32,001 nucleotides of DNA from an uncultured Armatimonadota bacterium. GTDB taxonomy: Bacteria; Armatimonadota; Fimbriimonadia; Fimbriimonadales; Fimbriimonadaceae. This document shows, in pieces, positions 1-32,001 of this stretch. The position numbers and the translations under genes are program-made. The notes under the pieces were generated by a model. That model was not told the DNA's origin and made no database searches. It was given only the letters and a program-made list of their open reading frames with translations. Every line of letters starts with the position of its first letter. The stretch's first letter is position 1. The DNA lies in assembly GCA_937862825.1 (NCBI GenBank), contig CALMEF010000053.1, positions 1-32,001 of the forward strand, written 5' to 3'.

Positions 1-2020
1 CCACTCGAACATTATTGTTCGTTTGAAGATCACCAACCACCCCGCTGAACAGTTCGCCTTCGACAACGTTCATGTTCTCAACGTAGTGGAAGTCACCGAC
101 GTGCAGGTTGATCGTCCGAACGGCGGTTGCCCCGTTGAAGCAGTTGCGGAACGTGATGTTTCCGACATGCTTTCCAAAGGCAAGGCTATTAGCCCCAGTG
201 TTTGTGGTGAACGTGATAATGTCAGTGTCACCACGGAAGACCTCGCTGTTGTCAACGGAGACGTTGACCCAGGTGGGCTTGCTTGAGACCTCCCACCAGT
301 AACTGACTCCGCCCGCGTTGGACAACGTGAATTGCCACGTCTGACCAGTTGCATTACCTTGGTCAACCCTGCGAATCGTATTGTCGGAGTCAACAGCCAT
401 CACTCCTTGAGCGGCGTCGATAACCGTCGCGCCCATTGAGGTGCCGTATGATGAGGCGCTGATCGCGTATTGACCGTACATCCAGATCTTGTGGAGTCCA
501 CCTGATCCTGAAACGCTGGCGTAGTTGTAATCGCCCCAGTCAAGGGAATGACCGAAGTAGTCGCCCCAACGATTGTCTTGGGTGTAACTCCCAGTGCCGT
601 CCTGGATCAGAGTCGAGCCAGCAAAGTCATAGTCCGTTGCGGTGACCTTCTCAATCGTGGAGTAGCGATTCTCGCAGAAACTGCCAGCGACGTTTTGAGT
701 TCGGCTGAAAGTCACGGCCGCTTCGCCTCGGTAGTTCGGTTGCACCGCAGGGAAGATGTAATCCCAGTCCGCCGCTCCAAAGTTGGAGTTGCAGATTGGA
801 ACGTGATCTGACGTTCGAATATTGATCACTCTACAGCCCACGTCGGCGTTCGAGTTTCGACCAGCCATGAAGGCGAGCCAGAGATGATGCTGATTGCTGT
901 TCGTAGTGTCCGCAGAAAAGACCGCGTTCATCACACGCGCGTTGAAGTCAACCAACGTGTCACCACCCGGTTGGACGGCGGCCGGTGGATTTGTGTAAGC
1001 ACCAACGTCAACCCTGTTTTTCGTCTGGGTACGTGTTCCATACGGATCGCTGATTCGGTTCAGGTACACGTAGTCTCCACCACCCCATTGATTGGAGACG
1101 AGGATCATGTCGGTGCTTCCCGGATCCCACATCATTTCGCAAGGCCTTGGCGAAGTCGTCGTCGTACCATCACTGTTGGTCAGGGGGAAACTCTCCCATG
1201 AGTTGGCGGTCGCTAGGCCAGCAATCATGTCAGCCTTGTCCATGATAATCATCTGAGCGCCGGTAAACGAGTCTGAGGCGTAGGTGAACTGGTTACCCGC
1301 CAGGTAGAGCGCCGTCGGACCGGCTGCTACGTCGTAGTAGTCTGACCATGCGGCACCGCCGGTGGATGTGTCGGTATCGAAGGAATAGATGTCCCAGTTG
1401 CCGTTTGGGTTGGAATCATCCGAAACCAAGATGACGAGATCTGAATCGGATGCCGCCTCGTTCTTGCTGTGAATCAGCATAAAGAACCGCTGGCTCCACG
1501 GGTCAAAGATAACTTTAGGGTCAAAGAGGAACGTGGACAATCCGGTTGTCGTGGCGAACGTCTCCAAGAACACTTGGTTGCCGCACTTGTCGTAAATGGC
1601 CCAACGCACGTTGGTCACTTGGACGACCCATCCGTTCACAGCGGCGTCGCAATCGGGCGGTCTCCAGTTTGAATGTTGTGGTAGGCCAGTCCACCGGGTC
1701 ACGTGAGTGGCATCATCGTTGCCAAACAAAACGTTGTCTTCGTTGTAGGTTGCTCGCTCAACACCGGACGATAGGTCTGGATACTGACGAACCTCTTCAA
1801 ACTCAGGGTTCGGATTTCCAAAGTACATCGGCAGTTCCTGGCGCTTCACGTAAGTGCTGATCGTCCGTTTTGGGGCTGACATATCAGCGTGAGCCGGGTC
1901 GATTTTCCACTTGTCGCGGATCGGGGTGGGCTTGTTGGGCAGCGGTGCATTTCCGCCCTGCGCAAAAGCGCCACCAATACCGAGCGCCATTGCTGCGGCT
2001 ATTAATGTGATTCTTAGCAT
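1..2020 (-). CDS. Large secreted protein with a BACON-like domain (3' end outside window)
   Basis: The reading frame is open from an ATG at 2020 to the left edge, about 673 codons with no stop, so the C-terminus is missing. The start follows an excellent Shine-Dalgarno (AAGGAGGAAC) and encodes a signal peptide (MLRITLIAAAMALGIGGAFA, then Q). The next ~500 residues are rich in Asp, Asn, Trp and aromatic residues with beta-type periodicity, including a passage naming a continuous run of aromatic and acidic residues typical of secreted beta-propeller or beta-sandwich proteins. Residues about 540-640 resemble a BACON/Ig-like module (WQFTLSNAGG, KPTWVNVSVDN, then an ITFTTNT strand). I do not recognise the whole protein and assign no enzyme function. 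It is transcribed divergently from the crp-cyclase operon. A surface or extracellular role is inferred only from the signal peptide and composition. Confidence 0.82.
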   Translation of the reverse strand, partial: MLRITLIAAAMALGIGGAFAQGGNAPLPNKPTPIRDKWKIDPAHADMSAPKRTISTYVKRQELPMYFGNPNPEFEEVRQYPDLSSGVERATYNEDNVLFGNDDATHVTRWTGLPQHSNWRPPDCDAAVNGWVVQVTNVRWAIYDKCGNQVFLETFATTTGLSTFLFDPKVIFDPWSQRFFMLIHSKNEAASDSDLVILVSDDSNPNGNWDIYSFDTDTSTGGAAWSDYYDVAAGPTALYLAGNQFTYASDSFTGAQMIIMDKADMIAGLATANSWESFPLTNSDGTTTTSPRPCEMMWDPGSTDMILVSNQWGGGDYVYLNRISDPYGTRTQTKNRVDVGAYTNPPAAVQPGGDTLVDFNARVMNAVFSADTTNSNQHHLWLAFMAGRNSNADVGCRVINIRTSDHVPICNSNFGAADWDYIFPAVQPNYRGEAAVTFSRTQNVAGSFCENRYSTIEKVTATDYDFAGSTLIQDGTGSYTQDNRWGDYFGHSLDWGDYNYASVSGSGGLHKIWMYGQYAISASSYGTSMGATVIDAAQGVMAVDSDNTIRRVDQGNATGQTWQFTLSNAGGVSYWWEVSSKPTWVNVSVDNSEVFRGDTDIITFTTNTGANSLAFGKHVGNITFRNCFNGATAVRTINLHVGDFHYVENMNVVEGELFSGVVGDLQTNNNVRV

Positions 2021-2049
2021 GTTCCTCCTTGTCACGACCAGCGCGACAC

Positions 2050-2073
2050 GTTCAATTCTATTACAATTTGAAC
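2050..2073. promoter_or_regulatory. Dyad GTTCAA-N12-TTGAAC, possible operator
   Basis: Two perfect 6-base inverted arms (2050-2055 and 2068-2073) flank 12 bases. The dyad covers the -10 of the leftward promoter and lies about 90 bases before the crp gene. Its size suits a dimeric regulator such as the Crp-type protein encoded next door, but the arms do not match the TGTGA/TCACA or TTGAT/ATCAA consensus. The link to that protein is inference. Confidence 0.3.
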
Positions 2074-2083
2074 CAGTATCCAA
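2055..2083 (-). promoter_or_regulatory. Candidate promoter of the secreted-protein gene
   Basis: Read on the minus strand, TTGGAT (2078-2083) and TAGAAT (2055-2060) are separated by exactly 17 bases. The -10 matches the sigma-70 consensus at 5 of 6 positions; the -35 matches only at TTG. The predicted transcript would start near 2048 and give a leader of about 27 bases that holds the AAGGAGG ribosome site. Confidence 0.4.
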
Positions 2084-2163
2084 ATGTTTCAAGAAGAATT
2101 GGGTCACTTTGCTAGGGCGAAACACCCAGCAAGGCATGTCCAGAGAGGTAAACAGTCGGAGAA

Positions 2164-2844
2164 ATGTCCGGTGATATGGCATCTGAGGAGTTGAAGTCCA
2201 CCTTTCTGTTTGCCAAAGTGGATGCTCTCGGCATTTCACATTTGGCGCAGGCATGCAGATTTCGTCGCGTTGCTGCGGGTCAACCCATCGTGGTGGAGGG
2301 GGAGCCAGGCAACACGATGTTTATCATTCTCAGCGGTCGAGTCGAGGTTACGCGAACCGATCCTGCTGGAAACGTCCTACATCTTGCTGATCGCGAAGAT
2401 GGCGAGTCCTTCGGAGAAATGACTCTGATTGATGGTGCACCCCGATCCGCAACTGTTCGAGCCCTGGAAACCTGTCGGTTACTGGTACTTGACCGATCTG
2501 ATGTGTTAGCGGCGATAGAGCGCTACCCATCCATCGGGATTGCCATGCTGGAAGTCCTCTCCGTGAGATTGCGAGAAGCCGACGCTCGGCAAATGGGCCG
2601 CAGTTCCGTTCGGGAGCGCTTAGTAAATTTCCTTCGGCAGGAGTGCGAGATTCAAACTGGCTCCGAACTTGAGCGAGGTGCCTCAATCACACTCCGCTCG
2701 AACAGAAACGATATCGGAATGCGAATCGGCGCTACCCGCGAGAGCGTGTCCCGAGAGTTTGCTGCCCTAGCCAGGGCCGGTGCTCTTCAAGTGTCAGGCA
2801 AGAACATTGTTGTGCTGAGTACACGAAAACTGATTGCACAATGA
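2164..2844 (+). CDS. Crp/Fnr-family cyclic-nucleotide-responsive transcription regulator
   Basis: This 226-residue protein has the usual length and layout of Crp. An N-terminal cNMP-binding beta-roll (about 25-135) contains GEPGNTMFIILSGRVEV and the phosphate-binding cassette FGEMTLIDGAPRSATV. It keeps the Glu and Arg-Ser that contact the cyclic nucleotide in true cAMP receptors. A dimerisation helix follows, then an HTH_Crp domain (about 150-220) with the recognition helix in IGATRESVSREFAAL. There are no clustered N-terminal cysteines of the Fnr kind. GGAGA stands just before the ATG at 2164; a second in-frame ATG at 2176 has no better site. Its stop overlaps the start of the next gene (ATGA, 2841-2844), so it is probably translated together with the cyclase that could make its ligand. 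Confidence 0.92.
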   Translation: MSGDMASEELKSTFLFAKVDALGISHLAQACRFRRVAAGQPIVVEGEPGNTMFIILSGRVEVTRTDPAGNVLHLADREDGESFGEMTLIDGAPRSATVRALETCRLLVLDRSDVLAAIERYPSIGIAMLEVLSVRLREADARQMGRSSVRERLVNFLRQECEIQTGSELERGASITLRSNRNDIGMRIGATRESVSREFAALARAGALQVSGKNIVVLSTRKLIAQ

Positions 2845-4586
2845 GGTATCTCGTTTTCCTTTTCACGGATATTGAAGGGAGCACAAGGCTGTGGGAGACC
2901 TTCCCTCAGGATATGTATGAAGTCTTGAGGAAGCACGATCGAGTCGTGCGGAATGCGATAACCGCAAAGGGCGGTCAAGTATTTCGAACGGTCGGAGATG
3001 CATTCTACGCAACCTTTGAGAAGGCGGCGGATGCATTTCTGGCTGCTATCGATATTCAGGTAGCCCTAAGTACCGAAGATTGGGCACCCGTAGGCCAGGT
3101 TAGGGTGCGGATCGGAATCCACGCAGGTGAAGCCGAACCGAGAGACGGTGACTACTACGGCCCAGAGTTGAATCGAGTTCATCGTCTGCTCTCTGCAGGT
3201 CACGGCGGTCAAATTTTGTGTTCATCGTCCGTAGCCAACCACGCTGTTCACGGAGTCTCTCTTCAAGACCTTGGTGTTCACCGCCTGAAAGATCTGAGCG
3301 CTCCCTTCCAGGTGTATCAGCTCGTTCACGAGAGTTTGCCGTCGGAGTTTCCTCGGCTTAGAACATTGGATCCAGTTCGGACGAACCTCCCTCATCAACC
3401 GACCTCCTTTGTTGGCAGAACCAGAGAACTGGAAGAACTGACAACTCTCGTTCAGAGACAGCGGCTCGTAACGCTCTGTGGAGCAGGAGGGTGTGGCAAG
3501 ACTCGCTTAGCGTACCAAACTGCCTCGGAGCTCTTGGATGAGTTCGACGGCATCTGGGTTGGGGAACTCGCGTCACTGACCCCGTATTCGTCGCTCGCGT
3601 TCAGCCTGGCTCATGCTTTAGGGGAGAATGTAGGACTTGGTGAGGACCCGGACGATCGGGTCATTGCGTCTCTGGCCGACTCCCACTCCTTGATCATCCT
3701 CGACAACTGCGAGCATCTCCTGGATTCGGTTGCAAGCCTAGTCTGGAGATTGCTTTCTGAGTGTCCAACTGTCCATGTTTTGGTAACTAGCAGGGAACCT
3801 CTGAGCATTCCGGCTGAAACCGTGATGAGAGTCCCTTCCCTCGAAGCATCGTCCGATGGAGTGGCGCTCTTTTTCGAAAGGTCTGGTTGCGATGAGTCTC
3901 ATCGGGCCGCGGCGGAAAGGATTGTTGAACGACTTGACGGGATTCCCCTTGCGATCGAGTTGGCAGCCGCTAGAACTGCTTTTCAATCGCCAGAGGAGAT
4001 TCTTGAGGGACTTGAGGATCGATTTGCGCTACTGACCTCAGGGAACCGGGGCGCGTTGCCGCGGCATCGGACGCTGTACGAATCAATCAACTGGAGTTAC
4101 CAACTACTCTCAGACGAGGAGCGGGATGCGTTGCAGCAGTTTGCCACCTTTGCCGATGGCGCCGAAGTCGAACTCGTCGCTGCATTGATGGGTAGATCGG
4201 TTTCGTCGACAAGAATCCTATTGACCGGACTATGTGAGAAATCGTTTATGTTCCGTCAGGAGGGGCGATACCGACTTCTAGAATCCGTTGCGGCTTTTGG
4301 ACTCAAAGCGCTTGAGGACTGCGGGCGCGAGGGCGAGACTCTCTCGCGATGCGCAAGCGTGCTGACAGACCGCGCTCTCCATCTGGAAATGATGGCCAAG
4401 ACTGAGCAATCCGCGGCCTTGGATTTAATGGATCGAGAACTTCCCAATTTCCGGAGGGCATTTGCGCACCTGGCAATCGACCAAGCACTTCGACTCGCTA
4501 GTAGCCTAAGCCTCCTGTGGGAGTTCAGAGGACATTGGCGCGCAGGCTCTGCTCGTGCTTGGCACGTTGTGTCGACGCTTGGGTGA
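2841..4586 (+). CDS. Class III nucleotide cyclase fused to STAND/NB-ARC ATPase (C-terminally broken)
   Basis: Residues 1-160 form a class III cyclase domain. The metal-binding aspartates are visible in FTDIEGST and TVGDAF, and the transition-state Asn and Arg in GPELNRVHRL. The usual substrate-selecting Lys is Arg (VFRTVGD) and the usual Asp is Pro (YYGPELN), so ATP specificity is not certain. Residues about 185-480 form a STAND/NB-ARC ATPase: Walker A GAGGCGKT, Walker B LIILDNCEHLLD, sensor LVTSREPL and the GIPLAIELAAAR motif. The protein then enters the helical linker that precedes TPRs in this family and stops at 581 residues, where the TPR part should begin. The TPRs continue in another frame (from 4555). 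The start is the ATG shared with the crp stop. Expected role: cytoplasmic sensor-cyclase making a cyclic nucleotide on ligand binding. Confidence 0.9.
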   Translation: MRYLVFLFTDIEGSTRLWETFPQDMYEVLRKHDRVVRNAITAKGGQVFRTVGDAFYATFEKAADAFLAAIDIQVALSTEDWAPVGQVRVRIGIHAGEAEPRDGDYYGPELNRVHRLLSAGHGGQILCSSSVANHAVHGVSLQDLGVHRLKDLSAPFQVYQLVHESLPSEFPRLRTLDPVRTNLPHQPTSFVGRTRELEELTTLVQRQRLVTLCGAGGCGKTRLAYQTASELLDEFDGIWVGELASLTPYSSLAFSLAHALGENVGLGEDPDDRVIASLADSHSLIILDNCEHLLDSVASLVWRLLSECPTVHVLVTSREPLSIPAETVMRVPSLEASSDGVALFFERSGCDESHRAAAERIVERLDGIPLAIELAAARTAFQSPEEILEGLEDRFALLTSGNRGALPRHRTLYESINWSYQLLSDEERDALQQFATFADGAEVELVAALMGRSVSSTRILLTGLCEKSFMFRQEGRYRLLESVAAFGLKALEDCGREGETLSRCASVLTDRALHLEMMAKTEQSAALDLMDRELPNFRRAFAHLAIDQALRLASSLSLLWEFRGHWRAGSARAWHVVSTLG

Positions 4587-5517
4587 TTTTGAGACCGCCC
4601 GGACAAGAACGAAAGAAGCCTATCTGATTTTCAAAGAACTTGCGAATCCTCAGGGTCTTGGCGATTCTGCGAATACCCTTGGCGGAGTTGCTTGGGCTCA
4701 AGGTGACTTCGCGCTCGCAGCAACCTGGTACGAAGAGGCGTTGCGAACACGACGGGCAATGAAGGATGCTCTCGGCACTGCAGTGTCAACCCATAACCTC
4801 GGCGTTGTGCAACTTGAGTTTGGCAACTACGAGGTGGCAAAGAGTCTCTTGAGAGAAAGCCTCACATTGGCGAGGGAAGTTCACGACGATGTGCTCGTTA
4901 GCATGGCACTGAACAATTTGGGGAACACATATTCCGAGTCGGGTGAACTTGAAGAGGCACTGGACGCGTATCAACAGTCCCATGAGTGGGCACGCCGGTT
5001 GAACGATAATCAGGGGATCGCCTCTGCGGAAAACAACCTTGCCATTGTTTTGGGGCATCTGGGTCGGCACGAAGATGCTGTTCGGCACTTCATGAACGCC
5101 TTGGGTGAGTTTAAACGCTTGGGGGACCTGCGTGCCATGAGTGCGACGATGTCGTCGGCAAGCGACTCGCTCGTTCTTACCGGGCGACGGCAGGAAGCGC
5201 TCGAACTCATCAGTGAAGCACGAAAACTCCATTCAACCTTTACCGATCCGCGTGGAGTTTGCTATCTCCTCGAAGCATGCGCAGATATCAGTGCTATTGA
5301 AGGAGAGATTGAGACTGCGAGAATCCTCCTTGGAGTCTCCGAGGCCTACCGCAAGCAAATCGGCCACCCGATGCCAAAACGGGATCAAGAGCGAAGGCGG
5401 GCAATCTCTAACCGAACGTCTAGCAACACAGAACGATCCCCTGGATATTGGGTCGACTCGGCTGCGCTCTCATTGGTTGATAACTGGCTAACCAATCGGT
5501 ACACTCCGCAGCCATGA
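4555..5517 (+). CDS. TPR protein, probably the detached C-terminal sensor part of the cyclase-STAND protein
   Basis: The 320-residue frame begins at a GTG overlapping the end of the upstream gene by 32 bases and is almost entirely tetratricopeptide repeats (for example DFALAATWYEEALRTRRAM and NLGNTYSESGELEEALDAY). Such repeats form the ligand-sensing C-terminus of cyclase-STAND proteins. There is no Shine-Dalgarno before the GTG, and the same frame reads on upstream as good family sequence (AQALLVLGTLCRRLGDFE). The simplest reading is therefore a frameshift, perhaps with a small deletion, rather than a separate gene. If translated on its own it would depend on coupling. Its stop overlaps the next start (ATGA, 5514-5517), so the operon continues. 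Confidence 0.75.
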   Translation: MLGTLCRRLGDFETARTRTKEAYLIFKELANPQGLGDSANTLGGVAWAQGDFALAATWYEEALRTRRAMKDALGTAVSTHNLGVVQLEFGNYEVAKSLLRESLTLAREVHDDVLVSMALNNLGNTYSESGELEEALDAYQQSHEWARRLNDNQGIASAENNLAIVLGHLGRHEDAVRHFMNALGEFKRLGDLRAMSATMSSASDSLVLTGRRQEALELISEARKLHSTFTDPRGVCYLLEACADISAIEGEIETARILLGVSEAYRKQIGHPMPKRDQERRRAISNRTSSNTERSPGYWVDSAALSLVDNWLTNRYTPQP

Positions 5518-6338
5518 AGGAGCAGGTTCACAGGTTCATCGAACAGACAAAGCAGTCTATTCAGAGTGGGCAACTCCTGGAGGCAATGGATTTGATCGAT
5601 CAGGCCATTGCCCTTGAACCAGGCAACTCGGAAGCCCATGGGTTACGTGGAATCATCCTGTCGCAGCTCCAGCGTCCAGCGGAAGCAACAGAAAGCCTTA
5701 GGAGGGCGGTAGAACTCAATCCGGCATCATCCAAGGCGCACTTCAACTTCGCCGTGCACCTCTTCTCGATCGGAGATCGTGCCAAAGCAACTACTGCCGT
5801 CCGGGAGGCGGTGAGGTTGGAGCCGTCGAACGCTGCTGCCAACGAACTCTTGGCCCAACTCCAACCCCCTGAGAAGGCGGCGCCGACCACTATAAATGCG
5901 GTCCCCCAAATAGGACCCCCGCCGATTCATACGTACGCATATCGCCCTGGGTACGAGGCGCCAGTTCATAGCATGCAGTTCGTCGAGCGGCTGGGCACTA
6001 CCTGGACAATCCTTGGCTGGGTCAGCGTCGCATGCGGTGCCGTCGGATTCATCCTTGGGCTGGTGGGGAGCGTGGACATGATGTCGGCAATTCTGGAGAA
6101 TGAAGGAAACTTCGATTCGATTGCCGACATGCTGTCGAATCAGAACTCGCCAACGGCTTTGCTGGCGAACCTCCTTCTCATGATCACGGGCATTTTTGGG
6201 TGGGTGTGGTCCATCATGGACATCACTGATCGACGAGCCAACTGGGTCTGGGCAGTCCCCATGGTTTTGTGTTGCTGCGCCCAAATGCACTGGCTAGCGA
6301 TGGCAATTTATATCCTGGTTGGCAGGAAACCTTCGTAA
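5514..6338 (+). CDS. TPR protein with three C-terminal membrane segments
   Basis: This 274-residue protein has about three TPR units at residues 5-118, with typical AHGLRGIILSQLQRPAEA and SKAHFNFAVHLFSIGDRA periods. A Pro-rich linker (118-150) follows. Hydrophobic segments lie at about 162-187, 214-236 and 243-268. The last contains an unusual CCC cluster (MVLCCCAQMHW). There is no N-terminal signal peptide, so the TPRs are expected in the cytoplasm, tethered to the membrane. The start is coupled to the previous gene by an ATGA overlap. It is the last gene of the cyclase operon, ending 91 bases before fliM. Its function is unknown; a membrane partner for the STAND-cyclase is a guess from position. 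Confidence 0.87.
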   Translation: MKEQVHRFIEQTKQSIQSGQLLEAMDLIDQAIALEPGNSEAHGLRGIILSQLQRPAEATESLRRAVELNPASSKAHFNFAVHLFSIGDRAKATTAVREAVRLEPSNAAANELLAQLQPPEKAAPTTINAVPQIGPPPIHTYAYRPGYEAPVHSMQFVERLGTTWTILGWVSVACGAVGFILGLVGSVDMMSAILENEGNFDSIADMLSNQNSPTALLANLLLMITGIFGWVWSIMDITDRRANWVWAVPMVLCCCAQMHWLAMAIYILVGRKPS

Positions 6339-6355
6339 AAAACTCGCAGTAACCC

Positions 6356-6383
6356 TAAGGAACTGAAAACCAGATGCCGATAC
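6356..6383 (+). promoter_or_regulatory. Possible sigma-28 (FliA)-type promoter of the flagellar operon
   Basis: GCCGATAC at 6376-6383 matches 7 of 8 bases of the FliA -10 consensus GCCGATAA. Twelve bases upstream, TAAGGAAC (6356-6363) agrees only partly with TAAAGTTT, and the spacing is one base longer than usual. A start near 6390 would give a leader of about 40 bases before fliM. The -10 match is seen; flagellar sigma control is inference. Confidence 0.35.
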
Positions 6384-6429
6384 AAATACTGATGACGTGG
6401 ACTCCGTCCGCGATCTCAGAGGAAAGGCA

Positions 6430-7473
6430 TTGTCGGAAATCTTGTCCCAGGCTGAAATCGAAGCGCTTCTCAACTCTCTGAACTCAGAGGGAGACGTTCC
6501 TGCGCCAACGCCGACGGCTCCGCAGAGCGAACCCGGACGCACAGAACCGACAGCAGTCGAATCAAAGATTAATGTCAAGCGGAGAAGTGGGGCAGGTGGG
6601 AAGCAATACGAGGTCTACGACTTTCGTCGGCCGGACAAGTTAAGCAAGGAACAACTCCGAACCCTGCAAATGCTTCACGAGACCTTCGCAAGGCTTGCCG
6701 GATCAAGTCTTTCGGCTTACCTTCGATCTCCCGTAACGATTGATCTTATTAGCCTGGAGCAGGTCCCTTATGAGGAGTATCTGCGAAGCATCAACCAGTC
6801 GGTCTTCTCAGTTCTTTCGTTGCCACCACTGACCGGACAAGCCGTTCTCGAAATTGAGTTCGGACTCATATTCACGATGATCGATCGGTTGTTAGGTGGT
6901 CCCGGAAAGGCGATTTCTCGGACAAACCTGACCGATATTGAGCGCCCACTAGTCCGACAAACCGTTGAGCGGATGTTTGCCGCGCTGAAATCGGCTTGGG
7001 AGGGTGTCGTGATCGTAAATCCAAGTATTGAGGGCATGGAAACGAGCGCCCAGTTCGTCCAAATCGCGCCACCAAACGACATTGCAATCACGATCCTGTT
7101 TGAGGTGCGAGTAGGAGGCCAGCGCGGTGCCATGAGCCTCTGCATTCCTTATCTGGTTCTCAAGCCGATTACCACGAAACTCAGCGCTCAAAAGTGGTTC
7201 GTTAACAGCAGTAGAAGAACCAGTGCAGTTTCGAAGAGGCAGATCTCTGCCCAACTCGGTCAAAGCGCCATAGATTGCTCTATCCGACTTGGCAATGCCC
7301 GCTTGAGCGTACAAGATTTCCTTGACCTTGAAAAGGGCGACATTCTGAGGCTTGATCAGAAGACCACCCGCGACGTGCCACTTCTCGTGGGCAACGTGCC
7401 CAAGTTCGCTGGAAGGCCAGCACTGCAAGACAACAAGATCGTTTTCTCCGTTTCCCATATGATCCAGGAATAA
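6430..7473 (+). CDS. fliM: Flagellar motor switch protein FliM
   Basis: FliM is the middle ring of the flagellar C-ring and binds phosphorylated CheY to switch rotation. I place the start at the TTG at 6430: it gives MSEILSQAEIEALLNSL, the conserved FliM N-terminus that includes the CheY-binding EIEALL motif, and has a strong ribosome site (GAGGAAAGG) just upstream. A GTG at 6397 would add 11 unconserved residues. The 347-residue product has the CheC-like middle domain (from about 50, YDFRRPDKLSKEQLRTLQ, with GGPG near 160) and a C-terminal SpoA/FliN-like domain (about 275-345). It is the first gene of the fliM-to-flhB run; fliL is not adjacent. Confidence 0.95.
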   Translation: MSEILSQAEIEALLNSLNSEGDVPAPTPTAPQSEPGRTEPTAVESKINVKRRSGAGGKQYEVYDFRRPDKLSKEQLRTLQMLHETFARLAGSSLSAYLRSPVTIDLISLEQVPYEEYLRSINQSVFSVLSLPPLTGQAVLEIEFGLIFTMIDRLLGGPGKAISRTNLTDIERPLVRQTVERMFAALKSAWEGVVIVNPSIEGMETSAQFVQIAPPNDIAITILFEVRVGGQRGAMSLCIPYLVLKPITTKLSAQKWFVNSSRRTSAVSKRQISAQLGQSAIDCSIRLGNARLSVQDFLDLEKGDILRLDQKTTRDVPLLVGNVPKFAGRPALQDNKIVFSVSHMIQE

Positions 7474-7478
7474 CAACC

Positions 7479-8381
7479 GTGCAAAAGATCCCGATTGAAC
7501 TTATCAACAAAGCATCGACCGCCCAAACCGCAATTTGGGCTCAGGTATCGGTCGCGATAAGCGAAGCTGCAAATGGCCAGCTGACCTTTGGCTCGCCGCT
7601 GACGGTTGGTGCCAACACGAGCGACTTGTACGCTGAACTGAGCGTACCGATGCTCACAATCCAGTTTGCTTTCGCTGACACGCCTGATCGGCAGCAAGCG
7701 GTTTTGATCCCACAGGACACGGCGCTGGCTTTGGCAGGGTATCTGAAGAATGCTCCGGTTACCGAATTCGACGAAAACCTGGTCTCAGAGATTCGAGCCC
7801 CGCTGGAAGCCATCGTTCAAGGAATCTGTGTTGGAACCGGAAGTCTCAAGGGCGAAACGGTCGTTGCCACGAACTTGGCGATTCGATATCAGTTGGTTAC
7901 CCTTCCCAGTAATCTCACCCAGAGCCTGGAACTTGTTCGAACTCAGATTGCTGTATCGGGCGAAGACGTGAACGGGACGTTGATCTGGCTAATCGATGGC
8001 GAGACCGCTGCGTACATCCTCAACGAAAAACTCCCTGACGAAGACGCAGAGTCCACTGTGGAAGTGGCTCAGGAACTGGACTTAGTGCCGCGCATTCGCG
8101 CAAACGAGGAAGGGCAAGGGCTCGATCTCCTGATGGACATCCCTCTGGAACTTAGCGTGGAGCTTGGTCGAGTGAAAATGATGGTCCGCGATATAGTCGA
8201 GTTGGGCACGGGCAGTATTGTCGAGATTGAAAAGGCAGCGGGTGAGCCTGTTGACGTGCTCGTCAATGGACGTCCAGTAGCCCGCGGCGAGGTTGTGGTC
8301 ATCGAAGATAACTTTGGTGTTCGCATCACCGAAATCCTGAGTCCTCAGGACAGGTTGACGCGGCTCGGCGAGGTCGCATGA
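7479..8381 (+). CDS. fliN: Flagellar motor switch protein FliN/FliY
   Basis: The 300-residue product ends in a SpoA/FliN domain (about 215-295: LGRVKMMVRDIVELGTGSIV, then NGRPVARGEVVVIEDNFGVR). This forms the base of the C-ring and helps dock export substrates. The N-terminal ~200 residues make it much longer than enteric FliN (about 137 residues) and resemble the CheC-like region of FliY, although I cannot confirm CheY-phosphatase residues. It starts with GTG six bases after fliM ends. Its stop overlaps the next start by four bases (ATGA, 8378-8381). Confidence 0.93.
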   Translation: MQKIPIELINKASTAQTAIWAQVSVAISEAANGQLTFGSPLTVGANTSDLYAELSVPMLTIQFAFADTPDRQQAVLIPQDTALALAGYLKNAPVTEFDENLVSEIRAPLEAIVQGICVGTGSLKGETVVATNLAIRYQLVTLPSNLTQSLELVRTQIAVSGEDVNGTLIWLIDGETAAYILNEKLPDEDAESTVEVAQELDLVPRIRANEEGQGLDLLMDIPLELSVELGRVKMMVRDIVELGTGSIVEIEKAAGEPVDVLVNGRPVARGEVVVIEDNFGVRITEILSPQDRLTRLGEVA

Positions 8382-8893
8382 AGTTCGCTGTAGTCCTTTG
8401 TGCGTCGATGGCCTGGTCACTCTCAATGGCGCAAAGCACGTTCGCTGGCACCAAACCCGATTTGACCGTTGGTACGCCAAGCCAAGCGACACAGGTCGGA
8501 GGAGGTTCATTCTTTCAGTTGCTGTTCGCGCTAGGAGTCGTTTTCCTCTTGCTGAAGTTCGCCCTGCCTAAAGTCGCGACCAAACTAAACAAGCGATTGG
8601 TCACCACGGTCAATGGAGGGATATCTGTCGAAGAGAGTGCGCAGTTTGCCGGAGGATCGCTCTACGTTGTGAATGCTCGCGGCAAAGCACTACTACTGAG
8701 TGTTTCAGCATCGGGCGTAACGTGCTTGGCGGACCTTACGAAGGCGAATACCGAACAACCTCTTTTTGCCGACATTCTCGGTCAACATGCTCAGCAACCG
8801 GCTCAGAGCGAGGCTCAGTTTATTGAACCCGTTTTTGAGTCCGAACCCGACCCCCAGGCAGTTCTAGACCGCCTTCAGCGCCTCGGAGTCTAA
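8378..8893 (+). CDS. fliO: Flagellar biosynthesis protein FliO
   Basis: FliO helps assemble the FliP-FliR export gate. The 171-residue protein fits by position between fliN and fliP and by shape. It has a cleavable signal-like N-terminus (ending near AQSTFAG), a single membrane helix at about 45-63 (FFQLLFALGVVFLLLKFALP), then a basic patch and a small cytoplasmic domain with LSVSASGVTCLADL. Sequence conservation in FliO is low, so the call leans on gene order. Confidence 0.85.
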   Translation: MKFAVVLCASMAWSLSMAQSTFAGTKPDLTVGTPSQATQVGGGSFFQLLFALGVVFLLLKFALPKVATKLNKRLVTTVNGGISVEESAQFAGGSLYVVNARGKALLLSVSASGVTCLADLTKANTEQPLFADILGQHAQQPAQSEAQFIEPVFESEPDPQAVLDRLQRLGV

Positions 8894-8897
8894 ATCT

Positions 8898-9641
8898 ATG
8901 AACCGACGGCTTTTCTGGTGCTTACTCCTTTTGCTCGGCGTGTGCAGTCTCGCGGTCGCTCAGTCCTTGCCGGTACCGAAGGTATCGCTTGGTGTTGAAA
9001 CGGCAAAGGGAAGTGACGATGTAAGTTCATCCTTGCAGATTCTTGCGCTGCTGACCGTCCTCAGCATAGCGCCAGCAATCCTGATCCTTACCACGGCCTT
9101 CACACGAATCGTCATCATCTTTAGTTTCGTGCGAAGCGCAATCGGCGCCCAGAATATCCCGCCCAATCAGGTCATGATTGGCCTCAGCCTTTTCCTCACG
9201 TTCTTCGTCATGGGTCCTACTTACAAAGAACTGAACACGAATGCTCTACAACCTCTTATGACCAAAGAAATCAAGTTTGACGAGGCGCTTGAGCGGGCGC
9301 AAAAGCCCTTGCGGAACTTCATGGTAAAGAACACTTACGAAAAGGACCTCCTTCTGTTCCTAAACATCCGCGGAGAGAAGCCCCAGAGCAGGGAAGAGGT
9401 TGATATGATGTCGCTGATACCAGCCTTCATCATCAGCGAGTTGAAAACCGCCTTCATCGTTGGCTTCTACATATTCGTTCCGTTCCTAATCATCGACATG
9501 ATTATTGCTAGTGGACTCATGAGCATGGGCATGATGATGCTTCCACCAACGGTCGTATCGCTCCCCGCGAAACTCTTGGTATTCGTCCTTGCCGACGGCT
9601 GGCATATGTTGGTGCAGACCATTCTACAGGGGTATCGCTAG
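8898..9641 (+). CDS. fliP: Flagellar type III export gate protein FliP
   Basis: FliP is the core of the export gate pore (five copies with four FliQ and one FliR). The 247-residue sequence has a signal peptide (about 1-21, ending AVAQ) and the very conserved block TAFTRIVIIFSFVRSAIGAQ followed by PPNQVMIGLSLFLTFFVMGP. A periplasmic segment follows (LERAQKPLRNFM), then the C-terminal MMSLIPAFIISELKTAFIVG and MGMMMLPPTVVSLPAKLLVF. Length is normal. It starts four bases after fliO. Confidence 0.97.
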   Translation: MNRRLFWCLLLLLGVCSLAVAQSLPVPKVSLGVETAKGSDDVSSSLQILALLTVLSIAPAILILTTAFTRIVIIFSFVRSAIGAQNIPPNQVMIGLSLFLTFFVMGPTYKELNTNALQPLMTKEIKFDEALERAQKPLRNFMVKNTYEKDLLLFLNIRGEKPQSREEVDMMSLIPAFIISELKTAFIVGFYIFVPFLIIDMIIASGLMSMGMMMLPPTVVSLPAKLLVFVLADGWHMLVQTILQGYR

Positions 9642-9911
9642 GTGGACCAATCCACAGTTCTTGACATAAGCCGGTCAGGCATGCAAGTCGCCTTGATGGT
9701 GTCCCTGCCCGTCTTGGCCGTTGCCCTCTTTGTGGGTGTGCTGGTCAGCGTCTTTCAGGCGATAACTCAGGTTCAGGAGGCTACGCTTACGTTTGTTCCG
9801 AAACTCATCGGTGTTGGGCTGGTCATGGCCATGATGGGCGGATGGATGCTCACAACCCTGGTTTCGTTTGTGCATCTGTGTTTCGAGCATGCGGCTCGCT
9901 TAGGACAATGA
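9642..9911 (+). CDS. fliQ: Flagellar export gate protein FliQ
   Basis: This 89-residue two-helix membrane protein has the usual FliQ length and motif (VGVLVSVFQAITQVQEATLT, then FVPKLIGVGLVMAMMGGWML). The GTG start directly abuts the fliP stop (TAGGTG), so the stop itself forms part of a weak AGG ribosome site and translation is probably by re-initiation. The C-terminus overlaps fliR by four bases. Confidence 0.95.
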   Translation: MDQSTVLDISRSGMQVALMVSLPVLAVALFVGVLVSVFQAITQVQEATLTFVPKLIGVGLVMAMMGGWMLTTLVSFVHLCFEHAARLGQ

Positions 9912-10663
9912 GTCTTGACGCTGCCTTCCTATATGCGTTCTTGGTTGTCTTCGTCCGTTGCTCAGCAATGCTTATGGTGTCTCCAATGTTTGGGGCCCAA
10001 AGCACCCCACTTCCGATCCGCATTTTCACCACGCTCTCGATCTCAGGCGCCCTGACTCTTGCCCTTAAGCCGTCGGTCGGTCCGGTTCCATCCGGGCTGT
10101 ATGAACTAGCAACTGCCGTTCTGCACGAGGCAATAATTGGTGTCCTCCTGGGTTCGTTGGCTGCATTGATCATGCAGGCAGCGCAAATGGGAGGCGCATT
10201 TTTAGATCTTCAAATAGGCTTGGGAAGCAGTCAGATCATGAACCCAGTTGAGGGTGTTCCGGTGAGCGTGGTATCGCAGTTCAAGAACATGCTTTGCCTG
10301 GTGCTATTTTTGGGCATCGATGGTCATCACGTCATGTTAAACGCATTTGCGGCAAGTTTCCAATCTGCGCCTGGTGGTGCGGACTGGATGCTCATCCAAC
10401 AGAATGTCGTGAGTCTGGTCGGCGAAATGAGCCTGATCGCTCTACAAATCGCGGCACCGGTAGCAGCGGTTTCGTTCGTCGTTGACGCAGCCTTGGGGAT
10501 TGTCAACAAAGCTGTCCCTCAGATGCAAGTGTTCATGGTGGGAATGCCCGCCAAGTTGGCAATGGGCTTTTTGACGCTTAGTCTCGCTCTGCCTCCACTC
10601 ACTGGAGTGATTCGATCTGGAGTTGAAACCGCTTTTACTCAGGTGGCCCCACTTCTAAGGTGA
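9908..10663 (+). CDS. fliR: Flagellar export gate protein FliR
   Basis: The start is the ATG at 9908, overlapping the fliQ stop (ATGA). It gives MSLDAAFLYAFLVVFVRCSA, a normal FliR N-terminus. A longer frame from 9842 lies inside fliQ and is not credible. The 251-residue membrane protein shows conserved FliR features: MVSPMFGAQSTPLPIRI, the G-rich LDLQIGLGSSQIMNPVEG loop, and the C-terminal NKAVPQMQVFMVGMPAKLAM. It caps the FliP-FliQ helical gate. Confidence 0.95.
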   Translation: MSLDAAFLYAFLVVFVRCSAMLMVSPMFGAQSTPLPIRIFTTLSISGALTLALKPSVGPVPSGLYELATAVLHEAIIGVLLGSLAALIMQAAQMGGAFLDLQIGLGSSQIMNPVEGVPVSVVSQFKNMLCLVLFLGIDGHHVMLNAFAASFQSAPGGADWMLIQQNVVSLVGEMSLIALQIAAPVAAVSFVVDAALGIVNKAVPQMQVFMVGMPAKLAMGFLTLSLALPPLTGVIRSGVETAFTQVAPLLR

Positions 10664-10667
10664 TACC

Positions 10668-11726
10668 ATGGCCGAGTCATCCCAAGAAAGAACAGAAGAA
10701 GCCACGCCGCGAAAGCGGCAACAGGCCCGGCGAAAGGGAACGGTTGCGAAGTCGCTTGATCTCAGCGGGGCCGTGGTCGCCGTCAGCCTTGTGGTCATCC
10801 TTCCGTTTGCGATTTCCAATCTGGGTCAAAGTTTCCTCTCATGTTTGAAGGAGACCTGGCTTCAAATGCCAAGAACGATCAACGCCCAAGAGATTGGCAC
10901 ACACGTTTGGGCGTCTATGTCGGGACCGTTGACCGCGTTCCTGCCAATCGTGTTGACCGCGCTGGCTGTTGGCCTTGCTATCAACTTTGCCCAGGTCGGT
11001 TTTGTCTTCTCCGGGGAGGCAATGGCTCCATCTCTAGCCAAGGTCAATCCTCTTGAAGGAATCAAGCGCATGCTGTCCATGCGGTCGACGATGGAGGGAC
11101 TGAAGGCATTCGCCAAGGCGACCCTCTTTGGATGGATTGCGTATTCGAGCATTCAGGGGCATTACGATCAGTTCCTCAACCTCTCCTGGCTACGACCAAT
11201 GGACTCGCTGGGCGTTGTCGGTGGTGTCATTCGAGAAATCGCCCTCAAAGTTGCGTTTTGTTGGCTCGCCATTGCGGTGCTGGACTACATTTACCAGCGC
11301 AAGAACACCGACAAGCAGCTTCGAATGACGAAAGAGGAGTTGAAGCAAGAGATGAAGGAGATGGAAGGATCACCCGAACTCAAGGCCGCTATCGCCCAAC
11401 GCCGTCGGAAGTTGAGTAGGCGGATGATGGAGGCTGTTAAGACGGCAGACGCCGTCATCACCAACCCCACCCACTTCGCGGTGGCAATCAAATATGAGGC
11501 TGGGAAGATGCACGCCCCGCAAGTCGTCGCAAAGGGCGCCGATCTACTCGCGGCAAAGATACGAGAAATTGCTAATGAGAACAGGGTTCCTCTTGTGCCG
11601 AACCCGCCGCTGGCGCGCCAACTTTACAAAAAGTGCGAGGTTGGAGACTATGTCCCCAGAGAACTATTTCAAGCGGTTGCAGAAGTTCTCGCATACGTCT
11701 ATAAAACCATCCGAGGCATGGCATAA
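10668..11726 (+). CDS. flhB: Flagellar export switch protein FlhB
   Basis: FlhB controls the switch in export substrate specificity. The 352-residue product starts with the typical charged leader (ERTEEATPRKRQQARRKGTV). Four membrane helices follow to about residue 215, then a cytoplasmic domain with the self-cleavage site NPTH (N266-P267), preceded by VKTADAVI and followed by FAVAIKYEAGKMHAPQVVAKG. All are family hallmarks. It is the last gene of the flagellar run; flhA, which often follows, is absent because the operon ends at a terminator and a convergent gene. Confidence 0.97.
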   Translation: MAESSQERTEEATPRKRQQARRKGTVAKSLDLSGAVVAVSLVVILPFAISNLGQSFLSCLKETWLQMPRTINAQEIGTHVWASMSGPLTAFLPIVLTALAVGLAINFAQVGFVFSGEAMAPSLAKVNPLEGIKRMLSMRSTMEGLKAFAKATLFGWIAYSSIQGHYDQFLNLSWLRPMDSLGVVGGVIREIALKVAFCWLAIAVLDYIYQRKNTDKQLRMTKEELKQEMKEMEGSPELKAAIAQRRRKLSRRMMEAVKTADAVITNPTHFAVAIKYEAGKMHAPQVVAKGADLLAAKIREIANENRVPLVPNPPLARQLYKKCEVGDYVPRELFQAVAEVLAYVYKTIRGMA

Positions 11727-11728
11727 GA

Positions 11729-11770
11729 AAGGATCCGTTACCGCAAACTTGGTAACGGATCCTTGAGTTT
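11729..11770. terminator. Bidirectional intrinsic terminator between flhB and the convergent secreted-protein gene
   Basis: A perfect 14-base inverted repeat (11729-11742 and 11751-11764, core GGATCCGTTACC) encloses an 8-base loop. The rightward transcript continues into GAGTTTTA and the leftward one into TTTCTTAT. It sits two bases after the flhB stop and 12 before the stop of the opposing gene, so it can serve both. Confidence 0.85.
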
Positions 11771-11776
11771 TAGGGG

Positions 11777-14521
11777 TTACTCGGCGAGCCAGGACAGTTC
11801 GTCGATAACCGAGAGCCAGCCATCTTGGGCAGGATCCTCATCATTGATGGGGAACCACGTAATCCTGGTTTTCACCTCGCCCATAGCAGAGATGAAGCGA
11901 CCAGTATTGCCGACTCTTTCGATGACAACACTAGACTCGGCGGTCTGAGCAACGCGCCCATCCACCAAGACCCATGCATTGGCATCGAAGTCGAACCACT
12001 CTATGTTGATTGACATGCCCTTACGCTCAATGTAACTCTCGAGGACCATTCGCAGAACATCTGTAGGCTCTGTCATTCCACCAGCGGTAGCGATGACTTG
12101 GGTAGCCATCGTCTCTGGATCATTGAAGATGCAGATGCACTCGTTATCGCTGATCAAGAGGTCTTCAAGATCACCATGAAGCAACTCGCCTTGGATGATC
12201 TCAAAGGAGTAAGGCCTGCCAGAGATTCGATCAACCGGGCAAGGAATCTCCACGTCGCCAAGATACATCTTGTCCTGAGTTCCGAAGATCAGGTTGATGT
12301 CCATGAAGACGTTACTCGGAGCACTGCCACCGTCAATCGGAAATCCGACGATACCGTAGACATTTCCGTTGAGTTGGTAATCAGCGGTCCACCAGATTCG
12401 TCGCCCAAGTGCTGGCATACCACCGGCGCATTGAACGCTGTAATCGTAGTCAAGGCCTCCCGCTGTGGAGGTATTGATGCGGAACACGTCTTGCCCAACG
12501 TATGCCGTATTTGCGTCGGGGCCAGTCCATAGCGTCCATTGCCCATCTCTACAACGAAACTCCAACGCTCGCGATTGGTGAGCGTAGGCGGAAGTATCGT
12601 TGTACATAGACTTCTCAGCAACACCCATTCGACCTTCCGGCGAGAATGAGATGTCGGAGACAGGACTACTGAACGAGTTCAGGTAAGTTGGCATAGTGAC
12701 CTCAAGCTGGTCAGTTGCCGGGAGAAACGCACCAGTATTGTCGATGGCGACAGACCGAATAACGTTGTCAGCGGCACCGTTTGGACGCGCGGAGTCCTCA
12801 ACCCAAACGCTGTAGTAAACGCGTCCGGCATGGTACTCAACGCCCCAAAGACGTTCGCCAAGGGGTGCAAACCCTGCTAGCCCATCATCTGGGAGAAGGG
12901 GATCAAAAGCCTGTGCAGCAACCCAGTTGCCGGCCATGTCAACCCGATAGATTTTGCCGTCCTCGTGATTGGTCACAAAGAGTTGGTTATGATCGTAATC
13001 GAACGTAATGTTTCCAAGACCCGGGAATGAGTCTGGACCGCCGGTATTGGGAAGAGCAGTGTTGGTGAGCAGTTGCGGAATTCCGCTACCGTTCGGGATC
13101 TTGTAGATCGCGCCACCACGCGTTCCGCCGCCAAGGACACCAACCGATCCTGCCTGGTCAGCCCAGTACATGGAAGAGTAGGTGACGTAAACATTGGCTT
13201 GGTTATCAATGGTGATTCCGAAGATCGTGCCAAGATCCTGTTTTTGCCAGCCAGCGCCGGGGCCAGTATAGGAATACGGGTTTTGGGCACTCCAGTTCGT
13301 ACCGAGAGCAGGCGGCGTGCATTGATAGCCGCTGAGGTTCATCATGTGGAGCACGATTCCGCTTCCACCAGGCAGCGCGTCTGTTGTGACGAATGCTGCC
13401 GATTGGAAGTTTGCTCCGCCGCCACCTGCAGGATCACCATCGTAAACGGGCATCCTTGCTGCGCAGACTCCTGGCGTCTCGTGGCAACCGCCGCACTGCG
13501 GCAAGTCAATACAATGCCTAACACTGCAACACGACTGGAAGTTGCGATCAGCGAGGCCGATAAAGAAGCAATAGGGTCGTCCACCCGCAGTCTGCGGGAT
13601 GGTGAAACTGCCGCAGTAAATCTGACCGTAAAGAAGCGGGGATCCAAGGGCGATAAAGTTCGGAGTCATCTGAACGTCGTTGTCCGGCGCCAGAAGGATG
13701 TAGTAAACGGGGGTTGGCTGCAGATTTTGGAAGCAGAAGTTATAGGTAAACGTTCCGTCCGCGTTGCAGATGACCTCTTCTTCGGTGAATTGTAGGCAGT
13801 CGCATCGGGGGAGTTCGATGCAGGCTGAAGAGGGACAACACAGGGCTAAGTTGTAGGAATGTGCAGTGAGATTTATGCAGATCTCGGTGCCTGGTTGACC
13901 ACCACAAACTTTGAGTGTAAATGTTTGGGAACCACCCGGCGGAATTGCTGGGTTGATCGGCAAATAGTTCGGCTGATTGGTGTTGTTTGCCTGAACGGTA
14001 ACTCCAAGCGGTGGCTGGAAGAAGATATGTGCGATCGGATAAGGTGCATAGTTGTGGATCGTTACCGTCCACCAATAGCAACCTGGTTGATCCGGAATGC
14101 ATAGTACTCTCTTGGTCTCAAACTTGACGCAGGGCTTTCCAATCCCAATGGTCCCGTTACCGTTGGTTCCGGGGCCAACCTCGATTAAGACAAGACCACC
14201 TCGGCCAGGCTGGGTGAGGTCGTAGCCGTTGGGAACATCGGGAGTTACCGCATAGGTTCCCGGAGCCAGGTTGTCCTTGACAGCACGACCATTCGATCCC
14301 GTTCGCATTTCGAACGTGATGAACGGCTCAGCGACATTAAAGGCACGGAGCCCAAGATCCGGAAAACCCGGTTCGCCTGGATCCTGGGTGCCGTTAATGT
14401 TAAGATCGTCGTAGGCATCAACGGTCATCACCCCTGGTTGGGCAAAGGCCATTGAGGCGACCAATAGAAATAGAGCGGTGGCGAGCCAACGACCCAACCC
14501 CACCTTCCAAATGGAAATCAT
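11777..14521 (-). CDS. Secreted cysteine-rich multidomain protein (SdrD-like module plus propeller-like region)
   Basis: The start is the ATG at 14521, preceded by GAGGAGG eight bases upstream; it gives a signal peptide (MISIWKVGLGRWLATALFLL, then VASMAFAQ). A longer frame to 14575 would place that ribosome site inside the gene. The mature 914-residue precursor begins with an SdrD B-like module (about 30-125: AYDDLNINGTQDPGEPGFPD, then LAPGTYAVTPDVP). Two or three Cys-rich beta modules follow (about 130-380, with LPRCDC and LPQCGGC). Next is a region at roughly 390-760 with repeated FGITIDNQANVYVTY- and LGNITFDYDHNQLFVTNHE-type strands, suggesting a beta-propeller, and finally a ~130-residue beta domain ending at LSWLAE. 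No sortase, PEP-CTERM or Por-type tail is obvious. Extracellular or surface location is inferred; activity is unknown. Confidence 0.88.
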   Translation of the reverse strand: MISIWKVGLGRWLATALFLLVASMAFAQPGVMTVDAYDDLNINGTQDPGEPGFPDLGLRAFNVAEPFITFEMRTGSNGRAVKDNLAPGTYAVTPDVPNGYDLTQPGRGGLVLIEVGPGTNGNGTIGIGKPCVKFETKRVLCIPDQPGCYWWTVTIHNYAPYPIAHIFFQPPLGVTVQANNTNQPNYLPINPAIPPGGSQTFTLKVCGGQPGTEICINLTAHSYNLALCCPSSACIELPRCDCLQFTEEEVICNADGTFTYNFCFQNLQPTPVYYILLAPDNDVQMTPNFIALGSPLLYGQIYCGSFTIPQTAGGRPYCFFIGLADRNFQSCCSVRHCIDLPQCGGCHETPGVCAARMPVYDGDPAGGGGANFQSAAFVTTDALPGGSGIVLHMMNLSGYQCTPPALGTNWSAQNPYSYTGPGAGWQKQDLGTIFGITIDNQANVYVTYSSMYWADQAGSVGVLGGGTRGGAIYKIPNGSGIPQLLTNTALPNTGGPDSFPGLGNITFDYDHNQLFVTNHEDGKIYRVDMAGNWVAAQAFDPLLPDDGLAGFAPLGERLWGVEYHAGRVYYSVWVEDSARPNGAADNVIRSVAIDNTGAFLPATDQLEVTMPTYLNSFSSPVSDISFSPEGRMGVAEKSMYNDTSAYAHQSRALEFRCRDGQWTLWTGPDANTAYVGQDVFRINTSTAGGLDYDYSVQCAGGMPALGRRIWWTADYQLNGNVYGIVGFPIDGGSAPSNVFMDINLIFGTQDKMYLGDVEIPCPVDRISGRPYSFEIIQGELLHGDLEDLLISDNECICIFNDPETMATQVIATAGGMTEPTDVLRMVLESYIERKGMSINIEWFDFDANAWVLVDGRVAQTAESSVVIERVGNTGRFISAMGEVKTRITWFPINDEDPAQDGWLSVIDELSWLAE

Positions 14522-14587
14522 ATTCAAACCCTCCTCAAGTACAAGAGAATAAATCTCTAAACCGTATCTTAACATGATTTCCCACGC

Positions 14588-14608
14588 TTTTCGAAGTTTT
14601 ATCGAAAA
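14588..14608. repeat. Inverted repeat TTTTCGA-N7-TCGAAAA
   Basis: Perfect 7-base arms lie in the 107-base-wide gap near the promoter side of the secreted-protein gene and downstream of rplL. It could be an operator or a weak hairpin. It is not the rplL terminator, which is the separate GC-rich stem at 14637-14665. Confidence 0.5.
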
Positions 14609-14633
14609 ATGTGATCAACAGATTGCTAACACG

Positions 14634-14665
14634 AAAAAGCCCCTTGCCATCGAGGCAAGGGGCTT
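14634..14665 (-). terminator. Intrinsic terminator of rplJ-rplL
   Basis: On the minus strand AAGCCCCTTGCC pairs with GGCAAGGGGCTT (12-base stem, 14637-14648 with 14654-14665, 5-base loop), followed by a run of five T. It begins 17 bases after the rplL stop. Confidence 0.92.
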
Positions 14666-14681
14666 CAATAGGAAAGTAGTC

Positions 14682-15074
14682 TTACTTAAGGTCGACCTTT
14701 CCGCCAGCAGCCTCAACGGCTGCCTTGATTTTCTCGGCCTCATCCTTCGGTGCGCCCTGCTTGATCGGGTTCGGAGCACCATCAACGAGGTCCTTCGCTT
14801 CCTTGAGTCCAAGGCCCGTGATCTCGCGGACAACCTTGATAACGTCCAGCTTCTTCTCGCCTGCGGCGCTAAGAATAACGTCAAACTCGGTCTTTTCCTC
14901 GGCGGCAGGGCCGGCGTCTGCGCCGCCTGCACCAGGCATCATCATCGGCATCCCCATCATCGGGGCTGCGGCGGTAACGCCAAACTTGTCTTCGAGCGCC
15001 TTTTTGAGTTCGCTCAGTTCGAGAGCAGTCATGCTGCTGATTTGATCAACGATTGATTCAACTGTGGTGGGCAT
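14682..15074 (-). CDS. rplL: 50S ribosomal protein bL12 (L7/L12)
   Basis: This is the stalk protein that recruits translation GTPases. The 130-residue sequence has the N-terminal dimerisation domain ([20 protein letters not shown]), a flexible Ala/Gly/Met-rich hinge (about 34-57, with an unusual [10 protein letters not shown] run), and the canonical C-terminal domain ([34 protein letters not shown]). It starts six bases after the rplJ stop. Confidence 0.98.
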
Positions 15075-15080
15075 TTCGTG

Positions 15081-15755
15081 TTACTCCGTGGGTTCGGAAG
15101 CCTCGGTGGCTTCTTCGGTCGTGGCTTCGGCGGCGGGGGCCTCCTCTGCCTCAGCGGCTGGTTCTTCGGTTGCGGGGGCTTCCTCAACGACAGGGGCTTC
15201 TTCAACCGCAGGTGCTGCGGCTACAGGAGCAGGCGAACCTTCAGCGACCTTATCTGCAACTGCGCCAATGACCCGAATCGGATCGGCATACAGTGCTTCG
15301 ACAACGCCAACGAGGTTGCTAAGCGGCGCGGCAATAGCGCCGATAACCTGTGCGATGAGAACGTCCTTTGTGGGAAGTTTCGAGAGTGCCTCGACTTCCT
15401 TAGCGGACATCGCCCTACCACCAAAGAGACCGCCCTTAATGGCGAGTTTCTTGTTAGCGGTTGAGAAATCGACGAGGGCCTTGGTGCACTCCGATTCGTT
15501 GTCGAATACGAAGGCAACTGCGGTCGGCCCATTATGGAACTCATCTGGCAAGTTCGTAACGTCGTCACCAGCGGCTAGTCGGAAAAGGGTGTTCTTGAGA
15601 ACGTGGATTTCTCCGCCCTTGGCATGCAGTTTCTTTCGCAGATCCTGCATTTCCTTGACCTTCAGGCCGCGATAGTCGGTGAACACGACGCCGCGACTCT
15701 TGGAATAGAGTTCCTTGGCTTCTTCGATCACTCGCGCTTTTGCTGCGGTAGGCAT
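15081..15755 (-). CDS. rplJ: 50S ribosomal protein uL10
   Basis: uL10 anchors L7/L12 dimers on the ribosome. The start at 15755 (MPTAAKARVIEEAKELYSKS) aligns with known L10 N-termini and has GGAAGG nine bases upstream; the longer frame to 15842 lies in the leader RNA. The core includes VVFTDYRGLKVKEMQDLRKK and LKNTLFRLAAG. The 224-residue length exceeds typical L10 (about 165-175) because of a ~50-residue low-complexity Ala/Glu/Pro tail (repeated EEAP). This tail follows the helical segment that binds bL12. Confidence 0.97.
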   Translation of the reverse strand: MPTAAKARVIEEAKELYSKSRGVVFTDYRGLKVKEMQDLRKKLHAKGGEIHVLKNTLFRLAAGDDVTNLPDEFHNGPTAVAFVFDNESECTKALVDFSTANKKLAIKGGLFGGRAMSAKEVEALSKLPTKDVLIAQVIGAIAAPLSNLVGVVEALYADPIRVIGAVADKVAEGSPAPVAAAPAVEEAPVVEEAPATEEPAAEAEEAPAAEATTEEATEASEPTE

Positions 15756-15787
15756 GGTTTTTATGACCTTCCAGATCCAACCCTGTC

Positions 15788-15823
15788 CAAAACAAAAACG
15801 GCTTCTGCCAAAGCGACAGAAGC
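15788..15823 (-). promoter_or_regulatory. rplJ leader hairpin with U-run, candidate attenuator (L10 leader)
   Basis: In the untranslated leader of rplJ the minus strand reads GCTTCTGTC-GCTTT-GGCAGAAGC, a 9-base stem with one G-U pair, then CGTTTTTGTTTT. That is terminator-like but lies upstream of the coding region. L10 leaders, where the L10/L12 complex represses its own mRNA, are known at this position in many bacteria. The kink-turn part was not confirmed. Confidence 0.6.
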
Positions 15824-15926
15824 ACGAGGAGCATCGCTCCACAGTTCTTCAATTGTCACCTCGGCTGGCCGCCCATTTGGGCGTTTCGGGCACATTGTGC
15901 CACCGGCTGTCTCCGGATTAGGGCTG

Positions 15927-15935
15927 ATTCTACCA
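15927..15935 (-). promoter_or_regulatory. Candidate extended -10 promoter for rplJL
   Basis: The minus strand carries TGGTAGAAT, an extended -10 (TGn plus a 5/6 TATAAT match). No good -35 is found at 16-18 bases. Transcription would start near 15920, giving a leader of about 165 bases that includes the hairpin above. Confidence 0.4.
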
Positions 15936-15967
15936 CAAACCCGAGAATATGCCGACAATTACCAGGT

Positions 15968-17374
15968 ATGTCCCTACCACAACTTCCCTGGACCGGTGAG
16001 CGAATGGTTCCGCACGCATCAGATCTGGCAACAGAACTCTATCACTGGCAACGCTACCTCTTCTTCCGTCCATGGTACGAGCATGCCAAGGTGGTTGACG
16101 CGGCAAGCGGTGAGGGATATGGTTCCAACTATGCGTCGGTCTTTGCCCAAAGCGTCGTAGGAGTTGATCTGTGCGCACAATCGGTTGCTCACGGCAGTGA
16201 GCGATACCCCGAAGTCAAGTTTGTTCGAGGGGATGTGTGTGAGTTCGACTATTCATCTGCCGATCTCGTGATCTCCTTTGAGACCATTGAGCATCTGCCC
16301 GACCCAGAGGCGTTTCTGGGGGCATTGAGGTCGTGCTCGGGCCGAATCGTAATTTCAACCCCAAACAGAAAAACACACTCTCCCGGTAACGAAATTTCTG
16401 ACAAGCCATTGAATCAGTTCCATACGGTTGAATGGACGCCCCTGGAGTTTGCTGAGTTGATCCAGAAGCACTTTGGCGACCGGTCTGTACGATTTCTATC
16501 CCAACAAATGGAGTGGCCTGGGCGAATCGTGGAGGGTTTGGATGACGACGCCATGTATTGTATTGCCGTCATCGGAGACGGTGAGCTTCCCGTGTGGCCG
16601 ACTATTGGTCTGGCGATGCCTACGGTGGACAACCCGGGAATGGCAAACGACACGATCCTGAACTTGAGCCGCTTCTATCCCGGGCAACTCAAGTTCGCGG
16701 TGACCCTAAACGGTAGCAACGAGTCCACCAAGCAGAAGCTGCGCGATCTCTCAAAGGCGATGCCCTCCATGGTTCAACTCATTGAGTCAGAGACCAATCT
16801 GGGCTATGGGCAAGGGGCAAATCGCGCCTTGCACGTGCTGTTGAACGAGAATCTCGACTTCTACGGAGTGATTAATGACGACGTGGTACCTGCGGTGGAT
16901 TGTCTCAATGAGATGGTCAACGCAATGCTCCAACTGAGGAGCCAGGGATTGAATCCAGGCATGATTGGCCCGGTAAGTAACAACGTCAACGGCCTCCAGC
17001 AGGTAGACATTGGTGCCTTCAACGACATTCGGTCGATGCACTTTCGAGCAGAGACCTGGCACCGGCAACATCACAATTCTGCGGACCAGGCCATTCAGGT
17101 TCGAGGCCTGTTTCTTTTGATGACGCCGGAGTGCCTTGATGCAATTGGAGGGTTTGACCCAATCTTTGGTATCGGTAATTTCGAAGACGATGATCTAAAC
17201 CTGCGTTGCAGGTTGGCCGGATACTCACTTTGGATTGCTCGGGGCGCCTTTCTTTTTCACCACGGATCAAAAACGTTCACCGACCTGAAGGTCGATTACA
17301 GCGCGAACATCCAGCGCAATTTGCCAGGAAGTGGGGCCTTCAGCAGAGTGACGAATGGGTCTCTCTTGACGTGA
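15968..17374 (+). CDS. SAM methyltransferase / GT2 glycosyltransferase fusion (3' end frameshifted)
   Basis: Residues about 25-190 are a class I methyltransferase: motif I VVDAASGEGYGSNY, acidic strand VVGVDLCA, and SFETIEHLPDPEAFLGAL of the Methyltransf_11/23 type. Residues about 215-450 are a GT-A family 2 glycosyltransferase: FAVTLNGSNES, ETNLGYGQGANRAL, nucleotide-binding YGVINDDVVPA, acceptor-side IGGFDPIFGIGNFEDDDLNL and FHHGSKTF. Such fusions occur in surface polysaccharide or protein glycosylation; the acceptor is unknown. The frame ends after an unusual tail (PGSGAFSRVTNGSLLT), while the expected ending (FARKWG) continues in the -1 frame from 17320. It is divergent from rplJ. Confidence 0.9.
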   Translation: MSLPQLPWTGERMVPHASDLATELYHWQRYLFFRPWYEHAKVVDAASGEGYGSNYASVFAQSVVGVDLCAQSVAHGSERYPEVKFVRGDVCEFDYSSADLVISFETIEHLPDPEAFLGALRSCSGRIVISTPNRKTHSPGNEISDKPLNQFHTVEWTPLEFAELIQKHFGDRSVRFLSQQMEWPGRIVEGLDDDAMYCIAVIGDGELPVWPTIGLAMPTVDNPGMANDTILNLSRFYPGQLKFAVTLNGSNESTKQKLRDLSKAMPSMVQLIESETNLGYGQGANRALHVLLNENLDFYGVINDDVVPAVDCLNEMVNAMLQLRSQGLNPGMIGPVSNNVNGLQQVDIGAFNDIRSMHFRAETWHRQHHNSADQAIQVRGLFLLMTPECLDAIGGFDPIFGIGNFEDDDLNLRCRLAGYSLWIARGAFLFHHGSKTFTDLKVDYSANIQRNLPGSGAFSRVTNGSLLT

Positions 17375-17571
17375 AGCCTGAAGCCGTTGCGTTGAAAGTC
17401 CCTCTGAATCCTGATGAACCAGAGGGCAAGCGCATCAAGATAAACGGAGAGTGGGTAGACCTGATTTACCAAGCCAGCGACCTTGAGTTTGCTGTCTGGA
17501 TTGCACAGCAACTGAGGGATCTCCCGCGAACTGAGCGATCCAGATTGATACAGGTGCTGGAGGCTGCCTAG
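17320..17571 (+). CDS. C-terminal remainder of the methyltransferase-glycosyltransferase after a frameshift
   Basis: From 17320 the other frame reads FARKWGLQQSDEWVSLDVKP and on to a stop at 17569-17571. This matches the F..KW ending common in GT2 proteins and adds an acidic/basic C-terminal extension. One extra T in TTT at 17320-17322 would fuse it in frame as QRNFARKWG. It has no ribosome site of its own, so I do not regard it as a separate gene. The stop codon overlaps the stop of the opposing gene in the shared bases CTAG. Confidence 0.7.
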   Translation, partial: FARKWGLQQSDEWVSLDVKPEAVALKVPLNPDEPEGKRIKINGEWVDLIYQASDLEFAVWIAQQLRDLPRTERSRLIQVLEAA

Positions 17572-17807
17572 TCGTCTAGTCCGACCAATGCCTCGACTGA
17601 GTGCTTGACATCCGTGTAGAAGTTGCCTCGGCCTTCTCTGAATACCTCGAACGGCAGATTCGGCGCTCCGAAGAATGGCCGGGTTACCCAGGCAAGTTGG
17701 CAACCGACGAAAACGTACAGGAAAAGCCAGGCTCGCAGAATCGAGCCCGTGTTCTGAGATGGCTCATCGCCCTGAAGATGCCTCATGCCAGCAAAGAGGA
17801 ATCTCAA
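17568..17807 (-). CDS. C-terminal part of a frameshifted five-TM membrane protein
   Basis: The frame holds one membrane helix (ILRAWLFLYVFVGCQLAWV) and the distinctive TRPFFGAPNLPFEVFREGRG. The same frame extends upstream of its first ATG as FKLLNIAVLGFAAIYGLRFL, a fourth helix that joins the 17843-18244 product if one base is restored at 17854-17857. It is thus the second half of one gene, not an independent one. No function is assigned; the TRPFxGxPxxPF motif recalls uncharacterised bacterial membrane proteins. Confidence 0.7.
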   Translation of the reverse strand: MRFLFAGMRHLQGDEPSQNTGSILRAWLFLYVFVGCQLAWVTRPFFGAPNLPFEVFREGRGNFYTDVKHSVEALVGLDD

Positions 17808-17842
17808 GCCATAGATTGCTGCAAAGCCAAGAACAGCTATGT

Positions 17843-18244
17843 TCAGGAGCTTGAAAACAGATACGACGAAGAGGAGATCAGGAAGAAGGCGATTATCGGA
17901 AAGAACGCCGCAGAAATTACGGCAGTCACCGCTATCGTTGCAAGAAGCAGGACGGCAAGTTGACCGGTTGAGTGACGACTCCCGTACAAGAGGTTCAGTA
18001 GATGAAGGGTCGGGAAGCAGATTGCCATCGTAAGGAGAAAGAGGATGGGGAGTTTGATTGCGGATACGAGGGCTTGCGGACCTCCAGTTGCGGAACCTAG
18101 AAGTACGCCATGAAGCGCAAAAAGGGCTGAGGAAACGGCCAGTAAGGCAATGGATTTGCCTGCTAGCCCCTTTGAGTCTCTAATCTCGTCAAGAAAGGCA
18201 CGAGGCTCGCGTAAAACATGGGAGACGATTACAGCGGTAGTCAT
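17843..18244 (-). CDS. N-terminal part of a frameshifted five-TM membrane protein
   Basis: The 133-residue frame has three predicted membrane helices (SIALLAVSSALFALHGVLLG; AIKLPILFLLTMAICFPTL; LAVLLLATIAVTAVISAAFF). It ends abnormally in Ser-rich SSYLFSSS. Adding one T to TTTT (minus strand, 17854-17857) turns this into SSYLFFKLLNIAVLG and restores a ~226-residue protein with about five helices ending at 17568. An inner-membrane location is likely; the role is unknown. It is transcribed away from the metalloprotease gene. Confidence 0.75.
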   Translation of the reverse strand: MTTAVIVSHVLREPRAFLDEIRDSKGLAGKSIALLAVSSALFALHGVLLGSATGGPQALVSAIKLPILFLLTMAICFPTLHLLNLLYGSRHSTGQLAVLLLATIAVTAVISAAFFPIIAFFLISSSSYLFSSS

Positions 18245-18311
18245 ATCATTACATCCAACTTGCGCAACAACGTGAATGCACCAGATGGTTCCTCGCTAAC
18301 GTAGGATAGGT

Positions 18312-19277
18312 ATGGTTCAGTCTGCGCTGGAGGTAGTGAGGAGTCGCCGAGCATCAGAGATGTTTCGTGCCGCCTCGCGGGCAGATGAAGCCACCGCCTA
18401 TCCCTATCGTCCACTTCCTCCCGACGCGCCAGAATGGGCGACCGTTCATGGTCTCTACTTCAAAGACCAAGTCGTCGAAGCCCAAGAGATGCTGGATGCG
18501 GTCGGCATTGGAGGTCGCGGAGAGTATGCGCCGTTGCGACGACTCATCATCGCGGAAGCAGAAACTGCCAAGCGATCGAAATTGGTCGAACTTGAGGGCA
18601 ACTTGGTCTTTGAGTTTATCGAGGAAGAACTTCCTTTGCCGTCGAGCGATCTCGCCAAAGTCGTCCAGCATGAGTTCGAGTCGATCTGTCATTTGCTCGG
18701 CTATGACCGGTCAAGCCCCACGTTGGTTACGATTCTCCACCGTGGTGTTGACGTTGGGTTCAATCTGGGATACGAAACACCGAAGCAAGGCTATGACAAG
18801 GTTTGTTTGAATGCAGAAACACTTAGGGATGGCTCCTTCGTGGGCGTGTTACGTCACGAACTCGCGCATGTTGCGGCCTATCAACTCTCAGAATCTCTTG
18901 TGCCAACGTGGGTCAACGAGGGTATTGCCATCTATTTGGGTGGGCAACTGAAACCTTATCATGCCGACTGGGTCACGCCGCGAGAACTCGAAGCCGAGTT
19001 CCGTCGCACCGCTTCACCACTCCGAGCGGAACTGAATGCTCGTGAAGATGCTTACCAGCAGGCTGGGTGGCTAATCTGGTTTCTTGCTTCCGAGTTTGGT
19101 GATTCTAAACTTGGACCCCTCTTGAAGGCATGTACCGAAGAAAGCCTGATGGGCTTTTTCCGTCGAGCATTAGCCCTTGGTTCCAGGATGGAGGAGCCGA
19201 TTCGAAAGACCTTCAACATTAGCGAAAGAGAGCTTTTCGAAAGTGCCAAGAAAGCAGTATTCTCATTGAATGGCTGA
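18312..19277 (+). CDS. Gluzincin-like metalloprotease (peptidase MA-like)
   Basis: The 321-residue protein carries HELAH at 182-186 (zinc ligands H182 and H186, catalytic E183) and a second conserved block VNEGIAIYLGG whose E203 is the expected third ligand. This is the peptidase MA-like/DUF1570-type layout. The N-terminus has no signal peptide, only a basic amphipathic stretch, so cytoplasmic action is suggested unless the start is further upstream. Its last eight bases overlap the next gene (ATGGCTGA), so the two are probably co-translated. The substrate is unknown. Confidence 0.88.
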   Translation: MVQSALEVVRSRRASEMFRAASRADEATAYPYRPLPPDAPEWATVHGLYFKDQVVEAQEMLDAVGIGGRGEYAPLRRLIIAEAETAKRSKLVELEGNLVFEFIEEELPLPSSDLAKVVQHEFESICHLLGYDRSSPTLVTILHRGVDVGFNLGYETPKQGYDKVCLNAETLRDGSFVGVLRHELAHVAAYQLSESLVPTWVNEGIAIYLGGQLKPYHADWVTPRELEAEFRRTASPLRAELNAREDAYQQAGWLIWFLASEFGDSKLGPLLKACTEESLMGFFRRALALGSRMEEPIRKTFNISERELFESAKKAVFSLNG

Positions 19278-20682
19278 ACTCTCCCGCCGCGAAGTGCTCG
19301 TTGCCGGTGCCGCGCTAGGAATCTCTGGTCTTTCGCACGCTTCGGAAGACTACGACCTTGTCGTTCAGGGTGGAACCGTAGTTGATCCAGAGACGAGGTT
19401 TCGAGCAATCCGCTATGTTGGAATCCGCGGTGGAAAGATCGCCGCTGTATCAAAGAATAAGTTGAAGGGCAGGCGGGTCATCGATGCAGCGGGTCTTGTG
19501 GTGGCCCCAGGGTTTATTGACCCGATCGCGCATGGTCAAAACCTTGAGAATGATCGGTTGCAGGCTCTCGACGGAGTTACGACCAAACTGCAGATGGAGA
19601 ACGGCGCTGAAGACCAGGATCTTTGGCACAAAGACCAACAGGGAAAGCGAATTCTCAACTTTGGGGCAGGATACAGCCACACCAAAGCTCGCGGCACCAT
19701 TTTTAAGGATGACAGTGAGCGCGCAGTCGCCACAGATTCCCAAGTTCGAGACATGGCGATCATGCTTGACGGTCAACTCAGAAAGGGCGCCTTGGGGGTT
19801 GGGTTCGGTCTTGAATACCAGCCGGGCTCGACGAGATGGGAGGTTATTGAGATGTTCCGCATTGCCGGACTCCACAAGGCAAGATGTCACGTCCATACAC
19901 GTTACGGCACGCTTCTTGAAGAAGAAAGCAACTTGACGGCGCTCCAAGAAGTGATTGCGAACGGCCTCGTGCATGGCACACCAGTGCACATCTGCCACGT
20001 CCCAAGCATGGCCCTCGGAAACACCGAGCGGGCCTTGGCGTTCATTGAACGCGCTCAAGCCAGGGGCCTTGATGTCACGGCAGACTTTTATCCCTACACC
20101 GCCTTTGGGACGGGCATTGCCAGCGAAGTCTTCGCTCCAGGTTGGCAGAAGAAGTTTGGGATCGACTACAAGGACCTTCAGTACGCGAAAACCAATGAAC
20201 GGCTGACCGCAGAAACCTTTGAAAAATACCGTGCTGAGGGCGGCATGGTTATTGCGCACGCGATTCCCGAGGCGGCGGTACGCGCGGCAGTCAAAAGCTC
20301 GTGTGCCCTCGTGGGTAGTGATGGCAGCCTCCGCGAAGGTGTCGGGCATCCTCGATCTGCGGGGACATTCTGTCGGGTTCTGGGGCACTATGCCCTGCGT
20401 GAAGGCCTCATCTCGATGGAGACTGCCCTCGCAAAGATGACCTATCGGACGGCGAAAGTCTTCGAGGCTCGTTGTCCAGAGTTTAAGCGAAAGGGAAGAC
20501 TCCGAGTAGGCATGGACGCCGATATCGTTGCCTTTGATCCGAGGACTGTGATTGACTCTTCGACTTTTGATAAGCCGGGAGCACCATCGAAGGGAATAGA
20601 GTGGTTGCTTGTAAACGGACAGGTCGTCGTCGAGAAGGGCCAAGTCCTTGAGGTCATGGCCGGAAAACCGCTTAGAGCCTAA
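19270..20682 (+). CDS. Amidohydrolase, D-aminoacylase / D-glutamate deacylase-like, Tat-exported
   Basis: The 470-residue protein begins with a Tat-type signal (SRREVLVAGAALGISG). The amidohydrolase fold follows: an N-terminal strand region (VVQGGTVVDPETRFR), GFID entering the barrel, HVHT (H207/H209), HICHVPS (H243), GSDGS (D351) and a C-terminal LRVGMDADIVAFDP. The GQNLENDRLQALDGVTT block closely resembles D-glutamate deacylase-type enzymes, which hydrolyse N-acyl-D-amino acids. The usual HxH metal motif after GFID reads PIAH, so the first His is Ile86 and only His88 remains. Activity or metal count may differ. It overlaps the metalloprotease gene upstream and converges on terC-like at the shared bases CTAA. 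Confidence 0.88.
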   Translation: MAELSRREVLVAGAALGISGLSHASEDYDLVVQGGTVVDPETRFRAIRYVGIRGGKIAAVSKNKLKGRRVIDAAGLVVAPGFIDPIAHGQNLENDRLQALDGVTTKLQMENGAEDQDLWHKDQQGKRILNFGAGYSHTKARGTIFKDDSERAVATDSQVRDMAIMLDGQLRKGALGVGFGLEYQPGSTRWEVIEMFRIAGLHKARCHVHTRYGTLLEEESNLTALQEVIANGLVHGTPVHICHVPSMALGNTERALAFIERAQARGLDVTADFYPYTAFGTGIASEVFAPGWQKKFGIDYKDLQYAKTNERLTAETFEKYRAEGGMVIAHAIPEAAVRAAVKSSCALVGSDGSLREGVGHPRSAGTFCRVLGHYALREGLISMETALAKMTYRTAKVFEARCPEFKRKGRLRVGMDADIVAFDPRTVIDSSTFDKPGAPSKGIEWLLVNGQVVVEKGQVLEVMAGKPLRA

Positions 20683-21443
20683 GCCGACTGGTCTGGTTCC
20701 GTTGGGTAGTTGTGGCGAAGGGCAACCGCACCATCGGTTGCCTTCTTCATTTTGAGGTTCAGCATTTCAACGATAACCGAAAATGCCATTGCGGCGTAGG
20801 TATATCCCTTGGGAATATGTTGACCTAGACCCTCGGCGACCAGGTTGGCGCCGATCAAAACGAGGAACGCGAGTGCAAGCATCTTGACGGTCGGGTGCTT
20901 CTCAACGAAGTCGCTGAGTTTGCCAACAAAGGCCAGCATGAACGCGACCGAAATGACGACCGCCGCGACCATGACTTCGATATGCTTCACCATCCCGACG
21001 GCTGTGATAACTGAGTCAATCGAGAATACGAGATCAATAACGAGAATCTGGGCAACGACCCCTGCAAACGTGGCACCGCCCTTGCCCGTTGACTGCGCGT
21101 GTTCAACTCCTTCTAACTTGTTATGGATTTCAACTGTCGCCTTGCCAATTAGGAAGAGACCGCCAACCAGCAAGACCAAATCGCGACCGGAAATACCGTT
21201 GCCCGCGATGCTGAACAAGTCGCTGGAAAGCCTCATGATGAGGCCGATCGAAAGCAGAAAGAGAACACGCGTAACGACGGCAAGCATCAAGCCAACTTGC
21301 CGGGCCTTTGCTCGCTGCTCAACTGGCAGTTTGCTACTCAGAATCGAAATGAAAACGATGTTATCGATTCCGAGGACAATCTCCAACGCGGTAAGCGTCA
21401 AGAGACCAACCCAAACCTGAGGATCGCGCAGGAGTTCTAGCAT
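20679..21443 (-). CDS. TerC-family integral membrane protein
   Basis: The 254-residue protein shows both TerC signatures, LEIVLGIDNIVFISIL near residue 22 and DLVFSIDSVITAVGM near 140. Their membrane-embedded aspartates are linked to metal (probably Mn or other divalent cation) transport. Seven or so hydrophobic helices span the length; a His/Glu-containing loop (KLEGVEHAQSTGKGG) lies between. It is the last gene of the leftward group 23136-20679, separated by 15 bases from the zinc-ribbon gene. Its stop overlaps the convergent amidohydrolase stop. Confidence 0.93.
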   Translation of the reverse strand: MLELLRDPQVWVGLLTLTALEIVLGIDNIVFISILSSKLPVEQRAKARQVGLMLAVVTRVLFLLSIGLIMRLSSDLFSIAGNGISGRDLVLLVGGLFLIGKATVEIHNKLEGVEHAQSTGKGGATFAGVVAQILVIDLVFSIDSVITAVGMVKHIEVMVAAVVISVAFMLAFVGKLSDFVEKHPTVKMLALAFLVLIGANLVAEGLGQHIPKGYTYAAMAFSVIVEMLNLKMKKATDGAVALRHNYPTEPDQSA

Positions 21444-21458
21444 GAGGCCAAGAAGGGC

Positions 21459-21665
21459 TTAATCTTCCGTATCGTCTTCGCCTTCGAGATCAGGAATCTC
21501 TTCGGTAGAGTCCTTGACCGCGGTTGTCAAAGCGGCTTCTAAGTTCACAAACGCAATATTCTTGTGCTGCCGATTGGGGCAGTTATTGCAAACAAACTCC
21601 ACGGTAATGGACTGCATCCAATCCGGGATCTTTTCAATGGGCTTTCCGCAACTACAGGTAACCAT
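21459..21665 (-). CDS. Small zinc-ribbon protein with acidic tail
   Basis: The 68-residue protein has two metal-binding knuckles, CSCG (residues 4-7) and CNNCPNRQH (26-34), about 20 residues apart as in a zinc ribbon. A short helix and a strongly acidic C-terminus (IPDLEGEDDTED) follow. Such small proteins may bind nucleic acid or a protein partner; no family is recognised. It follows the two-TM gene by 18 bases with no clear ribosome site. Confidence 0.78.
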   Translation of the reverse strand: MVTCSCGKPIEKIPDWMQSITVEFVCNNCPNRQHKNIAFVNLEAALTTAVKDSTEEIPDLEGEDDTED

Positions 21666-21683
21666 GGTTTTTGATTCGTGAGC

Positions 21684-21941
21684 CTATTCGGCGCGACCGA
21701 ACTCGTCCTCGTAAGCCTCCATCGTTTGGCGATGGCTGATCCAGCCATTGATGAGCATGATGACGGCGCCACCAAGGTACATCCATGACAGTCCAGACTC
21801 GCGTTTTTGACCTGGATCGCGAATAATTGACTCTCCAGCCAGAAACGGCATGCCAATGAGACCGAGAATGAGCAGGACACCACCAATCCAGAAGTAGGTG
21901 TTTTTCCACCAGGCTGGATTCTCGATATGCTTGTGGCTCAC
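21684..21941 (-). CDS. Small two-TM membrane protein
   Basis: I choose the GTG at 21941 (start VSHKHIENPAWWKNTYFWIG). Further upstream the frame overlaps the glycosyltransferase and reads as its shadow. The 85 residues contain two hydrophobic segments (about 15-36, GVLLILGLIGMPFLAG, and 53-70, LSWMYLGGAVIMLINGW) with a short polar loop and an acidic C-terminus. It starts four bases after the glycosyltransferase stop. TACAAT lies nine bases before the GTG, so a leaderless transcript is also possible. Function unknown. Confidence 0.7.
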   Translation of the reverse strand: MSHKHIENPAWWKNTYFWIGGVLLILGLIGMPFLAGESIIRDPGQKRESGLSWMYLGGAVIMLINGWISHRQTMEAYEDEFGRAE

Positions 21942-21945
21942 AACC

Positions 21946-23136
21946 CTAGATTGTACCGCGCAAGGCCGACTTGAACACGAGTTCGAACTGGTTGGCCAAC
22001 TCAAGCGTCGAGTGGTTTTGTTCGACGAATTTCCTAGCACGAGTGCCCATTGTTTCCCGGTCGGAGGGTGACATCGAGAGCAACGTCCGAATCGCACCGG
22101 TTATCGCGTCTGCATTTGGAGGAACGACCAAGCCACCGTCCGCGTCAGCCACCGGGCAGTCGGGCAAGGATCCTGCGTAAATCGTGGGCCGAGCCATGGC
22201 CATGTAGTCGAACATTTTGTTGAAACTATTTCCCCATTTGTAGAGGGCCTTTGGCATCGTCACCATGGTGAACGCGTCGGCGCTTTGAAGAAGCGGAAAC
22301 AAGTCCTTCTTCGAAACGGGATCAAGAAACTCGACGTTGGCGATACCTTCGGCGCGCGCGCGCTCGATAAGGGTTGGCTTAACCGGTCCACTGCCAACTA
22401 GTCGGAATCGAACGTTGGCGTCCATAAGTTGTTTCGCGGACTCAAGCAATATGTCCAGAGCATTCGCAACACCATGAGCCCCTGCATACATGACTGTAAA
22501 GGTGTCGTTTTCTGGGGTAGGAGTGATGGTAGGCGTGAGATCAAGGTCGATACCATGAGGTATCGCATGAACGCGCTCGCGTTCAACCCCGTGAGTGCAG
22601 AGATAGTCGGCCGCGCGTGTTGGAGTCACGACGATTTGATTGGCGGCGCGATATAGCCGACTCTCGATTCGGCGCATCCAACGAATGATTGGTTGAGATT
22701 CGGTGAACTGAGAATAGGTGAGCAGGGCCTCTGGCCACAAGTCTCTCAGTTCCAGCACAAACGGTATACCAAGTGAGGCTGCCCTTGCTCGCGCCCCGTC
22801 TGCAGCCCACAAGTGAGGATTGGAGCCCATGATCACGTCTGGTTCGAAGCCAGGAATGGTCGCTCTTTTGAGCCTGGAGGCAAACACCAGATGGTTGATG
22901 AAACGCTTCCTAGAATGGGGATGGTAGGGCGGGGCAGGAATGTAGAAAAATGGGACACCATCGTGATCAATCAGACCCACCCGGCGCTCAGTTGAGTTCC
23001 CAAGGTAGTGAGCGTCGCTTGCCACGACGACGACCTCATGTCCCTTACGGCTCAGTTCTTTGGCAATTGAGAAGTGCCGCGTCCCCCCACCTTCAGAGGG
23101 TGGAACCGCGTGCGGATTGACAAGCCAAATCTTCAA
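21946..23136 (-). CDS. Glycosyltransferase family 4 (WbuB-like)
   Basis: The 396-residue protein is a GT-B fold transferase. The N-terminal domain begins MKIWLVNPHAVPPSEGGGTR and has the glycine-rich donor loop; the middle contains LELRDLWPEALLTY typical of WbuB-type amino-sugar transferases. The C-terminal Rossmann domain has VMYAGAHGVANALDILLESA, FRLVGSGP, and the donor-binding KMFDYMAMARPTIYAG region. I prefer the TTG at 23136, with TTGAGG about nine bases before it, over the TTG at 23160 because it gives the standard N-terminus. The likely role is surface polysaccharide assembly in the cytoplasm. It is followed closely by the two-TM gene. Confidence 0.88.
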   Translation of the reverse strand: MKIWLVNPHAVPPSEGGGTRHFSIAKELSRKGHEVVVVASDAHYLGNSTERRVGLIDHDGVPFFYIPAPPYHPHSRKRFINHLVFASRLKRATIPGFEPDVIMGSNPHLWAADGARARAASLGIPFVLELRDLWPEALLTYSQFTESQPIIRWMRRIESRLYRAANQIVVTPTRAADYLCTHGVERERVHAIPHGIDLDLTPTITPTPENDTFTVMYAGAHGVANALDILLESAKQLMDANVRFRLVGSGPVKPTLIERARAEGIANVEFLDPVSKKDLFPLLQSADAFTMVTMPKALYKWGNSFNKMFDYMAMARPTIYAGSLPDCPVADADGGLVVPPNADAITGAIRTLLSMSPSDRETMGTRARKFVEQNHSTLELANQFELVFKSALRGTI

Positions 23137-23178
23137 CTCAAGAGCCTCAAGGGAACGCAAAGATCATACCGCCGGTTC

Positions 23179-24201
23179 ATGGTCGGATATCCTCTCAGCA
23201 TGCTCGCATCCCTCCTGGTCTTATCAACGATGGTCACGACTATATCGGTGGATCGTGGAGCCTATTCAATCACAGCGGAAGCCATCGGCTCTGGAAAGCC
23301 TGTCGTGGCAATCGCAGGTGGACCGGGTTTTTCTGGCAACGCGGTATGGGGCATTGGATTTGGTGCTCGAGAACGTTGCCGAACCTACTTGTTCAATCAA
23401 CTGGGCACCGGATCGAGCAAACTCAAGAATCCTGATGGAGAACTGGCTAGCCACGTTTCTTTGGAAGGCACAGTTCAAGATTTGGAGGCACTTCGAAAGC
23501 GTGTTGGCGCCAAAAAGTGGACCGTTGTAGGCCAGAGTTGGGGGGTGATCGTTGCCCTGGTTTATGCTGCAACGCACCCAACCGCCATAGACCACCTGGT
23601 GCTCACAAGCGTCCCGGGAATAGGTGCGGAGGGCTTCGTGCTCGGAAAGAACCTTGATCGCATAGTCCCATCCGATGTCATGAAGACGGTATTGGACTTG
23701 GACCTTCAAACGGGGTTGAGCGAACCAGAGAAGATCAAGATGCAAGTGGCGACCCTGATGCCTTACTACTTTATTGATGCGGAAATGGGAAAGCAAACGG
23801 CGGAGCGCGCGCCAAAGGATATGTTCAACCCAAACGTGTTCATTGCCCTTCGAAAGAACATCTTGAATCCAAGTGGTTATGAAGATTTGATCAGCCGCTT
23901 GCCGAAAGTCTTCAAGTCCCCAGTCACGATGATCCAAGGCCATCAAGACCCGTGCGGGAGCGCCATGCCATTCCTATTGAAGGAGAAGTTCCTGCCTCAA
24001 GCCAAGGTAGAACTGCTCGACTCATGTGGGCATTTCGGCTGGATTGAAGACCGGCAGATGTTCTTCCATGCCTATCTTTCTGCCCTAAAAGTTCCTCTGC
24101 CGCCATACTTGGCTCATCCAGACCCTGATGAGAACCCGGCTTGGCAACGAGAGTTGGAGGCGATGAAGAAGAACGGCTGGCCGTTCGGTCATGGGCAATG
24201 A
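23179..24201 (+). CDS. Secreted alpha/beta hydrolase, proline iminopeptidase-like
   Basis: The start at 23179 (MVGYPLSMLASLLVLSTMVT) gives a signal-like hydrophobic N-terminus; the ATG at 23200 is an alternative, and earlier codons overlap the opposing gene. The 340-residue protein has the oxyanion-hole GGPG (in VVAIAGGPGFSGN), the nucleophile elbow GQSWG (Ser near residue 120), an acid in IQGHQDPCG and His in DSCGHFGWIED. This is the S33/proline iminopeptidase layout. It is probably an exported hydrolase of peptides or esters. No ribosome site stands out. Confidence 0.87.
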   Translation: MVGYPLSMLASLLVLSTMVTTISVDRGAYSITAEAIGSGKPVVAIAGGPGFSGNAVWGIGFGARERCRTYLFNQLGTGSSKLKNPDGELASHVSLEGTVQDLEALRKRVGAKKWTVVGQSWGVIVALVYAATHPTAIDHLVLTSVPGIGAEGFVLGKNLDRIVPSDVMKTVLDLDLQTGLSEPEKIKMQVATLMPYYFIDAEMGKQTAERAPKDMFNPNVFIALRKNILNPSGYEDLISRLPKVFKSPVTMIQGHQDPCGSAMPFLLKEKFLPQAKVELLDSCGHFGWIEDRQMFFHAYLSALKVPLPPYLAHPDPDENPAWQRELEAMKKNGWPFGHGQ

Positions 24202-24304
24202 GAGAGGAAACTTCTACCGGTGTGCCACCTTTGAGGCTCAAGTTATAATCGACCACGCAAACTGATGGAGAAATCCGACCCTGCGCGCTACGCAAGCACA
24301 CGCC

Positions 24305-24805
24305 TCATTGTCCGCAAATCGAGTTATCGAGATGGTCACGAACAAGTTTGCGAGCCCGCAACAGCCGAGATTTAGTGGCGGCAGGGCTGATTCCAAGCTC
24401 GCTGGCCGCCTCAATCACGGACTTTTCATCGAGCTCACATAGGCGATAAACAGACACGAGAATTTTGGGCAACGCTTCAATCGCCTCGTTTACGCACCGT
24501 TTGAGAATCACTAGCTCCAGTTCCTTTGCATCCGACGAAAGTAAATCGTGCTCTTCGGCGTACTGCATGGTTGCCCTAAAGGAGGGATGACTTCTCATAC
24601 GTAAACAGACGCGCTTCGCGATGATGCACAACCAACTCCGAAAGGCCTTTTCGGAGGTTAACTTCGCGGAAGCCTTGAATGCGAGTAAAAGAGCATTGGC
24701 GAGGGCGTCTTCAGCGTCTTCGCGATGTCCACAGACTCGGGCCATTTGACAGTAGATAGAATCCTTGTGTTTGAGAACGAGAGCTTCAAAGCGAGACGGA
24801 TCCAT
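24305..24805 (-). CDS. ECF-type RNA polymerase sigma factor
   Basis: The 166-residue protein has sigma region 2 (about 5-75; DAEDALANALLLAFKA and AFRSWLCIIAKRVCLRM) and region 4 (about 110-160; ALPKILVSVYRLCELDEKSV then the HTH ELGISPAATKSRLLRARKLV). There is no region 1 or 3, as in ECF sigmas. No anti-sigma gene is adjacent on the same strand, which is unusual for the class. It diverges from the multihaem cytochrome gene. Confidence 0.92.
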   Translation of the reverse strand: MDPSRFEALVLKHKDSIYCQMARVCGHREDAEDALANALLLAFKASAKLTSEKAFRSWLCIIAKRVCLRMRSHPSFRATMQYAEEHDLLSSDAKELELVILKRCVNEAIEALPKILVSVYRLCELDEKSVIEAASELGISPAATKSRLLRARKLVRDHLDNSICGQ

Positions 24806-24844
24806 CAGATTGAGATTGCGACAGCAGGCACGTCAAACAGGTAG

Positions 24845-24873
24845 ATAGTATCACATGCCTGCTTCCGGGTCCA
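24845..24873 (-). promoter_or_regulatory. Candidate promoter of the ECF sigma gene
   Basis: On the minus strand TGGACC (24868-24873), 17 bases, then TACTAT (24845-24850), which is preceded by TG to give an extended -10. A transcript starting near 24838 would have a leader of about 33 bases. It is of the housekeeping type, not an ECF GGAAC promoter. Confidence 0.4.
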
Positions 24874-24992
24874 GGTTCAGGCATTCTAGGGCGCATCAAC
24901 CTCCGCTAGGCTGCACTTATGGGAATGTTGAACCTACGGGAAGCACTGAGTTTCCGAGCTAACATCGCTGGAACATGGTCTTCGAGCCCATT

Positions 24993-25018
24993 GAGTCATC
25001 TTGATTCAAACGTGACTC
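24993..25018. promoter_or_regulatory. Dyad GAGTCA-N14-TGACTC upstream of the cytochrome gene
   Basis: Perfect 6-base arms enclose a second short palindrome, TTGATTCAA (25001-25009), with nearly the same centre. It lies about 50 bases before the cytochrome start, where an operator would be expected. TTGAT/TCAA half-sites recall Fnr/Crp-type sites, but the spacing is too short for a classic one. Confidence 0.3.
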
Positions 25019-25068
25019 TATATGAATGAGGGTTCACGTTAGCAGAGTGGACCTTGGAGGCAATACTC

Positions 25069-26298
25069 ATGACCAGTAAATCTCGAAAGGTCGCGTGGGG
25101 GCGTTTGATTCGCCGAACGATGGGCCTATCCTTGAGCAGTTCTTTTCTCTTGCTCGGCCTCGCTGTTAGCAATGCAAATGAGGCGGAGTCGGCGACTTTG
25201 GCCGCAACCCAAAGCCTAGGTCAGTACATTGTCTTGGGCTACAACGATCTCGGCATGCATTGCCTTGGCTCCAGATACGATGAAATTTGCATACTTCCGC
25301 CAGCCAACACCATGCGCGCAACTGTGATTCGGAGAGGCGCAGAGCCGGAAATTATGGATGGCGACGTCACCCTCAGATACTCCATCCCTGGAAACACCAC
25401 GTCTGTCACAAAGACAAATTTTTGGGACTATGCATACCCTCTGTTTGGGGCCAATCTGCTGCCCGACATTGGCCTCTTTGGCAAGGGGATGACTGGCACG
25501 ATGGACCCCACAACCGATGGGGATTGGATTGCAGCAGCGATCCCCATTACACCGATTACAGACGCGGGCATTGAGAATCCTTACCAACTAGCGTCAATAA
25601 CGGTTAGCCTGAGCGGGCAATATCTGGCCGCGACTCAGGCCGTGATCCCAGTTTCTTGGGAGATGCGTTGCGACTCTTGTCATAACACGAAAGGAATCAC
25701 TCCTGAAACCGACATTCTTAGGAAGCATGATCGCTTGCATGGCACTCAATTGGAATCCCAGAAACCTGTCTTGTGCGCGCGTTGCCATGCAGACCCAGCC
25801 CTTGGCTTGCCAGGCGACCCCAGTGTGTCGAATCTATCGCATGCGATGCACAAGTCCCACGCAAATCGGAAGTTCCCCGGTAAGGCGCAGATGATGAATG
25901 CTTGCTACGCATGCCATCCAGGTCCAAAAACTCAGTGTATGCGTGACGTGCACTACACGCGAGCCGGAAACGTCTGCGTCTCGTGCCATGGAACCATGGC
26001 CGCAGTTGCAAACCCTGCTCGACGGCCATGGGTCGATCAACCGAGGTGCGGGAACTGCCACCACGAGCAAGGGCACGAATATGAGCAACCAGGCGTGCTA
26101 TACCGCGACTCCAAGGGCCACGGTGGCGTCAAGTGCGAGGCGTGCCATGGTAGCCCACATGCAATTGCACCAACCCGACAGCCTAACGATAACGTCCAGG
26201 CGATCGCTCTGCAGGGACATGCTGGAACGATCTCGGAGTGTGCCGTCTGTCATACCACTCAACCAACGGAAGCGTTCTTCCACAGTAGAGAGCACTAG
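25069..26298 (+). CDS. Secreted seven-haem c-type cytochrome
   Basis: The ATG at 25069 has GGAGG eight bases upstream; an in-frame TTG at 25054 lacks a site. The 409-residue precursor has a twin-Arg-containing signal region (LIRRTMGLSLSSSFLLLGLA). A conserved ~180-residue N-terminal domain follows (YIVLGYNDLGMHCLGSRYDE; YSIPGNTTSVTKTNFWDYAY). Seven CxxCH haem sites lie between residues 201 and 395: CDSCH, CARCH, CYACH, CVSCH, CGNCH, CEACH and CAVCH. Extra histidines nearby could give bis-His ligation. It is an electron-transfer protein outside the inner membrane; the partner is unknown. No other cytochrome or porin gene is adjacent. Confidence 0.93.
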   Translation: MTSKSRKVAWGRLIRRTMGLSLSSSFLLLGLAVSNANEAESATLAATQSLGQYIVLGYNDLGMHCLGSRYDEICILPPANTMRATVIRRGAEPEIMDGDVTLRYSIPGNTTSVTKTNFWDYAYPLFGANLLPDIGLFGKGMTGTMDPTTDGDWIAAAIPITPITDAGIENPYQLASITVSLSGQYLAATQAVIPVSWEMRCDSCHNTKGITPETDILRKHDRLHGTQLESQKPVLCARCHADPALGLPGDPSVSNLSHAMHKSHANRKFPGKAQMMNACYACHPGPKTQCMRDVHYTRAGNVCVSCHGTMAAVANPARRPWVDQPRCGNCHHEQGHEYEQPGVLYRDSKGHGGVKCEACHGSPHAIAPTRQPNDNVQAIALQGHAGTISECAVCHTTQPTEAFFHSREH

Positions 26299-26308
26299 GT
26301 CTTGTCAG

Positions 26309-26333
26309 GCCCTGAGAGTTCGTCTCTCAGGGC
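26309..26333. terminator. Hairpin between convergent cytochrome and S9 peptidase genes
   Basis: A perfect 10-base stem GCCCTGAGAG / CTCTCAGGGC with loop TTCGT lies 11 bases after the cytochrome stop. Neither strand has a clear T-run after the stem, so it may act as a weak terminator or an mRNA 3'-end stabiliser. Confidence 0.5.
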
Positions 26334-26352
26334 TCTGAAAAATGCGGTACGC

Positions 26353-29175
26353 CTAGCCGCCGCCGAAATCCGTGCCCATGGTCTTGCCCTTTTTCGTCGC
26401 GGGGACACCCGTGCTCATCCATACTGGTTGAGGCGTGCCCAACAGGTAATGGTCGAAGAACTGGGACAAGCGAACCGAGAGATCTTTGCGGTTATGGCGC
26501 TGAATCAAGTTGTGATCCTCGTTGTTGTAAACGAGCATCCAGACCGGCTTTTGTAGTCGCCGTAACGCCGTGAACAACTCAATGCCTTGGTACCACGGCA
26601 CCGCTCCGTCTTTGTCATTGTTCATCATCAAGAGCGGGGTTTCCACCTTGTCTGCCCAAAAGATTGGGGAGTTCTCGATGTAACGAAGTGGGTTCTCCCA
26701 GAGCGATCCTCCGATTCGGCTCTGGCCCTTCTCATACTGCATTTGGCGCACCATGCCTGAGCCCCATCGGATACCGCCGTAGGCACTAACCATGTTGGAA
26801 ACGGCCGCGCCTGCGCCAGCTGCAGCGAACATGTTGGTTTGGGTGACGAGATACGCGACTTGATAGCCGCCCCAACTTTGCCCTTGCGCACCAACGCGCT
26901 TGGGATCAACATAACCTCGAGAGAGGATGGCGGAGACTCCGGACAAGATGGCTTTGACCGCGCTAGGACCAGGATATCCAACTTCGTACGGAATGTCGGG
27001 TTGGAAGACGATGTAGCCACGGCTCGCGAAGAAGGTGGGATTGATCGTCGAAGCACTTGGCGTCGGCGAAATGTAGCGATGCAGATCCTGGGAATGGGTC
27101 TCGTAGAAGTAGACCATCATTGGATACTTCTTGCCCGGATCGAAGTTTTCTGGTTTGGTAAGGATGCCCTGGAGCGGTTTGCCGTCAAGCGAATACCACG
27201 TGACCAACTCACTCTTGCACCAGTTGTAGTCCTTTTGCTGAGGGTTGATGTCCGACACCTTTCTCATGTCGGTTAGCGTCGGACCTGAGATCCAAAAGTC
27301 GCGAAACTCGTCGAAATCCTCTCGCGTGGTGAGATAAACCTCAGCGTTCTTGGCCTTTGAGAGACCGCCAAACGCTTTGTCTTGCATGGTGATCAAGTTG
27401 AGGTTTCCGTTCTCTAGGCGGAAGAAGCCCGCTGCTCGAGTCCGAAGGCTACTCGCCGAAAGATAGAAGTTGCGACCGATCGTATCGGCCTCCAAATCGG
27501 TGCGAATCGGGCGCAGAACGGTTTCTGCGAGACGGCCCGCACCGAGCGTCAAGCAGACCGGATTCTTACTGCCTGTTGGATCGCAAGCCCAAACGTCAAA
27601 GCGGTCGTAGATGAGAATTGACTTTTCTCCATCGGTCCACATTCCACCACCGTAAGGAGGAGGAGGGGCAGGATGATCATCCATCTCATCCCAAATGGGA
27701 TAGGGAACTGCTTTGCTCACATTCACGATCGCGTGAGTTTGCGAGTTGGCAACCATTCGGTGTTTCTCCTTCGAGTCAAACCAGGAAACATAGTTACCCG
27801 AGGGCGAGAATGACGGGTTGTCATCGGTTTGGGTAAGGAGTTGCTTTCGCTGTCCCGTCTCCAGGTTCATGAGATAGACGTCTGCGTACTCTGTGTCCCA
27901 AGAAATGAGTTGACGGTAGGGTCGGTTGTTCATAACCATCGCCCATTTCCCATCTCCCTTATTCGAAAGCACGGCTGAAGTGGTGTCGGTGGTTTCAACT
28001 TGGATTAAGTTGCCTGTGCCAGTTTCGTAGATTGCCGTGTAGGTACGATTTCGCTCCATTGTTGCGCGGAGCAATTGCATTGGTTGGAGTTCCGGGTCCT
28101 TCCAGTTCCAAATGTCAACACTCACCTTTTCGTCGTCTGGAGTTTCGTCCTTCTTTTCCTCTTCGGGCTTCGGTGTGGTTGCGAAGATCACCCGAGAACC
28201 TGATTCAGAAAAGCGAATTCGGCTCGGACTCAAAATCCAATCTTTCGGCATTCCAGAAGACCCTGATTTGGCAAAGAGCGACGGCTTTTGGCCAATCTTG
28301 GCCCAGTATCCTTCAAAGAGCGGCTTCTCGGCTTTGTAGTCGTTCTTGTCGGTCGCATAGGCGATTCGAGTGCCATCTTTGTCCAGCGCGAGGGAACGAT
28401 AGTTGCCGAGTCCTTGATCCACCACGATTGGTTTTGTGACGTCGCCGGAGAGGCTGACCACGTAAACACCATCCGTGTCACCGCTCTTCGAGGAGATCGT
28501 ATAAGCCAAGACGCCACCGTTTCGTGAGAAATCGTATTCAACGACGTCAGCGATCTTTGTCTCAGCACCTGTTGAGAGGTTTCGAAGAATGATCTCGGAC
28601 CCGACAGGATGGTCCTTTTTCTTCTGCGGCTTCTCTGGCTCCTTTTTAGGCTCCTCAGGCTTTGCGGGCGGCTGTGTCGGTGGAGGAGTCGGCTGGGCAG
28701 GAGGTGTGGCAGGGACCGCTTCTACCTTGTAAACGATCCAATTGTTGCCTTCTACTGGAGTTCGAACGGAACTTAGGCGCGGAATCGTGGTTACTTTGCC
28801 ATCCGCAAGGTCCATGATTCCAAGCTCGTTCTTAGGCATGTCGGCTGGCTTCTTTTTTTCCTTCTTTGCCTTATCGACATCGGCCTTGGCGGGCAAGATG
28901 GTGAAGACCACGTATCGTGAATCCGGCATGATTCGGGGTGCTGAGCCCCTTTCAACCCTGTACACGGTGTTGGTCGTTGTGGACTTTGCAATCAGGACGT
29001 TGTCGCCGACTGCTGGGCCTTCAACATAAACAAACCACTTGCCGTCCCATGACAATTCGGAGCCCTTGGCGGAACGCCAAATGTCGTAGACGTCATGGTC
29101 AAGGATCTTCTTCTGCCCAAAGGCGGAAGACGCTAGAACTAGTGCTAGAAATGTGGGGAACAATCGGCATCTCAT
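26353..29175 (-). CDS. Secreted S9-family (prolyl oligopeptidase-like) serine peptidase
   Basis: The precursor has 940 residues from the ATG at 29175 (a GTG precedes it directly) and a signal peptide (RLFPTFLALVLASSAFGQ). Residues about 30-600 form the WD-like propeller region (LSWDGKWFVYVEG; FSPSGNYVSWF). A Pro/Lys/Glu-rich insert interrupts it at about 155-190 (PPPTQPPAKPEEPKKEPEKP). The C-terminal alpha/beta hydrolase domain holds the triad: Ser in GAQGQSWGGYQVAY (about 767), Asp in MNNDKDGAVPW (about 853) and His in NEDHNL (about 887). It is likely a periplasmic or extracellular oligopeptidase. Confidence 0.92.
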   Translation of the reverse strand: MRCRLFPTFLALVLASSAFGQKKILDHDVYDIWRSAKGSELSWDGKWFVYVEGPAVGDNVLIAKSTTTNTVYRVERGSAPRIMPDSRYVVFTILPAKADVDKAKKEKKKPADMPKNELGIMDLADGKVTTIPRLSSVRTPVEGNNWIVYKVEAVPATPPAQPTPPPTQPPAKPEEPKKEPEKPQKKKDHPVGSEIILRNLSTGAETKIADVVEYDFSRNGGVLAYTISSKSGDTDGVYVVSLSGDVTKPIVVDQGLGNYRSLALDKDGTRIAYATDKNDYKAEKPLFEGYWAKIGQKPSLFAKSGSSGMPKDWILSPSRIRFSESGSRVIFATTPKPEEEKKDETPDDEKVSVDIWNWKDPELQPMQLLRATMERNRTYTAIYETGTGNLIQVETTDTTSAVLSNKGDGKWAMVMNNRPYRQLISWDTEYADVYLMNLETGQRKQLLTQTDDNPSFSPSGNYVSWFDSKEKHRMVANSQTHAIVNVSKAVPYPIWDEMDDHPAPPPPYGGGMWTDGEKSILIYDRFDVWACDPTGSKNPVCLTLGAGRLAETVLRPIRTDLEADTIGRNFYLSASSLRTRAAGFFRLENGNLNLITMQDKAFGGLSKAKNAEVYLTTREDFDEFRDFWISGPTLTDMRKVSDINPQQKDYNWCKSELVTWYSLDGKPLQGILTKPENFDPGKKYPMMVYFYETHSQDLHRYISPTPSASTINPTFFASRGYIVFQPDIPYEVGYPGPSAVKAILSGVSAILSRGYVDPKRVGAQGQSWGGYQVAYLVTQTNMFAAAGAGAAVSNMVSAYGGIRWGSGMVRQMQYEKGQSRIGGSLWENPLRYIENSPIFWADKVETPLLMMNNDKDGAVPWYQGIELFTALRRLQKPVWMLVYNNEDHNLIQRHNRKDLSVRLSQFFDHYLLGTPQPVWMSTGVPATKKGKTMGTDFGGG

Positions 29176-29201
29176 CACTTTTTGGGAGACTACCCCGTAT
29201 C

Positions 29202-29630
29202 ATGTGGGTGGGAATGCGCGCAGAACTGTTAGGCTCGGATCGAATCGAGTGCGAACTGCCCTATGACTGTGGGGCGGCGCGAGCCTTTGATGCTTTCACC
29301 AACCCAGAAGCGCTCGCAACTTGGTGGGGAAAGGAGGCCTTCGTGGATCCTGGTATCGGCGGCGGGCTCAAAGTGCTTTGGCCCGAGCAAGGGTTTGAGT
29401 TTTATGGCACCTACTTTGAGTTCTCTCCCGACCGCTCGCTTGGCTACACCTGGAACTGGAAGCATAGTGGAGTGTCCAACCTTAGGGTGCGAATCGAGTT
29501 TCAGCCTAAATCGCTGAAGGTAACCCATTCCGGCTTCACCGAATCTCAGGCAGATCAGATCAGTCGAAAAGAAATCCTTGAAGGCTGGACGTTCTTCCTT
29601 CCCAGGCTCTCGGACTACCTCGCCAGATAA
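29202..29630 (+). CDS. SRPBCC / AHSA1-like domain protein
   Basis: The 142-residue protein matches the START-like AHSA1 pattern: CGAARAFDAFTNPEALATWW near the N-terminus, a GIGGGLKVLW strand pair, and the C-terminal TESQADQISRKEILEGWTFF with LPRLSDYL. The fold forms a hydrophobic cavity; no ligand can be named. The start could be the ATG at 29202 or at 29214 (MRAELLGSDRIECEL), since neither has a convincing ribosome site. Reading further upstream enters the opposing peptidase gene. It is divergent from that gene and followed 31 bases later by the DUF4139 gene. Confidence 0.8.
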   Translation: MWVGMRAELLGSDRIECELPYDCGAARAFDAFTNPEALATWWGKEAFVDPGIGGGLKVLWPEQGFEFYGTYFEFSPDRSLGYTWNWKHSGVSNLRVRIEFQPKSLKVTHSGFTESQADQISRKEILEGWTFFLPRLSDYLAR

Positions 29631-29661
29631 CTCCAGTCCTACAGGAGCGTCTAAAGGAACG

Positions 29662-31077
29662 ATGATTCTTTCCTTTGCTTTCGGAACGGTTCTCGCGCAG
29701 TCGATGGGCACTGAGGTGACCATCTACAACCAAGGATTCGCGCTCGTCAAAGAAGTGCGTCAACTTGACCTTCGAAGCGGCCGCCAAAATGTGGCGATTG
29801 AGAACGTCGCCGCAGCGATTGAGCCAACAAGTGTTGGGATCAAATCGCTTGGAGCAGCCGATGCTTTCGAGGTTTACGAACAAAACTATGTGTTCGACTT
29901 GATCAATCCCATTGGCATACTCAACAAAGCGGTTGGATCTATCGTTCGCTTCCATCGAACCTTGCCGAACGGTACGAAAGAAGTGCTGATTGGCAAACTG
30001 ATGAGCGCACCAACTGGAGTGAACAATAGCCCACTTGGAACCTCATATCCTGGAATGGTTATTCAATCCACGGACGGCAGGGTCATTCTTGATCCTGTAG
30101 GGGAGGTTGAGGTTGAGTCGATCCCCCAGGGAATGATCTCGAAGCCCACCTTGATTTGGGACCTGCATGCGAACAAGGCTGGTCAAACCCCGGTTGAACT
30201 AAGTTATCTCACCCAGCAGATGTCGTGGAACGCGAATTACGTTCTCACCTTGGACGAAGCCCAAAAGTCAAACTTGAAGGGATGGGTGACACTGACGAAC
30301 AACTCCGGGGAGGCCTACACCGACGCCAAATTGAAGTTACTCGCCGGAGATGTCCAAAGAGCCCAGCGTCCTACCGGCGGATTCGGCGGCGGCGGTCGTG
30401 CCGGTGCCGAAATGATGAAGGCGGACAACCGATTTGTTGAGGAGTCCCTCTTCGAGTACCACTTATATACGCTGCAGCGCCCTGCCACGATGAAGAACAA
30501 GGAGACGAAGCAAATCAGTCTGCTTGAATCTCCGCAATTGACGACAACCAAGAAACTTGTGGTCGATAGCCTTCGCGATTACGGCGTTTACTATCCCAAC
30601 GAAACCGAAGTCGGGACGGGCATGATCAAGCCGATCGTGCTCGTCGAATTCATGAATACGAAAGCAAACGGCCTCGGCATACCGCTCCCAGCGGGAGCGG
30701 TAAAGGTGTACCAGCGGGACAAATCTGGTTCAGTTCAAATGCTTGGCGAAGACTCTATTCAGCATACGCCGCGGGAAGAAAAGATCAGCCTCTTTGTCGG
30801 TCGGTCCTTCGACGTTGTTGCTTCTAGAAAGCGAGTGAGTTTCAACTGGGTGGGAGGTTCTCGAACTTCGACTGATGAAGTGTTTGAGATTGAAGTGCGA
30901 AACCGAAAAGAGGTTCCGGAGACGGTCCATGTTATGGAGCGGCGCTATGCCGAATGGGAAATCCTTGAGAAGTCAATGGACTTTGAGAAACTTGATTCGA
31001 ACACGATGCAGTTTGTTGTCAGACTCAATCCGAATGAAGTCAAAACCATCCGGTATCGTGTCCGAACACACTGGTAG
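29662..31077 (+). CDS. DUF4139-type exported protein
   Basis: I place the start at the ATG at 29662, after AAAGGA and giving a signal peptide (MILSFAFGTVLAQ); the frame opens earlier inside the previous gene. The 471-residue protein has the DUF4139 pattern: an N-terminal strand TEVTIYNQGFALVKEVRQLD, a central SYLTQQMSWNANYVLTLD followed by GWVTLTNNSGEAYTDAKLKL, and a C-terminal beta domain ending NPNEVKTIRYRVRTHW. A Gly-rich loop (GGFGGGGRAG) lies near residue 240. The molecular role of the family is not established. Confidence 0.87.
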   Translation: MILSFAFGTVLAQSMGTEVTIYNQGFALVKEVRQLDLRSGRQNVAIENVAAAIEPTSVGIKSLGAADAFEVYEQNYVFDLINPIGILNKAVGSIVRFHRTLPNGTKEVLIGKLMSAPTGVNNSPLGTSYPGMVIQSTDGRVILDPVGEVEVESIPQGMISKPTLIWDLHANKAGQTPVELSYLTQQMSWNANYVLTLDEAQKSNLKGWVTLTNNSGEAYTDAKLKLLAGDVQRAQRPTGGFGGGGRAGAEMMKADNRFVEESLFEYHLYTLQRPATMKNKETKQISLLESPQLTTTKKLVVDSLRDYGVYYPNETEVGTGMIKPIVLVEFMNTKANGLGIPLPAGAVKVYQRDKSGSVQMLGEDSIQHTPREEKISLFVGRSFDVVASRKRVSFNWVGGSRTSTDEVFEIEVRNRKEVPETVHVMERRYAEWEILEKSMDFEKLDSNTMQFVVRLNPNEVKTIRYRVRTHW

Positions 31078-31082
31078 AGGCA

Positions 31083-31115
31083 CAAAAAAACGGGTCGAGG
31101 ATTTCCTCGACCCGT
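31083..31115 (-). terminator. Intrinsic terminator of rpmE
   Basis: On the minus strand ACGGGTCGAGGA pairs with TCCTCGACCCGT (12-base arms, 31090-31101 and 31104-31115, a few bases of loop) and is followed by seven T. It begins 12 bases after the rpmE stop. Confidence 0.93.
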
Positions 31116-31127
31116 AAAGAGAAGGAG

Positions 31128-31379
31128 CTATTTCTTGTTTGCCATCTGGTTGCCATATCGGCGCATGAACTTCTCAACGCGACCGGCAGTGTCAACCAAC
31201 TTCTTTGTGCCCGTATAAAACGGGTGGGAAAAGGCGCTGATTTCAAGATTGACAACGTAATGATCCACGCCATCGATGTTGCGTGTCTCACCGGTCTTCG
31301 TTGTTGAAAGTCCGGTCCACTCGTGTGATCCATCTACGTACAAAACGGGATAAACATTTGGGTGTACGCCTTGCTTCAT
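31128..31379 (-). CDS. rpmE2: 50S ribosomal protein bL31, type B
   Basis: The 83-residue protein has the L31 signature SAFSHPFYTGTKKLVDTAGR then VEKFMRRYG. It lacks the CxxC zinc-binding cysteines near the N-terminus, and has the longer spacing of type B (zinc-independent) L31, which often takes over under zinc limitation. It lies alone between its own promoter-like sequence and terminator. No zinc-repressor (Zur) site was recognised upstream. Confidence 0.95.
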   Translation of the reverse strand: MKQGVHPNVYPVLYVDGSHEWTGLSTTKTGETRNIDGVDHYVVNLEISAFSHPFYTGTKKLVDTAGRVEKFMRRYGNQMANKK

Positions 31380-31393
31380 GGTTATTGCCGTCT

Positions 31394-31423
31394 ATTATGG
31401 CTGAATCAAGTGTCAAAACTCAA
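31394..31423 (-). promoter_or_regulatory. Candidate promoter of rpmE
   Basis: On the minus strand TTGAGT (31418-31423), 18 bases, then CATAAT (31394-31399, 5/6 match). Transcription would start only about 7 bases before the ATG, so the mRNA would be almost leaderless, in keeping with the lack of a clear ribosome site. Confidence 0.45.
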
Positions 31424-31449
31424 ATCGCACCCGTCGGTACACTAACGTG

Positions 31450-32001
31450 GTGCGATTTCTCCTCGCGGTTTTGCTGGCGTCTGTCGCTACGATCGGGCTT
31501 GCCCAAAAGGCCGCCCTCAAACTTAAACCGGGCGATAAGCTTTCGGTGAGCGTGTTTGGAGCCCCGACGTACGACTCTGAGTGCGTAGTCCTCACCGACG
31601 GATCGATAAGTGGAAAAGGCTTCGGTCGGCTACCCGTGGAGGGGAAAACACTCGAGCAGGTCAAGACCGACCTTACGAAGCGATTCTCAACGTTCATCAA
31701 GAACCCTGGAGTCAGTGTCGTCTTGCTTGCCGAACGTCTTGAATACATTTATGTTTCGGGCGCAAAGGCACCGACCGGGGGCACAATCGTTTGGACGCCT
31801 GAAACCAATTTGCGGCAAGTGTTGGCGACTCTGGACCTTAAGGAGGATCCCGACCTTTTTGACGTTACCGTGTACCGTGGGCCAACCCAGTTATTGAAGG
31901 GAAATCTTTCAACAATCTTGACATCCGAGCGTGACGGGGGACTAATGTTGAGAGGTGGAGACGTCGTTGCAGTGCTGCCGACGGAGTTCCTCCGTGTTTG
32001 G
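31450..32001 (+). CDS. Polysaccharide export protein, Wza/Poly_export family (3' end outside window)
   Basis: The frame is open from a GTG at 31450 (or the adjacent GTG at 31447) to the right edge, 184 codons. A signal peptide (MRFLLAVLLASVATIGLAQ) is followed by the Poly_export motif LKPGDKLSVSVFGAPTYDSE, VLTDGSISGKGFGRLPVEGK and KNPGVSVVLL. Then comes an SLBB-like segment (YIYVSGAKAPTGGTIVW). Wza-type proteins form the outer-membrane or periplasmic channel for capsule or exopolysaccharide. It fits the glycosyltransferases elsewhere in the window, though they are not adjacent. Confidence 0.87.
   Translation, partial: MRFLLAVLLASVATIGLAQKAALKLKPGDKLSVSVFGAPTYDSECVVLTDGSISGKGFGRLPVEGKTLEQVKTDLTKRFSTFIKNPGVSVVLLAERLEYIYVSGAKAPTGGTIVWTPETNLRQVLATLDLKEDPDLFDVTVYRGPTQLLKGNLSTILTSERDGGLMLRGGDVVAVLPTEFLRVW

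Follow-up and report, generated by a model that had tools for sequence, protein, structure and literature searches.

A rare crp and cyclase-STAND gene pair kept in two genera of Fimbriimonadaceae

The locus raises the question of whether a cyclic-nucleotide receptor and the cyclase gene that overlaps it form one signaling unit, and how far that unit extends into the neighboring genes. The window, meaning the whole 32,001-nucleotide stretch of DNA analyzed here, is an entire contig of a draft genome (3.4 Mb in 336 contigs, 94% complete), and its source was placed in Fimbriimonadaceae, Armatimonadota, by FliM searches. An earlier sequence-only reading of positions 2164–6338 had proposed a self-contained module in which a TPR sensor acts through an ATPase and a cyclase on a local Crp protein.

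The Crp protein and the overlapping cyclase-STAND reading frame

The crp gene (2164–2844, + strand) encodes a Crp/Fnr-type regulator of 226 amino acids (Pfam cNMP_binding, 8e-24; HTH_Crp_2, 3e-11), for which the nearest solved structure is S. meliloti Clr (7pza, E=1e-24). Residues were tabulated against Clr and E. coli CAP, with the CAP sequence verified at the positions numbered here. The G-E...R-S phosphate-binding cassette is kept (G84, E85, R94, and S95), which bears out the intact cassette claimed by the sequence-only reading, and the recognition helix is RExxxR, the same as in CAP. At the positions of CAP T127/S128, the window Crp has A139/D140, as does the Crp of G066, a genome of another genus in the same family; neither protein carries the Thr/Ser of cAMP-type base recognition. 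Clr has Thr-Thr at these positions (PMC10127613), and the second is Asn in the cUMP-binding PycTIR and Glu in the cGMP-binding XC_0249 (PMC11224242). On these comparisons, a ligand other than cAMP is possible for this regulator. Autoregulation by Crp was considered and rejected, as no CRP-type palindrome lies upstream of or near the operon, and two-mismatch matches in the window number 3 against 14.5 expected.

The start codon of the next gene overlaps the crp stop codon as ATGA (2841–2844, + strand), as had been read from the sequence, and the same overlap is present in the G066 orthologue (L225 3521–3524). The reading frame spans 2841–4586, with its stop at 4586. Residues 1–172 form a class III nucleotidyl cyclase domain (2841–3356, +; Guanylate_cyc, 9e-12), followed by an NB-ARC/STAND ATPase and arm (3375–4538, +; NB-ARC, 2.7e-5; FxSxx_TPR, 2.5e-21 over residues 184–432). 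The STAND motifs are GAGGCGKTR (Walker A), LIILDN (Walker B), TSRE, and GIPLA; the NB-ARC profile scores 24.0 bits against a cut-off of 23.5, compared with 40.5 bits for the G066 protein. In a table of 55 related domains, the window cyclase retains the metal residues (D10 and D53) and the transition-state residues (N111 and R115) of class III enzymes. The second substrate residue, D104, is also kept, and the first is changed from Lys to Arg (R49); Lys occupies this position in 42 of the 55 domains and in two relatives of solved structure, 3mr7 and Ma1120. In class III cyclases, ATP is specified by a Lys together with an Asp (PMC4215837), of which only the Asp is found here, so that the domain lacks the full signature of an ATP-specific adenylate cyclase. 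XC_0250 is active despite replaced transition-state residues (PMC3770947), and divergent residues are therefore no proof of inactivity. The cyclase probably makes a cyclic nucleotide; with R49 and A139/D140 both off the ATP- and cAMP-specifying residues, cyclase activity and the Crp ligand are uncertain.

Conservation of the pair and its surroundings

Conservation of the crp-cyclase pair in relatives, by which the sequence-only reading had proposed to be judged, was found in G066, where the Crp gene is followed through its ATGA overlap by one continuous 877-residue cyclase-STAND-TPR reading frame; the G066 contig ends soon after the pair, and its neighbors are seen only that far downstream. 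The window and G066 proteins are sisters in the Crp tree (support 100/97, 34 rows) and in the cyclase-domain tree (99/94, 55 rows; in the latter tree the bootstrap had yet to converge completely and there are several long rows). The two trees agree in placing each partner in a clade of the window genome and G066. The best BLAST match of the cyclase domain is likewise in G066 (56%), and the pattern FRTVGDAFY occurs only in the window genome and G066 among 113 genomes. The STAND and arm parts are nearer to other paralogues than to G066, which fits fast change in those parts, yet is a weakness.

Cyclase-STAND(-TPR) proteins are common, with a match to the query in 38 of the 41 genomes searched, and a Crp match at E<=1e-20 was found in 20 of the 113 genomes of the order, the best being G066 (45% identity). 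The two genes are paired in 2/113 genomes of the order, and among 291 genomes of the phylum no further Crp at E<=1e-25 had a downstream STAND-cyclase within the fetched flanks. The expected number of chance adjacencies within 20 bp across the order is about 0.01, a rough value for which mean gene numbers were guessed. The crp-cyclase pair is rare but has been kept across two genera of the family.

Related Crp genes also adjoin other kinds of cyclase gene. G023, G053, and G007, which represent three genera, have a same-strand cyclase-like gene upstream of Crp that lacks the K, D, and N positions, and the cyclase-like genes and the Crp genes of these genomes each form clades. The loci of these three genera are L109 (3780–5764), L234 (12927–15026), and L047 (1468–2981); similarly, a divergent cyclase lies upstream of Crp in G120 and G121, from another family (L245 and L243). 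G064 also has a Crp of this clade, and 34 bp after its gene comes one for a class III cyclase of 309 residues that keeps the canonical catalytic residues but lacks a STAND domain (L228; G064:C1, about 1660900–1662600). G040 was rejected as a further example, the gene after its Crp encoding a histidine kinase. Cyclase and receptor genes have thus been paired repeatedly, and the STAND version is one form of this. Ala/Asp at the CAP T127/S128 positions is also found in the Crp proteins of G064, G086–G088, G040, and G056, none of which has an adjoining cyclase of the R49 type. Strict co-variation of R49 with A139/D140 was rejected on these grounds, and the non-cAMP ligand is therefore a lead, not a demonstration.

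Downstream, a second ATGA overlap, at 5514, does lead to a membrane TPR protein with three hydrophobic segments (5514–6338, + strand). Its orthologues adjoin a PDZ/aspartyl-protease gene in 6/6 loci examined (L123–L128), which is not so in the window; its placement here is therefore probably recent, and as a conserved part of the module the protein was rejected, its membership being improbable from gene order. The pair does lie upstream of a flagellar operon, whose first gene is fliM (6397–7473, +; TIGR01397, 1.2e-78; likely start TTG near 6432), but no crp-cyclase pair was found upstream of fliM in 47 fliM loci from other genomes, and a link to flagella was rejected. Adjacency to the membrane TPR gene and to the flagellar operon looks incidental. 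Elsewhere in the window, a 932-residue protein with an SdrD_B-like domain and no other family match is encoded directly after the flagellar genes (11777–14575, - strand), and a single reading frame at 15968–17374, overlapping the preceding one (15603–16160), fuses a methyltransferase domain to a family 2 glycosyltransferase.

A frame break between the STAND and TPR parts

Alignment to 10 relatives and G066 places a break at 4532–4586 (+ strand), where the frame is lost and an out-of-frame tail runs to the stop at 4586. A TPR sequence follows, as had been said; it is a MalT-like sensor part (TPR_12, 2e-36; TPR_MalT, 2.5e-10) that lies in the +1 frame and is open from ~4540 to a stop at 5517 (+ strand). 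Compared with the closest orthologue, the window is short of about 18 residues at this point, and other relatives carry 19–24 there. Three paralogues in the same genome encode cyclase, STAND, and TPR in a single reading frame (887, 897, and 789 residues, the last with a shorter TPR part), as do relatives in other genera, in which the protein has about 900 residues; the paralogues and the G066 orthologue together span about 790–900. The C-terminal sensor is accordingly in the same protein as the STAND domain in G066 and the three paralogues and is separated from it in the window. Since the TPR sequence lies in the +1 frame and no ribosome-binding site is visible for its start near 4540, inside the cyclase-STAND frame, we read it from the alignment as the broken continuation of the cyclase-STAND gene, the two being parts of one ancestral protein. 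The working TPR sensor that the sequence-only reading assumed for this organism belongs to a gene that is broken in the source genome.

The break is either a real deletion, in which case the cell recently lost a regulated enzyme, or an assembly error. We hold the chances to be about even that it is an artefact of the metagenome-assembled genome and that the protein is whole in the living organism. The TPR part is open for >300 codons with a coding-type base composition equal to that of the upstream part, and the draft is split into 336 contigs, both of which favor an artefact; against this, a search of the assembly found the junction a single time and no second, intact copy, and recurrent pseudogenization is documented for the Mclx cyclase-NB-ARC-LuxR genes (PMC4452763). 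That the parts are joined by programmed +1 frameshifting within 4510–4583, where both frames overlap, is hardly credible, because all relatives have 18–24 extra residues there in one frame, so that a shift would still leave the repeat gapped, and the gene is split in no relative.

A proposed circuit and its relation to known systems

In its intact form, the pair is, in our moderately confident assessment, a two-gene signaling operon of a STAND-gated cyclase and a co-translated Crp, for which we infer an inducer, an ATPase switch, catalysis, a ligand, and targets. An inducer would bind the C-terminal TPR sensor of the cyclase-STAND-TPR protein in a MalT-like switch, whereupon the ADP-bound NOD would open and take ATP, and the protein would oligomerize. 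Class III cyclases need to dimerize, and oligomerization would gather the N-terminal cyclase domains into the required dimer. The cyclic nucleotide product would bind the co-translated Crp, which would then bind DNA via its HTH, and the ATGA overlap may hold receptor and enzyme in proportion; in the source genome, the enzyme gene is interrupted between STAND and TPR. The STAND steps are modeled on MalT (PMC4381067). Counted in favor of the operon are the overlapping pair and continuous frame in G066, the concordant trees, the shared FRTVGDAFY signature, the retained metal and transition-state residues, the kept Crp cassette and RExxxR helix, and the repeated occurrence of related Crp genes beside cyclase genes. 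Counted against it are its rarity, the frame break, R49 with A139/D140, and the lack of a CRP-type palindrome.

The source genome encodes eight class III cyclases and four proteins with a cNMP domain, and with these numbers the self-contained module of the sequence-only reading loses its footing. Two of the four are Crp-like without the cassette Glu and Arg, and one has no HTH; among the four, only the window Crp was found to combine an HTH with an intact phosphate-binding cassette, and several cyclases may therefore act through it. The two Crp/Fnr-type proteins that lack the cassette Glu and Arg (G000:C153 7231–7470 and G000:C171 7699–7956) also have a recognition helix that reads V-E-x-x-x-R, its first Arg being lost.

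The window Crp could then be a general receptor fed by several cyclases, with the overlap serving only co-expression and no private circuit. We regard this as unlikely, though a serious contender: one protein with intact cassette and HTH faces eight class III cyclases, at least three of them STAND paralogues in which the canonical K and D are present, but the pair travels together between genera, A139/D140 may shut out cAMP, and contact between a cyclase and regulators, as in CyaC-CycR-Clr, is a route by which cAMP signaling can be made selective (PMC10463352). The opposite possibility, that cyclase and receptor share a private non-cAMP messenger (cGMP or a pyrimidine cNMP), is suggested because the Lys that specifies ATP is R49 here and the Thr/Ser that contact cAMP are A139/D140; we consider it improbable. 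If true, the canonical cyclases of the cell would not interfere with signaling from the STAND-gated enzyme to its Crp.

A defense role of the Pycsar or Avs type, in which STAND/TPR would sense phage, the cyclase would make an alarm signal, and Crp would respond, is very improbable and was rejected: STAND proteins act in anti-phage defense (PMC12931631), and PADLOC matched PycC, PycTIR, and TPR models, all via generic domains, but the locus has a DNA-binding HTH as its output where a TIR or membrane effector would be expected, and the neighbors are flagellar and metabolic genes with no defense genes recognized.

STAND-linked cyclases are numerous in Fimbriimonadaceae and known in actinobacteria, but few of their receptors and messengers have been identified. 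The conserved overlapping crp gene offers a candidate receptor for one of them, which makes input, messenger, and output testable in one operon, and the altered base-contact residues on both partners give a concrete prediction of how an eight-cyclase cell might separate its signals.

Among the systems closest to the enzyme are the Mclx proteins (Rv0386, Rv1358, and Rv2488c), which also fuse an N-terminal class III cyclase to an NB-ARC-type STAND domain; a genome again encodes several of them, the active site is altered in some, and pseudogenization is frequent (PMC4452763). Mclx proteins have the order class III cyclase, AAA/NB-ARC, LuxR, with DNA binding in the same protein, whereas here DNA binding falls to a second gene, the overlapping crp, and the C terminus consists of TPR sequence only; no HTH match was found in the cyclase-STAND part, the TPR part, or the intact G066 protein. 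MalT and the FxSxx-COOH TPR proteins share the succession of NB-ARC/STAND and TPR sensor (NF040586, 2.5e-21; TPR_MalT, 2.5e-10), but the effector of MalT is a LuxR HTH in place of an N-terminal cyclase.

For the pairing, RC1_3785-gcyB-gcyC-cgrA of Rhodospirillum centenum likewise encodes a Crp homologue with cyclase genes, and that homologue responds to the product cGMP; gcyB and gcyC are described as non-catalytic subunits, there is no STAND/TPR input, and the gene order is reversed relative to the window (PMC4681086). CgrA has a TGTGA-N6-TCACA site upstream of its cluster, whereas none was seen at the window operon. XC_0250/XC_0249 of Xanthomonas campestris are linked genes for a class III cyclase and a cNMP-domain receptor (PMC3770947, PMC11224242), and in XC_0249, too, the residue aligned with CAP S128 is acidic (PMC11224242), but this receptor acts through a GGDEF domain in place of an HTH. 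Pycsar (PycC with PycTIR or PycTM) again places a cyclase, in its case a pyrimidine cyclase, beside a cNMP receptor, but with TIR or membrane effectors and neither HTH nor STAND, whereas the window partner has an HTH and no TIR or membrane domain. CRP-like genes also stand beside AP-ATPase systems in conflict loci (PMC7159879). No description of an overlapping crp and cyclase-STAND-TPR gene combination was found in the literature searched; receptor-cyclase pairs (cgrA-gcyBC, XC_0249/XC_0250, and Pycsar) and cyclase-NB-ARC proteins (Mclx) are already known, and the window holds an unusual version of them.
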